Shown here: piece after piece, positions 1-64,000 of the stretch | Position numbering within the stretch: the stretch's first letter is position 1 | Layout of the letters: every line of letters begins with the position of its first letter | From: Spirosoma fluviale | GTDB taxonomy: Bacteria > Bacteroidota > Bacteroidia > Cytophagales > Spirosomataceae | NCBI RefSeq assembly: GCF_900230225.1 | Contig: NZ_OCNH01000006.1 | Span: 62,001-126,000 of the forward strand | Reading direction: 5' to 3' | DNA length: 64,000 nt | Notes under the pieces: generated by a model | What the model was told of the DNA's origin: nothing | What the model saw: only the letters and a program-made list of their open reading frames with translations | Databases searched by the model: none | Made by a program: the position numbers and the translations under genes

Positions 1-73
1 CGCCACCAAAGTGGCCGTAAAAGCCTTTATCAGATACCTCAAATGAGGTTTGTGGTTCAAGAGTGGTTTGCAT
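1..73 (-). CDS. trpB: Tryptophan synthase beta chain, N-terminal fragment
   Basis: Only the first 24 codons are inside the window; the gene runs off the left edge. Read from the ATG at 73 the peptide contains VSDKGFYGHFGG, the characteristic N-terminus of TrpB, the PLP enzyme that condenses indole with serine. Its place as the last visible gene of a trpE-G-D-C-F series agrees with this. It starts 5 bp after the stop of the PIN toxin gene, so it is probably translated from the same message; trpA is expected beyond the edge but cannot be seen. Confidence 0.88.
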   Translation of the reverse strand, partial: MQTTLEPQTSFEVSDKGFYGHFGG

Positions 74-78
74 GGTAC

Positions 79-471
79 TCAATGCTTTACTAAGCGTAAG
101 CCGATGGTCGGCAGGTGATCGAAATCGTTGTCAGTTGTATGTAACTCCATATCTAAATACAGAGCGGTAGCTGCAATCCAAATATCATTTTTGCCCATGT
201 TACGGGCTGAGGAGTTAAGGGGTGCTGTTTTAAGCTTGCCCTGGCTGAATGCATCAACTTCTGCATAATACCTTACTAATCCACGCGTCACATCGATACT
301 TGGATAACGAGATATCATATCAAGCATAAAATCTAGCTTTTGTATACCCCAGTCAGATTTCAGGGCGAAAGCTTCTAGCTCACCAATTGTAATAATTGAT
401 AATATTGTCTTGATTGGTGGCAACTCTTTCCTCCGCACATGAGCTATAAGCATATTTGTGTCGTAGATCAT
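79..471 (-). CDS. PIN-domain toxin, VapC-like ribonuclease
   Basis: A 130-residue single PIN domain. The acidic metal-binding set is visible: D4 (YDTNMLI), E31 (ITIGELEAF), D96 (KNDIWIAATA) and D114 (TTDNDFDHL). This is the VapC arrangement, a Mg-dependent ribonuclease that typically cuts initiator tRNA or rRNA. It overlaps the upstream small gene by 4 bp (ATGA), the usual antitoxin-toxin coupling, and ends 5 bp before trpB. Its position inside the trp operon, between trpF and trpB, is unusual. The family call is secure from motifs; the target RNA is unknown. Confidence 0.88.
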   Translation of the reverse strand: MIYDTNMLIAHVRRKELPPIKTILSIITIGELEAFALKSDWGIQKLDFMLDMISRYPSIDVTRGLVRYYAEVDAFSQGKLKTAPLNSSARNMGKNDIWIAATALYLDMELHTTDNDFDHLPTIGLRLVKH

Positions 472-686
472 ACAGCACCTCTATCTCCTTCTGCTAATAA
501 TTCGTCCATTCGACGGTTTTCTTCCTCCGTAAATTCAGGAAAAACACGGTTAAACGGTTCTCTCACAGCAGTCGCTTCTAAGAATCGTTCGACACCCCAA
601 CGCCGAATGTCCTCTGGTTTATAAGAGTTTAATTGCCCCCTTCTCATTGGGGGAATTTCGTCTTCAATCTTTTTGGTCGTTTCCAT
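468..686 (-). CDS. Putative antitoxin of the PIN toxin
   Basis: A 72-residue charged protein directly upstream of the PIN toxin and overlapping it by 4 bp, which is the main reason to call it an antitoxin. I do not recognise a ribbon-helix-helix, AbrB or Phd fold. The C-terminal half (FPEFTEEENRRMDELLAEG) is acidic and probably helical, as expected of a segment that wraps a toxin. There is a 52-bp gap to trpF upstream with no clear promoter, so the pair may be transcribed from the trp promoter, from its own, or both. Confidence 0.65.
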   Translation of the reverse strand: METTKKIEDEIPPMRRGQLNSYKPEDIRRWGVERFLEATAVREPFNRVFPEFTEEENRRMDELLAEGDRGAV

Positions 687-738
687 CAGCCTTGTTGTTT
701 AAGAATGTAACAAGATTTTACTTCTGGCCGTTACCGAC

Positions 739-1380
739 TCACTCCACTTCCTCCTCAATAGGCCGCAACCGGTTGATGAGCTCTTTTACTTTCGTAACGT
801 CTTTCACCCCCGGCGATGTTTCGACCTGGCTGTTTACATCGACGCCGTAAAGCTTCATGCCTTTCAGCGCGACCAACTGGTCGAGGTTGTCGAGGCCGAT
901 GCCGCCACTGATGAAAAACGGCTTCTCGTTGTCGTAACGGCTCAGAATACTCCAGTCGAAAGTATGTCCATTACCGCCGGGCTGATCGCCTTTGGCATCG
1001 AACAGGAAAAAGTCACACTGGGCTTTGTAGTTGTTCAGCATGGAAAAGTTGAACGACTCATCAACCCGAAACGCTTTGATGATGTTGATACCCCGGTTGC
1101 GAAGGCTCCGGCAATATTCCGGGGCTTCGTTACCGTGTAACTGCACGTACTGAAAATCGTATTTCTTCACCGACCGCAGAATCAAATCCGGGCTGGCGTT
1201 CACGAACACGCCCACTTTCCGAATGGAACGGGGCAGCGATTTAACCACATCAGCATCTAACTCTTCACCAACAAAGCGCGGAGACTGGTCGTAGAAGATG
1301 AACCCAACGAAGTCAGGACCAAGGGCGGCAATCTCTTTCAGGTTGTCGGCATCACGCAGACCGCACACTTTGATTTTCAT
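739..1380 (-). CDS. trpF: Phosphoribosylanthranilate isomerase
   Basis: 213 residues, normal for the family. It catalyses the Amadori rearrangement of PRA to CdRP, the third step of tryptophan synthesis from chorismate. The (beta/alpha)8 signature segments are present: MKIKVCGLRD with general base C6, VQLHGNE at 79-85, FLFDAKG with general acid D128, and FISGGIGLDN followed by GVDVNSQVETSPGVKD for phosphate binding. It lies 11 bp after trpC in the operon; the next trp gene, trpB, is displaced by the toxin-antitoxin pair. Confidence 0.97.
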   Translation of the reverse strand: MKIKVCGLRDADNLKEIAALGPDFVGFIFYDQSPRFVGEELDADVVKSLPRSIRKVGVFVNASPDLILRSVKKYDFQYVQLHGNEAPEYCRSLRNRGINIIKAFRVDESFNFSMLNNYKAQCDFFLFDAKGDQPGGNGHTFDWSILSRYDNEKPFFISGGIGLDNLDQLVALKGMKLYGVDVNSQVETSPGVKDVTKVKELINRLRPIEEEVE

Positions 1381-1391
1381 GGTTGTACAAG

Positions 1392-2201
1392 CTAAAGAGT
1401 TAATGTGTTATTGATGGAGTATTGAGTCACTAAGTTGGCTAACGCCTGGGCTGGATCGTCCGTTTTCATGAACGCTTCGCCAATCAAAAATCCGTCGAAT
1501 CCCGCCCGAAACAGCGTCAGCATGGTATCCGCATCGTGCAGACCGCTTTCGGTGATCTTGGCGAAGGTGTCCGGAATTTTATCAATCAATCGCAACGACG
1601 TTTCGATGGAAGTTGTAAACGTTTTGAGGTCGCGGTTATTGACGCCCACCAGGTCAATGTTGTAGTTCAGCGAGCGGTCGAGTTCTTCCTCGTCGTGTAC
1701 TTCAAGTAAAACCTGCAGACTTAGGTCGTGGGCCTGCATACTGAGTTCGGTAATTTCCTCCGGTGTCAGGCAGGCGGCAATGAGCAACACGACATCGGCA
1801 CCCCAGGCTTTGGCCTCGATTAATTGGTATCGATCAACGATGAAATCCTTCCGCAGAATCGGTGTGCCGGGATTGGCAATCCGGGCCGCCTGTAAATCGG
1901 CGAGGGTACCCCCAAAAAAGGACTCATCCGTCAACACCGACAAAACGGCGGCACCGGATTTGACGTATCCCTGCGTGGTCGTAGCCACATCGGCGTGGTC
2001 ATTGATGATTCCTTTGGAAGGAGATTTGCGTTTGAACTCGGCAATGATGCCTGTCGAGTGTAAATCCTGAATGGCATCCCGTGCCGACAGGGTTTCCCGT
2101 CTGAAGTCGGGCATTTGTTCCAGCGCCTGAATGGTGGTGGCGGCTTTGCGCTCCTCTACTTCGATGCGCTTCTGGGCAATTATCTGGTCAAGAATGGTCA
2201 T
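1392..2201 (-). CDS. trpC: Indole-3-glycerol phosphate synthase
   Basis: 269 residues; closes the indole ring by decarboxylation and dehydration of CdRP. TIM-barrel family motifs are clear: AEFKRKSPSKG with the catalytic lysines, ILRKDFIVDRYQ, VLLEVHDEEELD, GVNNRDLKTF and ITESGLHDADT. The start overlaps the trpD stop by 4 bp (ATGA at 2198-2201), indicating translational coupling. It is a monofunctional trpC; trpF is a separate gene, as is common in Bacteroidota. Confidence 0.97.
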   Translation of the reverse strand: MTILDQIIAQKRIEVEERKAATTIQALEQMPDFRRETLSARDAIQDLHSTGIIAEFKRKSPSKGIINDHADVATTTQGYVKSGAAVLSVLTDESFFGGTLADLQAARIANPGTPILRKDFIVDRYQLIEAKAWGADVVLLIAACLTPEEITELSMQAHDLSLQVLLEVHDEEELDRSLNYNIDLVGVNNRDLKTFTTSIETSLRLIDKIPDTFAKITESGLHDADTMLTLFRAGFDGFLIGEAFMKTDDPAQALANLVTQYSINNTLTL

Positions 2202-3184
2202 GCTATTAACTTCTTAAAACACGCCAACGCCCGTTTACTTTCCAGCGACTCGCGAGCCATGGCAACGGCGTCAGTACGAGTTTCGGCCTTGCCGGCAGCC
2301 AATAGTGCCATCGCGGAGTTGGCTAATACGGCCTGCTTTTGCGCCGACGTGGATTCGTTGTTCAGTACGTTCAAAAATATCTGTGCCGACTCGTCCAATG
2401 TATGCCCGCCAGCCAGTGATTCGGCCGTTTGAATGTCCAAGCCTAAGTCCTCTGGTTCAAGCACTTGCTCCGTCTTATTGCTAATAACTTTGAAAGCACC
2501 CGTTAGCGAAATTTCATCGTACCCGTCGAGGGCGTGCAGAATCATAAACTGCTTATCAGTTTGTTGATAAAGGTACGCATATAATCGTGCCAATTCAAGA
2601 TTAAACACGCCAACAAGCTGTTTGGCAGGCTTTGATGGGTTGATCATTGGTCCCAACACATTAAAAAATGTTTTGACACCCAAATCCCGACGGATGGGTG
2701 CTACGTTCTTCATGGCCGGGTGAAACAAGGGCGCGTGTAAAAAGCAGATGCCCGCCGTTTCCATCTTGCGCTGCAACTCGCCCACATCGTTGGTAAACTG
2801 ATACCCCAGCTTCTCCATCACCGTCGACGAACCCACCAGCGACGACACGCCGTGATTCCCGTGCTTGGCCACGCGCTGTCCGGCACCAGCCACCACAAAC
2901 GACGACAGTGTCGAGATGTTGAAGGTGTCTTTGCCGTCGCCCCCAGTGCCGCACAGGTCCATCGGGTCGTAAGCATCAAGGTCGACGGGCAGACAGAGTT
3001 CGAGCATGGCGTCGCGGAAGCCTTCCAGCTCTTCCAGCCGCAGGCTCCGCATCATGTACACGGTCAGGAAGGAGGCAATCTGCGCGGGGTTGTACTCGCC
3101 CCGGCCAATGCCCAGCAACACCTCACGCGCCTGGTCTTTTGCTAGGTGTTTATATTCAAAAAGGTGATTTAGAATGGCTTTCAT
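2198..3184 (-). CDS. trpD: Anthranilate phosphoribosyltransferase
   Basis: 328 residues; transfers the phosphoribosyl group of PRPP to anthranilate. The PRPP/Mg site CGTGGDGKDTFNIST lies at residues 78-92, followed by KHGNHGVSS and the later FLHAPLFHPAMKNVAPIRRDLGV segment typical of the family. It overlaps trpC by 4 bp. The 101-bp gap to trpG upstream is filled by a hairpin repeat instead of the tight spacing seen between trpD and trpC. Confidence 0.97.
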   Translation of the reverse strand: MKAILNHLFEYKHLAKDQAREVLLGIGRGEYNPAQIASFLTVYMMRSLRLEELEGFRDAMLELCLPVDLDAYDPMDLCGTGGDGKDTFNISTLSSFVVAGAGQRVAKHGNHGVSSLVGSSTVMEKLGYQFTNDVGELQRKMETAGICFLHAPLFHPAMKNVAPIRRDLGVKTFFNVLGPMINPSKPAKQLVGVFNLELARLYAYLYQQTDKQFMILHALDGYDEISLTGAFKVISNKTEQVLEPEDLGLDIQTAESLAGGHTLDESAQIFLNVLNNESTSAQKQAVLANSAMALLAAGKAETRTDAVAMARESLESKRALACFKKLIA

Positions 3185-3198
3185 TGTGTGTGTTTGTG

Positions 3199-3289
3199 TA
3201 GAGACGCGATACCTCGCGTCTCATGACCGGATGGTTTTTGATGCAGAAAATTGCTGACGCACAGGAGACGCAATGTATTGCGTCTCTAC
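3199..3289. repeat. Dispersed hairpin repeat family A, copy 1
   Basis: About 90 bp between trpD and trpG. It has two internal hairpins, each with 9-bp perfect arms (GAGACGCGA/TCGCGTCTC with loop TACC, and GAGACGCAA/TTGCGTCTC with loop TGTA), and the outermost 9 bp (TAGAGACGC/GCGTCTCTA) are also complementary. A second copy at 60578-60667 shares the ends, the first loop and the central CCGGATGGTTTTTGA-like core. The right end contributes the TAG stop codon of trpG. Confidence 0.9.
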
Positions 3290-3852
3290 ATACCCAACCA
3301 ATTCTCCAGCATCTTCACGCCGTTCTCGGTCAGTACCGATTCGGGGTGGAATTGCAGGCCTTTTACATCGAAACGTACGTGCGACAAGCCCATTACGCGG
3401 CCCTGCTCATCGACGGCGGTGATGCGTAGCTCGTCAGGCATCGAATCAGGGACGACTGTCCAGGAGTGATACCGGCCCACGGTTAGTTCCTCGGGGATGC
3501 CCGCGAAGAGCCGTTCAGAACGGTCGGTTACGGTCGCTTTATGCCCGACGCCATGCAGCACATCGCCCAGGTTTTCGAGGGAGGCTCCGTACACTTCGCC
3601 GATACCTTGGTGGCCAAGGCAGATGCCCAGGATGCTTTTTGTCGGGCCGTATTCGGCGACCAGATCCTGCATGATGCCCGCTTCGGAGGGAATGCCCGGC
3701 CCCGGCGACAGCATAATTTTGTCGTACTGCCCAACGGCGTCGAGGGCAATCTTGTCATTCCGGATCACATCGGGCCGATGCCCCAACTCGCGTAGAATAT
3801 ACACGAGGTTGTAAGTGAATGAGTCGTAGTTATCTAATACCAGGAGTTTCAT
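3286..3852 (-). CDS. trpG: Anthranilate synthase component II, glutamine amidotransferase
   Basis: 188 residues; a class I glutamine amidotransferase that hydrolyses glutamine and channels ammonia to TrpE. The start MKLLVLDNYDSFTYNL is diagnostic. The oxyanion strand is SPGPGIPSEAG at 49-59, the nucleophile is C78 in LGICLGHQG, and H169 with E171 in FHPES completes the triad. It is not fused to trpE or trpD. Its stop codon lies inside repeat A, and repeat B lies 10 bp upstream of its start, so both flanks have been colonised by repeats. Confidence 0.97.
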   Translation of the reverse strand: MKLLVLDNYDSFTYNLVYILRELGHRPDVIRNDKIALDAVGQYDKIMLSPGPGIPSEAGIMQDLVAEYGPTKSILGICLGHQGIGEVYGASLENLGDVLHGVGHKATVTDRSERLFAGIPEELTVGRYHSWTVVPDSMPDELRITAVDEQGRVMGLSHVRFDVKGLQFHPESVLTENGVKMLENWLGM

Positions 3853-3862
3853 GTTTTTTTAA

Positions 3863-3964
3863 GAAGTGAGGAGTTGGGAGCGAGGAGTGAGGAGGGCTGA
3901 CCGCACCGGCGGACCGGCGTTAGCAAAAAACATGCGTCAGCAACTCCTCACTCCTCGCTCCTAA
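3863..3964. repeat. Dispersed hairpin repeat family B, copy 1
   Basis: An imperfect inverted repeat between trpE and trpG. Purine-rich GAGGAG units on the left pair with ACTCCTCACTCCTCGCTCC on the right. The loop carries GACCGCACCGGCGGACCGGC, whose reverse complement recurs in the second copy inside uvrA (24377-24495). The element lies in an otherwise tight operon and would be transcribed with it. Confidence 0.88.
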
Positions 3965-3966
3965 TA

Positions 3967-5403
3967 CTAAATCGTTTTTGCCTGCTCAATGGCCGTTCTT
4001 AGGGCGGCCAGTTTGTTGTGTACTTCCTGTAATTCACTTTCGACGACCGATTTAGCGACCACACCGGCACCGGCCTGGTAGTAGAGCGTATTGTCTTTGC
4101 TCATAAATGTCCGGATCATGATGCAGTGGTTAAACTCCCCGTCGAAACCCATATAGCCGATGCTCCCCGCGTAGAAACTCCGGCTGATATTCTCGTATCG
4201 GTCGATCAACTGCATGGCGTTGTGCTTGGGTGCTCCCGAAAGCGTTCCGGCGGGGAAAGTTTCGGCCACGATCTGGAGCGGGTCGGCGGTTTCGGTCAGG
4301 TCGCCAACAACTTTCGAAACGAGGTGAATTACGTGCGAATAATACTGCACTTCCTTAAAGGTCTCGACTTTCACTACGTCGCAGTTGCGGCTCAGGTCGT
4401 TGCGGGCCAGGTCGACCAGCATCACGTGCTCGGCCGATTCTTTGGGGTCGTCGTACAGCTTCTGGGCTAGTTCGGCATCGTGAATATCGTCGCCGGTTCG
4501 CCGGAAGGTTCCGGCGATGGGGTAGATAGTGGCCTTGCGGTTTTTAACGACAATCTGCGATTCGGGTGAGGAGCCGAAGAGTTTGTAGTTGCCGTAGTCG
4601 AAGTAGAACAGGTAAGGAGAGGGGTTCAGCGAGCGAAGGGCCCGGTAAACATTAAACTCATCGCCGAGGAAAGGCGTGGAGAATCGGCGAGATAGAACAA
4701 TCTGGAACACGTCGCCCCGCTGGCAGTGATCTTTCCCTTTCTGAATAACCGCCCGGAACTCATCGTCCGTAAAATTCGACTGTTCAGCCCCGGCCGAATT
4801 GAATGAGTAAGTCGGGTAGTTACGGCCCGTAATCAAATCGCTGATGTACTCCAGCGTGCTTTCGGCTTCGGTTTCACCCTCGCGCAAGTAGCTGTGTTCA
4901 AACAAAAACAGCTCGTCCTTAAAGTGGTTAATGGCCAGTACGTACCGGTAAACCGTGAAAACGGCGGCTGGGATCTGGTTCTCCGTCGGGACGGGTGCGT
5001 GCAGCGAAATATCCTCAAAACTCTGGACTGCCGGGTAGCCGAAGTAGCCGAACAGCCCATTGGTGATGAACGGAAAAGGTGCCTTCTCGTGCTGGAAGCT
5101 GTCTTTAAACTGCTGAAGGGCGTCGAGCATGTCGGGCTCAGCTACCGGACTCGTATGTTCCTCTTCGCCCGGCATTCGGGTTGTCAACTGACCCAGATCA
5201 TAGGAAAAACTGGCAACGGGGTTGAAGGCGATGTACGAAAAGCTGTTGTCGTTGCCGTGGTAGTCCGAGCTTTCGAGCAGAATGCTGTTCAGGAAACGGT
5301 CGCGGATGCGCAGGTAAATGCTCACCGGTGTGATGATGTCGGCCAGCATCCGTTTGTGGCGGCTGACAACGCGGTAGGTAGTTGGGGTTGTAGCTGTGGT
5401 CAT
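3967..5403 (-). CDS. trpE: Anthranilate synthase component I
   Basis: Converts chorismate to anthranilate with TrpG; first committed step and the feedback-inhibited one. From the ATG at 5403 the protein has 478 residues, as expected. An open frame extends 40 codons further upstream, but those codons run through the attenuator hairpin and are rejected. LLESSDYHG at 42-50 is the conserved Trp-binding N-terminal element. The chorismate-binding C-terminal half contains GDVFQIVLSRRF, TFPAGTLSGAPKHNAM and GSIGYMGFDGEFNHCIMIRT. First structural gene after the leader. Confidence 0.96.
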   Translation of the reverse strand: MTTATTPTTYRVVSRHKRMLADIITPVSIYLRIRDRFLNSILLESSDYHGNDNSFSYIAFNPVASFSYDLGQLTTRMPGEEEHTSPVAEPDMLDALQQFKDSFQHEKAPFPFITNGLFGYFGYPAVQSFEDISLHAPVPTENQIPAAVFTVYRYVLAINHFKDELFLFEHSYLREGETEAESTLEYISDLITGRNYPTYSFNSAGAEQSNFTDDEFRAVIQKGKDHCQRGDVFQIVLSRRFSTPFLGDEFNVYRALRSLNPSPYLFYFDYGNYKLFGSSPESQIVVKNRKATIYPIAGTFRRTGDDIHDAELAQKLYDDPKESAEHVMLVDLARNDLSRNCDVVKVETFKEVQYYSHVIHLVSKVVGDLTETADPLQIVAETFPAGTLSGAPKHNAMQLIDRYENISRSFYAGSIGYMGFDGEFNHCIMIRTFMSKDNTLYYQAGAGVVAKSVVESELQEVHNKLAALRTAIEQAKTI

Positions 5404-5421
5404 GCTTTCTGTGGTTATAGG

Positions 5422-5457
5422 CAAAAAATAAGGCTCACCGGGATGACGGTGAGCCTT
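5422..5457 (-). terminator. trp attenuator (intrinsic terminator before trpE)
   Basis: On the minus strand, a perfect 11-bp stem (AAGGCTCACCG / CGGTGAGCCTT) with a 6-nt loop TCATCC is followed by ATTTTTTG. It lies after the leader peptide and 19 bp before trpE, so termination here would switch the operon off. The loop plus one arm base (TCATCCC) is complementary to GGGATGA at 5493-5499, the end of the leader ORF, which provides the competing antiterminator. Confidence 0.87.
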
Positions 5458-5492
5458 TGTATATGTGTTGGTAAACAACAATAGCGGCAACC

Positions 5493-5549
5493 TCATCCCT
5501 GTTGAGAAGAGTGCCACCACCAAATCATGTTGTTAACCGAATGAATCAT
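5493..5549 (-). CDS. trpL: trp operon leader peptide with three tandem Trp codons
   Basis: An 18-residue [21 protein letters not shown], ending in TGA. Codons 10-12 are three consecutive TGG (5514-5522). It precedes a terminator hairpin and trpE, the textbook arrangement for ribosome-stalling attenuation. Two exclusive foldings can be drawn. GTGGCACTC (5509-5517) pairs with GAG plus TGCCGC (5484-5494) around a 2-nt bulge, forming the 1:2 hairpin. Alternatively GGGATGA (5493-5499) pairs with TCATCCC in the terminator loop. A ribosome stalled on the Trp codons would cover the first and favour the second. An alternative start is M8. Confidence 0.85.
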
Positions 5550-5574
5550 GTCTTTATACTTTTTCTTCCTTGTG

Positions 5575-5648
5575 TCGGGGTGGCGGGATTCGAACCCACG
5601 ACCTCTACGTCCCGAACGTAGCGCGCTACCAGGCTGCGCTACACCCCG
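5575..5648 (-). tRNA. tRNA-Pro (anticodon CGG)
   Basis: 74 nt folding as a cloverleaf. The acceptor is CGGGGTG with CACCCCG and discriminator A, the anticodon stem CTACG/CGTAG encloses loop TTCGGGA (anticodon CGG, reading CCG), and the T arm is GTGGG-TTCGAAT-CCCGC. No CCA is encoded. It is the only tRNA I see in the window and lies 25 bp upstream of the trp leader ORF on the same strand. Confidence 0.96.
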
Positions 5649-5659
5649 CCTTGCGGCCA

Positions 5660-5691
5660 CAAATATAAAACCTTTGTTTTGTCCCGAACAA
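5660..5691 (-). promoter_or_regulatory. Bacteroidota-type promoter for tRNA-Pro, possibly also trp
   Basis: On the minus strand TTG (5689-5691), 21-bp spacer, then TATATTTG (5660-5667), matching the TTG/TAnnTTTG consensus. Transcription would start near 5654, a few bases before the tRNA. No equivalent pair fits in the 25 bp between the tRNA and the trp leader. Confidence 0.62.
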
Positions 5692-5693
5692 GA

Positions 5694-6464
5694 CTAGCCT
5701 ATTTTTTTCTGAATAAAAGTCGCCAGTTGATCCGGGATTTCCCATGGCAATAAGTGCCCGGCATTCTCTACCGTATCGAATGACGCATTTTTAAGGTAAG
5801 GCAACACCAGGCGGGTCTGTACGTCAGGCGGTAAAGCGCGGTCTTCGGTGCCGACGATGATGTGAACCGGAACGTTAATGTCCGCCATTCGCTCGGAAAT
5901 ATCTTCTTTGCTACCCGCCAGTAGCCAGGCATCCCAGGCTGGCTTGGCCGTTCGTAAATCGTCGGCGATGATCTGCTCGCGAACGGCTTCCGAAACAGGG
6001 GCTTCGGTGATGTTCTTTAAGGTTTTTTCGGCAGATGACCGTTTGCCGTGCCCCGTCAGCAGCTTCTCCCGCTCATCGTCGGGGATGGGTTCCGGTACGG
6101 GGGGCGAGGGCGAAACCAGCACCAGCGCCTGAAGGCCGGCGGGTTGCCGAGCGGCTACTGCCAGCGCCACTTTGCCGCTCATCGAATGCGCAACCAGTAC
6201 ATAGTCCTGTAAACCAAACAGATCAATCAATCCCAAAACATCATCGGCCATGTCATCGACGGCGTAGCCCGTTTTCGGAGCTTCTGAATTGCCGTGACCG
6301 CGTAGGTCAATGGCTACACAGCGATAGTCTCTTTCCAGGAGGTTCATCACAATTTCCCATTCTACAGCTGACCCGCCAAAATAGTGCAGAAAAACCAGTG
6401 GTAAAGATGCGCCAAGACCTTGCTCCAGCACGTTGAGATTGACACCGTTAGTTGCGTATTTCAT
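5694..6464 (-). CDS. Alpha/beta-fold hydrolase
   Basis: 256 residues, cytoplasmic, single alpha/beta-hydrolase domain. The catalytic triad can be assigned as S94 ([10 protein letters not shown]), D208 (GTEDRALPP) and H237 (NAGHLLPW), with [11 protein letters not shown] supplying the oxyanion hole. The nucleophile elbow is AHSMS instead of GxSxG, a tolerated small-residue variant. The family includes esterases, haloperoxidase-like and lactone hydrolases; the substrate cannot be told. It overlaps the glycosidase gene upstream by 1 bp, so the two are one transcription unit, perhaps acting on a released sugar lactone or ester. Confidence 0.85.
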
Positions 6465-7804
6465 CAGACCTGAACTTTAAGCCGGGCGGGCCGGTCGGTG
6501 AGTTCGAGGACTTCGCCATAAGGCACGACGGTGATCTGACCAAACTCATTGAGCAGACTTTTGTACGCTTCTGCTACCGGGCGTGGTTTACGGTCGAGGT
6601 CAAATAAGCCACACTCGTTGACGTGGTTGTTCAACTCGCCCAACTGCGAATCCCAGTCGATCTGGTCAATGAGGCTGTACCACGTAAAGCCCAGCACCGG
6701 CACCCCATCCCGACGCATTTTCATAACCCCAACCCATTGTTTGTAGAGCCAGATAGGCGCCTGGTCGGCTTCGAACACGTTGGTTTCCGTATGCATCACC
6801 GGCATACGGTAGCGTTCGTAGTAATCTTTGGTGATTTCGTACCAGCCCAGCACGTCCATCGAGGTTTGAATAGACCCATCGGCCAAGCGTATGCGCTCGT
6901 TTCGTCCGTAGTAATCGTTTCCCATGATCTGGTAGCCCGGCGGTTTTCCGGCCATGAACCAGTTGTATTCTTCGCGGCTCATGCCATTGTCCAGCAGGTA
7001 CATACCTACCGTGGCCGAGGGTGGATTGGCATACAGCAGATCTAGCGACAAAAAGCGCAGTTCATTTTCCAGTGCTACCTGGGGCGAAGGCTTGGCATAC
7101 AGTTCATGCGTGAATTCGGCACTTTCGCTCTGTACAATCACGCAGTCGTTCCGGCGTTTGGCAATCTGCTGATTGGCCATGATGCTGGCTGCGGCACAGT
7201 GCTTGAGTGCTGTAACAAAGCCTTTATCGGTTTTAAGCTGCTCATTCCAGACACCATCTTTCGCGCTGATTCGGGCCGTGACGTAGATTTCGTTGACGGG
7301 CGTGTAAAAACGCACCCATGGGTAGCGGTCGGCTACGGCTGCGGCATAGTCGGCGAAGTGAATGGGCAGTTCGGGATTCTGGAAGTTCTCGATCCAGTCG
7401 GGTACACCAAAATGCATGAGGTCCAGAATGGGCGTAATCTTGAGCCGTTTGATCTCGCGCATCACTTCATCGGCAAAGCTCCAGTCGAACTTTCCCGGTG
7501 CCTGGTGGATGCTATAATAGGGGAGACCATAGCGCAGCACGTTCAGCCCCATTTCTTTCACAAGCCCCAAGTCTTCCTTCCAGCGGTCGTAATGGCCGCA
7601 CTCGCGCAACTGATCACGGCGCACCTTTCCTTTCTGAATAGTGGGATAAGAGCATTCGATGCCCGTGGCGAACATGAAATTGGCCGGGTTATCTTGTGGT
7701 GGACCGCTGCCGTCGTGGCCACCGGCCCCGCCAAACTGGTCGCCGTCATAATTGCCATCGCCGTATTTTTTCTTTATGATGTCGAGAAATCCTTTGTTTG
7801 CCAT
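6464..7804 (-). CDS. Glycoside hydrolase family 1-like protein
   Basis: 446 residues with a clan GH-A TIM barrel from about 45 to 430. The acid/base is E172 in YTPVNEIYV (GH1 usually TxNEP) and the nucleophile is E340 in MHTETNVFE (GH1 usually TENG). The LGWYEITKDYYERYRMP and GFTWYSLIDQIDWD segments also match GH1. No signal peptide; the first 40 residues are Gly/Asp-rich and probably disordered. Divergent at both active-site motifs, so the sugar specificity is open. It sits downstream of a GMC oxidoreductase pair, suggesting joint oxidation and cleavage of a sugar. Confidence 0.82.
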   Translation of the reverse strand: MANKGFLDIIKKKYGDGNYDGDQFGGAGGHDGSGPPQDNPANFMFATGIECSYPTIQKGKVRRDQLRECGHYDRWKEDLGLVKEMGLNVLRYGLPYYSIHQAPGKFDWSFADEVMREIKRLKITPILDLMHFGVPDWIENFQNPELPIHFADYAAAVADRYPWVRFYTPVNEIYVTARISAKDGVWNEQLKTDKGFVTALKHCAAASIMANQQIAKRRNDCVIVQSESAEFTHELYAKPSPQVALENELRFLSLDLLYANPPSATVGMYLLDNGMSREEYNWFMAGKPPGYQIMGNDYYGRNERIRLADGSIQTSMDVLGWYEITKDYYERYRMPVMHTETNVFEADQAPIWLYKQWVGVMKMRRDGVPVLGFTWYSLIDQIDWDSQLGELNNHVNECGLFDLDRKPRPVAEAYKSLLNEFGQITVVPYGEVLELTDRPARLKVQV

Positions 7805-7837
7805 TTGTTGGGCGGGTGTTGATGATTAGAGCCCGCT

Positions 7838-9421
7838 TTATAATGCTGAGAGCGGGTTCCCACCCGCATTACGTAGAAACCTATCCGCCGTTCTCAACGC
7901 CACCGCCATGATGGTCAGAGCGGGGTTTACGCTCAAAGCGCTGGGGAATGTCGAATTGTCACTGATGTATAGATTCGGAATATCGAACGACTGGCCGTTG
8001 GCGTTAACAACGGCTGTTTCGGGGTTGTTGCCCATGCGGCAGGTGCCAATCACGTGGGCGTTTCGGGAGAAAGCCCAGATGTTTTTGGCTCCGGCAGCGG
8101 TCCAGATGTCCCGCATGAGCTTGTCGGCATGGGCGGTCATTCGTTTTTCGTTTTCGCCGTTGGTGAAATAGATACGTGGTTTGGGTAAGCCACGGATGTC
8201 TTTCTCGTCCGATAATTCGAGGTAGTTGTGGTCGTAGGGCAGGCAGTCGCCGAGGATGTTGATCCCCGCCACGTGGTTGTAGGCCAGTGCCGCCCGTTTT
8301 AACGCCTGCCCCCACAAACCCCGTCCTCGTGCCATCTGGGTCATGTAAGTAACCGGCATAACACCGATGGACTGAAGCAGGTATCCACCCGCAAAGTCGA
8401 CCAGTCCGCCGTTATGATCTTTCGGGCGGTGGGTGTCTTCCGAAATCAGGGCACCGGGAATGCCTTTATACGGGCGAACATCTTCGTCAAATTCGCCCCA
8501 GATTTGCAGGCCGGGGTGCGCCATCACGTTTCGACCCACCTGTCCGCTGCTGTTGGCTAGTCCGTTGAGCAACAGGAGACGGGCCGTTTCAATCGTGCCT
8601 GCGCAGAGAAAAACATTTCGGCAGCGTTGCCGTATTTCCTGCCCGTTATGGATGTAGACAACCTCGCTGATTTTGCCGGACGCCGATTTGACCAACTGCG
8701 TTACGAAGCATTCCGGACGGATTTCGGCCCCATAATGAACCGCCAGCGGAATGTACGTAACGTCCATACTGGCCTTAGCCCCGATGTTACACCCCGCCTG
8801 GCAAAAGCCCCGATTCGCACAGGCGGGCCGGTGACCAACGCCTTCCTGATAATAACCCGCCGACAGAGCCGCGTTAGCCGCTGCTGATGTTTTTATCCCC
8901 AACTCTTTACAGCCTCGTTCCATTAGCTGACCAGCCCCGTTGATGGGCAATGGCCCTAGGGTGTACGATCGTTTTCGGGCTGGCCCCCAGGGGTAAACCG
9001 CCGGGCCGGAAACGCCCAAAAATTGCTCGACCTCTTCGTAATACGGTTCAATCTGATCAAAACCCATCGGCCAGTCGACACCAACCCCGAAATCAGTATG
9101 GAGTTGAAAATCATCGGGTTGGGCGCGGGGGGTGTAGGCCGTGTAATGCAGGGTTGAGCCGCCAACGCCCGTACCGGAATTGTTGCTGCCGAAGGGCAGA
9201 GGATCATTGCCTGCACTAAGCCGTTCGTCGTTCCAGAACAGCTTTTCCTGCGATTTTTCGTCGGTGGCAAAGTCACGCGCCGGGTTCCAGTGTGTACCGG
9301 CTTCGAGCGCCACAACGCTCAGGCCTGCTTTTGCCAGCCGGGCCAGCAGGGGAGCACCCCCCGCACCGGTGCCAATAATGACCGCGTCAACGGTTTCTGT
9401 AGTTGAGTAAGTTTTCATCAT
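7838..9421 (-). CDS. GMC-family FAD oxidoreductase (gluconate dehydrogenase-type large subunit)
   Basis: 527 residues. The dinucleotide-binding start VDAVIIGTGAGGAPLLARLAKAG and following LEAG are the GMC FAD fold. GTGVGGSTLHYTAYTPR is the second FAD motif, and HVIGTCRMGNNPETAVV with NPALTIMAVALR is the C-terminal active-site region with the catalytic His. Cysteines in HRPACANRGFCQAGCNIGAK resemble the cluster seen in gluconate 2-dehydrogenase-like members. Its start overlaps the subunit-3 gene by 4 bp, so the two form an obligate pair. The substrate is probably a sugar or sugar alcohol, not determinable here. Confidence 0.9.
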   Translation of the reverse strand: MMKTYSTTETVDAVIIGTGAGGAPLLARLAKAGLSVVALEAGTHWNPARDFATDEKSQEKLFWNDERLSAGNDPLPFGSNNSGTGVGGSTLHYTAYTPRAQPDDFQLHTDFGVGVDWPMGFDQIEPYYEEVEQFLGVSGPAVYPWGPARKRSYTLGPLPINGAGQLMERGCKELGIKTSAAANAALSAGYYQEGVGHRPACANRGFCQAGCNIGAKASMDVTYIPLAVHYGAEIRPECFVTQLVKSASGKISEVVYIHNGQEIRQRCRNVFLCAGTIETARLLLLNGLANSSGQVGRNVMAHPGLQIWGEFDEDVRPYKGIPGALISEDTHRPKDHNGGLVDFAGGYLLQSIGVMPVTYMTQMARGRGLWGQALKRAALAYNHVAGINILGDCLPYDHNYLELSDEKDIRGLPKPRIYFTNGENEKRMTAHADKLMRDIWTAAGAKNIWAFSRNAHVIGTCRMGNNPETAVVNANGQSFDIPNLYISDNSTFPSALSVNPALTIMAVALRTADRFLRNAGGNPLSAL

Positions 9422-10011
9422 ATGCCCTCCGCCCTCGGCTCGCGGTCTTCCAGTTGATTCAGGCCAATGCGTTGCCAGGTCGGGACATCGGCCATACCAA
9501 CGTAGCCGATTTCTTCCTGCGCGAGGGGATGGCTGTAATAGTTTTCGGCTGCTTCGGTTAGTAGTTCTTCAAAAAAGCGGTCTGCGGGCAGTTGCTGCCA
9601 GATTTGGCCCGGTGCCTCATTCTTTTGAACGGCTCCGAGAAGAACGTCCTGCTGTTCCGTTGATAGACTTTGAAAGGACTGGCCAAATCGCAACAGAGCA
9701 CTTTCGTCAATGCCTTTCAGACCCAGTTTGTAGGCGTCACCGTCGGCAGGCATAACGTCGTACCGCCAGCCATCGCCCTTATTTTCAGTTAGTCGTTTAT
9801 CAATATTTCCTGCAATGTCGATCAATTGCTCGTGGTCGTCCTGCGGGATGAGCCGCCTGCATATAGCTTGCAAGAGGTCGCATTCCTGCGCCGTGAAAAA
9901 TGTCGGCGGGTGCGAAGACGTGTTTAATCGCTCCGTCAGTTCCTGGCGTGTAGCCTCCGTGACCTGGTCAGTTTTAAGCAGGTCACGAACGGTGTTGGGT
10001 GGGTAGGGCAT
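9418..10011 (-). CDS. Gluconate 2-dehydrogenase subunit 3 family protein
   Basis: 197 residues. The helical family core is visible: FTAQECDLLQAICRRLIPQDD near 38-58 and the C-terminal ENYYSHPLAQEEIGYVGMADVPTW segment. The family is the small partner of membrane or periplasmic FAD dehydrogenases and often carries a Tat signal, which the large subunit then uses; no twin-arginine is seen at this N-terminus. Coupled to the GMC gene by ATGA overlap. Confidence 0.87.
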   Translation of the reverse strand: MPYPPNTVRDLLKTDQVTEATRQELTERLNTSSHPPTFFTAQECDLLQAICRRLIPQDDHEQLIDIAGNIDKRLTENKGDGWRYDVMPADGDAYKLGLKGIDESALLRFGQSFQSLSTEQQDVLLGAVQKNEAPGQIWQQLPADRFFEELLTEAAENYYSHPLAQEEIGYVGMADVPTWQRIGLNQLEDREPRAEGI

Positions 10012-10032
10012 GATATAAGATGTAATATGTAT

Positions 10033-10142
10033 AATGTATAATATAGGATGTACGTACCCACGGGCTTCAGCCCGTGTTTAGTTCATAGATTAAAAGAACA
10101 CGGGCTGAAGCCCGTGGGTACGTACATCCTATATCATACATA
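10033..10142. repeat. Nested palindromic repeat (family F)
   Basis: Arms 10041-10078 and 10097-10134 are perfect 38-bp reverse complements, and the match continues outward with one mismatch. Each arm itself contains the palindrome CACGGGCTTCAGCCCGTG, so the element can fold as one long hairpin or as a cruciform with two smaller ones. It ends 2 bp before the stop codon of the SDR gene. Confidence 0.93.
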
Positions 10143-10144
10143 TT

Positions 10145-11062
10145 TTACCCCAGCTTGCCGCCGGTTACTTCCACAATGCTGCCGGTCATGAAACTGCCTT
10201 CACTGGAGGCCAGGAGCACATAGGCGGGGGCTAGTTCTTCGGGTTGGCCGGGGCGGGCGAGGGCTACCTCATGACCAAAGTTCTTGACTTCATCTTCGGG
10301 CATGGTGGCGGGAATGTTGGGTGTCCAGACGGGGCCGGGCGCTACGCAGTTGACCCGGATGTTGCGCTTACCGAGCTGGATCGCCAATGATTTGGTGAAG
10401 GCATGAATGGCCCCTTTCGTAGCGGTATAATCGACCAGAATCGGATTGCCCACAATGCCGACAATGCTGCCGGTGTTCACGATGGCGTCGCCTTCGTGCA
10501 GGTGCGGCAGAGCGGCCTGCGCCATGAAGAAATACGCCAGTATGTTGGTGTCGAAGGTGCGACGGAGCTGCTCTTCTGAAATGTCTTCCAGTTTCTCCTG
10601 CGCCATCTGAAAAGCCGCGTTGTTGACCAGAATATTCAGCTTGCCGTATTTATCCACTGTTTGCTGAACGGCGTCTTTGCAGGCGGCCGAACTCCGAACA
10701 TCGGCCTGAATGACCAGACACGAACGGCCTTTGCTTTCGACCAGGCGCTTCGTGTATTTGGCATCATCGGTATTTTCGTTGTAGACAATGGCGACATCGG
10801 CTCCTTCCATCGCAAACGCAATGGCTACCGCCCGCCCAATTCCTGAATCAGCCCCGGTAATGATGGCTACTTTGTCGGTGAGTTTACCCGCTGGTTTGTA
10901 ATTGGAAAGATCGCTGTCGGGGGCGGGGTTCATGTCCGACTGGCGGGCCGGGTAGGGCAGTTGCTGGCCGGGAATCTCTTTCGAGTCCGGCCGAAATTCA
11001 GTTGTTTCCATAAGATCGTCGAGTCGAGTGCTTTCCGCCAGGTTGGTGGCTGGTTTGAGCAT
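10145..11062 (-). CDS. SDR-family oxidoreductase, YghA-like
   Basis: 305 residues. A 60-residue N-terminal extension with PGQQLPYPARQSDMNP precedes the Rossmann fold, as in the E. coli YghA / general stress protein 39 group of NADP-dependent aldehyde reductases. The cofactor loop is TGADSGIGRA (69-78), NNAA lies at 147-150, and the catalytic set is S199 (NTGSI), Y212 and K216 (YTATK). VNCVAPGPVWTPNIP follows. Cytoplasmic. Natural substrates of the group are poorly defined. Separated from the GMC pair by repeat F, so co-regulation is uncertain. Confidence 0.9.
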   Translation of the reverse strand: MLKPATNLAESTRLDDLMETTEFRPDSKEIPGQQLPYPARQSDMNPAPDSDLSNYKPAGKLTDKVAIITGADSGIGRAVAIAFAMEGADVAIVYNENTDDAKYTKRLVESKGRSCLVIQADVRSSAACKDAVQQTVDKYGKLNILVNNAAFQMAQEKLEDISEEQLRRTFDTNILAYFFMAQAALPHLHEGDAIVNTGSIVGIVGNPILVDYTATKGAIHAFTKSLAIQLGKRNIRVNCVAPGPVWTPNIPATMPEDEVKNFGHEVALARPGQPEELAPAYVLLASSEGSFMTGSIVEVTGGKLG

Positions 11063-11102
11063 GTTGAGATAAACGGACGTTCAACGGTTTTGTTATCGGG
11101 CA

Positions 11103-11134
11103 CAAAAAAAGAGCCTTCTGTTAGGAAAGCTCTT
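11103..11134 (-). terminator. Intrinsic terminator after the DUF2141 gene
   Basis: On the minus strand, AAGAGC / GCTCTT with partly paired inner bases, followed by a run of seven T. It lies 25 bp past the DUF2141 stop codon and before the SDR gene, separating the two units. Confidence 0.7.
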
Positions 11135-11158
11135 GCTATTTTTTCGGTAACGAACGTG

Positions 11159-11623
11159 CTACAAACTCATCATGCCGACCTGAATCGTTTTGTTCTCGCC
11201 CAGGGTAAAGGCGCACTGGTCGAAGGTAGGTGGCCCCATGAGCATGGTCACGTTCGAGAAACCGAACGGCTCGGCAGGCATCTGACCCGAGAAATCCATT
11301 TTCTTATTGTCGTTCAGGTCCTGATAAACCCGAACGGCATACCGTCCCGGTTTCAGGCCGTCGAAATTTACCGTAACGTCGCCCGAAGCAGATACGTCGA
11401 CCGTTGCTGTTGCGGCTGATTCGCCGTTGAACGTCTCGGCGTTATTTGCCAGACCGACATATAGTTTTCCTGCGCGTTTTTCGATGCCCGATATCACCGC
11501 TGTTAATTTGTAGGTAGTGGCTGTTGCCGATGTCGTTGAGGTCGTTTGTTGCGCCAGACAGGGTTTCGTGCTATTTCCGATGAATAAAGCGATGGTCAGG
11601 AGGGTGGTGATGATCGTTTTCAT
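11159..11623 (-). CDS. DUF2141 domain-containing exported protein
   Basis: 154 residues from the ATG at 11623. The frame is open 32 codons upstream, but this start gives a clean signal peptide (MKTIITTLLTIALFIGNSTK, cleavage near CLAQ). The mature part matches the DUF2141 pattern: a beta-rich domain with GKLYVGLANNAETF, LKPGRYAVRVYQDLNDNKKMD (a likely Ca-binding DxNxNxxxD loop) and EPFGFSNV. Probably periplasmic or surface-exposed; function unknown in the family. Confidence 0.85.
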   Translation of the reverse strand: MKTIITTLLTIALFIGNSTKPCLAQQTTSTTSATATTYKLTAVISGIEKRAGKLYVGLANNAETFNGESAATATVDVSASGDVTVNFDGLKPGRYAVRVYQDLNDNKKMDFSGQMPAEPFGFSNVTMLMGPPTFDQCAFTLGENKTIQVGMMSL

Positions 11624-11784
11624 AATTTGTAGTAAAAGTTTGTGGCTATTGCCGTTTGTTTGACAGCACAAACATAACGGCCGCAAGAACCCGCAAAAAA
11701 CGAAAGGGATGAACAGCAAACCTTTGGGATAAATAACAAAATGGAGGGCCGAATGGTAACCGGAGGGGCGTCTGGGAGCCTGTA

Positions 11785-13698
11785 CTACCCCTGATTCAGC
11801 GTCAGATTGCCGTTTTTGTTGTACTGAATTTCTTCTTCGGCCAGCATTTGTTTCACTGTTTTGGCGAGGGTATCAGCGTCCATCTGGGCAAAATAATGCG
11901 ACAGTTGTTTGGGCGATACACCGGGACCATTCGCCAGCGCCACGTAATCACGCACCTGCTCACGCACGGCCGACAAAGATGCTTCGGCCTTTTTCTTCTT
12001 CTTGATGCAGTTGTCGCAAATGCCGCAACGCTCGTCGGTTTTCTCCCCGAAGTACGCTTGCAGCAGGCGGGTACGGCACTGGGTTGGGTGTTCGGTGTAC
12101 AGGATAGCGGCCTGTACTTTGCGCATTGCCAGCTCTTTCCGGCGGGCTAACTCCTGAAAGTTGATGGGCAGCGAACCCGCATCGTAGCGGGGCGTCAGAA
12201 AAGTGAGTTGAGGCTTGTCTTTCTGCTTTTCGTAAATAACCACATTGCGCTCGTGCAGTTGCAGGAGCAGGGTTTCGATCTCGGGCTGGTTAATCATAAA
12301 TGCCCGCGCCAGCGCCGACTCCGAGATGGTGATGAAATCGGTGAATAACTCCCCGCCGTACATCCGAAGTAATAATTTCAGGAAGGAGTCGAAGCGTGGG
12401 TGCAGCACCTGAAACTCGTATAACTGCCGATTATCCAGTACAATCGTCAGCCGGGAGGGATGATAATAGTTTTCGTTCAGCTGAATAAATCCTTCGAGCT
12501 GAAGCTGTTTGAGCGCATAATGCGTTTCCTGCGGGGGCAGTTTGAACGTATTGGCAAACGCACTCAGGTCGAAATCGTAACTGCTGAACTCACCTCCGCC
12601 AACGGGCACGGCGGTATAATTGGCAATGGCCTGGTACACCCGGCGCAGCATCTCGACGGGTTGGTAAAGCTGCTCGGTTCGAAAGGTCAGGTTTTCGAGA
12701 TCGCCCGCCGTGTACAGCATAACGGCATAGGCTTTTTGGCCATCGCGCCCGGCCCGCCCCGCTTCCTGATAATAGGCTTCAAGCGAATCGGGTACGTCGA
12801 GGTGAACCACCACCCGAACGTCGGGTTTGTCGATGCCCATCCCAAAGGCGTTGGTGGCAACTACCACCCGCGTCCGGTCCTGAATCCAGGCATCCTGTTT
12901 TTCGGCCCGTTGCTGAGTAGTGAGCCCGGCATGATAAAAATCGGCGGAAATTCCCTGCCGCACGAGCCATTGGGCTATGTTTTGGGTTTGTTTCCGGCTG
13001 CGGACGTAGACGATGGCGCAACCCGGTACGTTTTGCAGAACCCGCAACAGCCGGGCTTCTTTGTTCTCTTCCAGCACCGCCGAATACGACAGATTGGCCC
13101 GCGCAAACGATTGCCTGAATACCTGTGGGGTTTTTAAAGCCAATTTGTCAACAATATCTGTCTGCACATCGGGCGTGGCCGACGCGGTCAACGCAATGAC
13201 CGGTGTATCAGGAATTAACTCCCGGAACTCGGCAATTTGCAGATAGGGCGGCCGGAAGTCGTACCCCCAGGCCGAAATGCAGTGCGCTTCGTCGACGGCC
13301 AGCAGGCAAACGGTCATCTGCTTCACCCGCTCGATGACCAGCTCGGTGCGTAGCCGTTCGGGCGACACGTAGAGGAATTTAGTGTTGCCGTAAATGCAGT
13401 TGTCGAGGGCGGTGTCAATCTCGCGGTAGTGCATACCGGAATAGATGGCTGCTGCCGGAATGCCCCGTCGGCGCAGTTGCTCCACCTGGTCTTTCATCAG
13501 CGCGATGAGGGGCGTTACCACAATGCAAACGCCTTTCATGGCCAGCGTGGGCACCTGAAAGCAAATGGACTTACCCCCACCGGTGGGCATCAGCACCAGC
13601 GAATCCTGCCGGGCCAGCACCGTGTTGACCACGTCTTCCTGCATAGGCCGGAAGTCGGAGTATCCCCAAAACTGCTGTAAAATCTGCCGGATGGTCAA
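11785..13698 (-). CDS. recQ: ATP-dependent DNA helicase RecQ
   Basis: 637 residues; a 3'-5' superfamily 2 helicase for recombination and fork repair. Walker A MPTGGGKS at 37-44, DEAH at 136-139, LTASATPDVQTDI (motif III), VVATNAFGMGIDKPDVR (V) and YYQEAGRAGRDG (VI). The zinc site is CRTRLLQAYFGE with CGICDNC, followed by a winged-helix-like RQC region. I see no HRDC domain: the tail after a KKKKK stretch is short, making this the shorter of the RecQ forms seen in Bacteroidota. Confidence 0.95.
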   Translation of the reverse strand: MTIRQILQQFWGYSDFRPMQEDVVNTVLARQDSLVLMPTGGGKSICFQVPTLAMKGVCIVVTPLIALMKDQVEQLRRRGIPAAAIYSGMHYREIDTALDNCIYGNTKFLYVSPERLRTELVIERVKQMTVCLLAVDEAHCISAWGYDFRPPYLQIAEFRELIPDTPVIALTASATPDVQTDIVDKLALKTPQVFRQSFARANLSYSAVLEENKEARLLRVLQNVPGCAIVYVRSRKQTQNIAQWLVRQGISADFYHAGLTTQQRAEKQDAWIQDRTRVVVATNAFGMGIDKPDVRVVVHLDVPDSLEAYYQEAGRAGRDGQKAYAVMLYTAGDLENLTFRTEQLYQPVEMLRRVYQAIANYTAVPVGGGEFSSYDFDLSAFANTFKLPPQETHYALKQLQLEGFIQLNENYYHPSRLTIVLDNRQLYEFQVLHPRFDSFLKLLLRMYGGELFTDFITISESALARAFMINQPEIETLLLQLHERNVVIYEKQKDKPQLTFLTPRYDAGSLPINFQELARRKELAMRKVQAAILYTEHPTQCRTRLLQAYFGEKTDERCGICDNCIKKKKKAEASLSAVREQVRDYVALANGPGVSPKQLSHYFAQMDADTLAKTVKQMLAEEEIQYNKNGNLTLNQG

Positions 13699-13774
13699 TG
13701 TCTTGCTGGTTTACTGTATTCAGTTTACACGAACGGCCAACGCCACGCACCGCCGTGAATCGAATAACTGGCTG

Positions 13775-13782
13775 CAAATTTA
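13775..13782 (-). promoter_or_regulatory. -7 box for recQ
   Basis: TAAATTTG on the minus strand, a full match to TAnnTTTG, 77 bp before the recQ start. No well-spaced TTG upstream. It is back to back with a box for msrB, forming a divergent promoter region. Confidence 0.42.
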
Positions 13783-13818
13783 CGGCGGGGAAAAGACAAA
13801 TCGGTTGACTATGGGGTT

Positions 13819-13826
13819 TAGCTTTG
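13819..13826 (+). promoter_or_regulatory. -7 box for msrB
   Basis: TAGCTTTG, matching TAnnTTTG, 34 bp before the msrB start; transcription would begin near 13833. The -33 element is not obvious. Confidence 0.42.
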
Positions 13827-13859
13827 CAAACAAAGACGTGAACACTAACGAGAAGAACC

Positions 13860-14267
13860 ATGATTCAAAAAGTTATCAAGACGGACGAGGAGTGGCGGCA
13901 GCTACTAACACCGGAACAATATCGGGTAGCTCGCGGCAAAGGGACCGAGCGGGCATTTTCGGGCGAATACTGCGAAGCACACGACCCCGGCCTTTATGCC
14001 TGCGTGTGCTGCGGCACGGAGCTGTTCGAGTCGACAAACAAGTTTGAGTCGGGAACGGGCTGGCCAAGTTTTACGGAGCCTATCGAAGAAGAGCGTGTCC
14101 GACTCGAAAAAGATTACAGCTATGGCATGACCCGCGTTGAGGTGCTTTGTAATGTTTGCGATGCCCACCTAGGTCACGTGTTCAACGATGGCCCGCCACC
14201 GGGTGGCCTGCGCTATTGCCTGAACTCCGTATCGCTGGTACTCAAGCGAGCCGCCGACGTTGCCTGA
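13860..14267 (+). CDS. msrB: Peptide-methionine (R)-S-oxide reductase
   Basis: 135 residues, a complete single-domain MsrB that repairs methionine-R-sulfoxide in proteins. Zinc is held by C48/C51 (YACVCCGTELF) and C97/C100 (CNVCDAHLGH). The GTGWPSF segment and the catalytic C120 in GGLRYCLNSVSL are intact. Not fused to MsrA and with no signal peptide, so cytoplasmic. Divergent from recQ. Confidence 0.96.
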   Translation: MIQKVIKTDEEWRQLLTPEQYRVARGKGTERAFSGEYCEAHDPGLYACVCCGTELFESTNKFESGTGWPSFTEPIEEERVRLEKDYSYGMTRVEVLCNVCDAHLGHVFNDGPPPGGLRYCLNSVSLVLKRAADVA

Positions 14268-14413
14268 ATGCATAGCTAGGCGGGAATAGCGAGAATTTAG
14301 GTCTTGAGGGCCATTGGGTCGTATATACATCTTTTTGTTGCCATTGGTCGATTGATGTCGAAATTCGCATGTCGATCAATACGAACTTTCGTGGCCGAAA
14401 GATTTACAACGAT

Positions 14414-17068
14414 ATGAATTACTGGAATGTGTTCCGACTGACTTGCGCAATCGGATTCCTGGGGGCGCATCTGGGACTGGCGCAAACGACCGGTTCATCC
14501 TGGCTGCCCGAATCGGTCACGAAGCCGATAAGTCTGTCGATTCAGGGCAATAAAATTAGTTATTATTCAACGGGTCAGGATGGGTCGGGGCATGTTCCGG
14601 CACCGGCGTCGTTCCTTCGGCAAACCAGCACCAAACGGTACGCCGTCGCGGGCCGCCCGTTGGCACCTACGGCCCAATTTGTTGTCAATTACACAAACTT
14701 CACCGCCGAAGCCCGACGTGCGTTTCAATATGCCGTAGACATATGGTCGACATTGATTGTCTCGCCGGTGCCCATTCGGATTCAGGCGAACTGGGTCTCT
14801 CAGGAACCTAATTTACTGGGTTCGGCGGGTCCGGCGTCGTATCGGTATAGTTTTGATGGCAGTCAAAAAGTACGTGCGTTTTACCCGGTGGCCCTGGCCG
14901 AAAAAATTGCCCGTCGTGAATTGAATAGCCCAACGGACGCCGACATCGTCGCGGATTTTAACCGGAATAACAACTGGTATTACGGAACGGATGGCAAAAC
15001 GCCCAAAGGACAAACCGACCTTGTAACGGCGGTGCTGCACGAACTGGCCCACGGACTTGGTTTCATTGGGTTCTTCAGCGTCGAAAGCGGCAAGGGCGAT
15101 CAGGGGAATGGTCAGTATCTGGCCGACCTGCCGTCTGTTTACGATTGTTTCATCGAAAATGGGCTGCGAAAGCGGTTGATCACGTCGCAGGCCGATTACC
15201 CGAACAACTCGATTGCGCTGAACCGGCAGCTGACCGGGGGCGATTTGTACCTGAACGGAACGGTATTGCGCCAGACAAGCGGCCTCAAACTGAAACTGAA
15301 CGCGCAGGCTCAGTTTGATCGGGCGGCCAATATTTACCATTTAAATGAGGATGCTTACCCCGCCGGTACCATAAACTCGTTGATGAGTGCCCGGCTGGCG
15401 CAGGGCCAGTCGATGCACACGCCCGGCCCGCTGGTGCTGGCATTCTTCGCTGACATGGAATGGAAAACGACTTCGGTCCTGCACCAGCCCGTGCTGAATG
15501 TTGAAGAGACGCGGGATTTCGTGTTCAGTGTACGGGTTATCAGCGACACCACCCTGACACCCGCTTCTGTTCGGTTATTCTACCGAAAAAGTGCGCCCAC
15601 TGCTACCGATTCTGTCGCTACGGCCGTCTCGCCCGTTCGGGTGGGCAGTACCGATGAGTACCGGTATACCTTACCGGCCTCCCAGGCATCGGGCGACACC
15701 TGGTATTATTTTCAGGCGCAGGATGCATCGGGTCGTACGTTTACCAATCCGGGTAAGTTTACGACCGGGTCGCAAACCTGGCACCATATGCGGGTTGGTC
15801 CGGACAATGTACCGCCTGGTATTCAGTACAGCCCATCCAGATACAGTATTTTGTCGACAACGGTGGCGGATAGTTTGCCCATCTACGCCCGAATTGCCGA
15901 CGATCGGAGTGGTATTGGGGCCGCTTATGTCGAATACCAGCTTAACGGTGTGGCCCAGCCCAACCGAGTGATGCGGTATGGTCGTCGGACGGTTAACAAC
16001 ATTATCTACGATAGTGTCTACTCGGCCCGGATTGACTTTCCCGCTAATTCGCTAAAGGCTGGGGATCGGATTGCGTATCGGATTGTCGCCAGAGATTCAT
16101 CGAGGGCTAAGAACCAGCGGGTCAATCCGGCCACCGGATTTTATGAGTTAAGGGTTACTGCCCAACAGCCGGTGCGCGACCAATACATCAATACCTTCGA
16201 TAATGTGGCTACCGCCAGCGATTTCGCCGGAGCAGGCTTCAGTATGGCTACGCCGGTAGGGTTTGGAACCGGGGCCATTCACTCTGAGCATCCCTATCGA
16301 AATGGTGCCGATTTTCAGGGGCAAAGTAGTATTGAGTATGTGTTGCTGTCGCCTATCCGGATAAAAGCCAACCCGGACAGCGCCGTCATTCGATTCGATG
16401 AAGTGGTTTTGGTAGAGCCTGGTAATCCCGGAAGCAAGCCCGGCGATGCTACCTTTTACGATTATGTGTTGGTTGAAGGCTCCACCGATAACGGCCGAAC
16501 CTGGACGGCACTGGTTGACGCCTACAGTTCGGTCGATAAGATGGACTGGCTTAACGCCTATAAGGCCAGGCTAGTTTCTGGCCTAAATGGCGAGCAGAGC
16601 TCCGAAACGATGGGCGTTCCAGCCCTTTATCGGCATCGGGATATTCCTATCCTGAAAGCGGGTAGCCCTTTCCGGGCGGGTGACCAACTGCTGATTCGCT
16701 TCCGGTTGGTATCCGATCAACTGGCATACGGCTGGGGCTGGGCAATTGACAACCTTCGGATTCAGGCACCCCCCGCCCCGCTTGTACTAGCGGAGGAACC
16801 CGCTTCGGCAGGATTCTTTCAGGTTTACCCTAATCCGGTTACCAGCGGGGTGGTACAATTGAGTGCTGATCTAACTACCAGTATTGCGAACGTTCACTTG
16901 CGGATTATCAGCCCCACCGGGCAGGTATTACGTCAGCAGACGTTACGTGTTAGTGGCAGGAAAGTGCGAGAGCAACTTGATCTGAGTTACATGGCCTCAG
17001 GTTTATACATCTGCCAACTGTCCGTTGGCAATGCCGTCCTGACGCAGAAAGTTGTGCTGGTGAATTAG
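14414..17068 (+). CDS. Secreted zinc metalloprotease-like protein with T9SS sorting domain
   Basis: 884 residues from the ATG at 14414, chosen because it gives a signal peptide ending GLAQ; the frame is open 15 codons upstream. The metzincin-like zinc site H209-ELA-H213-GLGF lies in the N-terminal third. The middle holds beta-sandwich segments (DNVPPGIQYSPSRYSILSTT and similar) and a jelly-roll-like adhesive region. The last 75 residues (FQVYPNPVTSGVVQLS to TQKVVLVN) are a type A T9SS C-terminal domain, so it should be secreted and anchored at the surface. Substrate unknown. Confidence 0.85.
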   Translation: MNYWNVFRLTCAIGFLGAHLGLAQTTGSSWLPESVTKPISLSIQGNKISYYSTGQDGSGHVPAPASFLRQTSTKRYAVAGRPLAPTAQFVVNYTNFTAEARRAFQYAVDIWSTLIVSPVPIRIQANWVSQEPNLLGSAGPASYRYSFDGSQKVRAFYPVALAEKIARRELNSPTDADIVADFNRNNNWYYGTDGKTPKGQTDLVTAVLHELAHGLGFIGFFSVESGKGDQGNGQYLADLPSVYDCFIENGLRKRLITSQADYPNNSIALNRQLTGGDLYLNGTVLRQTSGLKLKLNAQAQFDRAANIYHLNEDAYPAGTINSLMSARLAQGQSMHTPGPLVLAFFADMEWKTTSVLHQPVLNVEETRDFVFSVRVISDTTLTPASVRLFYRKSAPTATDSVATAVSPVRVGSTDEYRYTLPASQASGDTWYYFQAQDASGRTFTNPGKFTTGSQTWHHMRVGPDNVPPGIQYSPSRYSILSTTVADSLPIYARIADDRSGIGAAYVEYQLNGVAQPNRVMRYGRRTVNNIIYDSVYSARIDFPANSLKAGDRIAYRIVARDSSRAKNQRVNPATGFYELRVTAQQPVRDQYINTFDNVATASDFAGAGFSMATPVGFGTGAIHSEHPYRNGADFQGQSSIEYVLLSPIRIKANPDSAVIRFDEVVLVEPGNPGSKPGDATFYDYVLVEGSTDNGRTWTALVDAYSSVDKMDWLNAYKARLVSGLNGEQSSETMGVPALYRHRDIPILKAGSPFRAGDQLLIRFRLVSDQLAYGWGWAIDNLRIQAPPAPLVLAEEPASAGFFQVYPNPVTSGVVQLSADLTTSIANVHLRIISPTGQVLRQQTLRVSGRKVREQLDLSYMASGLYICQLSVGNAVLTQKVVLVN

Positions 17069-17071
17069 TTG

Positions 17072-17104
17072 ATTGTACAACGGATTGGTAATCCGTTGTA
17101 CAAT
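17072..17104. terminator. Bidirectional hairpin between convergent genes
   Basis: A perfect 15-bp inverted repeat (ATTGTACAACGGATT / AATCCGTTGTACAAT) with a GGT loop, between the stop codons of the protease gene and the AlgJ-like gene. T-tracts are weak. Confidence 0.7.
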
Positions 17105-17113
17105 AACCACTCA

Positions 17114-18214
17114 CTAAAAAGTAGCTAGTTGATTGATATTGCGCTCTACTACTTCAATCACCACAATGGTTGGCTTCTCCGCTTTTATAACCGCAGGGTC
17201 CAGGTAGCGGCCCCTGATAAAGTAGGATTCGCGGAAGTAGCCGGGCAAATAATTCATAAGCCCGTGACTAAAGGAGTCGCCGATGACCAACAGACGCCCC
17301 GTACCCGGTCCAGAAAATCGGGTGGACGGGTAGCCTAGTTCTTCATTCGGAATAAGCGCCGTTTGCCGCCCGGCCCGGCCTGGGAGGGGCTTTATATAAT
17401 AATAGATAGGGTCTTTCTGCTCGTCCTGAAGGGTAAGCATCGTGGTCAGGTCACCGGCCCCGCCCAATTGCTTTTCTATATGATAATCCGACAGCAGAAC
17501 GGGAGGTATAGCCGGATGCTCCTGCCGAATCCGGTTCAGCAGGGTTGCGCTGCCAATCAGGGTTCCGTATTCGTTCCAATGGGTATCGGTTTGGTAGTAG
17601 ACTACATGCTCCCGTTTGGCGACCCAAAGCGTATCCCGAATGTCGACAAAGCGAAGATTGGTCTGCGCAATTACCTGCTTGAGCACATCCAGACGCGAAG
17701 GATCTGTACTTTGCTGTAAGTGGTCGGGCAGGTATTCGGGGTAGATCGTGTGCGAGTCGGGAGCCACCAGAATATAGAGTTGGGCACCCTGCCGGGCCAG
17801 TTCCTGCTGTCGCTGCATCAGATGGCTGGCAATGCGCCGGGCCGAATCCAGCGAAAGTGGTTGGAGGCCCCGGTGCTGGTCGATAACCTTGTTGTAGCTG
17901 TTGCCCAGATACAGCCAGCCATTTTTGCCAACGACTACCTTTTCGGGCAGGGGCGATTCGCCCAGCACATTGAATTTCCAGCGGCTATACACGTAAAACA
18001 GCGCATTCCGCCAGCCGAAATTCTCCTTGTAGTAGCGGTCGAATTGTTTGACAAAGCTACGCAGATGCGGAAAATTCAGCGCGGGCATCTTGTTCAGTTC
18101 CCGGTTTTCGGTACTGCTGAATCGGGACGACAGACCGAGCAGTTGATCGAGCGTCGGAAGGATAAGAAAAAGTGAAAAAACGACAGCGATTATACGGGTG
18201 CGGCTGCTATTCAT
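17114..18214 (-). CDS. AlgJ/AlgX-like SGNH acetyltransferase
   Basis: 366 residues, with an N-terminal membrane anchor or signal (IIAVVFSLFLILPTLDQLLG) and a periplasmic SGNH-type domain. ENRELNKMPALNF and FGWRNALFYVYSRWKF are typical of AlgJ relatives. The D-H pair lies in YYQTDTHWNEYG (about 207-215) and the nucleophile serine in VIGDSFSHGL (about 311). Such proteins take acetyl groups passed by the MBOAT partner and O-acetylate an exported polysaccharide. The MBOAT gene is 28 bp upstream, forming a two-gene operon. The polysaccharide itself is not encoded nearby. Confidence 0.85.
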   Translation of the reverse strand: MNSSRTRIIAVVFSLFLILPTLDQLLGLSSRFSSTENRELNKMPALNFPHLRSFVKQFDRYYKENFGWRNALFYVYSRWKFNVLGESPLPEKVVVGKNGWLYLGNSYNKVIDQHRGLQPLSLDSARRIASHLMQRQQELARQGAQLYILVAPDSHTIYPEYLPDHLQQSTDPSRLDVLKQVIAQTNLRFVDIRDTLWVAKREHVVYYQTDTHWNEYGTLIGSATLLNRIRQEHPAIPPVLLSDYHIEKQLGGAGDLTTMLTLQDEQKDPIYYYIKPLPGRAGRQTALIPNEELGYPSTRFSGPGTGRLLVIGDSFSHGLMNYLPGYFRESYFIRGRYLDPAVIKAEKPTIVVIEVVERNINQLATF

Positions 18215-18242
18215 AGTGTCTTTCGGTAGCTATAACTGACCC

Positions 18243-19682
18243 TTAAAAGCGGAAATAGATGAACGGATTATAGGTATCGGCAGCCAGATACATAACGGCT
18301 AATACAAACAGGCTAAACAAACCTGCTACATACAGCGAGTTGATGAGCGACCCGATTGGGGCCAGCCGGGCGGTCAGGCGCTCCATGCCCCGCTGAAAAT
18401 GAGGATAAACGGGCGTTGTCAGGACAAGGCCAATCAATAGTGAAACGATTAATTCAGGCTGTAAAAAATAAGTGAGCGGATAAGCCATGACCGTCGTGGA
18501 CTGAATGCCTAGCCCCAGCATCTTCTGTAAGAAGTGGATAGCCTCGGGTAAGGTCTCGACCCGGAAAAACACCCAGCCAACCAGCACGACCAAAATCGTG
18601 TAGCCATGCGCGATGGGGGGCCATGCACGCTCCAGCCGCTTGCCCAGTCCCGCCCGCTCGATCAGCAGAAACAAGCCGTGAAACAAGCCCCAGATGATAA
18701 AATTCCAGCTCGCTCCGTGCCATAATCCAGTTACAAAGAACACAATAAGCAGGTTGCGATAGGTTCGCAGTTTGCTGGCCCGGCTGCCACCCAATGGGAT
18801 GTACACATAATCGCGAAACCAGCTCGACAGCGAAATATGCCACCGACGCCAAAAGTCCTGAATGGACCGGGCCACGTAGGGATAGTTGAAGTTCTCTTTA
18901 AAGTCGAACCCGACCATTTTGCCCAGACCAATGGCCATATCGGAGTAGCCCGAGAAGTCGAAATAAATCTGGAGCGAGTACGCTACAATGCCCAGCCAGG
19001 CGGTTGCGGTACCGTAGCTGGTAGCGGGAGCATTGAAGACGGTATCGGCCAGACTGGCGAAGGTATTAGCCAGCAGTACTTTCTTGGCCAGCCCCAGAAT
19101 GAACCGCTCTGCCCCGATACCAAACTTCTCTATCGTGGTAGATCGATCCGCCAGTTCGGGGGCAATATCCGCGTAACGGACAATTGGTCCGGCGATCTGG
19201 TGCGGAAACATGGCTACGTAGGTGCCGTAATCCAGAAAGCTCCGGTTGGCTTTTATGCGTCCCCAGTAAATATCGAGTGTGTAGGAAATGCCCTGAAACG
19301 TGTAAAAGCTAATACCAATTGGCAAGGCAATGTGCCCCAGTGTCAGGCTTTGGCCAATTGGCAAGGCAAAGATTTCGGCCGTGCCCCGGATGGAGTCGAC
19401 GAAGAAATTAGCGTATTTGTAATAAAATAGCAGGGATAGACTGCCGATGAGCGATACCCATAAGCCCGTCTGGCGACGGCCCTGTTCAATCAGGCGACCT
19501 GCTACGTAATTCACTAATGCTGAAAGTAAAAGCACCAGAACAACTGGTCCTTCGCCCCAGGCATAAAAGAGTAAGCTTGCAAAAAACAGAAAGGTGTTAT
19601 GCCAGCGCTTCGGCAATAGATAATAAATAACTAAGAAGGAGGGCAGGTACAGAAATAAAAATATTGCTGAACTAAACAGCAT
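18243..19682 (-). CDS. MBOAT-family O-acetyltransferase (AlgI-like)
   Basis: 479 residues with about ten membrane helices. It shows the AlgI/DltB-type features YLPSFLVIYYLLPKRWHNTFLF, SFYTFQGISYTLDIYWG, FDFSGYSDMAIGLGKMVGFDF, FWRRWHISLSSWFRDYVYIPLGG and the active-site His in GLWHGASWNF near residue 320. It transfers acetyl from a cytoplasmic donor across the inner membrane to the AlgJ-like protein encoded next. Confidence 0.93.
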   Translation of the reverse strand: MLFSSAIFLFLYLPSFLVIYYLLPKRWHNTFLFFASLLFYAWGEGPVVLVLLLSALVNYVAGRLIEQGRRQTGLWVSLIGSLSLLFYYKYANFFVDSIRGTAEIFALPIGQSLTLGHIALPIGISFYTFQGISYTLDIYWGRIKANRSFLDYGTYVAMFPHQIAGPIVRYADIAPELADRSTTIEKFGIGAERFILGLAKKVLLANTFASLADTVFNAPATSYGTATAWLGIVAYSLQIYFDFSGYSDMAIGLGKMVGFDFKENFNYPYVARSIQDFWRRWHISLSSWFRDYVYIPLGGSRASKLRTYRNLLIVFFVTGLWHGASWNFIIWGLFHGLFLLIERAGLGKRLERAWPPIAHGYTILVVLVGWVFFRVETLPEAIHFLQKMLGLGIQSTTVMAYPLTYFLQPELIVSLLIGLVLTTPVYPHFQRGMERLTARLAPIGSLINSLYVAGLFSLFVLAVMYLAADTYNPFIYFRF

Positions 19683-19973
19683 AATCGTTACGGATAGGGA
19701 TGGGCGTAAATTTACATGTTTTGCAGTATACGAGGGCTACTGCTGGTGGAGCGCTGTAGAACTATAGCTAGTTGAACCCGAGAACGTCCATGAGCAAATA
19801 TACTATAAATACACAATTATAGGCCTTCTGACTACTATAGACCGCTTTACCGGTAAAAAACTGCTAATAGTAGATGTTTATTGTTTGTACTGCTTTATGG
19901 TAGGCACTAGCCTAAACAGCATGATTGCCAAATGGGTTAATAACGTAAGAGAAGCTAATATCTGTGGTTGCTT

Positions 19974-20996
19974 ATGCCTGATTTTTTCATTCCCAAACTA
20001 TGCGTGCTGGTTCTGTTGATCGCTGTAATCGGCTGTACCCGAGACTACCCATCGCTGGATGGACCGCGCGTTGTGGCTGTTACTCCGCCAGCATCAACTA
20101 CACCGGGGAGCAGCAGTACTAGTTCGCCCGGTTCATCGACCGCTGTTCCACCAGCTCCCTTTGATACACTCAAAGTGTCACCCCCTCGTTTTTCGCCCGA
20201 TGGCGGTACGTTTTACCTGAATACCCCCGTACGCTTAATCGCCGACACCCTGCCTGCCGGAGCTGTAATCGAGTATTCGCTGGATAACGGCAGTAACTGG
20301 CTCACCGGCGATCAGTTCACCGTAGCTACGGGGGGAACGGTACTTGCCCGGATTCGGGCGGGTAGTAAGCTGTCTATCAGCCGGGGGGCTTCGTTTGCGC
20401 TCTATTTTAAACGGATGTTGATTCTGGGCAACAGCATTATGAGCCACGGCCCGGTGCCTGATTTAGGCTGGTTCAATTTTAACGGTATGGCCGCTTCGGC
20501 ACCCGAAAAGGATTTCGTTCACCTGTTAACGGGTCGGTTGCGGGCGCTTTACCCCACCATCACCGTGGACCTGGAATCGGGGGGAGGTTTTGAACGGGAT
20601 TTTGGAACGGCAGCGTACAGCATCGATGAATTTACACCCATCCTGCAACGGGTCAAGCCCGATCTGATCGTGTTGCGGATTGGCGAAAATATTGATCAGG
20701 AGCTGGTTGCACCGCGTAATTTTGAAAAGCAGTTTCGGGAGCTTCTCGATTTATTAGCTAACTATGGCCAGCCGGTAAGACTTGTCTGTACAACCAGTGT
20801 TTGGAATAAACCTAAGTCCGACGCTATAGTCCGGGCTGTTACTCTGGAAAAAGGACATGCCCTTGTCGATTTAAGCCCACTGGTAGGGCAGGGGGGCTAC
20901 TTCGCCAGCCAGTATAAGGACCCCGGCGTAGCGGCTCACCCTAACGATGCCGGTATGCAGCGCATTGCCGATCTGATCTGGGAGAAGATTCAGTGA
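19974..20996 (+). CDS. SGNH/GDSL-hydrolase lipoprotein
   Basis: 340 residues from the ATG at 19974 (a TTG two codons earlier is possible). The N-terminus is a lipoprotein signal, LVLLIAVIGC. A Ser/Thr/Pro-rich linker (TPGSSSTSSPGSSTAVPP) and a chitobiase-like beta domain (FYLNTPVRL to VLARIRAG) come next. The SGNH domain carries the nucleophile S154 (LILGNSIMSHG), LRIGENID as block III and HPNDAGMQRIA as the D-H pair. Likely an outer-membrane esterase. Divergent from algI/algJ, so it may deacetylate or modify the same glycan; this is inference. Confidence 0.8.
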   Translation: MPDFFIPKLCVLVLLIAVIGCTRDYPSLDGPRVVAVTPPASTTPGSSSTSSPGSSTAVPPAPFDTLKVSPPRFSPDGGTFYLNTPVRLIADTLPAGAVIEYSLDNGSNWLTGDQFTVATGGTVLARIRAGSKLSISRGASFALYFKRMLILGNSIMSHGPVPDLGWFNFNGMAASAPEKDFVHLLTGRLRALYPTITVDLESGGGFERDFGTAAYSIDEFTPILQRVKPDLIVLRIGENIDQELVAPRNFEKQFRELLDLLANYGQPVRLVCTTSVWNKPKSDAIVRAVTLEKGHALVDLSPLVGQGGYFASQYKDPGVAAHPNDAGMQRIADLIWEKIQ

Positions 20997-21012
20997 TGGT
21001 TTATTAATTACA

Positions 21013-21080
21013 GATTGTTAACCGCAGAGTACACAGAGAAATCCGCATGGAAACCTCTGTGCGCTCTGTGGTTAACAATC
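21013..21080. repeat. Inverted repeat (family J)
   Basis: 26-bp arms (21013-21038 and 21055-21080) with three mismatches, starting GATTGTTAACCGCAGAG. It lies between the convergent SGNH lipoprotein and barrel protein genes and may act as a terminator in both directions. Confidence 0.75.
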
Positions 21081-21110
21081 CTATGGGTTCACAAATGTGC
21101 GGGTATCGAC

Positions 21111-21749
21111 TTAAAAGAACGATAGCCGCAGTACAAAGGGACTACCGTAAATCAAATTAGATGCGCCCGTATTTGAGTAATTCAAATTATACAGGGCCGT
21201 TAAGTTGACGCCAAATCGTCGGGAAATAGGCTGTGAGTACGTTACACCTACCAGGGGTGCTGTCATGCTATACGTAGCGGGTGCTGGTAAGCCGGGCTGC
21301 TCAAATTTGTCTTTTATAGTCGTACTCTCAACCTCACCGTGTAAATACAGGTTCGGCAGAATGGATGGAATGAACTCGTACATCAAAAAGCCCCGTCCGC
21401 CATATTGGTTAAGTGTTCGATACGGAACTGTAGTGTTTGTGCTCGTATATGCTTTGTAACGCGTGTATGTGTAACTGCCACCAAGCCCGACAATCAGCCG
21501 TTCGGTAGCCTGATAGGCAACAACCGGCGAAACGCCCAGGCTGAATGGATTACCGAAACGAAAGCCATTGATGCCGCCACCAAACCGCAACCGCTGGCCA
21601 AACGGTAAGGGTCGGCCTTCCGGCGTTTGGGTCCGAAGCGGGTCTTTGCCCTGATCCCGGCGGTCGTCGGGATCTTCGGTAAGTTGGCCAAAAGCCATAC
21701 TGCTGGTTAATAAAGCCGTAATAAAGAGTAACTTTTGGATATGATTCAT
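21111..21749 (-). CDS. Outer-membrane beta-barrel-like protein
   Basis: 212 residues with a signal peptide (LLFITALLTSSMAFGQ), a charged linker (EDPDDRRDQGKDPLRTQ) and then alternating strands ending in VLRLSFF, a terminal Phe typical of outer-membrane barrels. Aromatic-rich strands such as GLGGSYTYTRYKAY and FLMYEFIPSILPNLYLHGEVE support an 8-strand barrel. No specific function can be assigned. Confidence 0.72.
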   Translation of the reverse strand: MNHIQKLLFITALLTSSMAFGQLTEDPDDRRDQGKDPLRTQTPEGRPLPFGQRLRFGGGINGFRFGNPFSLGVSPVVAYQATERLIVGLGGSYTYTRYKAYTSTNTTVPYRTLNQYGGRGFLMYEFIPSILPNLYLHGEVESTTIKDKFEQPGLPAPATYSMTAPLVGVTYSQPISRRFGVNLTALYNLNYSNTGASNLIYGSPFVLRLSFF

Positions 21750-21790
21750 GGTGTTTTAGGCGATATAATAACTCTGTGTACATAACGAAA

Positions 21791-22420
21791 TCAGAAGGTA
21801 AATTCTTTTACCTCGGGGTCTCTCAACAAACGTTTAATGCACTTTTCATGGTTCTGCTCGGAACCGCTAACCCGCCAGTTGCCAATAATTTCGGCCCCGA
21901 TGCGCTGTTGCTGGTTGCGAGTCGATTTGAGCTTGAACTCACTAAAAAGGTCTTCGTACTGCTTCAGCGTCTTGTTGTGAAATGCTGTTACAATCTTATA
22001 ATCACGCGTTTGGTTCATTTTCTGGATGCGGCTCGATAACCCCTGTAACACGAGCAACGACCCAAGGATAAAGACGAACCCGATCACGGCAAGGTCGTAA
22101 TGGCCCGAACCCACGCACATGCCCAGTGCCGACACCGCCCAAACGGTAGCGGCTGTGGTAAGTCCCTTGATCCGGTTGTCTTCCCGAAAAATAATGCCCG
22201 CCCCCAGAAAACCAATCCCGTTTACAATATTAGCTGCAATGCGGTCGCCGGTGCCGCCAATACGACCCGAAATCATCGTAAACAGGGCGGAGCCTACGCA
22301 AATCATGATCATCGTGCGTAACCCGGCCGACTTGCCGGTATACTCGCGCTCGGCACCTATGGTTCCGCCAATAACCAGCGCAACGATCAGGCTAATAAGG
22401 TCTTCCTGCGTAAACTCCAT
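21791..22420 (-). CDS. MgtC/SapB family membrane protein
   Basis: 209 residues. The N-terminal four- to five-helix MgtC core is clear: LIVALVIGGTIGAEREYTGKSAGLRT, ANIVNGIGFLGAGIIFREDNRIKGLTTAATVWAVSALGMCVG. The C-terminal about 80 residues form a soluble ACT-like domain. In other bacteria such proteins affect Mg homeostasis and membrane energetics; the role here is not shown. Divergent from uvrA. Confidence 0.93.
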   Translation of the reverse strand: MEFTQEDLISLIVALVIGGTIGAEREYTGKSAGLRTMIMICVGSALFTMISGRIGGTGDRIAANIVNGIGFLGAGIIFREDNRIKGLTTAATVWAVSALGMCVGSGHYDLAVIGFVFILGSLLVLQGLSSRIQKMNQTRDYKIVTAFHNKTLKQYEDLFSEFKLKSTRNQQQRIGAEIIGNWRVSGSEQNHEKCIKRLLRDPEVKEFTF

Positions 22421-22570
22421 TTCTTTCGTTACTCAATACGGCATTAAACCGACTCCTGTTGCAAAGCAGATTATTATTAGGCTCCCCGGCCCGTTTTAAC
22501 CAGTCAGGAGAAACCATATTCTGAAATAAACCGTTAAAATCTAGATAGAGTTTACCCTCATTACTTCAGA

Positions 22571-25500
22571 ATGACTCAGACTACGGAAACCGAACGCTTT
22601 AGTTCCGTTGACCAGCTCGACCCCAAACAGTTCATTATTATTAAAGGGGCGAAAGTACATAATCTTAAAGGAATTGATGTTGCTATTCCACGCAACAAAT
22701 TAGTTGTCCTGACCGGGCTGTCTGGTTCCGGCAAGTCATCGCTGGCGTTCGATACGCTCTTTGCCGAAGGCCAGCGGATGTACGTCGAAAGCCTGAGCAG
22801 CTACGCCCGGCAGTTTCTGGGGCGGATGGAAAAGCCCGAGGTCGAGTACATCAAGGGGGTGTCGCCCGCTATTGCCATCGAGCAGAAAGTATCGACCCGC
22901 AACCCCCGCTCAACAGTAGGCACCTCCACTGAAATTTACGATTACCTGAAGCTGCTCTTCGCCCGATCGGGAACAACCTACTCGCCTGTTTCGGGTCACG
23001 AAGTTCGAAGGGATACGGTTACGGACGTTGTCAACTTTATGTATGCGTATGAGGCTGGTCAGCGGGTGATGATCATGGCACCCTTGCGCATCCGCGAAGA
23101 CCGAACACTGCCCTACGAACTCAATATCCTGCTCCAGAAAGGCTACACCCGTATTGTGGCGGATGGCCGGGTAGTGCAGATCGAAGATATTTTGGAGAAT
23201 GAAGAGTTGCGAGTTAAGAATGAAGAATACAACAGTGAGTATGCTTCACTCTTAACAGATCACGCTTCACTGGCTTCACTCGAAATCCTCGTTGATCGCG
23301 GAACGGTGCTGTATGATGACAATGGTAATCCGGATGAAGACAACCAGTACCGTTTCTCAGACTCCGTACAAACGGCGTTCAGCGAAGGAGAAGGCACTTG
23401 CCGGGTGGATGTTGTGGGCAAAGAGTCGCGGGTTTTCTCCGATAAGTTTGAGCTCGACGGGATTATCTTCGAAGAGCCAAGCGTAAACCTGTTTACGTTC
23501 AACAATCCCTACGGGGCCTGCCGCCGGTGCGATGGCTTCGGCAAGGTACTGGGTATCGACCCGGACCTGGTCGTTCCCGATAAAAATCTGTCGGTCTTTG
23601 AAGGGGCCATTGCGCCCTGGCGGAGCGAGAAAATGAGCGAAGAGTTTTTGAAACCACTGCTCAAAAACGGAATCCGGTTCGATTTCCCGATTCATCGCCC
23701 GTACAAAGACCTTACGCCCGCCGAGCAGGAGCTGCTCTGGACCGGAAATAAGTATTTCGACGGAATCAACTCATTCTTTGCCTTCGTCGAAAGCCAGACG
23801 TTTAAGGTGCAGTATCGGGTGATGCTGTCGCGCTATCGGGGCAAAACGACCTGCCCGGAATGCCGGGGCTCGCGGCTGCGGAAGGATGCGGGCTACGTAA
23901 AAGTAGGCGGGAAGTCCATTACCGACCTTGTGCTGCTGCCGCTGACGCACGTTACGGCGTTTTTTAAAGATCTGGAACTGCCCGCACACCAGCAGCAGGT
24001 AGCCAACCGAATACTGATCGAGATCCGTAACCGGCTGGATTACATGGAGCGCGTTGGGCTGGGCTACCTGACACTTAACCGTCTGACCAATACGCTGTCG
24101 GGGGGCGAATACCAGCGCATCAAGCTGGCTACGTCCCTTGGCTCGGCGCTGGTGGGTTCCATGTACATTCTGGACGAACCTAGTATTGGGTTACACCCCC
24201 GCGATACCCAGCGGCTGGTGAGTGTTCTGGAAACCCTCCGCGACATGGGCAACACCGTGATTGTGGTGGAGCACGAGGAAGAGGTCATGCGTGCCGCCGA
24301 CCAACTCATCGACATTGGCCCCGACGCCGGTTCGCTGGGTGGGCACCTCATGTTTCAGGGGACATGGCAGGATATTAAGGAGTTAGGAGCGAGGAGCGAG
24401 GAGCGAGGAGTTGCTGACGCCGGTCCGCCGGTGCGGTCAGCAAAAACGGATGCGTCAGCAACTCCTCACTCCTCGCTCCTCGCTCCTAACTCCTTCAAAA
24501 ATTCACATACCATCGACTTCCTTACGGGGCGGGAAACCGTTCCGGTGCCGACTTTCCGGCGGAAGGCGACTAGCTTTATCGAACTGAAGGGCGCTCGGGA
24601 GAATAACCTCAAGAGTGTGGACGTGCGGTTTCCGCTCAACACGCTAACGGTTGTAACGGGCGTGTCGGGTTCGGGTAAGAGTACGCTGATCCGAAAAGTG
24701 TTGTTCCCGGCCCTGATGCGGCAACGGGGCGAAGGCACCGAAGAGGCCGGTAAATTTGACAGTCTCGGCGGTTCGCTCGACCGGATTTCGTCGGTTGAAA
24801 TGATCGACCAGAACCCAATCGGTAAATCGAGCCGGTCGAATCCGGTTACGTACATCAAAGCCTACGATTACCTCCGGCAGGTAATGGCCGACCAGCCCGT
24901 ATCGAAATCGCGCGGGTACAAGCCCAGCCATTTCTCATTCAACGTCGATGGCGGGCGCTGTGAAGTATGCCAGGGCGAGGGCGAAGTAAAGATCGAAATG
25001 CAGTTCATGGCCGATATTTACCTCAAGTGCGAAGGCTGTGGCGGCAAACGCTTCAAGCAGGAAGTGCTGGAGGTAACGCTGCATGACAAGAACATTTCGG
25101 GCATCCTGGACATGACCGTCGACGAGGCCATTGAGTTCTTCCGCAAAGTCGACAACAAAATGGCGGATAAGCTCCAGCCGCTGCAGGATGTAGGACTAGG
25201 GTACATCGGTCTGGGACAGTCGGCTAATACGCTGTCGGGTGGAGAAGCCCAGCGCGTAAAATTGGCATCGTTCCTGGGCAAAGGAAACCCGAACAAAGGG
25301 AGCACGTTGTTCATCTTCGACGAACCCACAACGGGGCTGCACTTCCACGATATTCGTAAATTACTATCGGCCATCAACGCGCTGGTCGATCAGGGCGACT
25401 CGGTCATCATCATCGAGCATAACATGGAAGTCATCAAAAACGCCGACCATATTATCGACATCGGTCCCGAAGGTGGCGAAACGGGGGGCTATATCACCTT

Positions 25501-25576
25501 CACCGGCACACCCGAAGAGATGGTAAAGCTGGACGACAGCAACCACACTGCCCGTTACCTTAAAGGAAAAGTGTAG
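22571..25576 (+). CDS. uvrA: Excinuclease ABC subunit A with repeat-derived insertions
   Basis: DNA damage recognition ATPase of nucleotide excision repair. Two ABC halves are complete: Walker A GLSGSGKS at 49-56 and GVSGSGKS at 697-704, signature [10 protein letters not shown] and [10 protein letters not shown], and Walker B with [11 protein letters not shown] and [11 protein letters not shown]. The zinc modules (CRRC/CPEC and CEVC/CEGC) are intact. At 1001 residues it is about 50 longer than usual. Residues 603-642, in the linker between halves, are encoded by a full copy of hairpin repeat B. Residues about 208-236 also look repeat-derived. Catalytic motifs are untouched, so it is probably functional. 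Confidence 0.96.
23197..23270. repeat. Degenerate in-frame inverted repeat within uvrA
   Basis: 13-bp arms GTTAAGAATGAAG (23213-23225) and CTTCACTCTTAAC (23244-23256), one mismatch, with further partial complementarity outside. The translated segment ([16 protein letters not shown]) lies where other UvrA proteins have a short loop before the strand LVDRG. Confidence 0.5.
24377..24495. repeat. Dispersed hairpin repeat family B, copy 2, inside uvrA
   Basis: 44-bp arms (24377-24420 and 24452-24495) that match with a single mismatch, separated by a 31-bp loop containing CGGTCCGCCGGTGCGGTCAG. The loop and the arm ends match the intergenic copy at 3863-3964 in inverted orientation. The insertion keeps the reading frame and has no stop codon. 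Confidence 0.93.
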
Positions 25577-25591
25577 TTATTCAGTTAATGA

Positions 25592-25652
25592 AGTTTCCTG
25601 TAAGGCTGAATAAATAACTCACTTATTCAGCCTTACAGGAAACTCTTTTTTT
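25592..25652 (+). terminator. Strong intrinsic terminator after uvrA
   Basis: A perfect 22-bp stem (25592-25613 with 25623-25644) with a 9-nt loop, followed by CTTTTTTTG. It lies 16 bp after the uvrA stop codon. Confidence 0.92.
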
Positions 25653-25832
25653 GCCTACATGACCACTTGGTAAAATAGATTTCAGAAGGTTTTTATGAAG
25701 CCTCTAACACTGAGCACATTAAATCAATTAGTTGTAGTAGTTAATCGGCAGAAAGTGAATCGGTAGGTTTTTACTTAGCCTTCTAGCCGATCTTTCCCGT
25801 ATTTTCACGGTAATTTTATCTACCCACCGCGA

Positions 25833-28211
25833 ATGCTTACGTTTTTTAGATGGGCTGTTTTGCTCATTGGCTGGCCATTGATGGCTACGGCTCAGCTTCA
25901 GATTTCTCACCCGATGGCTCGGCTTGTAGTGCAGCGTGGGACCGATGGTAACGGTCGATTGTATTTGTCCGGACGGTTTACCGGAACGGTAGACCGGGTT
26001 GAGGCCCAACTAACGCCCGCTGTGGCTGGTCAGGGAGTAGCTACGGCCTGGCAAACGGTGCAAACGGCACCTACCAATAACCTTTTTCTGGGCTATATTA
26101 CGGCTACCGGGGGCTGGTATGTGCTCACTGTACGTACGCTCGTGGGCAGCACCGTCGTCGAACAGGCCAGCGTACAGCCGGTTGGCATTGGCGAAGTGTT
26201 TATTACGGCGGGGCAATCGAACTCGCGTGGGCTGGGTATCGGCGATAATGACCTCGGTACCAATACCGACCGCGTCAATGCCATCGATTCCATCAACCAC
26301 TATTATCCCCAGCCGCCTTCGTTACCGGCCCTGATTTCGTCCGGCGACCCGATGCCGGTGCCCCGGTATAAAGCCCTTACGGCCACCCGGCGAATTTTTC
26401 CAATGGCCGAAAGCTCCTGGGGGTGGGGCGAACTAGGCGATTACATTGTGAATCGGTACAATGTGCCCGTTGCGTTTTATGTGGCTGGCTGGGATGCGTC
26501 GACCATAGATAACTGGTACCAGACGGCCAATGGCGTAGCCGCCTGTAATGCCTATTACTGCGTTGGTGGCGACTGGCCCAACTTACAGCCTTACACCAAC
26601 CTGAAAAATGTGCTTCGCTATTATGGGTCAGTAGCTGGTGTTCGGGCTGTTTTGTGGCATCAGGGCGAGGCCGAAGGGGATATTTCGGCGTCGAGCATTC
26701 CTAATTATGCCAATCAGCTTCGGGCCGTTATCGCTAAATCGCGATCCGATTTTAACGGGTGGAGTATGCCGTGGATGGTGGCCCGTGTATCGTTTAACGG
26801 TCGCATTACCTATCCGGATGTCGTGACTCAGCAGCAGGCCGTAATCGATACGCCCGGATTCAATGTTTTTCAGGGGCCACTCAACGATACTATTCAGAAC
26901 CGGGCTGCGGGGACGGTTGATGGGCACTTTCGTAATGTGTCGCGTTTGTCGCCCCATCCGCAGTACTACCTGAACAAGCCCATTCCAGCCAACATGGGTC
27001 TGTCGCGGTTTGCCCGAAACTGGAGCAACAGTCTCAACAATTCATTTTTTCAGAATGCCCAGCCCATTACCCCGGCCCAGTTTGCCGTAACCGGTAATGT
27101 AGCGGCTTATGTACCGCCCGGCGCAACGATTCCCGTTTCGTTTTCTACGCTGGGTACATTCAAGGCCGATAATAAATGGGAGGTACAGTTGCTGGATTCC
27201 CTAGGCCAATACATGAGTGTGCTTGGGACCGGTACCAGCAGCCCAATCAGTGTGACATTGTCCAGTTCTCTCCAAAGCGGCCGGTATCAAATGCGGGTGG
27301 TGGCCTCATCGCCAGCCATGCCCGGCGTGCCCTCCAACCTTTTTCTGCTGACAAACAAGGCCGATGTAAATCTGACGATGGGCATTGATCAGCGAACGCC
27401 GGAGGTCAACAAACCCGTAAGCGTAAGTCTGGCCGTTCGGAACGAGGGGCCGGGTCTGGCCAGAAGCGTTGTTGTACGCAACCGCCTTCCTGCCAACCTG
27501 ACGTTCGTTTCATCGAGTGATTTTACGCTAACCGGAGCGGTCCTCACCAGTGCCGCCATCGACATCATACCGGGTGCAACCCGAATGCTGAGTTTTACGG
27601 CAAAACCTACACTGGCCGGTACCTTTCAGAATGCAGCCGAAATATCGAGTTCTGCCAGTGTCGACACGGATAGCCAGCCCAACTCCGGCACAGGCGATGG
27701 GCAGGATGATGCCGCTGAACTGGATTTTCGGACTCGTCAAACCAGTTCAGCCGTATTTATATCGCCCAACCCCAACCAGGTGCCTTTGCCCACCGTCAGC
27801 AGTAATCAGCCCACTCCCGATCCGGCAAAAGCCGATGTGAGTATTGCTCTGTCTGTCAATAATCGGACACCGACTATTGGCGATACCATTTTGTATACGC
27901 TAACGGTAACGAATCAGGGCGGATTAACGGCAACCGGCTTAAGTATGTCTGCTTATTTGCCAGCGGGACAAACATTCGTTCCGGGCGATGATTTTATACT
28001 GTCTGGCGGCAGTCCGGTCGTTGGAGTGAGCAGTTTAGCAATGGGTAGTAGTCGCGCGCTTCGTTTTCGGGCCAGCGTTACCGCTGTTGGCAGGGGCGTC
28101 TGTTCCGCTCAGGTAGTAATCGCCAGCGTACCCGACCCAGATTCTATGCCGGGTAATGGTATAACCAATGGCGAAGATGATACGGCGCAGGTTGATGTAC
28201 GCGTGAGGTGA
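25833..28211 (+). CDS. Exported sialate O-acetylesterase-like protein with DUF11 repeats
   Basis: 792 residues with a signal peptide (AVLLIGWPLMATAQ). An N-terminal beta domain leads into an SGNH esterase domain from about residue 120. Its nucleophile is in FITAGQSNSRGLG, the WHQGEAEGD block matches sialate esterases, and a His lies in VDGHFRNVS. Two DUF11-type beta repeats follow (DVNLTMGIDQRTPEVNKPV and DVSIALSVNNRTPTIGDTI), each with a SQPNSGTGDGQDD-like acidic turn. No T9SS domain at the end. Probably acts on acylated glycans outside the cytoplasm. Confidence 0.78.
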   Translation: MLTFFRWAVLLIGWPLMATAQLQISHPMARLVVQRGTDGNGRLYLSGRFTGTVDRVEAQLTPAVAGQGVATAWQTVQTAPTNNLFLGYITATGGWYVLTVRTLVGSTVVEQASVQPVGIGEVFITAGQSNSRGLGIGDNDLGTNTDRVNAIDSINHYYPQPPSLPALISSGDPMPVPRYKALTATRRIFPMAESSWGWGELGDYIVNRYNVPVAFYVAGWDASTIDNWYQTANGVAACNAYYCVGGDWPNLQPYTNLKNVLRYYGSVAGVRAVLWHQGEAEGDISASSIPNYANQLRAVIAKSRSDFNGWSMPWMVARVSFNGRITYPDVVTQQQAVIDTPGFNVFQGPLNDTIQNRAAGTVDGHFRNVSRLSPHPQYYLNKPIPANMGLSRFARNWSNSLNNSFFQNAQPITPAQFAVTGNVAAYVPPGATIPVSFSTLGTFKADNKWEVQLLDSLGQYMSVLGTGTSSPISVTLSSSLQSGRYQMRVVASSPAMPGVPSNLFLLTNKADVNLTMGIDQRTPEVNKPVSVSLAVRNEGPGLARSVVVRNRLPANLTFVSSSDFTLTGAVLTSAAIDIIPGATRMLSFTAKPTLAGTFQNAAEISSSASVDTDSQPNSGTGDGQDDAAELDFRTRQTSSAVFISPNPNQVPLPTVSSNQPTPDPAKADVSIALSVNNRTPTIGDTILYTLTVTNQGGLTATGLSMSAYLPAGQTFVPGDDFILSGGSPVVGVSSLAMGSSRALRFRASVTAVGRGVCSAQVVIASVPDPDSMPGNGITNGEDDTAQVDVRVR

Positions 28212-28350
28212 TTTTTCCTGCCGTTAGTGATTCATACAGAATACTTTATGGCTGAGAATCGTTTAAATTGCAGTTAATCGGCATTTGGATAGTTACAAAT
28301 GCCCGTCTTCCTGCTTTTAATGGTCGCAACTCGCTATATGTCTGAATCGT

Positions 28351-31125
28351 ATGAAAACTAGCTGGGTTCTCTTTGGCGCATTAGGCATCGGTACCACGGT
28401 GATGCTGTCGTCGTTTCTCGGTTTTTTTGAGAAACGGGTGGATTATAATACCCAGGTCAAACCGCTCCTCAACAAGAACTGCATTGTTTGTCATGGCGGG
28501 GTAAAAAAAGCGTCTGACTTTTCCCTGCTCTTCAAACACGAAGCCCTTGCTCCGGCCAAGTCTGGCAAACCCGCCATCATTCCCGGCGATGCCGATGCAA
28601 GCGAGATGATTCGTCGCCTGACCCTATCGGACCCCGATGAGCGGATGCCGCTGGACCACCCCGCCCTAAAACCCGACGAGATTGACCTGCTTCGGAAATG
28701 GATCGATCAGGGTGCCGAGTGGGGTGACCATTGGGCGTATCAACCCGTTCAAAAGCCCGAAGTACCCAAAATCGGTACGCTATGGAGTCGCCTGGGTATT
28801 GCCGAAAATGACGAAACGAACTGGGCTACAAATGAAATAGACCATTTCATTCTGGATAAACTCAAGCAGGATGGTCTCAAACCCTCGCCCGAAGCCGACC
28901 GGGCCACGCTCATCCGACGCGTCTCGCTCGATCTGACCGGCTTACCCCCTACAGAAAAAGAAGCCGCCGACTTCCTGGCGGATAAATCAGCAAACGCCTA
29001 CGAAAAAGTCGTTGACCGCTTGCTAAGATCGCCCGCTTATGGCGAACGCTGGACGGGTATGTGGCTGGATCTGGCCCGCTATGCCGATACCAAAGGTTAT
29101 GAACGCGACCCCGGCCGCAAGATCTGGCGCTACCGCGACTGGCTTATCAAGGCATTCAACGAAGATAAACCCTTCGACCAGTTCACCATTGAGCAATTAG
29201 CGGGCGACCTGCTGCCAAATCCTACCGACGATCAACTCGTAGCGACGGGTTTCCACCGCAACACCATGACCAATGATGAGGGCGGCACGCAAGACGAAGA
29301 GTTCAGGACGGCGGCCGTGATCGACCGGGTCAACACCACCTGGGATGTGTTTCAGGGAACAACTTTCGCCTGTATCCAGTGCCACAGCCACCCGTATGAC
29401 CCCTTCACGCACGATGAATACTACAAGTACCTCGCCTTCTTCAACAACACCCGCGACGAAGATGTAACGAGCGATACGCCCACGCTCCGGTTCTACAAAC
29501 CTGCCGACTCGCTCAAGGTACTTGACTTACAGCAATACATTGCATCGGCCGTACCCACGCCCAAACAGGCCCAGGCCACCATTGCGCAGGTTACGCATCT
29601 ATTGCGAACCGTTGAACCCAAAATCAATTCGCACGACTTCGATCAGTACGTCAACGCGTCATTGCTGGATGCCAAGTATTTCGGTTTTCAGGACAAGGGT
29701 TCCTGCCGGATCAAGAACGTGACCCTCACCGGTCGCCCTCGGTTGCTGATCAAGTGGGGCACCAAAGCGACGAACGCCACGGTTACGCTTCGTCAGGATA
29801 AGCCGGACGGCCCGATTCTGGCTCAAATTCCAACGCCCAAGCCGGGCAAAGATACCGTGCAAATGATTGCCTTGCCCGCCGTTCAGGGTCGGCATAATCT
29901 GTACTTATCGCTGAACAGCCCGGAAAAGCCAAAAGATTGGGTGCAGATAAAATGGGTGGCGTTTACGCCCGTTTTACCCGGACAGCCGCAGAATGCCATC
30001 GGCGAAAAGGACAAACTGTTGCTGGAGCTGCTCAATGCAGATGCTGAACAAACGCCCATCATGCTCGACGGTTCGGGCGATCTGGTCCGCGAAACGCATA
30101 TTTTCGAACGGGGCAACTGGATGGTGAAAGGCAAACGCGTTTCGCCCGATGTGCCGAAGTCGTTTCCGGCTATGGAACCTAAATTACCCAAAAATCGGCT
30201 GGGACTAGCCCGTTGGATAGTGAGCCGGGAGCATCCGCTAACGGCGCGGGTGGCGGTGAACCGTTTCTGGGAGCAGCTATTCGGGACGGGCATTGTTGAA
30301 ACCGTGGAGGACATGGGTACGCAGGGTATTCAGCCAACGCACCGGGAATTGCTGGATTATCTGGCGGCTGAGTTCATGGAAACCGATCAGTGGAGCGTCA
30401 AGAAACTCCTGAAGCGGATGGTGCTGTCTGCCACTTATCGGCAGCAGTCCAGTGCAACGCCCGAGATGCTGGCGAAAGACCCGTTCAACAAACTGCTGGC
30501 GCGTGGACCACGCGTTCGGCTATCGGCCGAGGCTGTCCACGATCAGGCGCTGGCGGTGAGTAAGCTACTGAGCCAGAAAATGTACGGTCCCAGCGTGATG
30601 CCCATCCAGCCCGACGGCATTTGGCAGTCGCCTTACGACGGCGAATCCTGGAAGCAAAGCACCGGCGAAGACCTGCATCGGCGCGCGCTGTACACTTACT
30701 GGAAACGCACCGCCCCTTATCCATCGATGGTTACCTTCGATAGTCCGAGCCGGGAGTTTTGCCAACTCCGGCGATTACGCACCAACACGCCCTTACAGGC
30801 GCTGGTAACGCTGAACGATCCGGTGTATGTAGAAGCCGCCGAACATCTGGCTAGCTACATGCGCTCGCAGGGACAAACGCCGGAGCAACAGATTCAGGCC
30901 GGTTTTCGGCAAGTCATGCTGCGCGACTTACCTCCTAAGAAGCTGGCTGTGCTGGTCCGTCTTTACCGAGCAACCGAACAATATTACCGGCAGAAACCCG
31001 GCGAAGTGGATAAACTGCTGGATCGCCCTGGTGCTGACTGCTCCGCCGTTTCGCCCCAGCTGGCCGCGCTGACGGTTACGGCCAACACGATGCTAAATCT
31101 GGATGAGGTGATCACGAAAGAATAG
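28351..31125 (+). CDS. PSCyt1/DUF1549/DUF1553 (planctomycete-type cytochrome) protein
   Basis: 924 residues. An N-terminal membrane segment (LFGALGIGTTVMLSSFLGFF) is followed by a PSCyt1 domain with a heme c motif C44-IV-C47-H48. The DUF1549 region runs from about 150 to 360 (WATNEIDHFILDKLKQDGL, RRVSLDLTGLPPTE, GERWTGMWLDLARYADTKGYERD). DUF1553 occupies about 640-900 (RLGLARWIVSREHPLTARVAVNRFWEQLFG, SPSREFCQLRRLRTNTPLQALVTLNDP). A beta domain lies between. Found mostly in Planctomycetes and some Bacteroidota, nearly always beside DUF1501, as here. Biochemical role not established. Confidence 0.9.
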   Translation: MKTSWVLFGALGIGTTVMLSSFLGFFEKRVDYNTQVKPLLNKNCIVCHGGVKKASDFSLLFKHEALAPAKSGKPAIIPGDADASEMIRRLTLSDPDERMPLDHPALKPDEIDLLRKWIDQGAEWGDHWAYQPVQKPEVPKIGTLWSRLGIAENDETNWATNEIDHFILDKLKQDGLKPSPEADRATLIRRVSLDLTGLPPTEKEAADFLADKSANAYEKVVDRLLRSPAYGERWTGMWLDLARYADTKGYERDPGRKIWRYRDWLIKAFNEDKPFDQFTIEQLAGDLLPNPTDDQLVATGFHRNTMTNDEGGTQDEEFRTAAVIDRVNTTWDVFQGTTFACIQCHSHPYDPFTHDEYYKYLAFFNNTRDEDVTSDTPTLRFYKPADSLKVLDLQQYIASAVPTPKQAQATIAQVTHLLRTVEPKINSHDFDQYVNASLLDAKYFGFQDKGSCRIKNVTLTGRPRLLIKWGTKATNATVTLRQDKPDGPILAQIPTPKPGKDTVQMIALPAVQGRHNLYLSLNSPEKPKDWVQIKWVAFTPVLPGQPQNAIGEKDKLLLELLNADAEQTPIMLDGSGDLVRETHIFERGNWMVKGKRVSPDVPKSFPAMEPKLPKNRLGLARWIVSREHPLTARVAVNRFWEQLFGTGIVETVEDMGTQGIQPTHRELLDYLAAEFMETDQWSVKKLLKRMVLSATYRQQSSATPEMLAKDPFNKLLARGPRVRLSAEAVHDQALAVSKLLSQKMYGPSVMPIQPDGIWQSPYDGESWKQSTGEDLHRRALYTYWKRTAPYPSMVTFDSPSREFCQLRRLRTNTPLQALVTLNDPVYVEAAEHLASYMRSQGQTPEQQIQAGFRQVMLRDLPPKKLAVLVRLYRATEQYYRQKPGEVDKLLDRPGADCSAVSPQLAALTVTANTMLNLDEVITKE

Positions 31126-31143
31126 TACCCCTTCTCTAACAAC

Positions 31144-32646
31144 ATGAACAAACTCATTCAGGAACTCCAGCAGGCTGCCGCTGAGCGCGAAACCCGGCGT
31201 CATTTTCTTCATACCTGCTCAACGGGTCTGGGTGCTATGGCCCTCAGTTCTGTCTTGGGAAGTTGCGGCTTTTTCGGAAAAGAAAACCCGCAGTCAAATG
31301 CCGTTGGCTCTGCATTGCCTTCTGGCGAACCAACGGCCCCGCATCCATCGCAGTATATTCCCAAAGCTAAACGAATCATTTACATCCACATGGCCGGTTC
31401 GCCGAGTCAGCTGGAGCTGTTCGATTATAAGCCCGAATTGGCAAAGTACAACGGCAAAGACTGTCCGCAGGCGTTGCTCGAAGGGAAGAAGTTTGCGTTT
31501 ATTCGGGGGACGCCCAAAATGCTGGGGCCACAGGGGAAATTTGCCCAGCGGGGTCAGTCAGGGGCTTGGGTATCGGATTATATGCCCCATTTGCAGGGTG
31601 TGGTCGATGATATTTCGTTCCTCAAAGCCATGCACACCGACCAGTTCAACCACGCCCCGGCGCAGTTGCTCATGCATACCGGCAGCGCGCGACTGGGACG
31701 ACCCAGTATGGGTTCGTGGGTGACCTACGGGCTGGGAACTGAAAACGACAACCTGCCGGGTTACATCGTGCTGGCTTCCGGCGGGAAGCAACCCGACGCG
31801 GGGAAATCCGTTTGGGGAAGCGGGTTCCTGCCAACGGTTTACCAGGGCGTTCAGTGCCGCACCGACGGCGACCCCGTGCTGTTTGCCTCGGACCCCTCGG
31901 GAATAAGCCGCGACATTCGGAAGCAGACTATTGACGCCATTAGCCAGATCAATCAGCAGCAGTACGACGAGGTTAAAGACCCCGAAATTCTAACCCGTAT
32001 TGCCCAATATGAACTGGCCTTTCGGATGCAGATGTCGGTGCCCGATGCGATGGACATCAAGAGCGAGCCGCAGTATATGCTGGATAGCTACGGCGTCGAT
32101 CCAAATAAGGGTTCTTTTGCCCGAAACTGCCTGCTGGCCCGGCGACTGGTGGAGCGCGGTGTCCGGTTCGTACAACTCTTCGACTGGGGCTGGGACACCC
32201 ACGGAACCAGCGCCGACGGGTCTATTGACATTGGCCTGAAAGCTAAATGCCAGGAGTCAGATCAGGCCGTAGCTGCCCTGCTCAATGATTTGAAACAGCG
32301 TGGGTTGCTGGAGGATACGCTGGTGGTCTGGGGTGGTGAATTTGGCCGGACGCCCATGCAGGAAAACCGCGATGGACAAACCCTGCCGTTCATGGGGCGC
32401 GACCATCACCTCGAAGCGTTCACCGTCTGGATGGCGGGGGGCGGAGTAAAAAAAGGCTTCTCATTCGGCGAAACCGACGATATTGGCTACTACGGTGTCA
32501 AAGATAAAGTACATATTCACGACCTGCAGGCCACAATTCTGCACCTGCTTGGCTTCGATCATACGAAGCTAACCTATCAGTTTCAGGGTCGCCCGTTCCG
32601 GCTGACCGATGTGGCCGGGAAGATCGTGAAGCCGATTCTGGCTTAG
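31144..32646 (+). CDS. DUF1501 domain-containing protein
   Basis: 500 residues. The N-terminus [20 protein letters not shown] resembles a Tat signal, and C41 (VLGSCG) could be a lipobox. The DUF1501 body belongs to the alkaline-phosphatase-like (sulfatase) superfamily: [34 protein letters not shown] region, [29 protein letters not shown] and GRDHH. It starts 18 bp after the DUF1553 gene, a conserved pairing. Probably exported as a folded enzyme; substrate unknown. Confidence 0.9.
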
Positions 32647-32773
32647 TAGTTGGCCGTTGCAATGGCTGAGGTGAGGCAACTCGTAACAATTTCTTAATCA
32701 TCTTGTTACAGGTTCAGGTTGTATTGGCTGGCGAATAAACGCTTCCTTTACGGCTGTATACTGCCGGGCCATC

Positions 32774-33163
32774 ATGAAGGAAAATACACTGTCGTGGGTC
32801 TATCTGATCGGTGCAGCCGCCTGCCAGATGGCGTGGATGTACGCGCTGAAGTATATGCGGCTGGATGAGCTGAAAGCGCTTCGCTGGGATACGTTCTACA
32901 AACCTGATGTAGGGCTGCCCGCCTTGCTTCCCTGGATAGCTTACGTTGTTTTTGGTATTGTAAATACAGTTCTGCTGGCCATTGCCATGCGTACCATACC
33001 AACAACAACTGCTTTTGCGGTTTGGATGGCACTTTCTCTCGTGTTTCTGAAAACTACCGATGTTCTCTGGTTAAAGACAGGCTGGTCGTGGGGCGAGTTG
33101 TTTTTTGTACTCTTGATTGCCGTCGGCGTTATCGGCCTGAAAGTCGTTGGGCCAGTGGATTAG
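32774..33163 (+). CDS. SMR-type small membrane protein lacking the conserved Glu
   Basis: 129 residues and four predicted helices. The helix 3-4 region, LAIAMRTIPTTTAFAVWMALSLVF and FVLLIAVGVIGLKVVG, matches small multidrug resistance proteins. Helix 1 (WVYLIGAAACQMAWMYALKYM) aligns by eye with EmrE, but the essential Glu14 position is Q18. There is an extra stretch between helices 1 and 2, making it about 20 residues longer than EmrE. It may be a non-transporting or differently coupled relative. A single gene, not an obvious SMR pair. Confidence 0.68.
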   Translation: MKENTLSWVYLIGAAACQMAWMYALKYMRLDELKALRWDTFYKPDVGLPALLPWIAYVVFGIVNTVLLAIAMRTIPTTTAFAVWMALSLVFLKTTDVLWLKTGWSWGELFFVLLIAVGVIGLKVVGPVD

Positions 33164-33177
33164 TGGAGTAAGTGTAG

Positions 33178-33284
33178 TTGTGAAGTGAGTGGACTGGTGT
33201 AGCAAGTGGAGTGGTGGAAGTTAGTAGGAGACTACTTTACTTACTACACCCACTCCACTTACTACACCAGTCCACTACTCCAGC
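33178..33284. repeat. Inverted repeat between convergent genes (family E)
   Basis: An imperfect hairpin: GTGGACTGGTGTAGCAAGTG on the left pairs with CACTTACTACACCAGTCCAC on the right, with a few mismatches inside. It separates the SMR-like gene from gatC and contributes the TAG stop codon of gatC (33275-33277). It may also terminate both transcripts. Confidence 0.82.
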
Positions 33285-33562
33285 ACCTTAGGTACTTCAA
33301 AGAAATGATCGTCGTGCTGTGGCGCGTTAGACAGGGCCTTCTCTCGTGACAAATGGTTACCGGCTACATCTTCCCGAAGCACGTTGACCTCGTCCGACAT
33401 GTGGGTTAGCGGCTCAACGCCCGTGGTGTCAACTTCATTGAGTTGCTCCATCCACGTCAGCACGCCGTTCAGACTGTTCAGCAAAGCCGCTTCTTCGTCG
33501 GGTTTTACCTCCAGACGAGCCAGATGGGCAATTTTATGTAAGGTTTCGTGATCTACTTTCAT
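33275..33562 (-). CDS. gatC: Asp-tRNA(Asn)/Glu-tRNA(Gln) amidotransferase subunit C
   Basis: 95 residues, the normal size. It stabilises GatA-GatB in the transamidation route to Gln-tRNA and Asn-tRNA. Recognised by IAHLARLEVKPDEE, LNGVLTWMEQLNEVDTTGVEPLTH and the C-terminal FFEVPKVLE. gatA and gatB are not in the window. It overlaps plsC by 4 bp, and its stop codon lies in repeat E. Confidence 0.95.
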   Translation of the reverse strand: MKVDHETLHKIAHLARLEVKPDEEAALLNSLNGVLTWMEQLNEVDTTGVEPLTHMSDEVNVLREDVAGNHLSREKALSNAPQHDDHFFEVPKVLE

Positions 33563-34293
33563 TGGTGTACGACGGCTGGGAAGCCACTTTTTTTCAATTC
33601 AGAATCAATAATCTGGTATGTCTCCTGCTTCAATCGGCCTACATCGGCCTGGGTCATGCCAGTTGTTTCGATGGGCGAGTGAACGATGGCCCGCAGGGGA
33701 TGCCAGTTAAAGCGAACGGGGCTTCGATCCGGCAAAATCAGGTGGTTGTTCACCAACGTAATCGGTACGATAGGCACCTGCTGCTGAATCGCCATCGTAA
33801 ACGCGCCATCCTTAAACGGCACCATCTGAGGTGGTTCCGGTGCCCGGATACCGCCCTCGGGGAAAATCATAATGCTTCGGCCCGAGGCTAGCGTCCGGAT
33901 GGACTTCGCCAGTGAATACGCCCGGCTGTTGGGCCTGTCCCGGTCAACCTGCACATGTAACTTCGCGAACATATAGCCCAGCAGTGGAATGTTTTTTACG
34001 TCGCTCTTCCCCACAAAGGCGTAATAGTTTTTCACAATGACGCCCATGACGGCTATGTCCAGATACGAGAAGTGATTGGCGCAAAACACATACGTCCGTT
34101 TCGGATCAGGATGAAAGCGATGCTCTATACGGACCGGTATTCCGATGCCCCAAAAAAACAGTTTGCCCCAAACAGCATTAGTCTTGTGAGCCAGCGGTTT
34201 CCAGCTGTCACGTTGCAGAAACACAAACTGGACGGGAAACAGCAGCAGGTACAGAACAACAAGATACGTGACGCACCAGATCGTGTAGAGCAT
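33559..34293 (-). CDS. plsC: 1-acyl-sn-glycerol-3-phosphate acyltransferase
   Basis: 244 residues from the ATG at 34293; the frame is open to 34374 but those codons run into repeat C. An N-terminal hydrophobic segment (LYTIWCVTYLVVLYLLLFPVQ) anchors it in the inner membrane. The acyltransferase motifs are NHFSYLD (HX4D) and IMFPEGGIRAPE, with VPIVPITLVNN. It makes phosphatidic acid from lysophosphatidic acid. Translationally coupled to gatC. Confidence 0.9.
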   Translation of the reverse strand: MLYTIWCVTYLVVLYLLLFPVQFVFLQRDSWKPLAHKTNAVWGKLFFWGIGIPVRIEHRFHPDPKRTYVFCANHFSYLDIAVMGVIVKNYYAFVGKSDVKNIPLLGYMFAKLHVQVDRDRPNSRAYSLAKSIRTLASGRSIMIFPEGGIRAPEPPQMVPFKDGAFTMAIQQQVPIVPITLVNNHLILPDRSPVRFNWHPLRAIVHSPIETTGMTQADVGRLKQETYQIIDSELKKSGFPAVVHQ

Positions 34294-34301
34294 AATGTCT
34301 G

Positions 34302-34416
34302 AACCGGGATTTATATGATTTTTCTGACTGACTATGATTTTTTTTACGTTTTCTATGAAAGCGGAGCTGGTCAATTTGAATCACAGTCAGTCATAAAAAT
34401 CACATAAATCCCGGTT
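34302..34416. repeat. Dispersed hairpin repeat family C, copy 1
   Basis: An imperfect inverted repeat with outer ends AACCGGGATTTATATGATTT and its near reverse complement ending AAATCCCGGTT, plus inner TGACTGACT/AGTCAGTCA pairing. It fills the gap between plsC and purH. A second copy at 61252-61356 shares the ends. Confidence 0.88.
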
Positions 34417-34420
34417 AAGG

Positions 34421-35974
34421 TTAGTGTTTAAAATGCCTCACCCCCGTAGTCACCATGGCCAGACTATGCTGGTTGCAGTAGTCGATCGAATCCTGGTCGC
34501 GGATGGAGCCGCCGGGCTGAACGACCGCCGTGATGCCCGCATTTCCCGCGATTTCAACGCAGTCGGGGAAGGGAAAAAACGCGTCGGATGCCATTACTGA
34601 GCCGGTTAGATCAAAACCGAACGAATGTGCTTTCTCAATGGCCTGCCGAAGCGCATCCACGCGCGACGTTTGCCCGACGCCACTGGCCAGCAACTGACCT
34701 TCTTTGGCCAGAACGATGGTGTTTGACTTCGTGTGCTTACAAACCTTCAGGGCAAATTCCAGCGCCCGGACTTCACTGTCGGTTGGGGCTTTGTCGGTAA
34801 CGGTGGTGAACTGACTGGCAGTTTCGGTCTGGTTGTCTTTATCTTGTTCCAAAACGCCATTTAGGATCGTCTTGAACATAACCGACGGTAATTCAACGGC
34901 ATTGCGCTTCAGCAGAATCCGGTTTTTCTTCGACTTTAAGAGCGTGAGGGCTTCCGGCGTATAATCGGGTGCAATCAGGATTTCCATGAACAGCTTGTTC
35001 AGCTCTTCGGCGGTTTCCAGATCGACCGTGGCCGTTGTGATAATCACGCCCCCAAATGCAGAGACCGGGTCGCAGGCGAGGGCGTTCAGGTACGCTTCTT
35101 TGGCGGTCGGAGCGGTGGCAATACCACAGGCATTCGTGTGCTTGATGATGGCAAACGCTTTTTCTTCCGTAGCGACAAATTCATCGATCAGGCTCACACA
35201 GGCGTCTACATCGACCAGGTTGTTGTACGATAGTTCTTTGCCGTGCAGCTTGTCGAACATGGCTTCCAGATCACCGTAGAACGTTGCCTGCTGGTGTGGG
35301 TTTTCGCCATACCGAAGGTGACTGGCGGGCATCGTCCTGAAGTCATAGACCGTACCGGTCGCATCAGCCTTTGAGGCTTGCTCTCCGGCAAAGTATGCCT
35401 GAATGGCCGTATCATAGTGAGAGGTGACGGTAAACGCTTTTCCGGCATACGCACGGCGATCAGTCAGATCGGTCGTTCCGTTCTTCTCAGTCAGTAGAGT
35501 CACCACGTCGCCGTACTGGCTCCGCGACGAAACGATCAGCACGTCATTGTAATTTTTGGCAGCCGCCCGGATGAGAGAAATACCGCCAATGTCGATTTTC
35601 TCGATAATGTCTTCATCCGATGCGCCCGACGCCACCGTTTCTTCAAACGGATACAGATCAACAATTACCAGATCGATAGGTGGAATCTGATGCCGTTCGG
35701 CTTGTGCCAGATCTTCCGGCATTTCCCGACGGTACAGAATGCCGCCCATCACGGCGGGGTGCAATGTTTTAACCCGTCCGCCAAAAATGGACGGATAGCC
35801 CGTTAGGTCTTCCACAGCCGTAACCGGAATACCAAGTTGTTCTATGAATGCCTGAGTGCCGCCCGTCGAATATAGTTTGACGTTCTGCTCGTGTAAAAGT
35901 CGGACCAGGGGCTCGAGACCGTCTTTATAAAAAACGGAAATCAGCGCGGAGGAGATTTTGAGAGACATGGACAT
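34421..35974 (-). CDS. purH: Bifunctional AICAR transformylase / IMP cyclohydrolase
   Basis: Last two steps of IMP synthesis. 517 residues from the ATG at 35974 (35968 is an equal candidate). The frame extends to 36058 but would begin inside the predicted promoter. The N-terminal MGS-like cyclohydrolase domain has ISSALISVFYKDGLEPL, STGGTQAF, GGRVKTLHP and GGISLIRAAAKNY. The C-terminal transformylase has RYGENPHQQATFYG and the catalytic KHTNACG, and ends VTTGVRHFKH. Confidence 0.96.
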   Translation of the reverse strand: MSMSLKISSALISVFYKDGLEPLVRLLHEQNVKLYSTGGTQAFIEQLGIPVTAVEDLTGYPSIFGGRVKTLHPAVMGGILYRREMPEDLAQAERHQIPPIDLVIVDLYPFEETVASGASDEDIIEKIDIGGISLIRAAAKNYNDVLIVSSRSQYGDVVTLLTEKNGTTDLTDRRAYAGKAFTVTSHYDTAIQAYFAGEQASKADATGTVYDFRTMPASHLRYGENPHQQATFYGDLEAMFDKLHGKELSYNNLVDVDACVSLIDEFVATEEKAFAIIKHTNACGIATAPTAKEAYLNALACDPVSAFGGVIITTATVDLETAEELNKLFMEILIAPDYTPEALTLLKSKKNRILLKRNAVELPSVMFKTILNGVLEQDKDNQTETASQFTTVTDKAPTDSEVRALEFALKVCKHTKSNTIVLAKEGQLLASGVGQTSRVDALRQAIEKAHSFGFDLTGSVMASDAFFPFPDCVEIAGNAGITAVVQPGGSIRDQDSIDYCNQHSLAMVTTGVRHFKH

Positions 35975-36055
35975 GGCCGGAACGCGCTCCGGCTGTTTCA
36001 GTAGATAAGTAGCAATTTTCGCGAAACAGGCTTCGGACTGTTTCGACCTAAGATG

Positions 36056-36063
36056 CAAAGATA
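36056..36063 (-). promoter_or_regulatory. -7 box for purH
   Basis: TATCTTTG on the minus strand, 81 bp before the chosen purH start; a good TTG at -33 is not visible. It lies 11 bp from an opposing box for the flippase gene. Confidence 0.38.
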
Positions 36064-36074
36064 GCCAAAGGTCT

Positions 36075-36082
36075 TAACTTTG
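36075..36082 (+). promoter_or_regulatory. -7 box for the flippase gene
   Basis: TAACTTTG on the plus strand, 47 bp before the start at 36130. The divergent pair of boxes suggests overlapping promoters for purH and this gene. Confidence 0.38.
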
Positions 36083-36129
36083 TCAGCCCGGTGGCCTGAA
36101 AGCCGAAACCAGAGGGTGGGTATTTCTAC

Positions 36130-37665
36130 ATGAGTACGTTTAAAAAATTAGCGAGTGATACCGCACTGTATGGTGTCAGCACAATTCTGGGTCGGTTACT
36201 CAACTACGCCCTGCTTCCCATTCAGACATACGCCTTTGAGAAACCGGCCGCTATGGCCTCCAACGTCGAGTTTTATAGCTGGATTGGCGTTTTACTGGTC
36301 GTGTACACCCTGGGTCTGGAAACGGCGTTCTTCCGATTCATGGCCCGCTCCAAAGACAAGTCTGCCGAAGAACAGAACCGTATTTTCAGTCAATCGCTCA
36401 GCATTGTCATCACGATAAGCGTACTAACGACCATTTTGCTGTGCAGCTTAGCAACGGAAATTACACAGTGGCTAAATTACCCCGGTCAGGAGCGGTTCGT
36501 ATACTGGTCGGCCCTGCTGGTGGCCATCGACGCCATTGTAGCAATTCCGTTTGCCCGGCTGCGGGTGGAGAACCGGGCTCGTGAGTTCGTATGGGCTAAA
36601 ATCACAAACATCGTTATTGTCGTTGCGCTGAATGTCTTTTTTCTCGTGCTGGCGAAAGACATTCACGAAGGCAAATACATGGCTGCGCTGAAGCCAATCG
36701 CCGATTTTATCTATAGACCTTCGATTGGTCCAGGCTATATTTTTCTGGCTAATCTACTTGGCAACGGACTGTACTTTGTCATCATCCGAAAAGCCTTTGC
36801 CGGGTTCCATTTTCAGCTGAATGGCACACAAGTTCGGGCGTTGCTTGTCTACGCGTTTCCCATCATGCTCACCAACCTGGCGAGTGTGCTGAACACGCTG
36901 ACCGACCGTCTGTTTCTGCGACATTCGTTACCGCCCGATTTTTATCCGGGCCTATCGTCGGAAGCTGTGCTGGGTATTTATGGCAGTTGTCTGAAACTAT
37001 CGGTCTTTATGGCGCTGGCGATTCAGTCGTTCAAATTTGCCGCCGATCCCTTCTTTTTCTCCCAGGCCGAAGACAAAAAGGCCCCCGCTTTACTGGCAAC
37101 GGTTACGAAGTGGTTCATCATTGTCTGCGTGGTGATCTGGGTGGGCGTTAGTCTGAACCTCGATTTGCTGGGCCAGTTATTTCTGCGGTCCAAAGCGTAC
37201 CGGGTAGGGCTCGACATTGTGCCGCTGCTGCTGCTGGGAAACTTGTTGCTGGGCGTATATTATAACATTTCGTTCTGGTTTAAACTGAGTGATAAGACGT
37301 ATTACGGCACACTTATCACGGTTATTGGCGTAACGGTAACAATTGTACTGAACCTGGTACTTATTCCAATAATTGGCTACATGGGTTGCGCCGTCGCCTT
37401 CGTTACGTCGACGTTTGTTATGACGGCGCTTTGTTACCTACTGGGCGAAAAATACTATCCTGTACCCTACAATGTCGGCTCAGCGGTGGGGTATGTTGTG
37501 GGGGCTGGCTTGCTCATCTGGGCGTGCTGGCAGTATCCCATCGCTAATCTCTGGGTTGCCGTACCGGTACACATGGCGCTATTCGGGCTATTTATCGGCA
37601 TTATGCTATTCATCGAACGAAACACCCTTCAGCCGATGGTGGCGCGGTTCCGAAAACGCAAGTAG
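36130..37665 (+). CDS. Wzx/MATE-type oligosaccharide flippase
   Basis: 511 residues with about 13-14 membrane helices. The start FKKLASDTALYGVSTILGRLLNYALLPIQTY is typical of polysaccharide biosynthesis flippases of the MOP superfamily, as are GLETAFFRFMAR and the central ALLVYAFPIMLTNLASVLNTLTDRLFLR. Such proteins flip lipid-linked oligosaccharides or, in related families, lipid II. It stands alone, divergent from purH, with no glycosyltransferases beside it, so its substrate is unknown. Confidence 0.87.
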   Translation: MSTFKKLASDTALYGVSTILGRLLNYALLPIQTYAFEKPAAMASNVEFYSWIGVLLVVYTLGLETAFFRFMARSKDKSAEEQNRIFSQSLSIVITISVLTTILLCSLATEITQWLNYPGQERFVYWSALLVAIDAIVAIPFARLRVENRAREFVWAKITNIVIVVALNVFFLVLAKDIHEGKYMAALKPIADFIYRPSIGPGYIFLANLLGNGLYFVIIRKAFAGFHFQLNGTQVRALLVYAFPIMLTNLASVLNTLTDRLFLRHSLPPDFYPGLSSEAVLGIYGSCLKLSVFMALAIQSFKFAADPFFFSQAEDKKAPALLATVTKWFIIVCVVIWVGVSLNLDLLGQLFLRSKAYRVGLDIVPLLLLGNLLLGVYYNISFWFKLSDKTYYGTLITVIGVTVTIVLNLVLIPIIGYMGCAVAFVTSTFVMTALCYLLGEKYYPVPYNVGSAVGYVVGAGLLIWACWQYPIANLWVAVPVHMALFGLFIGIMLFIERNTLQPMVARFRKRK

Positions 37666-37694
37666 GGATGTTAACCATAAGTTGCCTGGTGAAC

Positions 37695-37773
37695 GTTTTT
37701 TGTCATGCTGACGAAGGAAGCATCCTATAAGTACCCTACCGAAGATGCATCCTTCGTCAGCATGACAAAAAAC
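37695..37773. repeat. Inverted repeat (family G)
   Basis: Perfect 24-bp arms at 37695-37718 and 37750-37773 containing TTTTGTCATGCTGACGAAGG, with a 31-bp loop that extends the pairing (GCATCC/GATGC). It lies after the flippase gene. From memory, similar sequence is common between genes in Cytophagales, but I cannot check that here. Confidence 0.9.
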
Positions 37774-37862
37774 GCAATCGAAAATACGCTACTGTTCACG
37801 TAGTGTCAAGTTGAAAAACCTGACATCACCTAATCTAAACCCTCGCATTAAAAACGGCCCTT

Positions 37863-37896
37863 TTGTAATTTTGGGGATTTTTTATAGGTAAATTTG
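37863..37896 (+). promoter_or_regulatory. Promoter of the VCBS/ASPIC gene
   Basis: TTG (37863-37865), 23-bp spacer, TAAATTTG (37889-37896); start of transcription expected near 37903, 41 bp before the ATG. Confidence 0.5.
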
Positions 37897-37943
37897 GGGA
37901 TAAACTGATTAGTCTGCCACCGTAAAACGGCACATTAGTATTC

Positions 37944-40900
37944 ATGAAACCATCTTTCCGAAACAGCGGCTGGATAGTGCCCGTCGCGTTTCTGTTTCTC
38001 TTGACCGGATGCCGCGAGAAACCCCTTTTCGAACGGCTCGATTCCTCCGATACCGGAATCACTTTCGCCAATACCATCACCGATAGCGATACGCTTAATA
38101 TTCTCAACTACCAGTACATCTACAACGGTGGGGGCGTGGGCGTCGGAGATTTTAACGGCGACCAGAAGCCGGACGTTTTTTTTGCCGGAAATCAGGTGCC
38201 AAATCGGTTGTACATCAACGAAACCGAAACGGGTGAGGGTCTTCATTTTAAGGATGTTACACAAACGGCTGGCGTTGGCGGTAGTGGCCGCTGGTGTTCG
38301 GGCGTATCCGTGGTGGATGTCAATGCGGATGGAAAACTGGACGTGTATATCTCCACAACGCTTCACAAAAAAGCTGCGAACCGGACCAACCTGCTGTATG
38401 TCAATCAGGGAAATGATGGCAATGGCGCTCCCAAATTCCGGGAAATGGCCGCTGAATATGGCGTTGCCGATACTACATTTTCGACCCACTCCGCCTTTTT
38501 CGACTACGACAATGACGGCGACTTAGACCTGTTCGTGTTGGTTGACCAGATTGACGACCCCAAAAATCCAACTAATCTGCGGGCACGTGTCAATGATGGC
38601 ACATCGCCCAACGTCGACCGGCTTTACCGGAATGATTTCGACTCGACCCGTGGCCATGCCTACTTCACTGATGTGACGATAAAAGCAGGTCTATTAGCCG
38701 AAGGCTTCGGTTTGGGAGTGAACATCTGCGACATTAACCGTGATGGATGGAAGGATATTTACGTTACCAACGACTTTGCCAGCAGTGATGTCCTCTACGT
38801 GAACAACCATGATGGAACCTTCACGAACCGGGCGCACGAGTCGTTCAAACATACCAGTTCATCGGCGATGGGGAATGACGTGGCGGATATAAACGGCGAC
38901 GGTCTGGCCGATATTATCGTGATGGACATGCTGCCCGAAGACAACCTTCGCAAGAAGAGCCTGATGGGACCCAGCAGCTATTATGCCTACCAGGAATGGG
39001 ACCGGCTGGGGTACGAACACCAGTACGCCCGCAACACCCTGCAACTGAACCAGGGGGTACGGCCATCCGGAGATACGTCGAAGGTAGGCATGCCTACTTT
39101 CAGTGAGGTGAGTATGCTGTCGGGGGTGGCCGAAACAGAGTGGAGCTGGTCGCCGTTGCTGGCCGATTTCGATCAGGATGGCTACCGTGACCTACTGGTA
39201 ACCAACGGCTTTCCCCGCGATATTACCGACCGCGACTTCACGAATTATTACAGTTCGGTGAATACTTACCTGACCGATGCGCTTCGGAAAGAACTGACCG
39301 AGAAAATGCCGAGGGTGAAAGTAAGTGACTACGCTTACCGCAACCGGGGCGATGCCACGTTTGAGAATGTAACCGATCGCTGGGGCATGAGTGAGCCCAA
39401 CTTCGCCAACGGAGCCGCCTATGCTGATTTCGACGGTGATGGCGACTTGGATTATGTCGTGAGCAACATTGACGACGAGGCTTTCGTCTACCGCAATACG
39501 CTGGCCGACAAAAAGACGGAACTGGCGCATTATCTCCGGATTCAATTCAAGGGTGATGGTGCTAACCCAATGGGCCTTGGGGCTACGGTCGAATACGACT
39601 TGCCCGATGGCCGGAAAGAGTTTTACGAGCATACGCCGTACCGGGGGTTCCTGTCGAGTGTCGATCCCATTGCGCACTTCGGGCTCGGCAAGAATACGAC
39701 CATCAAGAATCTGAAAATAATCTGGCCCGGTGGTCGGGTGCAGATTCTGCCGAGCGTCAACGCCGACCAGACGATCGTTCTCAAAGCGACCGACGCGCGA
39801 CCCGGCGAAACGAACGAGACGATTGCTGTTCCTGCCAGTTTGATGAAGGATGTCACCGCTGATCTGGGATTAACCTATAGACACGAGGAAAACGACATTA
39901 TTGATTTCAATGGCCAGAAAACCCTGTTGCACAAACTCACTGAATATGGCCCGGCGCTGGCCGTGGGTGACGTAAATGGCGATGGTCTGGCCGATATGGT
40001 TGTGGGCGGAAGCTCCAAATACTCGACAGAACTGTTGCTGCAACAGCCATCGGGCCGCTTCGTGCTGAGGCCGATGCCAACCAAACTATCGGAAGATGCC
40101 GGATTGCTACTATTCGACGCCGATGCCGACGGCGACCTCGATCTATACATTGCCAGCGGTAGCCCCGAGTTTTCGCCCGAGCAGATGAAGGAGGCCATGC
40201 GCCACCGGCTCTACGTGAACGATGGCAACGGCAATTTTACCTTAGCTCCCGATGCTCTGCCCGACTTTCGGGTAAACGGCTCCTGCGTGAAAGCCGGAGA
40301 TTTTGACAACGACGGTGATCTTGACCTGTTCGTTGGCGGGCGGGTTGAACCCAACAAATACCCGATGGGCGTTCAGAGCTATCTGCTTCGGAATGATCGG
40401 TCCGCCGTTGCGGGTCAGAAAGGAAGTCCGAAATTCACGGATGCTACGGCGCAGGTGGCACCAACGCTCACCAAAGCGGGTTTGACCTGCGATGCGCTCT
40501 GGACCGACTACGACAACGACGGCTACCTTGACCTGATGCTGGCCAGTGAGTGGGCACCCATCACCATGCTTCATAACGTGAAAGGTAAGTTGCAGCCTCT
40601 TGAAAACAGCGGCCTCAATGACAAACTTGGCTTCTGGAACTCACTAACCCCCGGCGATTTCGACAACGACGGCGATATTGATTATCTGGCGGGGAATATG
40701 GGCCTGAACACGTTACTCCGCGCCAGCACCGAACGCCCGGTACGTATTTATGCCGGAGACTTTGATAACAACGGCTTCTATGATGCTTTTCCGTCGGTCT
40801 ACTTCAAAAACGCCAAAGGTCAGTACGAAGAGTACCCTTATTTCGGATGGGACGATATGGTGAAGCAGATGATTGGCATTAAGAAACGGTACGTGAATTA

Positions 40901-41513
40901 TGCGCCGTTCGGCGAAGCTACCATAAGCCAGATCCTGACCGAAGAAGAACGCGCCCAGGCGTTGAAACTAACGGCCAACTACATGCAAAGCAGTTATATC
41001 GAAAACCAGGGAAATGGGAAGTTTGCCGTTCGGCCACTCCCGGTCATGGCGCAAACGGCTCCACTCTTTGGTATGCTGGCACAGGATGTCGACGGCGATG
41101 GAAATCTGGATGCCGTGCTGGTTGGTAATGAACACGGTAGCGATCTGGTAGCCGGACGTATGGATGCCTTCAACGGCCTCGTGCTCAAAGGAGACGGAAA
41201 GGGTGATTTCAGGCCGCTACCCATTGCGCAATCCGGTTTCTACGCGCCTGGTAACGCCAAAGCCCTTGTTAGCCTGCCGGATGCGAAGGGCCATCTGCTC
41301 CTGGCTGTTACTGAAAACCGGGGGCCACTTCGCCTGTTTGCCGTGCAGCAACCGCAACTATTCACCCCGGTCGATGCCGCCAAACCCGTCGTTACGGTAC
41401 GGTTGAAAAACGGACGTACCCGTCGGCAGGAAATTCCGTTCGGCACGTCTTTCTACGGGCAGTCAGCGCGGGGCGTGTGGCTGATGCCCGGTGAGCAGAT
41501 TGTTAAGAAGTAA
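37944..41513 (+). CDS. VCBS-repeat lipoprotein with ASPIC/UnbV domain
   Basis: 1189 residues. Lipoprotein signal VPVAFLFLLTGC with Cys near position 22. At least eight FG-GAP/VCBS blades carry Ca-binding turns such as DFNGDQKPD, DVNADGKLD, DYDNDGDLD, DINGDGLAD, DFDGDGDLD and DFDNDGDID, consistent with two seven-bladed propellers. An ASPIC/UnbV segment separates them near 530-620 (GATVEYDLPDGRKEFYEHTPYRG, GLGKNTTIKNLKIIWPGGR). Expected on the outer membrane. Homologues usually sit beside SusC/SusD pairs; none is here. Role unknown, probably carbohydrate-related. Confidence 0.85.
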   Translation: MKPSFRNSGWIVPVAFLFLLTGCREKPLFERLDSSDTGITFANTITDSDTLNILNYQYIYNGGGVGVGDFNGDQKPDVFFAGNQVPNRLYINETETGEGLHFKDVTQTAGVGGSGRWCSGVSVVDVNADGKLDVYISTTLHKKAANRTNLLYVNQGNDGNGAPKFREMAAEYGVADTTFSTHSAFFDYDNDGDLDLFVLVDQIDDPKNPTNLRARVNDGTSPNVDRLYRNDFDSTRGHAYFTDVTIKAGLLAEGFGLGVNICDINRDGWKDIYVTNDFASSDVLYVNNHDGTFTNRAHESFKHTSSSAMGNDVADINGDGLADIIVMDMLPEDNLRKKSLMGPSSYYAYQEWDRLGYEHQYARNTLQLNQGVRPSGDTSKVGMPTFSEVSMLSGVAETEWSWSPLLADFDQDGYRDLLVTNGFPRDITDRDFTNYYSSVNTYLTDALRKELTEKMPRVKVSDYAYRNRGDATFENVTDRWGMSEPNFANGAAYADFDGDGDLDYVVSNIDDEAFVYRNTLADKKTELAHYLRIQFKGDGANPMGLGATVEYDLPDGRKEFYEHTPYRGFLSSVDPIAHFGLGKNTTIKNLKIIWPGGRVQILPSVNADQTIVLKATDARPGETNETIAVPASLMKDVTADLGLTYRHEENDIIDFNGQKTLLHKLTEYGPALAVGDVNGDGLADMVVGGSSKYSTELLLQQPSGRFVLRPMPTKLSEDAGLLLFDADADGDLDLYIASGSPEFSPEQMKEAMRHRLYVNDGNGNFTLAPDALPDFRVNGSCVKAGDFDNDGDLDLFVGGRVEPNKYPMGVQSYLLRNDRSAVAGQKGSPKFTDATAQVAPTLTKAGLTCDALWTDYDNDGYLDLMLASEWAPITMLHNVKGKLQPLENSGLNDKLGFWNSLTPGDFDNDGDIDYLAGNMGLNTLLRASTERPVRIYAGDFDNNGFYDAFPSVYFKNAKGQYEEYPYFGWDDMVKQMIGIKKRYVNYAPFGEATISQILTEEERAQALKLTANYMQSSYIENQGNGKFAVRPLPVMAQTAPLFGMLAQDVDGDGNLDAVLVGNEHGSDLVAGRMDAFNGLVLKGDGKGDFRPLPIAQSGFYAPGNAKALVSLPDAKGHLLLAVTENRGPLRLFAVQQPQLFTPVDAAKPVVTVRLKNGRTRRQEIPFGTSFYGQSARGVWLMPGEQIVKK

Positions 41514-41519
41514 ACTGCT

Positions 41520-41595
41520 TGTCTGGGCCAAGCTCCAGCTTGGCCCAGGTTCTGCATTCTGGTATATAAGGCCAAGCTGGAGCTTGGCCCAGACA
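41520..41595. repeat. Nested inverted repeat (family H)
   Basis: Perfect 26-bp arms (41520-41545 and 41570-41595), each containing the palindrome GGCCAAGCTCCAGCTTGGCC. It fills the gap between the VCBS gene and the PBP gene and ends 3 bp before the start codon of the latter, so it would fold in the 5' leader. Confidence 0.92.
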
Positions 41596-41598
41596 GGT

Positions 41599-42864
41599 AT
41601 GAGATTACTCTTTCCCCTCCTTTTTTTATTAGTCTTTATTGGCTGCTCGCCCGCCCGGCGAATTAGCCATGAACTGCGAACCAGCCCGACTTATACCGAC
41701 CATTTTACAGGGGTAGCGCTGTATGACCCTGTTCAGAAGCGGGCGTTGATTCAGCACAACGCCGATAAGCTGTTTACGCCCGCGTCGAATACCAAATTAT
41801 TTAGTTTTTATGCGGGTCTGCTTTCTCTTCGGGATTCGTTGCCCACTCTTCGCTACATTGTCCGAAACGATTCGCTGATTTTCTGGGGAACGGGTAACCC
41901 ATTGCTCCTGCACCCGGATTTACCCGATACAACCGCCCTGGCGTTTCTGCGGAGTAGGCCGGAGCGGCTGTTTTTTTCACCCGAAAACTATACTGGGCCG
42001 CGTTTTGGGCCGGGTTGGGCGTGGGATGATTACAATGACGATTACTCGGCCGAACTGGCCCCGCTTCCGATTTACGGTAATGTCGTGCGCTTTTCTGCCG
42101 GAAAAATAAGTCCTGCCCGGTTCACAGATAGCACGTTTACTCGTCTGGATGCGTCAAATGGCATACGTCGGGCTGAGTTTGCGAACCAGTTTGTGCGACC
42201 GACTAATGATAAAAGTAAACGGCAGGATGTACCCTTTCGGTGGTCGGGGGAGTTAGCGGCTCAATTGCTGGCCGATACGCTCCACCGGGCGGTTGGCGTT
42301 GTGAACATGCCCGTAGTTGCGAACGCCCGGCTCCTGCGCGGCTCGTCGACCGATTCGCTCTACAAACGGATGCTCTACGTGAGCGATAATCAATTCGCCG
42401 AGCAGGTCCTGTTCATGGCCTCCGCCGAACACAGTACGGGGCCGCTTAGTCCGTTGGTTGAGTTACGTCAAACCGCCGACAGCCTGCATCTGTCACCAGT
42501 AATGGCAGGTTCAATCCGCTGGGTCGACGGCTCGGGGCTTTCGCGGTACAACCTGTTCACACCTAACGTGCTGATTGGTTTACTTGGTCGGATTTATGCT
42601 AAAGTACCCCAGCAGCGGTTATTTTCTCTATTGCCAGCCGCCGGACAATCGGGCACGTTGAGAAGCCTGAATATGCAGGGGAAGCCGTATGTATTTGCCA
42701 AATCCGGCTCCATGACCGGCGTTTACAACCTGAGCGGCTACGTGCTCACCAAACGAAGCAAGTTGCTGTACTTCAGTATCATGCACAACAACTTCACCCA
42801 AGCCGTGAGCGAAATGCGCCGTCGCACCGCCGAGTTACTCAAGGAGATTCACGAGCGGTATTAA
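41599..42864 (+). CDS. D-alanyl-D-alanine carboxypeptidase/endopeptidase, PBP4-type (S13)
   Basis: 421 residues from the ATG at 41599; the upstream open frame is repeat H read as protein and is rejected. The start is a lipoprotein signal, FPLLFLLVFIGC. Penicillin-binding motifs: SxxK as S63-N-T-K66 (FTPASNTKLF), SxN as S262-D-N264 (YVSDNQFAEQ) and KSG at K368 (FAKSGSMTG). Trims or cleaves peptidoglycan peptides in the periplasm. Somewhat shorter than E. coli DacB. Confidence 0.9.
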   Translation: MRLLFPLLFLLVFIGCSPARRISHELRTSPTYTDHFTGVALYDPVQKRALIQHNADKLFTPASNTKLFSFYAGLLSLRDSLPTLRYIVRNDSLIFWGTGNPLLLHPDLPDTTALAFLRSRPERLFFSPENYTGPRFGPGWAWDDYNDDYSAELAPLPIYGNVVRFSAGKISPARFTDSTFTRLDASNGIRRAEFANQFVRPTNDKSKRQDVPFRWSGELAAQLLADTLHRAVGVVNMPVVANARLLRGSSTDSLYKRMLYVSDNQFAEQVLFMASAEHSTGPLSPLVELRQTADSLHLSPVMAGSIRWVDGSGLSRYNLFTPNVLIGLLGRIYAKVPQQRLFSLLPAAGQSGTLRSLNMQGKPYVFAKSGSMTGVYNLSGYVLTKRSKLLYFSIMHNNFTQAVSEMRRRTAELLKEIHERY

Positions 42865-42963
42865 ACTGGTACTTAACGGGATAACGGATTGAACTGATTC
42901 GGTTTTAGTTTCTGCACATTCCCTATTTACATTAGTCAGCTAAGGGCGGTGATTAGTAGGGTT

Positions 42964-42988
42964 ATTCTCCGCACAATTTGCGGAGAAT
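42964..42988 (-). terminator. Hairpin terminator after the PEGA lipoprotein gene
   Basis: A perfect 10-bp stem ATTCTCCGCA / TGCGGAGAAT with a 5-nt loop, between convergent genes; no long T-tract in either direction. Confidence 0.6.
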
Positions 42989-42993
42989 AAATC

Positions 42994-43392
42994 CTAATTC
43001 GTCTCTTTCTTCTTCTCCAACTCAATCGAGTATGCTTTCTGGTCGTACTTCATCACCGCACCGGTAGCTACATCGACACCCCAACCCAGAATACCAAACA
43101 GGTTCAATACGCTGACGGCGTTAAACTCTTTGGTTAGGTCGAAGGTGCGCGGATGGTATCCATCAAGGTTCATCGTCACGGTTCGGGCCGCAATGCTGCG
43201 GGTTACGGGCACGTCGACGGGCGTACGACCAACGTCAAGGCCCTGAATCTGGACTTTAGCCCCCGACGGCTGACTTTCGAAGTGAATAGTGTCTTTTGTT
43301 CCAGTAAAGAGAGTAGCACAGCTTTGGAGACTAAGTAAACTGATTGCCGCTGTAACGACGAAAAGGTGTTTTGGCGTAGCCGTTTTGTTCAT
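42994..43392 (-). CDS. PEGA-domain lipoprotein
   Basis: 132 residues. Lipoprotein signal AISLLSLQSC, then a single PEGA domain (HFESQPSGAKVQIQGLDVGRTPVDVPVTR, VTMNLDGYHPRTFDL) and a short hydrophobic segment (LNLFGILGWGVDVATGAVM). The C-terminus is charged (ELEKKKETN). Likely envelope-located with an unknown partner. No operon neighbour. Confidence 0.85.
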   Translation of the reverse strand: MNKTATPKHLFVVTAAISLLSLQSCATLFTGTKDTIHFESQPSGAKVQIQGLDVGRTPVDVPVTRSIAARTVTMNLDGYHPRTFDLTKEFNAVSVLNLFGILGWGVDVATGAVMKYDQKAYSIELEKKKETN

Positions 43393-43458
43393 AACGTAAA
43401 AACAAGATTAGTTTTCACAAATAAACCAATCAAATATTTACATACAAACATGTTATAG

Positions 43459-44763
43459 TTATTTTTTTATGAGCAAATACACCGGGTAGCTTACCGCTAT
43501 AAAACCAAGTGCATACATGCTGCTCGAAAAATCGCCGATAACCACGCCAAACAGAAACGCCAGCGAGGCAATGAGCAGTGTCCAGGTTGAAAAGGGATAG
43601 CCCCACGCATGCACAGGCCGGTCAAGTTCCGGCTCGGTCTGGCGAAGTCGAATAAGAGCGGCAAAAGCCGATGCGTAACAGAGCACGAAAAAGAAAGTGG
43701 CAATGTCCGAGAGTTTGCTGTAGGTGTTGGTCAAAATCATCAGGATAGAAGCACCGGCTGTCAGCAGCGTAGCATTCAGCGGGGTACCACCCGAATTGAC
43801 CTGCGTCACGAAGCGGAAAAAGAGTCCGTCGCGGCCCATCGCGAAAATAACGCGGGGGTTAAACATGATCTGGGCGTTGATGATGCCCATAATGGAAATC
43901 ATCAGCAGGAAGGTAACGACCTGTGCACTGCCCGGCCCGAACAGCACCTGCACGGCATCGGCCGCCGGGAGTTTCGTTCCCGCCAGCGCCGAAACGGGTA
44001 ACACGTACAACAGTGCCAGATTTACCAGTACGTAAATACCGATGATCAGCAGCACCCCGCTGATCATGGACCGGGGGAGGTTTCGGCTTGGGTCAACGTC
44101 TTCTTCCGTAAAATAGGCCGCTGTATGCCATCCATCGTAGGTATAAAAAACGGCCTGTAAAGCTGCTAACACACCCAGCCAAACGCCCCCTTCGGCCAGG
44201 GGCCGGATGGTTTCGGCGGTGGCGGCAACTGGCTGGTCGGGTTTGACCACGAAGCAAACGACAACGAATACCAGCAGACCAACGCCCTTCAGCACGCTCA
44301 TGACTTCCTGCGCCCGGCTCGCCAGCCGTACGCCAATCGAGTGAAACGCCACAAAAGCGGCCAGAATGCCAATGGCGATAATCTTCTGATAATCAACCAT
44401 CGAAGGGGCCATGAGGCTGATGTATTCGCTCATAACGGCCGCTCCAAAGGCCATGGCCGACACGCTGCCGAGCCAGCTGCTAATGCCGATGATAAAGCCC
44501 GCGTAATTGCCGAACGCCCGCCGGGCATACACATACCAGCCCCCGGCTTTGGGCAGCATGGTGCCCAGTTCCATGACCGAGAGCGATCCCGCCAGCGCAT
44601 AGACGCCCACAATCAGCCAAACGGCGATGATCAGAACCGGATTGCCGATGTCCTGCGCAATCGGGCCGGGCTTCCGCAAAATGCCGGTGCCAATGGTGCC
44701 GCCAATGGTAACGGCCACGCCGAAACCGACGCCTAATAATTTTTTGAGTTGATTCTGGGCCAT
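43459..44763 (-). CDS. APC-superfamily amino acid permease
   Basis: 434 residues with about 12 helices. The first helix has GFGVAVTIGGTIGTGILRKPG, the APC substrate-binding GTIGTGI loop. FYTYDGWHTAAYFTEEDVDPSRNLPRSM is the conserved helix 6 region of LAT-like members. Substrate is probably an amino acid or peptide-derived compound, not specified by the sequence. Divergent from crcB. Confidence 0.9.
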   Translation of the reverse strand: MAQNQLKKLLGVGFGVAVTIGGTIGTGILRKPGPIAQDIGNPVLIIAVWLIVGVYALAGSLSVMELGTMLPKAGGWYVYARRAFGNYAGFIIGISSWLGSVSAMAFGAAVMSEYISLMAPSMVDYQKIIAIGILAAFVAFHSIGVRLASRAQEVMSVLKGVGLLVFVVVCFVVKPDQPVAATAETIRPLAEGGVWLGVLAALQAVFYTYDGWHTAAYFTEEDVDPSRNLPRSMISGVLLIIGIYVLVNLALLYVLPVSALAGTKLPAADAVQVLFGPGSAQVVTFLLMISIMGIINAQIMFNPRVIFAMGRDGLFFRFVTQVNSGGTPLNATLLTAGASILMILTNTYSKLSDIATFFFVLCYASAFAALIRLRQTEPELDRPVHAWGYPFSTWTLLIASLAFLFGVVIGDFSSSMYALGFIAVSYPVYLLIKK

Positions 44764-44876
44764 AGTCGGGCGGTGGGGGCAACGTTTTGGACTCGGGTAT
44801 TTTACAATGATAGCGAAAAAAATGGCCCATCGGCGATTCTAATGGCCGTTCTGCCGTTCGGCGTTGCCGTTTTTTG

Positions 44877-44884
44877 TATGTTTG
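44877..44884 (+). promoter_or_regulatory. -7 box upstream of crcB
   Basis: TATGTTTG matching TAnnTTTG. It would give a leader of about 110 nt that contains the hairpin at 44919-44992. Confidence 0.35.
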
Positions 44885-44918
44885 CCGTAGCTGGCAGTAC
44901 CGACCGTCGATACGTCGA

Positions 44919-44992
44919 ACCGTCCCGGTCGGGCGTAAATCGAACGATGCCTCTGCTCAATGCTAAACTGCACTTCACCCGACCGGGACGGT
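44919..44992. repeat. Inverted repeat in the crcB leader (family I)
   Basis: Perfect 15-bp GC-rich arms ACCGTCCCGGTCGGG / CCCGACCGGGACGGT with a 44-nt loop. The right arm ends 9 bp before the crcB start codon, over or next to the ribosome-binding region. It lacks the fluoride riboswitch consensus as I know it. Confidence 0.8.
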
Positions 44993-45001
44993 CGGCACTA
45001 C

Positions 45002-45394
45002 ATGAGATCTCTACTAACACATCCGTATGTACTGGTTTTTGTGGGCGGTGGGGCTGGTAGCCTGCTTCGGTACGCTACAGGCAAGCTCATGCCGACCACA
45101 TTCCTGGGTATATCTTTCCCAACAGCTACGCTGGTCGTTAACGTAATCGCCAGTTTTGTGCTGGGTTCGGTGATGGGTTGGGTTCTGAGTCGGACTACGG
45201 GCGAGGAGATGCGTTTGCTAATTGGCGTTGGCTTTTGTGGAGGGCTCAGCACTTTTTCCAGCTTTAGTAATGATACCGTCGCACTCCTGCAAAGTAATCG
45301 GCCGGGAGCTGCACTTGTTAATATTGGTCTTAATGTAACCCTGTGTTTACTGGCTTCGGTTGGCGGGCTATGGCTTGGACAAAAAACAGCATGA
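45002..45394 (+). CDS. crcB: Fluoride channel CrcB/FluC
   Basis: 130 residues from the ATG at 45002; the longer frame would be translated from repeat I. Four helices with the family motifs GGGAGSLLRYATGK, NVIASFVLGSVMGW and GVGFCGGLSTFSSFSND (pore and Na-binding region). Exports fluoride as a dual-topology dimer; a single gene is sufficient. Overlaps the peptidase gene by 4 bp. Confidence 0.94.
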   Translation: MRSLLTHPYVLVFVGGGAGSLLRYATGKLMPTTFLGISFPTATLVVNVIASFVLGSVMGWVLSRTTGEEMRLLIGVGFCGGLSTFSSFSNDTVALLQSNRPGAALVNIGLNVTLCLLASVGGLWLGQKTA

Positions 45395-46842
45395 AGCTAC
45401 CTGTCTTTCTCTCTTTATTTCTAATGACCTCAACTCACTTGCTCGCTCAGGAAGAAGCCCGTCGGTTACACGACACCCACGAAATATACAAAGAAAAAGC
45501 CTTCAGTCACCGGCGATTCAAACATGCCGAGATGGTGACCGTTTTGCAGGCAGTCGGGCAACCACTGTCGGTGAGTCAGGTGGGGGAGTCGCTGGAGAAA
45601 CGGGCGATCTATCAGGTGAAAGCTGGAACGGGCGCAACGAAGGTGCTGCTCTGGAGCCAGATGCACGGCGACGAGGCCACGGCCACGATGGCGCTGTTCG
45701 ACATTTTCAATTTCCTCCAGGCAAAAAACGATGGCTTCGACACTTTCCGGCAGACTATTCTGGACAAAACGAGCCTCTATTTTATTCCGATGCTCAATCC
45801 CGATGGGGCCGAGCGTTTCCAGCGCCGAACAGCCACGGACATTGACATGAACCGGGATGCGCTGCGGCTGCAAACGCCGGAAGGAGCCTTGTTGAAACAG
45901 ATGCAACAGACCCTCAGGCCACTTGTCGGCTTTAACCTGCACGACCAGAATCCTCGCTACAGTGTGGGTAAAACCGGCAAACAGGCGGTGGTGTCGTTTC
46001 TGGCTACGGCCTACGACGAAGACCGCAACATTAACGACGTACGTCAGCGATCCATGCAGCTTATTACGGGTATGAACCGCGTGTTGCAGCAGTTTATACC
46101 GGGGCAGGTGGCGCGTTACGACGATGAATTTGAGCCCAGAGCCTTCGGTGATAACATCCAGAAATGGGGAACAACGCTGATTCTGATCGAGTCGGGGGGC
46201 TTCAAAGGCGACTCCGAAAAGATGACTATTCGTCGGCTCAACTTCGTAGCGATCCTATCCGCGCTAAAGTCCATTGCCGATGGGTCGTACCGGCAGGAGG
46301 GTGTTGCCGAGTATCAGGCCATTCCCGAAAACGGTCGTGCCCTGTTCGATGTACTCATTCGCAACGCCACGGTTGTGCGCGAAGGCCGACCGGTGATGGT
46401 CGATGTAGGCATCAACTACAGTGAGGTCAACGATAAGGAAGCTAGAACGTTTCAGTATAAAAGCAGCATCGACGACATAGGCGATCTGTCGACCTTTTAT
46501 GGGCTGGACGAAATCGACGCCACCGGCCTGACCCTCGTTCCCGCGAAAACCTATGTTGATGTGCTCAACTCCGTTGCCGATCTGGACAAACTCGATTTGC
46601 CCGCCCTCCGGCGCGATGGAATTGTTTTGTTCAGAATAAAGCAGGCCGACAAAGAAAGTCAGCCGAAGCAATTGGTGCATCTTTTATATGAGGGTGACGC
46701 TCCGGCGCAACCGCTTCAACTGGAGCAAATTCCAACTTTTCTACTGATGAAGGGGAAGGAGATCAAATACACCTTCGTCAACGGATTCTGGCAGGAGAAG
46801 GGAGAGGGTATCAACAGTCCGCAAAATGGCGTAATTGAGTAA
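45391..46842 (+). CDS. Exported M14-family zinc carboxypeptidase
   Basis: 483 residues from the ATG at 45391 that overlaps the crcB stop; this start gives a signal peptide (LPVFLSLFLMTSTHLLAQ). Zinc ligands H92 and E95 (WSQMHGDEATATM) and H184 (FNLHDQNPRYSVG), catalytic E267 (LILIESGGF). The roughly 200 residues after the peptidase fold form a separate domain. It probably removes C-terminal residues from peptides in the periplasm. Its coupling to a fluoride channel is likely positional only. Confidence 0.87.
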   Translation: MKLPVFLSLFLMTSTHLLAQEEARRLHDTHEIYKEKAFSHRRFKHAEMVTVLQAVGQPLSVSQVGESLEKRAIYQVKAGTGATKVLLWSQMHGDEATATMALFDIFNFLQAKNDGFDTFRQTILDKTSLYFIPMLNPDGAERFQRRTATDIDMNRDALRLQTPEGALLKQMQQTLRPLVGFNLHDQNPRYSVGKTGKQAVVSFLATAYDEDRNINDVRQRSMQLITGMNRVLQQFIPGQVARYDDEFEPRAFGDNIQKWGTTLILIESGGFKGDSEKMTIRRLNFVAILSALKSIADGSYRQEGVAEYQAIPENGRALFDVLIRNATVVREGRPVMVDVGINYSEVNDKEARTFQYKSSIDDIGDLSTFYGLDEIDATGLTLVPAKTYVDVLNSVADLDKLDLPALRRDGIVLFRIKQADKESQPKQLVHLLYEGDAPAQPLQLEQIPTFLLMKGKEIKYTFVNGFWQEKGEGINSPQNGVIE

Positions 46843-46891
46843 GGCTGATGGCTGACATCATATATAACCTTAGCATAATCGTGTCGTAATA

Positions 46892-46919
46892 TTGATGTAA
46901 CACAGGGCGTTTACCTTTA
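46892..46919 (+). promoter_or_regulatory. Promoter of candidate small RNA
   Basis: TTG (46892-46894), 17-bp spacer, TACCTTTA (46912-46919; one base off TAnnTTTG). The surrounding ATATTGATGTAA resembles ATATTGAGGTAA at the receptor promoter near 51694, which has the same spacer length. Confidence 0.45.
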
Positions 46920-46925
46920 CTGCAT

Positions 46926-47005
46926 AGATCGTCGCCGGAAGGCGGCAAGTAAAATTCTTATATTGGTGTCGCCAGAAAGGCCAGCGCATTGCGCTGGCTT
47001 TTTTC
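46926..47005 (+). ncRNA. Candidate small RNA of about 80 nt
   Basis: In a 344-bp gene-free stretch. Downstream of a promoter-like pair comes a short hairpin CGCC-GGAA-GGCG, then an unpaired AT-rich tract with TTATATTGGTGTCGC. A terminator follows (GCCAGCGC-ATT-GCGCTGGC, then six T). It has no ORF. The unpaired motif recurs before another terminator at 56403-56453. Promoter, compact structure and own terminator together suggest a transcribed RNA; expression is not shown. Confidence 0.5.
46980..47005 (+). terminator. Intrinsic terminator of the candidate small RNA
   Basis: Eight-bp GC-rich stem with a 3-nt loop followed by TTTTTT. Confidence 0.88.
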
Positions 47006-47186
47006 TTTGGTGGTCAATAGTACAGGCAAGCGTCAAATAAGTATTGAGATTAAGTTCCATATGAATAATAGATTAATTATTGGCCCTTTAGAATATAATT
47101 ATTGTTCTTAATAATATATTTACTGGCAACTGAAAGTATATACAATCAGCATACTTAATAACCGTACACGTACTTCTCCAATTCAA

Positions 47187-48410
47187 ATGAAAACTAACTA
47201 TTTAATTCCTGAAAACGAGTTTCAGCGGCTTGTTGATCTAGCAGACCTGGACCTGGATTATTCCGGGCTTCAGGACAAATTTAAAGACCTTACCCGGCTG
47301 GCGGCCAAAGTTACCGGAACGGAAATCTCGCTGATCAACCTTATTGACTCCTATACCCAGTGGACTATTACCAATCATGGGCTAGACCTGGATTCTATGC
47401 CCCGTGAGAACTCTGTCTGTCAGTATACTATTCTGGAGCCTGACAGTTTTGAAGTCAAAGATTTACAACTCGACAGCCGTTTTTCGAGCCAATCCTATGT
47501 AGCCGACGACCCTCGTTTGCGGTATTATTTTGGTATTCCCTTAAAGTCGAGCAATGGCCGCCACCTTGGCGCACTTTGCGTACTCGACACAAGTACCAAG
47601 GAGCTTGATCCCGAAAAAATTGAACTCCTGCGAATTATAGCCGCTGAAGTAGTTAGCCGATTGAATACCGTTCGGGAAATACAGTATTTAAAACGGCAGG
47701 CATCGGAACTCAACGAATCCCGAAAACGGGCAGCGCACGACATCCGGGGGCCTTTGGGAGGTATCATCAGCATGGCCCAGCTGGTTACTGCCGGTGGGGA
47801 CAGTTTTAAGCTCAAAGAGATATTGGATTTTATTCAGCTCATTCAGATGAGTAGTAAATCACTGCTCGAACTGGCCGATGAGATCCTGGTAAACGACGAC
47901 AAATGGAAGCACGAAAACGAGAGCACCTATCAAAAAGAGATTTTCCACCAGGTCAAGTTAAAGGAGAACCTGGAAAAGCTGTATGCTCCTCAGGCACTCG
48001 CCAAGGGAATTCGTTTTTCGGTTTCGACGGATGCAACCACGGAACTGATTCCGTTTTCCCGTAATAAGATCGCTCAGATTGTAGGGAATCTGATCTCCAA
48101 TGCCATTAAGTTTACGCAGGAGGAAGGTTTGGTACTGGTTAATACCAAGTTGACAATGGAGGGATCACACAACATTCTCAACCTTACCGTTCAGGATTCT
48201 GGTACCGGTATGACGAGCGAAAAGATTGCGACTTTACTAAACGGGCAAAATCATTCGAGTAACGGAACGGCCGGAGAGTCGGGCTATGGTTTTGGACTTC
48301 CTTTGGTCAAACATCTGGTCGATACGCTGAATGGCCAGATTTCGGTGACATCTACCCCCGGCGTTGGCACCTGTTTTGAGGTAAGCTTAATACAACAGAA
48401 AACGAATTGA
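47187..48410 (+). CDS. GAF-domain sensor histidine kinase
   Basis: 407 residues, soluble, no membrane segment. GAF domain about 25-165 (SLINLIDSYTQWTITNHGLDLDSMPRE, FYFGIPLKSSNGRHLGALCVLD-like core). The dimerisation helix carries the phospho-accepting H184 in AAHDIRGPLGGI. The ATPase has the N box QIVGNLISNAIKFTQ, G1 DSGTGMTSEKI and G2 GYGFGLPLVKHLVDTLNG. The H box departs from HExxxP (HDIRGP), as in other Bacteroidota GAF kinases. No response regulator adjoins, so it is an orphan kinase. Confidence 0.9.
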   Translation: MKTNYLIPENEFQRLVDLADLDLDYSGLQDKFKDLTRLAAKVTGTEISLINLIDSYTQWTITNHGLDLDSMPRENSVCQYTILEPDSFEVKDLQLDSRFSSQSYVADDPRLRYYFGIPLKSSNGRHLGALCVLDTSTKELDPEKIELLRIIAAEVVSRLNTVREIQYLKRQASELNESRKRAAHDIRGPLGGIISMAQLVTAGGDSFKLKEILDFIQLIQMSSKSLLELADEILVNDDKWKHENESTYQKEIFHQVKLKENLEKLYAPQALAKGIRFSVSTDATTELIPFSRNKIAQIVGNLISNAIKFTQEEGLVLVNTKLTMEGSHNILNLTVQDSGTGMTSEKIATLLNGQNHSSNGTAGESGYGFGLPLVKHLVDTLNGQISVTSTPGVGTCFEVSLIQQKTN

Positions 48411-48485
48411 TATAGTATTGTAGTCTACTGTATGCCGTAACCGCCATAGGAATGAAAATAGAAAATGGTCTTACGAAGTAGCATC

Positions 48486-48698
48486 TTACATCTTTGCTAT
48501 CGGGCGGCTGGTAGCCTCCTCAATCAACGATAACACGTCTTCATATTCCGTCAGCGACTCTAGCGGTTTGGTGTGGCCAGTGATAAATAGCCTGCAGTAC
48601 GTACTCGCCGTACGAGTTACTGTATCGATACTATTTACATTGACTAGACAGGGCATCTGGTCATCGGCACTGATCACTTGAATAAAAACGGGATTCAT
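48486..48698 (-). CDS. Small hypothetical protein
   Basis: 70 residues, not confidently recognised. The pattern FIQVISADDQMPCLVNVNSIDTV, then LFITGHTKPLESLTEYEDVLSLIEEA, is a strand-loop-strand plus C-terminal helix. It recalls the short FlbD/YlzI-type proteins in which a residue list is probed for correct values, but the similarity is weak. Codon use resembles the neighbours and the downstream end is clean. Stands alone. Confidence 0.55.
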   Translation of the reverse strand: MNPVFIQVISADDQMPCLVNVNSIDTVTRTASTYCRLFITGHTKPLESLTEYEDVLSLIEEATSRPIAKM

Positions 48699-48813
48699 AC
48701 TTGAGGGGGATTAAGATACTCCCAACATTACAAAAAAATCGGATTGGCAACTGATCTTCATGTCAACTTTACTTCCTAATTTAGATAATACAGATCTTTC
48801 TTCTTGCGCCCTT

Positions 48814-48943
48814 GTGGCTGTTGCGAAAGTCTGGAAGGATGCCGGAGAGCCAAGCTTACCCGTCAAATACCTGCCATAAGATGGCCGAAAAGTCCGGATC
48901 AACGGAGCTTAGAAAGTGGCCTATCGACTTTTGCAACAGCCAC
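48814..48943. mobile_element. MITE-like element with 18-bp terminal inverted repeats
   Basis: 130 bp bounded by GTGGCTGTTGCGAAAGTC (48814-48831) and its reverse complement with one mismatch (48926-48943). No coding capacity; the interior is not palindromic, which separates it from the hairpin repeats elsewhere. The ends resemble insertion-sequence termini of the GGCTGTTGCAAAAG type as I remember them. Target duplications are not obvious. It lies in a 332-bp gene-free gap and may be the fused ends of a deleted IS. Confidence 0.6.
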
Positions 48944-48966
48944 CCTAGTTATAAAACTGCCCTTTT

Positions 48967-49016
48967 AAACGTACAACTCCTAACTACTTCAACTAGTAAT
49001 CAGGAGTTGTACGTTT
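48967..49016 (-). terminator. Hairpin downstream of the plug-like lipoprotein gene
   Basis: Perfect 15-bp arms AAACGTACAACTCCT / AGGAGTTGTACGTTT with a 20-nt loop, 15 bp past the stop codon at 49031. The T-tract is short. Confidence 0.6.
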
Positions 49017-49030
49017 ACGTAATAAACGTT

Positions 49031-49345
49031 CTATTTGGCCCTCTTCGTGGTCACAAAAATCACTCCGTTCTTAGCTTTTGGGCCATATGTGCTGACCAGG
49101 TCGTTGGTGGCCGATGGCTTCAAGACGTTGATACTTTCAATATCATTCGGCCCAATTTTAGCTTGCTTAAAATCCTTCACCTCTACGTTGTTGACAAAAA
49201 AGAGGGGACGCGAATCCTCACCTTGTTTGTTGACTAAGGCAGCAGTGGGTGCCGCGGGTATAACCAGGTTGGTTTTACTACACGCACTCCCTAAAAAGCT
49301 AGAACCTATTACTAAAGTCAGTCCGGTTAGTTGTCTATAATTCAT
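49031..49345 (-). CDS. Stand-alone TonB-receptor plug-like lipoprotein
   Basis: 104 residues from the ATG at 49345, which gives a lipoprotein signal (LTLVIGSSFLGSAC). The mature part, PLFFVNNVEVKDFKQAKIGPND followed by IESINVLKPSATNDLVSTYG and NGVIFVTTK, is the core of a TonB-dependent receptor plug domain (IDG...L..L.P.DI.SI.VLK...A...YG..A.NGVI.ITTK). It has no barrel. Such short plug proteins occur in Bacteroidota; function unknown. It is 69 bp downstream of another lipoprotein gene on the same strand. Confidence 0.75.
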   Translation of the reverse strand: MNYRQLTGLTLVIGSSFLGSACSKTNLVIPAAPTAALVNKQGEDSRPLFFVNNVEVKDFKQAKIGPNDIESINVLKPSATNDLVSTYGPKAKNGVIFVTTKRAK

Positions 49346-49413
49346 AGCTTTATTTGTTAAGATTATCTGTTTAGTTGTTGGCAAATACATGAATAATCCA
49401 GGTAGTAACAAAC

Positions 49414-50130
49414 CTATAAGCGACTAGTCACACCCGTTTTGCCACCTCGTCCGCAAACGGCGTCAGTACCCGCTACGTAAAGTCGTTGCTGACTATCTAA
49501 GAATAGACTGTTGAGTTGATGAAGTTGAGGCAGATCAATCCTACGCCCATCCGAAGTAATCACGCCAGGCGTTTCAAATGGACCACTGGTAGCTGAAGGA
49601 CCATCTAAAAAGACTTGGTTAATCCTGTATGTAGTTCCCGTAGATGCAGTCACAGGATTAATCAATAGTCGCTTATCGATTGTTTGACCTGATCGAGGTT
49701 CATCAAGCAAAGGATTCCGCTTTGTGTATGGCTGCCAGGTTATCCCATCGTCCAGACTATAATTATTAGCGTGAACCAGCACTTGCTGATAGGTATTTCC
49801 GTTGGATTGATTGTTTAGGCCGGTCATCGTAAACAAGGTATCTTGATTCTGAACGATGCCAAATATGCCAATGGACTGTTGGGGGAGCACCTCTTGCCAG
49901 TGCTGACCTTGGTCGGTCGATCGGAACACGGCGAAACCCGTGGTGACTAGTACTGTCTTGTCCCGGTCGCCCCACACCCCTTTAATTTCTTTGTCCACGG
50001 GAGCTGTGAGCGTGTACCAGTCTGGGTATTCGGCTAGCACGGTGTCTGGTTCAGGATCGACGATATCAGATGGAGCCTTTTTACAAGACAAGGTTAATAG
50101 CAGTAGGCTACAGTAAAGCAAAGTTTTCAT
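49414..50130 (-). CDS. Lipoprotein with sialidase-like (BNR) repeats
   Basis: 238 residues from the ATG at 50130, giving the lipoprotein signal TLLYCSLLLLTLSC. Repeated FRSTDQGQHWQEV and YSLDDGITWQPY segments are Asp-box/BNR repeats of a beta-propeller. The chain is short for a full propeller and ends in GRGGKTGVTSRL, so it may be a truncated form, although no frameshifted remainder is visible downstream. Function unknown. Confidence 0.7.
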   Translation of the reverse strand: MKTLLYCSLLLLTLSCKKAPSDIVDPEPDTVLAEYPDWYTLTAPVDKEIKGVWGDRDKTVLVTTGFAVFRSTDQGQHWQEVLPQQSIGIFGIVQNQDTLFTMTGLNNQSNGNTYQQVLVHANNYSLDDGITWQPYTKRNPLLDEPRSGQTIDKRLLINPVTASTGTTYRINQVFLDGPSATSGPFETPGVITSDGRRIDLPQLHQLNSLFLDSQQRLYVAGTDAVCGRGGKTGVTSRL

Positions 50131-50457
50131 GGTTGTTGAGTTTGGATTTACTGCTTTTAAAAGATAATAACCGTTGCTTTTACTCTTTGACTTAACCAAC
50201 GGTCATGCTGTCAACCTAGAGATATTCCATTCACATAATCCGCACAAAACCATTCAGAAAAATAGCACAATACAGACCTATATAAGCATTTTATAGTAGT
50301 CAAAGGAATATGGCATAACTGCCTGTCGTTCGAGATACGGTTGGCAGGGTAGTCGCATAAGATGAACGCGCAATGCATAGCTGGCTGGTAAAATTTTATG
50401 CGTACTCTCTTTAGGTAATAGGATTGATAGGAGAATCCTGTATAACCAAATCTGCCG
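50131..50457. other. Gene-free gap
   Basis: 327 bp between the divergent BNR lipoprotein and CAP-protein genes. AT-rich; no hairpin, tRNA or convincing promoter box seen. Confidence 0.5.
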
Positions 50458-51147
50458 ATGAACTGGTGGTTTATCTTTCAGCTCAGCCAATGGCTTACGC
50501 AGATGCCCGGCCCGCCACCACCGGACTATCAACTGGTTGACGACGTATTTTTTGCGCAGTCGCGCACCCAGCAACTGTTGCCTTTAGAGAGCCCAGATAC
50601 ACTCTTGCTGGACCTCGCTCTGTTTCAGGCCACTAATGAGGCCCGCCGGGCGGCCGGGTTACCGATTCTTACCTACGATCCGGCTTTATATCAGGCTGCT
50701 CAGGGTCATGCCAGCTCCATGATTCAGTATGATTATGTCAGTCACGACAATCTCTACAACTTGTCGGAAGTTACCTTGCTTAACCGGGTTCAGAAACAGA
50801 CGGATCGCTTCAATCGGATGGCCGAGAACATCGGGCAGTATCAAACCATTGATACACCCGACTCGTTTGGCGTTCGGTTTAACAGAAGCACGCGTCAATA
50901 TGAGTATCTGAACGTGCAGAGTAAGCAACTATACCGTCCCCACACCTATGCCAGTTATGCCCGCTACGCCGTAGTACAATGGCTGAACTCGCCCCACCAC
51001 CGGGCTAACTTACTCAACCCGCTATTTACGCATGTCGGCTGTGCGGCCCGGCTGTCGGCTAACCCCTTTCGGGAACGCAGGCCACCTTATGGACGGCTGG
51101 TTCAAAATTTTGGGACTCCACGGTGGTCAACTCAGCTAAGCCGATAA
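50458..51147 (+). CDS. CAP-domain (SCP/PR1-like) protein
   Basis: 229 residues. The N-terminus is moderately hydrophobic (MNWWFIFQLSQWLTQM) and may be a signal or anchor. The CAP domain spans about 55-225: FQATNEARRAAGLPILTYDPAL, the metal-site histidines in QGHASSM and YVSHDNL, RMAENIGQY and VVQWLNSPHHRANLLNP. The insertion around residues 140-165 (FNRSTRQYEYLNVQSKQLYRP) is longer than usual. Bacterial CAP proteins are generally secreted; role unknown. Confidence 0.85.
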   Translation: MNWWFIFQLSQWLTQMPGPPPPDYQLVDDVFFAQSRTQQLLPLESPDTLLLDLALFQATNEARRAAGLPILTYDPALYQAAQGHASSMIQYDYVSHDNLYNLSEVTLLNRVQKQTDRFNRMAENIGQYQTIDTPDSFGVRFNRSTRQYEYLNVQSKQLYRPHTYASYARYAVVQWLNSPHHRANLLNPLFTHVGCAARLSANPFRERRPPYGRLVQNFGTPRWSTQLSR

Positions 51148-51693
51148 GCCACGAATGCCAGACCAACAGTAATTCCCTACCTGACGTTACTGGAACAAAA
51201 AGAGCACCTATTAAAACGTGTAGTGGGTACCAACCTGCATTTGCCAATGTGAACACGGCGGGTCAATCGAACTCTTGAATAGCCATCTCATCTGACGATA
51301 AGTTGGTGACTATCACCGCAAACTCACGTTTATCCGCTGATGGCTGTTACCTCAATATTACGAAATGACCACTTGAGACTAACTGTTAACTAAAGGAAAA
51401 ATGGTTTGCATTTGTAGGATAATTATTTGATTATCAGTGGATTAATAGTTAATTTAGAGTTTTGATTTATTGCTTCACATTGTCTATTTGTTGAGTAGAT
51501 TTCTCTAGATAAGTTGTCTGAATCCACATTTCGTTCCAAAGAAATTAGACTGTAAAAGTCTTTATGCCATATATTATTTTGTCTGATTAGGCGTTGACCA
51601 AACGAGTAGGCATAAAAATGGGGCATTTATAGGGAATAATGGGGAGTAGTTTATATTACTAAAATCGGCTTAAACGTTAATATTCGTGTAATA
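51148..51693. other. Gene-free AT-rich region
   Basis: About 550 bp between the CAP gene and the TonB-receptor promoter. Short open frames are present on both strands but none has recognisable similarity, a good start context or normal codon use. No structured RNA recognised. Confidence 0.5.
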
Positions 51694-51721
51694 TTGAGGT
51701 AATACTGAACAGGTAGTTTTG
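51694..51721 (+). promoter_or_regulatory. Promoter of the TonB-dependent receptor
   Basis: TTG (51694-51696), 17-bp spacer, TAGTTTTG (51714-51721). Transcription would start near 51728, 24 bp before the ATG. Confidence 0.55.
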
Positions 51722-51751
51722 CAGCGCTTAAAAGCGATACCAAAACTAAAA

Positions 51752-54631
51752 ATGAACCGCAACGTATTACTTATCCTCTTCTCCCTGCTGTCAACGGCAG
51801 TATTTGCGCAGACTGGCACTATTCGGGGAACCGTTAAAGACGGAAAAACAAAAGAATCGCTTATTGGCTGTACTGTACGCGTAGACGGTACCCAACTCGG
51901 TAGCACCACCGACATCGAAGGCAACTTCAATCTGGCCAACGTGCCAGCCGGTACACACAAAATCGTTATTTCGTACATCTCTTATAAAACCCGGGAAATT
52001 CCAAACGTTCGGGTTGAGTCGGGCAACACCACGGCCATCGAGACGGAACTGGATGAAGAAGGCACATCACTCCAGGAGGTAGTTGTCCGGGCCAACAAGG
52101 CAACGAATACGGAGATCGCTGTTATTACCGAAATCAAGCAGTTGAAACCAATTGCTGTTGGTATTTCGGCCCAGCAAATCCAGAAATCGCAGGACCGCGA
52201 TGCCGCAGCGGCCATTCGCCGGGTGCCGGGTGTGAGTCTTGTCGATAACCGGTTTGTGCTGATTCGGGGTCTGGGTACTCGATATAATAACGTTCTTATC
52301 AATGACGTTATCGCCCCATCAACCGAAGTAGAATCCCGCTCCTTTTCATTCGATATCGTGCCCAGTAACATCCTCGACCGGATGATCGTCTACAAATCCG
52401 GTTCAGCGGAATTGCCTGGAGATTTTGCCGGCGGTGTTATCAAGATCTATACGAAGCGCCGTCCCGAACAAAACTTTACCGATGTGGGCGTCACCGTAGG
52501 CTACCGGGCCAATACAACCTTTCAGAATGTACAGTCACATAATCGGGGTGGCCTCAATGCATTAGGGATGTGGGATTCAAAACAGCAGATTCCAACGAGT
52601 TTTCCACAAAAGGCGGGCGAATTTAATAGTCTGAGCACCATTCGGCGGGCTACTTACGCTCGTCTGTTGCCCAATAACTGGGGGCTAACCAATGTGAACG
52701 TGGCACCTGATGTGCGGATTGCGTTCAATACTGGTCGGCGGTTTGAACTGGGAAATGTACGGGTAAGCAACCTGACGAGTATCAACTACGCCCTGACGAA
52801 TCAATTTACTGACGTGAACCTGAAGCTGTATGAAAATACGACAGCAAATGACGTTCAGCAGGAATACAATGATGCCACCTACGCCCGGTCTACCCGGCTA
52901 GGCGTTTTACATAACTGGACGTTTCGCTTCTCGCCTAATTTTACGCTGGAATGGAAAACGCTCTTTAATCAGTTAGGATCGACCGAAACGGTTGTCCGGA
53001 ACGGGAGCTTCGTGATCGATGGTGTTGATGTGCAAAGCTACTCGGAGCGTTTTGAGAACCGGAGTATCCTAAGCTCGCAGGTATCGGGCGAGCATTCGCT
53101 GAGCCAGTTGACTAAAGTGAACTGGATTGCCAGCTACGGGTATTCCGGACGTTGGGAGCCCGACTGGAAACGCGCTCAGTATACACGCCCGCAGGGTGCC
53201 TTGGGTGCCGATGGGCAGCCTGAACCGTTCCGGCTCAATGTGCCGGTTCAGCCTAACCCACTCAACGTTGGCCGTTTCTACTCCAAGTTGAATGAGCAGG
53301 TCGTATCATTGATTGGTAATTACGAACATACGTTCGGCAATCCAACCGACCGGGAACCGAATCGTATCCGGGCTGGGGTGTATGGGGAGCGTCGCAACCG
53401 CGACTTTGCCGCCCGTTTCTATGGCTATGAGCGCGTAGGGTTGATCAATAACATTAGTGGTCTGGGCGTTGGTCAGGCATTTGCCCCTGAAAACGTAACC
53501 GGTCGGGAAGGAAGCTTCAGCCTTCTGGATGGTACGGTTGATAACGACTCATATAATGGTAAGACCACCTATGCCGCAGGGTATGTGTCGGGCGACGTTA
53601 ACTTTGGGTCGCGGGCCAACCTTACGCTTGGTTTCCGGGGCGAGTTTTACAACCAAACTCTCCGGTTAGCCAATGCGCCCACCGGAAAACCACTGGTCGA
53701 TAACAATATTTTCAGTCCGCTGCCTTCGGTCAACTTTACCTATAAACTTACTGACCGGCAGAACCTTCGCGCAGCCTATTCAACAACGGTCAACCGACCT
53801 GAGTTACGTGAATTGGCACCGTTTCGGTATTATGATTTTGCCCGGCAGATTGAAGTGCAGGGAAATACTGGACTTAAGACGGCCACCATTCAGAACTTCG
53901 ACTTAAAGTATGAGTTCTACCCAACGCCTAACGAATTGATTTCGATTACCGCGTTTTACAAAGGCTTTACCAACCCCATAGAATCATTCCTGATTCCTAT
54001 TCCGGGGGCCTTCACCTTTACGTTTACGAATGCGATTTCGGCTCGTAACTATGGTCTGGAACTGGAGTTTCGGAAAGGCTTCAGCAACTCCAGCAGCGCC
54101 TTCTTACAAAACCTCCAGGTTGTGGGCAACGCTTCGTACATAAACAGTCGGGTAACAACCGGAGATGTTATTGAAGCACCGGGACCAAGCGGCATCATCG
54201 AGCGATTCGGGAACAGTACCGACCGGAACCGCGCCCTGGCCAATCAGTCGCCCTACCTGATCAATCTGGGACTGTATTACGCCAACCCCACCACCGACTG
54301 GCAGTACAATGTGCTATATAACGTAGCCGGTCCGCGCATATTTCTGGTGGGTAATATCGAAGACCCAACTACCTACGAAATGCCCCGCCATGTGGTGGAC
54401 GTCAATATCAGCAAAACATTCAACAAGCAGCTTGAACTGCGTCTGGGTATACAGGACATCTTCAATGCGCCTTTCCGGTTCTCTCAGGACTTTAACGGGG
54501 ATCGCAAGATTGGAAAGGATGTTACCTCGCGCACCGCTAACGCCGATCAGGATTATATAAAATACCGCCGTGGCCAGTATATAACACTAACCGGTGTTTA
54601 TACCCTGGGTCGACGCATTGTAGTTCCCTGA
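51752..54631 (+). CDS. TonB-dependent receptor with carboxypeptidase-regulatory domain
   Basis: 959 residues from the ATG at 51752; a TTG 33 bp upstream lies on the -7 box and is rejected. Signal peptide LLILFSLLSTAVFAQ. A CarboxypepD_reg-like domain follows (GTIRGTVKDGKTKESLIGCTV to TAIETELDE), then the plug (AAAIRRVPGVSLVDNRFVLIRG) and a 22-strand barrel. The barrel ends in IKYRRGQYITLTGVYTLGRR without a classic terminal aromatic. The partner is an IPT/TIG lipoprotein, not SusD, so this is not a standard SusC/D pair. Ligand unknown. Confidence 0.9.
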   Translation: MNRNVLLILFSLLSTAVFAQTGTIRGTVKDGKTKESLIGCTVRVDGTQLGSTTDIEGNFNLANVPAGTHKIVISYISYKTREIPNVRVESGNTTAIETELDEEGTSLQEVVVRANKATNTEIAVITEIKQLKPIAVGISAQQIQKSQDRDAAAAIRRVPGVSLVDNRFVLIRGLGTRYNNVLINDVIAPSTEVESRSFSFDIVPSNILDRMIVYKSGSAELPGDFAGGVIKIYTKRRPEQNFTDVGVTVGYRANTTFQNVQSHNRGGLNALGMWDSKQQIPTSFPQKAGEFNSLSTIRRATYARLLPNNWGLTNVNVAPDVRIAFNTGRRFELGNVRVSNLTSINYALTNQFTDVNLKLYENTTANDVQQEYNDATYARSTRLGVLHNWTFRFSPNFTLEWKTLFNQLGSTETVVRNGSFVIDGVDVQSYSERFENRSILSSQVSGEHSLSQLTKVNWIASYGYSGRWEPDWKRAQYTRPQGALGADGQPEPFRLNVPVQPNPLNVGRFYSKLNEQVVSLIGNYEHTFGNPTDREPNRIRAGVYGERRNRDFAARFYGYERVGLINNISGLGVGQAFAPENVTGREGSFSLLDGTVDNDSYNGKTTYAAGYVSGDVNFGSRANLTLGFRGEFYNQTLRLANAPTGKPLVDNNIFSPLPSVNFTYKLTDRQNLRAAYSTTVNRPELRELAPFRYYDFARQIEVQGNTGLKTATIQNFDLKYEFYPTPNELISITAFYKGFTNPIESFLIPIPGAFTFTFTNAISARNYGLELEFRKGFSNSSSAFLQNLQVVGNASYINSRVTTGDVIEAPGPSGIIERFGNSTDRNRALANQSPYLINLGLYYANPTTDWQYNVLYNVAGPRIFLVGNIEDPTTYEMPRHVVDVNISKTFNKQLELRLGIQDIFNAPFRFSQDFNGDRKIGKDVTSRTANADQDYIKYRRGQYITLTGVYTLGRRIVVP

Positions 54632-54683
54632 TAAACACATTGATACTCAACAACTATCATAATAATCTAACCAAATCCATTTT

Positions 54684-56384
54684 ATGCAATTTATTAAACG
54701 TTATCAGTCGCTGCTGCTTCTTGCAATTGGCCTGACCGTAACTATTTCAGCCTGTAAGAACGACGATGAGCCAACCATCGACCCCCTTTCTATCACAAGC
54801 ATCAACCCAACACAGGCTCCGATAGGTGCGTCAATCGTTATTACCGGAACTAGCTTCAATGCTACGCCTGCCAGTAACACGGTTGTATTCAGTGGCAATG
54901 CACCAGCGCAGGTTACGGCGGCTACAACAACATCGTTGACGGTAGTTGTACCCGCAACGGCACAAAATGGACCTATTTCAATTACCTCAGGTGGTGTAAC
55001 GGTTCAGAGCCCATCGACAGCTAGCTTTACAATAGCCAACCGTCCTGTCGAAACGCTGCCCAATTCGATCACGGCCAGCAGAACCCTTTCTGCCAATACC
55101 ATTTACGCGTTGAAGGGGTATGTGTACGTAACCAATAATGCTGTACTTACAATTGAGCCGGGCACCATCATCCGGGGCTATACAGGAAGCCAGGACCCTG
55201 AAGGACAGAACCGTCCCGGAACGTTAATTATCGACCGGGGTTCACGGATAGAAGCTAAAGGGACGGCTACGCAGCCAATCATATTTACATCGTCACAGCC
55301 TGCCGGTTCACGTAAATATGGCGACTGGGGTGGCGTGGTGCTGATTGGTCGCGCACCGTCCAACCAAGGTACGTCGCGGGCATTTGAAGGCGGTATCCGG
55401 GGTACGTTCGACGCAACCCTGAATGTGTCGAATGACAATTCAGGCACGATGCAGTATGTCCGGATTGAGTTTCCGGGGGTTGCGTTGTCAGCTACGCCAA
55501 ACAGTGAAATCAACGGATTAACGCTATATCAGGTTGGTTCGGGTACAACCCTCGATCACATTCAGGTTTCCTACAGTGGTGACGATGCATTTGAGTGGTT
55601 TGGTGGTACGGCTAATGCTAAATACCTGGTTGCCCTCCGCACCTTCGACGATGATTTCGATACTGATTTTGGCTATAGCGGCAAGGTACAGTTTGGTGTA
55701 GCCCTGCGCGATCCAAACGTGGCCGATCAGTCGGGTTCCGAAGCCTTTGAATCAGACAATTTCGATCCGGGGGTACCCGTTACGGCTGGTCTGCCCATAA
55801 CGTCACCTATCTTCGCCAACATGAGTGCGTTTGCCTTCAACCCAGGTGTTCCAAGCAGCGCCAACACGCCGGGCGGTTCAGGTGCCTACCGGGCGGCCAT
55901 GCACTTACGCCGTAATACAAGAATCAGTATTTATAACTCAGTGATGACCGGATTTCCGGAAGGCTTACGTCTGGAAGGAACAACTGCCGGCACACTGGCT
56001 AATATAAACGACGGTAGCTTGGAATTACAGGGAATTGTTCTGGGTAACTCTGAAGTTCCGAACTCGACTACAGTTGTTCGTGGTATCGGTGATGTAACGA
56101 CAGGGGCTGCTCAGGCGTACTTTAATCTGGCGTCCCGCAAGAATCAGATCATCGGAACGGACATCACGTCGTTACTGCTGAATGCACAAAACTTCAACCT
56201 GACAGCGCCGAACTTCCTGCCACAGGCAACGTCTCCTTTATTGGTGGCCGCTAACGCAGCAACAGGTGGCAAACTGGCCGATTCATTCTTCACAGCGGCT
56301 CCTTACCGCGGTGCTTTCAATACAGAAAACTGGTTAGCTGGCTGGACAAACTTCGATCCTCAGAATGCCAATTACGATAAATAG
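54684..56384 (+). CDS. IPT/TIG-domain lipoprotein with right-handed-helix-like domain
   Basis: 566 residues. Lipoprotein signal LLLLAIGLTVTISAC, IPT/TIG immunoglobulin-like domain about 36-118 (SITSINPTQAPIGASIVITGTSF), then a domain with ILTIEPGTIIRG-like and GDWGGVVLIGRAP segments typical of Bacteroidota cell-surface proteins. It starts 52 bp after the receptor gene and is likely its surface partner, as in comparable two-gene loci. No T9SS tail. The ligand is not indicated. Confidence 0.8.
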   Translation: MQFIKRYQSLLLLAIGLTVTISACKNDDEPTIDPLSITSINPTQAPIGASIVITGTSFNATPASNTVVFSGNAPAQVTAATTTSLTVVVPATAQNGPISITSGGVTVQSPSTASFTIANRPVETLPNSITASRTLSANTIYALKGYVYVTNNAVLTIEPGTIIRGYTGSQDPEGQNRPGTLIIDRGSRIEAKGTATQPIIFTSSQPAGSRKYGDWGGVVLIGRAPSNQGTSRAFEGGIRGTFDATLNVSNDNSGTMQYVRIEFPGVALSATPNSEINGLTLYQVGSGTTLDHIQVSYSGDDAFEWFGGTANAKYLVALRTFDDDFDTDFGYSGKVQFGVALRDPNVADQSGSEAFESDNFDPGVPVTAGLPITSPIFANMSAFAFNPGVPSSANTPGGSGAYRAAMHLRRNTRISIYNSVMTGFPEGLRLEGTTAGTLANINDGSLELQGIVLGNSEVPNSTTVVRGIGDVTTGAAQAYFNLASRKNQIIGTDITSLLLNAQNFNLTAPNFLPQATSPLLVAANAATGGKLADSFFTAAPYRGAFNTENWLAGWTNFDPQNANYDK

Positions 56385-56402
56385 TAAGAAAGAGTAAACA
56401 AT

Positions 56403-56453
56403 TTTTATATTGGTGTCGCAAGAAAAGGCCGGGGCTTTGCACCGGCTTTTTTT
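56403..56453 (+). terminator. Terminator with conserved upstream motif
   Basis: The hairpin GCCGG...CCGGC with inner GC pairs is followed by seven T, just after the IPT/TIG lipoprotein stop codon. It is preceded by TTATATTGGTGTCGC, identical to the motif in the candidate RNA at 46926-47005. Confidence 0.85.
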
Positions 56454-56802
56454 ATTTTGGTATGTACCGTAGGATATAAATATAGAAATGAATTATATGG
56501 ATTAAAGAGCCTATAATCAGTAATTAATGAAAATAAATGTTACTTCTGGTATCCTTATAAGTCTAATACCCAACTAAATCCATGAACTTTTAGGCCAAAA
56601 TGCAATGTTTGGCTATAGATTTAATTAAACGTTACGGAAGGGTAGGTGACTGCGTAAAAACGCTGCTTTTTTTCTTTTGCATAATATCGTTGACTTTTTG
56701 ACTGATAATTAAGGACTTATTAATTTGCATACTTGTTCTGGCCAAAAGCCAGTTCGGGAAGTGAACATGTTCATTTCCAAAACCCAATCAATCACCGTAA
56801 CA
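56454..56802. other. Gene-free AT-rich region before rrf2
   Basis: About 350 bp. AT-rich with no hairpin or recognisable RNA. The frame of the Rrf2 gene is open from 56725, but the residues before 56803 do not match the family. Confidence 0.5.
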
Positions 56803-57288
56803 ATGATTTCTAAGAAAGCAAAGTATGCCATCAAAGCCCTCAAGGTTTTGACTGAAGAGTACGGCAAAGGCCCCGTACTAATCTCTTACATTTCTGCAAA
56901 GGAGAACATCCCTAAAAAGTTTTTAGAGGCTATTCTTCTTGAACTGCGAAACCACGGAATCCTGCAAAGCCAAAAGGGAAAAGGTGGTGGTTATTTGCTT
57001 CGTGTAGATCCGGGCCGGGTAAATCTAGCACAGGTACTGCGGGTTATTGATGGCCCCATTGCGCCAACCCCCTGCGTTTCGTTTAATTTCTACGTCAAAT
57101 GCGATGATTGCAATGATGAAGTGACTTGTGCACTTCGGCCTATCATGGAACGTGTTCGGGATGCGAACTTAGGCGTGTATGAAAATACAACCCTGTTGTC
57201 GTTTCAAAACCTGGGCTCAATTGAAACAAAAGAAGTGGCTATCGGTGCTGAACTAGCTGATGCATCCGTCAATCGGATGTCAGCATAA
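56803..57288 (+). CDS. Rrf2-family transcriptional regulator with cysteine cluster
   Basis: 161 residues from the ATG at 56803, the start that fits the family (MISKKAKYAIKAL). The winged helix is LISYISAKENIPKKFLEAILLELRN with the wing QSQKGKGGGYLLR. C91, C100, C103 and C109 (CVSFNFYVKCDDCNDEVTC) fall where IscR and NsrR bind Fe-S, so it probably senses iron-sulfur status, oxygen or NO. No isc/suf genes adjoin, so its regulon is unknown. Confidence 0.9.
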   Translation: MISKKAKYAIKALKVLTEEYGKGPVLISYISAKENIPKKFLEAILLELRNHGILQSQKGKGGGYLLRVDPGRVNLAQVLRVIDGPIAPTPCVSFNFYVKCDDCNDEVTCALRPIMERVRDANLGVYENTTLLSFQNLGSIETKEVAIGAELADASVNRMSA

Positions 57289-57302
57289 GCTTGATAAGGC
57301 GT

Positions 57303-57370
57303 AAACTAATAAGTGGTAAGTAGTAAGTCTCTGATAAAACAGACCCTTATTACTTACCACTTATTAGTTT
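57303..57370. repeat. Inverted repeat between convergent genes (family L)
   Basis: 25-bp arms 57303-57327 and 57346-57370 with one mismatch (AAACTAATAAGTGGTAAGTA on the left). It lies between rrf2 and the DUF4301 gene and may terminate both. Confidence 0.85.
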
Positions 57371-57391
57371 ATAACTAATTGCTGTCAAGAC

Positions 57392-58927
57392 CTATTCCAA
57401 CTCCGAAGGTTGGTGTTCTTTCCGCAGCAAATCGTTCACTGTTTTTACCGGGTTGAACGTAATGAGCGGAACTTCAACGAAAATCGTGTTCCAGTCGGCC
57501 ATAGCGCCGTTCCACAAGCCGGGCAATTCCTGCGCTTTGAGGTCTTTTCCATCTTTCGATTTGGCGGTAATGAATCCCGTGAGTGGGTCGCGGTAGGCGG
57601 GCAAATCGTATTTCTTGCCGGTATGGTCTTTCAGGCCACACACCAGATCGACGGGGTTAAAGTGCGTTGCTTCATCAAAAATGGCTTTCTGACCGGCATC
57701 GGTTAAATCAATCTGCGCTGATTCAACTACTTGCAGCGATACCGAGCCATCCTGATTTTTGGCCCAGAAGGGACCGCCACCTGGCTCACCAACGTTTTTA
57801 ACCATGCCACAAGCGCGAACCGGGCGGTCCAGTTTCCGACGGAGGTAATCCAGTTTCTCGGCTTTCGATAGCTCAGCAAAGCCTGCCGGTGGTAACGTAT
57901 ACAGCGTCCGTTGGAGAAGTTCGTCCGCTTCGGCCAGATAGCCGTCACTTACTTCCTCCGAGTTCAATAATCCCTGTAAACGGGCAATCTGCTGCTGGGC
58001 GTCGAGCAACACAGCCGCCAGTACTTTTTTGTAGGTAATGGTCGGCTCCTTTATTTCGTCGGGAACCACGTTGTCAATATTCTTGATGAAGACAATATCG
58101 GCGTCGATGTCATTCAGGTTTTCAATGAGTGCGCCATGTCCTGCCGGACGGAATAAGAGTGAGCCCGGTCCGCCGTTGCGGTCTGAATTCCGAAACGGTG
58201 AATTATCCATGTTGACCGAGATAGTATCCGTCGATTTCTTTTGTTCCGAAAAACTAATATCGAACGTCACGCCAAGCCAGGCTTCATAGTCCGCTTTTTG
58301 TTCGTCGATCAACTGCTCGAAGCGGCTACGGTGTTCGGGCGAAACGGTAAAGTGGATTTTCACCAGTCCATCGGAATTGGCATAGGCTGCGCCTTCAACC
58401 AGATGCTCTTCAACGGGTGTTCGGGCACCGTCGGCATAGTTATGAAACTTCAATAGCCCTTTTGGCAGACTGCCGTAGTCCAGCCCCTCTTCGGTTAAGA
58501 TAAATTTTAGAACGGTTATCCGATCGTTTTCGGCAACGGCTTTATCCAGATCCTGCCCTTTAGCAGCCATAGCGGCTTTCAAATCTTCGTAGAATGCGAA
58601 ATCAGTCAGGCGCGCAAACACTTCATCGACCGATTTATCGAACTTGCCATCGAGTCCCGCAAACAGCGATTTAAACATCCGGGTTGCGGCTCCCGATGCG
58701 GGTACAAACTTCACCAGGGTGCGATCGTGAGCCGCTTCGTCAAAACGATGGATGTAAGCGGACAGCTGGTCTTCATCGATACGAACGATGCCATCGCCTA
58801 TGGTCGCTGCTTTAATAACATTTAGATAAGGGAAGCCGTGAATGAAATAATTTATCTGCTGATCGATCTGGTCGAGTGAAACGCCCTGAACCAAAATCTG
58901 GTCCTGATCCTGCTCTGTGAACTGCAT
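57392..58927 (-). CDS. DUF4301 family protein
   Basis: 511 residues from the ATG at 58927 (MQFTEQDQDQILVQG). Recognised as DUF4301 by KFVPASGAATRMFKSLFAGL, KGLLKFHNYADGARTPVEEHLVEGA, FRPAGHGALIENLNDIDADIVFIKNIDNVVPD and the GCG-like Pro/Gly turns near the end. The fold resembles nucleotidyltransferase-type sugar-nucleotide enzymes, but no activity is known. Largely confined to Bacteroidota, in line with the host assignment. Confidence 0.88.
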   Translation of the reverse strand: MQFTEQDQDQILVQGVSLDQIDQQINYFIHGFPYLNVIKAATIGDGIVRIDEDQLSAYIHRFDEAAHDRTLVKFVPASGAATRMFKSLFAGLDGKFDKSVDEVFARLTDFAFYEDLKAAMAAKGQDLDKAVAENDRITVLKFILTEEGLDYGSLPKGLLKFHNYADGARTPVEEHLVEGAAYANSDGLVKIHFTVSPEHRSRFEQLIDEQKADYEAWLGVTFDISFSEQKKSTDTISVNMDNSPFRNSDRNGGPGSLLFRPAGHGALIENLNDIDADIVFIKNIDNVVPDEIKEPTITYKKVLAAVLLDAQQQIARLQGLLNSEEVSDGYLAEADELLQRTLYTLPPAGFAELSKAEKLDYLRRKLDRPVRACGMVKNVGEPGGGPFWAKNQDGSVSLQVVESAQIDLTDAGQKAIFDEATHFNPVDLVCGLKDHTGKKYDLPAYRDPLTGFITAKSKDGKDLKAQELPGLWNGAMADWNTIFVEVPLITFNPVKTVNDLLRKEHQPSELE

Positions 58928-59042
58928 AGAGATGACGGTAATAATTGCGTTAAGAACGGGGGGCAAATTGCGGAATTACCGAATGGTACGCAAATCAAAT
59001 TAATGCAATGGCTGGTAACTAAATAAGATTCTGGCGACCAGC

Positions 59043-59050
59043 TATCTTTG
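59043..59050 (+). promoter_or_regulatory. -7 box for the HAD hydrolase gene
   Basis: TATCTTTG, a full match to TAnnTTTG, 28 bp before the start at 59079. No clear TTG at the right distance. Confidence 0.42.
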
Positions 59051-59078
59051 TTGCTTTTACCCATTAACCAAGACGTCT

Positions 59079-59780
59079 ATGAAACTAATCGCTTTTGATG
59101 CCGACGATACGCTGTGGGTCAATGAACCTAATTACGTGGATGTGAAACAAAAGCTTTGCGAAATGCTCTCCCATCACGTTGATGAAGAGACGCTGGCCGT
59201 ACGCTTCTACGACGCGCAGATTCGTAGCCTCAACACCTTTGGCTACGGAGCCAAGAGCTTTATGCTCTCCATGATTGAAACAGCAATTGAACTCACGAAT
59301 GGGACAATTACGGGGACGGAGATTCAGCAAATCATTAATGTTGGCCGGAAACTGCTGGACTTCCCGATCGAATTGCTCGACGGAGTGGCCGAGGTGCTGG
59401 AAACGCTCTCTAAACATTTTGATCTGATGGTGCTGACCAAAGGTGATCTGTTCGATCAGGAGAGTAAGATTGCCCGGTCGGGGTTGGGGCATTACTTTAA
59501 GCACGTCGAAATCGTAAGCGAAAAGGATGAACAGGCCTACCTGCGGATTTTACAGAAATACAACGTCCAGCCTGCCGATTTCCTGATGATCGGCAACTCC
59601 CTGAAATCGGACATACTGCCGGTGGTACACATTGGAGCGCGGGCCATTCACATCCCCTACGCAACCGTGTGGGCGCATGAACAAGTGGTCGACGAACAAT
59701 TAGTAGGAAAGTCGTTTACAACGCTGAACAGTGCGCGGGAGTTGCTGGAACTACTTGAAACGATCAAGGGAGCAACGTAA
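59079..59780 (+). CDS. HAD-superfamily hydrolase
   Basis: 233 residues. Motif I FDADDTLW gives nucleophile D7 and acid/base D9. The cap is helical. Motif II is MVLTKGD, and the motif III Lys with motif IV lie around KSDILPVVHIGARAIHIPY. Probably a small-molecule phosphatase. Its end overlaps the convergent nitrilase gene by 17 bp. Confidence 0.88.
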   Translation: MKLIAFDADDTLWVNEPNYVDVKQKLCEMLSHHVDEETLAVRFYDAQIRSLNTFGYGAKSFMLSMIETAIELTNGTITGTEIQQIINVGRKLLDFPIELLDGVAEVLETLSKHFDLMVLTKGDLFDQESKIARSGLGHYFKHVEIVSEKDEQAYLRILQKYNVQPADFLMIGNSLKSDILPVVHIGARAIHIPYATVWAHEQVVDEQLVGKSFTTLNSARELLELLETIKGAT

Positions 59781-60570
59781 ACGTATCGGCGTCCAGATTG
59801 GCCGGAAACTTGGCTCGGAAAGCGCGTAACTCGTCAAGCGAGAGGGTTTGCTGGTGGACCGTCTCGGTGTCTGTTTCCCGGAAAAGCGGCTCACCTTTGA
59901 AGTCAATTACGGCCGAGTCACCGCTGTATGGGTGCCCGTTTCCATCCTGCCCAACCCGATTGACGCCGATTACATAACTCAGGTTTTCGATGGCGCGGGC
60001 TTGCAGCAGTGTGTTCCAGGGGTTTCGGCGGGCGGCTGGCCAGTTGGCTACGTATAGCAGAAGGTCGTAGTCGAAGTCTGTGGACGGGTTAAAACCCGTC
60101 GGTACGGGGGGGGGGATGTTTCGGCTCCAGACGGGAAAACGGAGGTCGTAGCAGATAAGCGGACAGATACGCCAGCCTTTCCATTCTTTCACGATCCGAC
60201 GCGTTCCGGCGGTGTAAACGCCTTCTTCGCCCGCCATCCGGAACAGGTGCCGTTTGTCGTAGGTATCGAACTGGCCGTCGGGTTGCATCCAGACGAGTCG
60301 GTTAAAGAAGCGGCCGTTCTCCTTGACCACATAACTGCCTGTCACCACCGCCCCCGTTTGGGCAGCCATCTGCTTCATCCACCGAAACGTAGTAAGATTC
60401 ATCGGCTCAGCCACCGCCCGGGCGTCCATCGTGAAACCCGTGGTAAACATTTCGGGCAACACGATCAAATCCGTTGGTTCAGGTAGATTGAAGATACGCT
60501 CCTCCAGCATGGCGCGGTTCGCCACCGGGTCTTGCCAATACAAGTTGGTCTGAAGGAGAGTAATGTTCAT
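59764..60570 (-). CDS. Nitrilase-superfamily amidase (YafV-like omega-amidase)
   Basis: 268 residues. Catalytic triad E40 (LPEMFTTGF), K106 (YDKRHLFRMAGE) and C140 (CPLICYDLRFP). The KRHLFRMAGE and ICYDLRFPVWSRN segments match the YafV/omega-amidase branch, which hydrolyses 2-oxoglutaramate and related amides. The next gene upstream is def, with repeat A between them. Confidence 0.9.
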   Translation of the reverse strand: MNITLLQTNLYWQDPVANRAMLEERIFNLPEPTDLIVLPEMFTTGFTMDARAVAEPMNLTTFRWMKQMAAQTGAVVTGSYVVKENGRFFNRLVWMQPDGQFDTYDKRHLFRMAGEEGVYTAGTRRIVKEWKGWRICPLICYDLRFPVWSRNIPPPVPTGFNPSTDFDYDLLLYVANWPAARRNPWNTLLQARAIENLSYVIGVNRVGQDGNGHPYSGDSAVIDFKGEPLFRETDTETVHQQTLSLDELRAFRAKFPANLDADTFTLLP

Positions 60571-60577
60571 GATTTCT

Positions 60578-60667
60578 GTAGAGACGCAATACCTTGCGTC
60601 TCAGTAACCGGATGGTTTTGACATACATACAGGAGACGCAAAAGACGCAAGGTATAGCGTCTCTACG
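60578..60667. repeat. Dispersed hairpin repeat family A, copy 2
   Basis: 90 bp directly after the def stop codon (60668-60670). It begins GTAGAGACGCAATACC and ends GGTATAGCGTCTCTAC, with an inner hairpin GAGACGCAA/TTGCGTCTC (loop TACC) and the core CCGGATGGTTTTGA shared with copy 1 at 3199-3289. Confidence 0.9.
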
Positions 60668-61240
60668 TTATTTCGGGAATTTCATCTTGTATTCCGCGTC
60701 CGTTTTTCCTTTCGAAATATCGGATAGCTTTTTCTTGATGAGTGTCCGGCGAAGGGAAGGGAGGTAATCGGTGAAAAGCTTCCCGTCGAGGTGATCGTAT
60801 TCGTGTTGGATGATCCGGGCGGCCATGCCGTCGTATTCTTCTTCGTGCTCGTTCCAGTCGACATCGAAGTATCGGATCACGATAATTTCGGGTCGGAACA
60901 CTTCGCCCCGAATACCGGGAATACTCAGACAGCCTTCTTCAAATCCCCAATCGTCGCCGGCTTCCTCAATGATCTCGGGGTTGATGAACACTTTCTTAAA
61001 GCCAATCAGACTCTGGTCGATATCTTCTTCGGCTTCATCTTCGTTCAGGGGTTCGCCATCGACCACGAACATCCGTACGCTCTGCCCGACTTGCGGAGCC
61101 GCCAAGCCAATGCCGGATGCTGCATACATCGTCTCGAACATGTTCTGGCTCAGCGTTTTCACGTCGAGGCTGTCGGGTTCAATATCTTTGGCCCGCTTCC
61201 GCAATACCGGGTCGCCGTAGGCAATAATTGGGAGAATCAT
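60668..61240 (-). CDS. def: Peptide deformylase
   Basis: 190 residues; removes N-formyl from nascent proteins. Metal site complete: C104 (EEGCLSIPG), H146 and H150 with catalytic E147 (QHEYDHLDG), plus GIGLAAPQVGQ at 43-53. The acidic insertion EDEAEEDID between the second and third strands is common in Bacteroidota. It lies 99 bp downstream of ruvX on the same strand, with repeat C between. Confidence 0.97.
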   Translation of the reverse strand: MILPIIAYGDPVLRKRAKDIEPDSLDVKTLSQNMFETMYAASGIGLAAPQVGQSVRMFVVDGEPLNEDEAEEDIDQSLIGFKKVFINPEIIEEAGDDWGFEEGCLSIPGIRGEVFRPEIIVIRYFDVDWNEHEEEYDGMAARIIQHEYDHLDGKLFTDYLPSLRRTLIKKKLSDISKGKTDAEYKMKFPK

Positions 61241-61251
61241 AATAGTATATT

Positions 61252-61356
61252 GTCTGAACCTGGATTTGTGGGATTAAACCGATTGGCCTGATTTTCTCAT
61301 GAATCAAAAAGTGACTGAATCATGTAAATCAATAAAATCTTATAAATCCCGGTTCA
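61252..61356. repeat. Dispersed hairpin repeat family C, copy 2
   Basis: Outer ends GTCTGAACCTGGATTT and AAATCCCGGTTCAGAC with imperfect inner pairing; same termini as 34302-34416. The right arm encodes the last five residues and stop codon of ruvX. Confidence 0.88.
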
Positions 61357-61768
61357 GACGGTTGCTTTCCATGTATGACTGAAGAATAATGGCGGCACTG
61401 ACTTTGTCAATGTTGCCCTTCTCGCGTCTGTCTTTTTTTGTGCTGCCGCCCGCAATCATCGCTTTTAGTGCCATGACAGAGGTAAACCGTTCGTCATGCC
61501 AATAAACCGGAATATCGGGGAATGCGTTCTGCAAATGCGTTACGAACTTCCTGACTCTCGGGGTGTTATCGGTATCCTCGCCATCCAGCCCTTTGGGCAG
61601 GCCGACAATAAATGCGTCGACTGGCTCCCGGACAAGGTAGGCCTTCAGAAATTTCAGCACCTCGTGAGAGGGTACCGTTTCCAGCGCCGACGCAATGATC
61701 TGTAAAGGGTCCGTAACGGCTATGCCGGTCCGTTTCATTCCGTAATCAATTGCGAGGAGTCGTGCCAT
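61340..61768 (-). CDS. ruvX: Putative Holliday junction resolvase / pre-16S rRNA nuclease (YqgF)
   Basis: 142 residues from the ATG at 61768 (MARLLAIDYGMKRTGIAVTD); the longer frame adds 13 unrelated residues. RNase H-like fold with D8 in LAIDYG, IVGLPKGLDGED, VYWHDERFTSVMA and a final Asp in KGNIDKVSAAIILQSYM. Acts in 16S rRNA 5'-end maturation or recombination. The last residues LNRDL and the TAA come from repeat C. Confidence 0.93.
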   Translation of the reverse strand: MARLLAIDYGMKRTGIAVTDPLQIIASALETVPSHEVLKFLKAYLVREPVDAFIVGLPKGLDGEDTDNTPRVRKFVTHLQNAFPDIPVYWHDERFTSVMALKAMIAGGSTKKDRREKGNIDKVSAAIILQSYMESNRLNRDL

Positions 61769-61790
61769 TCTGGCGGCAAAGGTACGAAGG

Positions 61791-61975
61791 ACATGGGCAA
61801 GGGGCAAGGGGAAGATGGCATAGGGCTTGGGGCAAAGGGCATAGGGTCCGGGGCAGGGGTATAGGGCATTAGGAGCGGCAGCATGCTAATCCAATCATAG
61901 GCGACATTCCCTATGCCCCCTGCCCATTGCCCTATACTCCCTGCCCCGAACCCGCTGCCCGTTGCCATGCATCTA
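61791..61975. repeat. Degenerate inverted repeat (family D)
   Basis: GGGCAAGGGGC/GGGCATAGGG-type units on the left pair imperfectly with TGCCCTATACTCCCTGCCCC-type units on the right. It fills the space between ruvX and the mocA-like gene and covers the last codons and stop of the latter. Confidence 0.78.
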
Positions 61976-62543
61976 CGTCCTGCCATGTATCGAGGTCGAT
62001 AGCTGCCAGGGGAAAGGAAATTTCGGCGCAGTCGTTGGCATACATCTTAATAAGTTTGCGGGCACCCATATCGCCGGTTAGGCGCATAAACTCAGACTGG
62101 TAGCGGATGTCGAACAAGGCCGGAACGCCCAGGTGTCCCATCTCGCCGTATCGGCAGGCAACAATGCCACGTCCTGTTTCCTGTTGGGTGGTAATAAGCT
62201 GGCGGAGCAAGTCGGCTGTAACGTGCGGCTGATCGGTCAAAACCACCAGAAAAGCGTCGAGGGGCTCGTCCGATAAGGCGGCAAGTCCCACACGCAGCGA
62301 AGAAGCCATCCCTTCGGTCCAATTTGGGTTGACCGGCCAATAGAGTGGCAGATCATTAATTTCGGCTTGAATACGTTCCGAATTAGCGCCCAGCACAACA
62401 ACCACCGGGCCTGTCTGAAGCGATAGAACGGCTTCGGCTATGCGTCGGACCAGTGTCGTTCCGTTAGCAGTAAGCAGCTGTTTAGGCTCGCCCCCCAGAC
62501 GGGAAGACGAACCGGCTGCCAGAATAATTGTTGCAATACGCAT
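61932..62543 (-). CDS. MobA/MocA-like molybdenum cofactor nucleotidyltransferase
   Basis: 203 residues. GT-A-type nucleotidyltransferase with IILAAGSSSRLGGEPKQLL (nucleotide loop), PVVVVLGANSERI, NPNWTEGMASSLRVGL and VVLTDQPHVTADLL. Closest to MocA, which adds CMP to molybdopterin for xanthine-dehydrogenase-type enzymes; neighbouring xdhC supports that over MobA. The final residues RAAGSGQGV and the stop codon are read from repeat D. It starts 2 bp after xdhC. Confidence 0.88.
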   Translation of the reverse strand: MRIATIILAAGSSSRLGGEPKQLLTANGTTLVRRIAEAVLSLQTGPVVVVLGANSERIQAEINDLPLYWPVNPNWTEGMASSLRVGLAALSDEPLDAFLVVLTDQPHVTADLLRQLITTQQETGRGIVACRYGEMGHLGVPALFDIRYQSEFMRLTGDMGARKLIKMYANDCAEISFPLAAIDLDTWQDVDAWQRAAGSGQGV

Positions 62544-62545
62544 GT

Positions 62546-63724
62546 TTAGACCGTATCCAGGTCAATCGCGTCCAGACCTATTCCGTTGGTATGCCGGTGA
62601 TGGTCGTTGGTATTGCCCGAGAGTCGTTCGTGAATGGGGCCGGTCTTGTTTTTCAGGAAACCTGCGGCTCCTCGGGTAAAAAACGCTTTAATTTCGGCCA
62701 TAATGGACAGGGCAATCTCATCGGGAGTTTCCGCGCCCAGGTCCAGGCCAATAGGGGCGTGAACCCGGTTAAGGGATGTTTCGCTGAAAGCAAGGCCGTC
62801 TTTTTTGAACTCGTCCTGCATCTTGTCGAACCGTTTGCGCGGCCCCAGCATACCAATATAGGGTACATCGGTCGTGAGCAGTTTCTGAAGCACAGCGCGG
62901 TCGTAGTTGAAGTTGTGCGACATCAGCACGGCGGCCGTTCGGTTCGTGATCGAAAGCTGGTCGATCACCACCTGGCGGTCTGCATACAGCACGCAGGTAG
63001 CCACCGGAAACCGTTTGGGCGACAGGTGCGCAATGCAATCGTCGGTAACGGTAACCTGCCAACCCAGTTCGCGGGCCAGTTTGGCCACCGGAATAACGTC
63101 GTAGCCCGCCCCGAAAATGATCAGCTCAATACCGGGATCGATTCGCTCGATGAACACCTCCGCACTCCCCGATACTACCGGATAGGTGCGGGTTAGCGGC
63201 TTGCCGGTCTCAAAGACCGTACGCATGTCGTCGTGCAGCCAGCCGGGTATCGACTCTGCGTTTTCTTCGGTAAGCGTAAAGCGGTTGCCGGGTGCAAGGC
63301 CCGTAAAGTCGTTGCTCTTGAGCACGGTAGCCAGTGCCCGTACATCGCGTTTCTGGGTAAATTCTTTCAGCAGCGCAACGGGATTTTGATCGCTATCGGG
63401 CGTGATGGGCTCAATCAGTACATCAATGATGCCATTGCAGCCCAGGCCAACGCCAAAGCTATTGGCCCCATCGTCCATCGTATCGTACGTAACAACAATC
63501 GGTTGCCCGTCGAGCATCACCTGCCGGGCTTTGCGCAAGGCATCGCCTTCCAGGCAACCCCCGCTGATGGCCCCTTCCCAGCGACCATCATCCGTGATGA
63601 GCATACGTGCTCCCGGACGCCGGTACGACGACCCTTCGACCCAGACTACGGTTGCCAAAGCGGCTTTTCGCTGCGAAAAATCGATTTGTTCAAAAACCTC
63701 AACAATACGACTGATCTCTTTCAT
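62546..63724 (-). CDS. xdhC: XdhC/CoxI family maturation factor
   Basis: 392 residues. The N-terminal XdhC/CoxI domain includes ATVVWVEGSSYRRPGARMLI and GAISGGCLEGDALRKA. The C-terminal Rossmann domain has LIIFGAGYDVIPVAKLARELGW, VLMSHNFNYDRAVL and IGMLGPRKRFDKM. It binds molybdenum cofactor and delivers the sulfurated form to molybdenum hydroxylases. Lies between its probable client and the mocA-like gene. Confidence 0.93.
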   Translation of the reverse strand: MKEISRIVEVFEQIDFSQRKAALATVVWVEGSSYRRPGARMLITDDGRWEGAISGGCLEGDALRKARQVMLDGQPIVVTYDTMDDGANSFGVGLGCNGIIDVLIEPITPDSDQNPVALLKEFTQKRDVRALATVLKSNDFTGLAPGNRFTLTEENAESIPGWLHDDMRTVFETGKPLTRTYPVVSGSAEVFIERIDPGIELIIFGAGYDVIPVAKLARELGWQVTVTDDCIAHLSPKRFPVATCVLYADRQVVIDQLSITNRTAAVLMSHNFNYDRAVLQKLLTTDVPYIGMLGPRKRFDKMQDEFKKDGLAFSETSLNRVHAPIGLDLGAETPDEIALSIMAEIKAFFTRGAAGFLKNKTGPIHERLSGNTNDHHRHTNGIGLDAIDLDTV

Positions 63725-63781
63725 AGTTTTTGGTTTGCGGGTTGGGTTTTCGGGTTTGCCCAGAACCCAACCCGCCAGAAA

Positions 63782-64000
63782 TTATACTTTCTCCAGATCA
63801 AAAGGCAGCTTACGGATGCGTTTGCCGGTAGCGGCAAAAACAGCGTTCGCCAACGCGGGGGCGAAGGGGGGCAAGCCCGGTTCGCCAACGCCTTTGATGG
63901 TGGGGCCGCCTTCGGCCAGAATATGGACTTCTACCGTAGGCATCTCGTTGATGCGGAGCATTCGGTTGGCATCGAAATTCTTCTGCACGGCCTGACCATT
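63782..64000 (-). CDS. Molybdopterin-binding subunit of an aldehyde/xanthine dehydrogenase, C-terminal fragment
   Basis: 73 codons before the right edge; the start is outside the window. [21 protein letters not shown] and then [20 protein letters not shown] match the C-terminal region of the molybdenum hydroxylase large subunit. The segment ends in [23 protein letters not shown], where GVGE holds the conserved active-site Glu. The client enzyme of xdhC, 57 bp upstream of it. Confidence 0.9.

Follow-up and report, generated by a model that had tools for sequence, protein, structure and literature searches.

Coding palindromes have been described in Rickettsia and Wolbachia, where multi-copy elements lie in frame in conserved genes and are tolerated by the proteins (PMC2229807), and orthologues have been found with different RPE groups at one site or at neighbouring sites (PMC3767692). 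REPs are reported within repair genes of several phyla, among them uvrA (in Opitutus terrae and Thioalkalivibrio), uvrB and recB, with recB copies of two Xanthomonas placed at much the same position; REPs inserted inside other palindromes and CGTC repeats in Bacteroidetes are described in the same report (PMC3733652). Arrays of the heptamer TAACTGA, made of tandem 7-bp units, are patchily distributed in Bacteroidetes (PMC4679880), and the mitochondria of Nematomorpha carry perfect coding inverted repeats, some at shared positions, for which template switching was proposed (PMC6649704). With Rickettsia RPEs and REPs inside uvrA as precedents, coding palindromes are already known as a kind, and location in a repair gene outside Rickettsia, which the first-pass annotation had pointed out as distinctive, is not a first (PMC3733652). 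A search of the mostly open-access literature revealed no account of palindromes lying in frame in genes of Spirosoma or Bacteroidota.

The window is the whole 64,000-nucleotide stretch of Spirosoma fluviale DNA (source genome, G000) that was analysed. Its features, and the other genes of the source genome that hold family copies, are listed in Table 1.

Table 1 Coordinates of the repeat, its host gene and further family copies
Feature	Positions	Strand	Remarks
uvrA (excinuclease ABC subunit A), host gene	22571..25576	+	1001 aa, open frame
Palindromic repeat, GGAGYKA heptamer arms	24377..24495	none	UvrA residues 603-642
Left arm	24377..24420	+	Purine-rich heptamers GGAGTTA/GGAGCGA, terminal core TTGCTGACGC
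Loop	24421..24451	none	31 nt
Right arm	24452..24495	+	Reverse complement of left arm, one mismatch
Second uvrA site	23200..23282	none	Decayed AGAATGA/AGAGTGA-type palindrome coding 27 residues
Intergenic copy of same family	3862..3964	none	Inverted-repeat and heptamer-pattern searches
MiaB, source genome			In-frame family copy; TIGR01574, 430 bits
Alpha/beta hydrolase			In-frame family copy; PRK10985 210 bits, under cut-off 267; Pfam Hydrolase_4, Abhydrolase_1
DUF4011/AAA_11 protein, source genome			In-frame family copy
FG-GAP/UnbV_ASPIC protein (L233)	G000:C6:144600-147700		In-frame family copy

The product of uvrA matches TIGR00630 at 1046 bits, above the cut-off, and has homologues among solved structures (3pih, 9gxk and 2r6f); its best matches among named sequences are UvrA proteins of Spirosoma. 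The palindrome totals 119 bp, its arms of 44 nt each are 98 % complementary, codon 603 starts at nucleotide 24377 and codon 642 contains nucleotide 24495. Structure 3pih aligns to UvrA residues 22-602 and 644-999 with five chain residues between the blocks, which places the insert at the junction of both ATPase halves. The first-pass annotation had described an in-frame palindrome with these arms and this single mismatch, translated between the two ATPase halves, and both statements were borne out. The loop and its left border contain GGTCCGCCGGTGCGGTCAGC, and a similar stretch was seen by eye in the opposite orientation in the uvrA of another genome, G027. The heptamer pattern has 9 matches in the window against 0.18 expected, and none of 100 shuffles reached 9; at the cut-off, 56 palindromes were found in 400 kb of contig C7 (one of them a run of N, leaving 55) and none in one shuffled 100-kb stretch; and the RNA fold of the uvrA palindrome has an energy of -103.3 kcal/mol (z = -15.5). 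On these three counts the palindrome is not a product of chance. An AlphaFold2 model of UvrA from 28 sequences had a mean pLDDT of 72.4, with residues 612-642 below 50; since the model is middling and conserved parts also score below 50 (nine further stretches, some conserved, and 157 residues overall), it only suggests that the linker is disordered. A UvrA paralogue with 46 % identity had no insert at its junction in three translations (L352-L354). Directly 3' of the uvrA stop codon, a strong hairpin at 25592-25644 is a likely terminator, and a scan of the window against Rfam at gathering scores gave tRNA as the sole match.

At least 101 BLAST segments of the source genome match the uvrA element, with 40 of the 88 first candidates scored, and the heptamer pattern at up to two mismatches has 339 genome matches against 217 for the reversed control pattern. 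The 56 clusters examined, at about 54 places, were taken from the scored BLAST candidates, from the approximately 100 listed of these 339 matches and from the 400 kb of C7. Both arms are present in 49 of the 56, spanning 57-182 bp, and in all 49 the purine arm precedes the pyrimidine arm. A family member is about 100 bp long; its 7-bp units, rich in purines, usually lead into a GCTGAC-type core, which is followed by a loop and the reverse complement, and many copies share the core TTGCTGACGC or GGCTGAC plus a variable loop. The uvrA element is one of roughly 50 family copies, mostly outside genes, and the intergenic copy paired with it in the first-pass annotation was recovered. Counting copies inside coding sequences, as proposed there, gave in-frame insertion at five of about 54 places, with at least 50 codons of open frame on either side (uvrA, MiaB, alpha/beta hydrolase, DUF4011/AAA and FG-GAP); the parallel with Rickettsia RPEs that had been drawn is likewise supported. 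The FG-GAP/UnbV_ASPIC protein has two in-frame inserts, by peptide of the GGAG and GGGCAG families. In the 400 kb of C7, 5 of the 55 palindromes lie wholly within a called ORF, and of these the uvrA palindrome alone has more than 60 codons on either side, therefore coding copies are a small minority. Also in the window are a heptamer-like palindrome with its pyrimidine arm first (48966-49017), inside an ORF of 141 codons that starts with TTG and is itself doubtful, and an imperfect palindrome of GGGCATA/GGGCAG units adjoining a gene (61831-61966), of the unit type seen at the G016 and G023 uvrA junctions.

Because the 7-bp unit is coprime with the codon, a tandem array encodes the same cyclic heptapeptide in all three frames (GARSEER for GGAGCGA, SLLAPRS for its complement). 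Tandem GGAGTGA, GGAGTTA, AGAGTGA or ATAATGA gives one stop or more in every 21 nt of the purine strand, therefore coding copies need mixed or CGA units. Some reading is open in 22 of 45 non-coding copies. The stop-free unit GGAGCGA was not significantly enriched in coding copies (12 of 26 units vs 90 of 286, Fisher p 0.13), and an adaptation of coding copies to avoid stops was rejected on that basis.

UvrA is present in all 36 genomes of the genus, and its junction was read with one anchor pair in 33, the dropped rows being G008 and G020, whose linkers misfit the anchor, and G028, whose gene is truncated. Both sides lie in one stop-free frame in 33 of 33 anchored genomes, and the linkers of G008 and G020, read separately, are also open. 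Junction length is 45-132 nt (median 72) in the 33 genomes and 21-93 nt (median 30; 30 nt or less in 23) in 43 anchored named relatives, whose lengths were measured 3 nt longer. These relatives belong mostly to other Cytophagales genera (L145 is labelled Spirosoma fluviale); the Spirosoma hits L112-L116 were excluded, and 32 of 80 named loci gave no anchor. A palindrome score of 10 or more was found at none of these 43 junctions. Within the genus, the GGAG family occupies the junction in G000 and G009, with a decayed GGAG element in G027; G032 has perfect 28-bp arms of AGAGTGA/AGAGTTA units; G022, G015 and G007 have ATAATGA-type units; and G023, G016, G014, G006, G024 and G035 have GGGCA-type units. 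These labels are approximate, since units can be as little as one or two bases apart and two positions of the GGAG pattern are free; G011, G016 and G031 could be assigned elsewhere. By shuffle test, 18 of 33 junctions carry a family trace and 15 have no significant trace, and 8 of 33 passed a strict palindrome test, defined as a score of at least 10 with at most 1 of 60 shuffles equally high.

An assembly slip is ruled out, because a related element occupies these codons in G009, a separate genome, and a decayed one does so in G027; nor is the insert an ancestral linker kept with diverged DNA in all relatives, given that other species have other palindromes or shorter linkers. Both doubts had been raised with the first-pass annotation. 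BLAST segments of the site-element families number 57 in G000, 53 in G009, 39 in G032, 32 in G022 and 31 in G007, each in its own species. No second copy of the G023 uvrA linker was found in its own genome, and the idea that every uvrA copy is tied to a resident family was rejected, as it fails for G023. In G032:C1, uvrA (L062) occupies two frames, with the break near residue 345 and away from the inserts; either the sequence is in error there or the gene is broken.

The second uvrA site falls in the UvrA_inter domain (PF17760, residues 149-281 of the window's UvrA), and in the source genome its IR score of 12 was equalled by none of 200 shuffles. G032 has an intact, clear palindrome there, near residue 219, as a second copy in the same gene. 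Elsewhere in G032, 13 of 18 stretches fetched around other matches gave a palindrome of its uvrA-element family, making 15 with the two in uvrA; only the uvrA pair lies within a long open frame, and three more run into the end of a called ORF. Near residue 200, the uvrA of G026 (L050) has a tandemly doubled 30-bp unit (GQNAASPAGR/GRNAASPTGR), and short GGPTGRQ-like inserts related to it are present there in many species.

The miaB and hydrolase sites were each read at 30 loci, with 6 of 36 genomes dropped for each and the hydrolase sites of G022, G033 and G011 taken with a second anchor. All 30 sites of each gene are stop-free; stops flagged inside three of the gene matches are terminal stops. 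At miaB, after NVDSYKW, the GGAG family is found in G000, G009, G027, G030, G032 and G022 among others, an ATGATGA type in G006, and other C-rich palindromes in G011 (score 30) and G029; G008 and G020 have no palindrome (54 nt). The hydrolase site, before the HGLEG motif, holds GGAG in G000 and G009, AGTGAAGAGTG in G003 (score 33) and G011, ATAATGGATAATGA in G021, G001, G022, G007 and G032, GGGCAG in G014 and G035, and GATGA in G006 and G010, and is short (36 nt) in G015 and G017. Shuffle tests gave family traces at 20 of 30 miaB and 18 of 30 hydrolase sites, with none at 10 and 12, respectively, and the strict palindrome test was passed at 11 of 30 and 14 of 30. At the DUF4011/AAA linker, 9 of 22 anchored genomes have a palindrome (p 0.01 or less, score at least 10), and 8 of 30 of these helicase loci gave no anchor. 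Across the genus, at least five unit types replace one another at a single site, and G032 alone has three families in three genes (AGAGTGA in uvrA, GGAG in miaB, ATAATGA in the hydrolase).

On a UvrA tree built without the variable sites, the minimum number of family switches is 7 at uvrA, 8 at miaB and 10 at the hydrolase, counted over labelled genomes only (17, 19 and 17; G032 lies outside the tree), on a quick tree with 11 of 31 inner branches starred and with no shuffled-label control. In this tree G009 and G027 are sisters and G000 lies outside (support 89 and 98), and fourfold sites differ at 85 of 450 between G009 and G027, 145 of 446 between G000 and G009, and 163 of 450 between G000 and G027. 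Of the 88 bases of the uvrA arms, 4 differ between G000 and G009; set against the fourfold differences of these two genomes, the arms look younger than the species split. The G027 element is decayed, with its inner core in the other orientation by eye. Since the same element type occurs in all three genomes, the site was probably occupied before they parted. The first-pass suggestion of a recent insertion therefore probably does not hold for occupation of the site, and agrees with the state of the present arms, whose divergence between G000 and G009 is far below that of neutral sites. In a single search with the G000 uvrA copy, a copy elsewhere in G000 scored 119 bits (81 %) and the uvrA counterpart in G009 scored 114 bits (81 %). 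Judged from these comparisons, plain descent with neutral drift does not fit the arms; later re-insertion, or re-copying from the resident population, would fit, and constraint is a further possibility. Among 35 sites of the source genome with a readable orthologous place in G009, a palindrome is present there at 26 (18 similar in sequence, the uvrA site among them, and 8 different) and absent at 9, against a background of 51 of 205 intergenic intervals; part of the intergenic conservation may reflect terminators. A nested element at 65877 of C7 shares its outer GGAG arms and differs in its core.

We regard the repeat, with a probability of about 0.8, as a mobile or copied, roughly neutral element whose translation yields a flexible linker and which has been replaced time and again at sites that permit it. 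It belongs to a multi-copy family, stands in frame, is exchanged for other families at the same site and has arms less diverged than neutral sites; conservation of the frame points to translation in the cell, and movement by an enzyme or by conversion is probable, as is neutrality. Most copies stand outside genes, and a few would have landed where the protein tolerates extra residues, there remaining in frame and being transcribed and translated as a probably flexible linker. Most coding insertions would presumably be purged by selection, with those at junctions and loops persisting in frame. Successive families would then arrive at, or copy into, the few permissive sites (the uvrA junction, miaB after NVDSYKW, the hydrolase before HGLEG and the DUF4011/AAA linker), and older ones would decay or be overwritten. 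The most likely effect on the protein is neutral to mildly harmful.

The chief competitor is renewal in place, in which the arms or loop of an old palindrome are rewritten by template switching or by conversion with dispersed copies and nothing new is inserted. The near identity of the G000 and G009 arms, beside the decayed element and flipped core of G009's sister G027, is what such rewriting would leave, and nested cores are consistent with it. So is the 17-bp stretch CGGGGCCGCCCGGCGGT, symmetric in both miaB arms of G027 (L263) and present in the right arm only of G022 (L266), a distribution that perhaps reflects arm-to-arm copying. Switches between families of different units, however, need more than such copying, and symmetric variants also pre-exist elsewhere as ready-made copies (the G000 helicase site), so that renewal in place is a possible account that we think rather unlikely to be the main one. 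It is improbable that the hairpin itself is selected, as a stem-loop of the mRNA or DNA, between the halves of uvrA and midway along miaB, that slows translation or tunes expression and for which any palindrome serves, so that families swap. The very stable fold, the low divergence of the arms, same-site replacement by other palindromes and the excess of palindromes at orthologous G009 places, eight of them different in sequence, would all be expected of it. Yet 25 of 33 uvrA and 19 of 30 miaB sites failed the strict palindrome test, the short sites of miaB (G008, G020) and the hydrolase (G015, G017) are free of a hairpin, and intergenic conservation can be due to transcription termination. 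An ordinary fast-evolving flexible linker of low-complexity DNA, with palindromes as coincidences or slippage products, would suit the sites without a family trace at uvrA, miaB and the hydrolase, but is very improbable: a core common to many intergenic copies contradicts coincidence, and the shuffle tests, the strict arm polarity (49 of 49) and the recurrence of the same families at four unrelated genes all speak against it.

We put forward tentatively, and with less weight than renewal in place, that a palindrome already standing at a permissive codon serves as a landing pad which new families insert into or copy over, giving cassette-like linker slots. The content of a slot would then follow whichever repeat family is active in the species, and the frame-independent heptapeptide might ease in-frame replacement. 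As to what moves the repeat, the source genome has eight Y1_Tnp (PF01797) genes (L064-L071), and the heptamer pattern, which misses TTA units, was found in the 1.5-kb flanks of none of the eight, so that these transposases were rejected as an evident mobiliser but may yet play that part. The flanks of seven of the eight hold other palindromes (e.g. GACAGCATCTTGCTGTC and CGACCGTCCCGGTCG), which look like REP/RAYT pairs alongside the heptamer families. Spread by plasmids was rejected as well, as the search gave no plasmid match (near records were possibly left out). No clear target-site duplication was seen when filled and empty sites were compared by eye.

The part that looks new is the heptamer families together with the dense switching of families at the same site. 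The known kind is thereby extended by coding palindromes that are built of heptamers and come from a genus of Bacteroidota. The same protein slots, differently filled or short in over 30 related genomes, form a replicated natural experiment in which selfish DNA as a source of protein sequence, the neutrality of linkers and the mover of orphan palindromes with no evident transposase become testable. With different palindrome kinds at the same tolerant spots, proteins of related species carry different extra linkers, and a heptapeptide linker in a predicted protein, RSEERG/SLLAPRS for example, can turn out to be a translated repeat.

Compared with known systems, the Spirosoma repeats resemble in kind the Rickettsia RPEs and Wolbachia palindromes, which are likewise about 100-150 bp long, present in many copies and in frame in conserved genes; here the palindrome is 119 bp long, 49 of 56 clusters are two-armed and five genes of the source genome carry an in-frame copy. 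The likeness is one of kind; Spirosoma belongs to a different phylum, and its arms consist of tandem 7-bp units. Intragenic REPs of the GTAG and CGTC types are also multi-copy palindromes, mostly intergenic with some in genes (PMC3733652), and as described there are 20-40 bp units with short stems and a GTAG/CGTC end tag, whereas the Spirosoma elements span about 60-180 bp with long heptamer arms. GTAG/RAYT REPs have a 5-13 bp stem and flank a Y1 (RAYT) gene, in contrast to arms of 44 bp in uvrA and a location away from Y1 genes. CGTC REPs have an 8-9 bp stem, a 4-5 bp loop and an unpaired CGTC end, whereas the GCGTC of the Spirosoma core is paired inside a long stem and may be there by chance. 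MITEs combine terminal inverted repeats with a target-site duplication, and the Spirosoma element has inverted repeats with no clear duplication by eye. TAACTGA arrays are direct repeats; in the main genome most of them directly precede start codons, and their forward translation contains stops (PMC4679880). The Spirosoma elements, in contrast, are palindromes inside genes. Heptamer repeats are also known from cyanobacteria as STRR. In Nematomorpha, both arms encode conserved amino acids (PMC6649704), whereas the Spirosoma arms contribute an extra linker and are part of a dispersed family.
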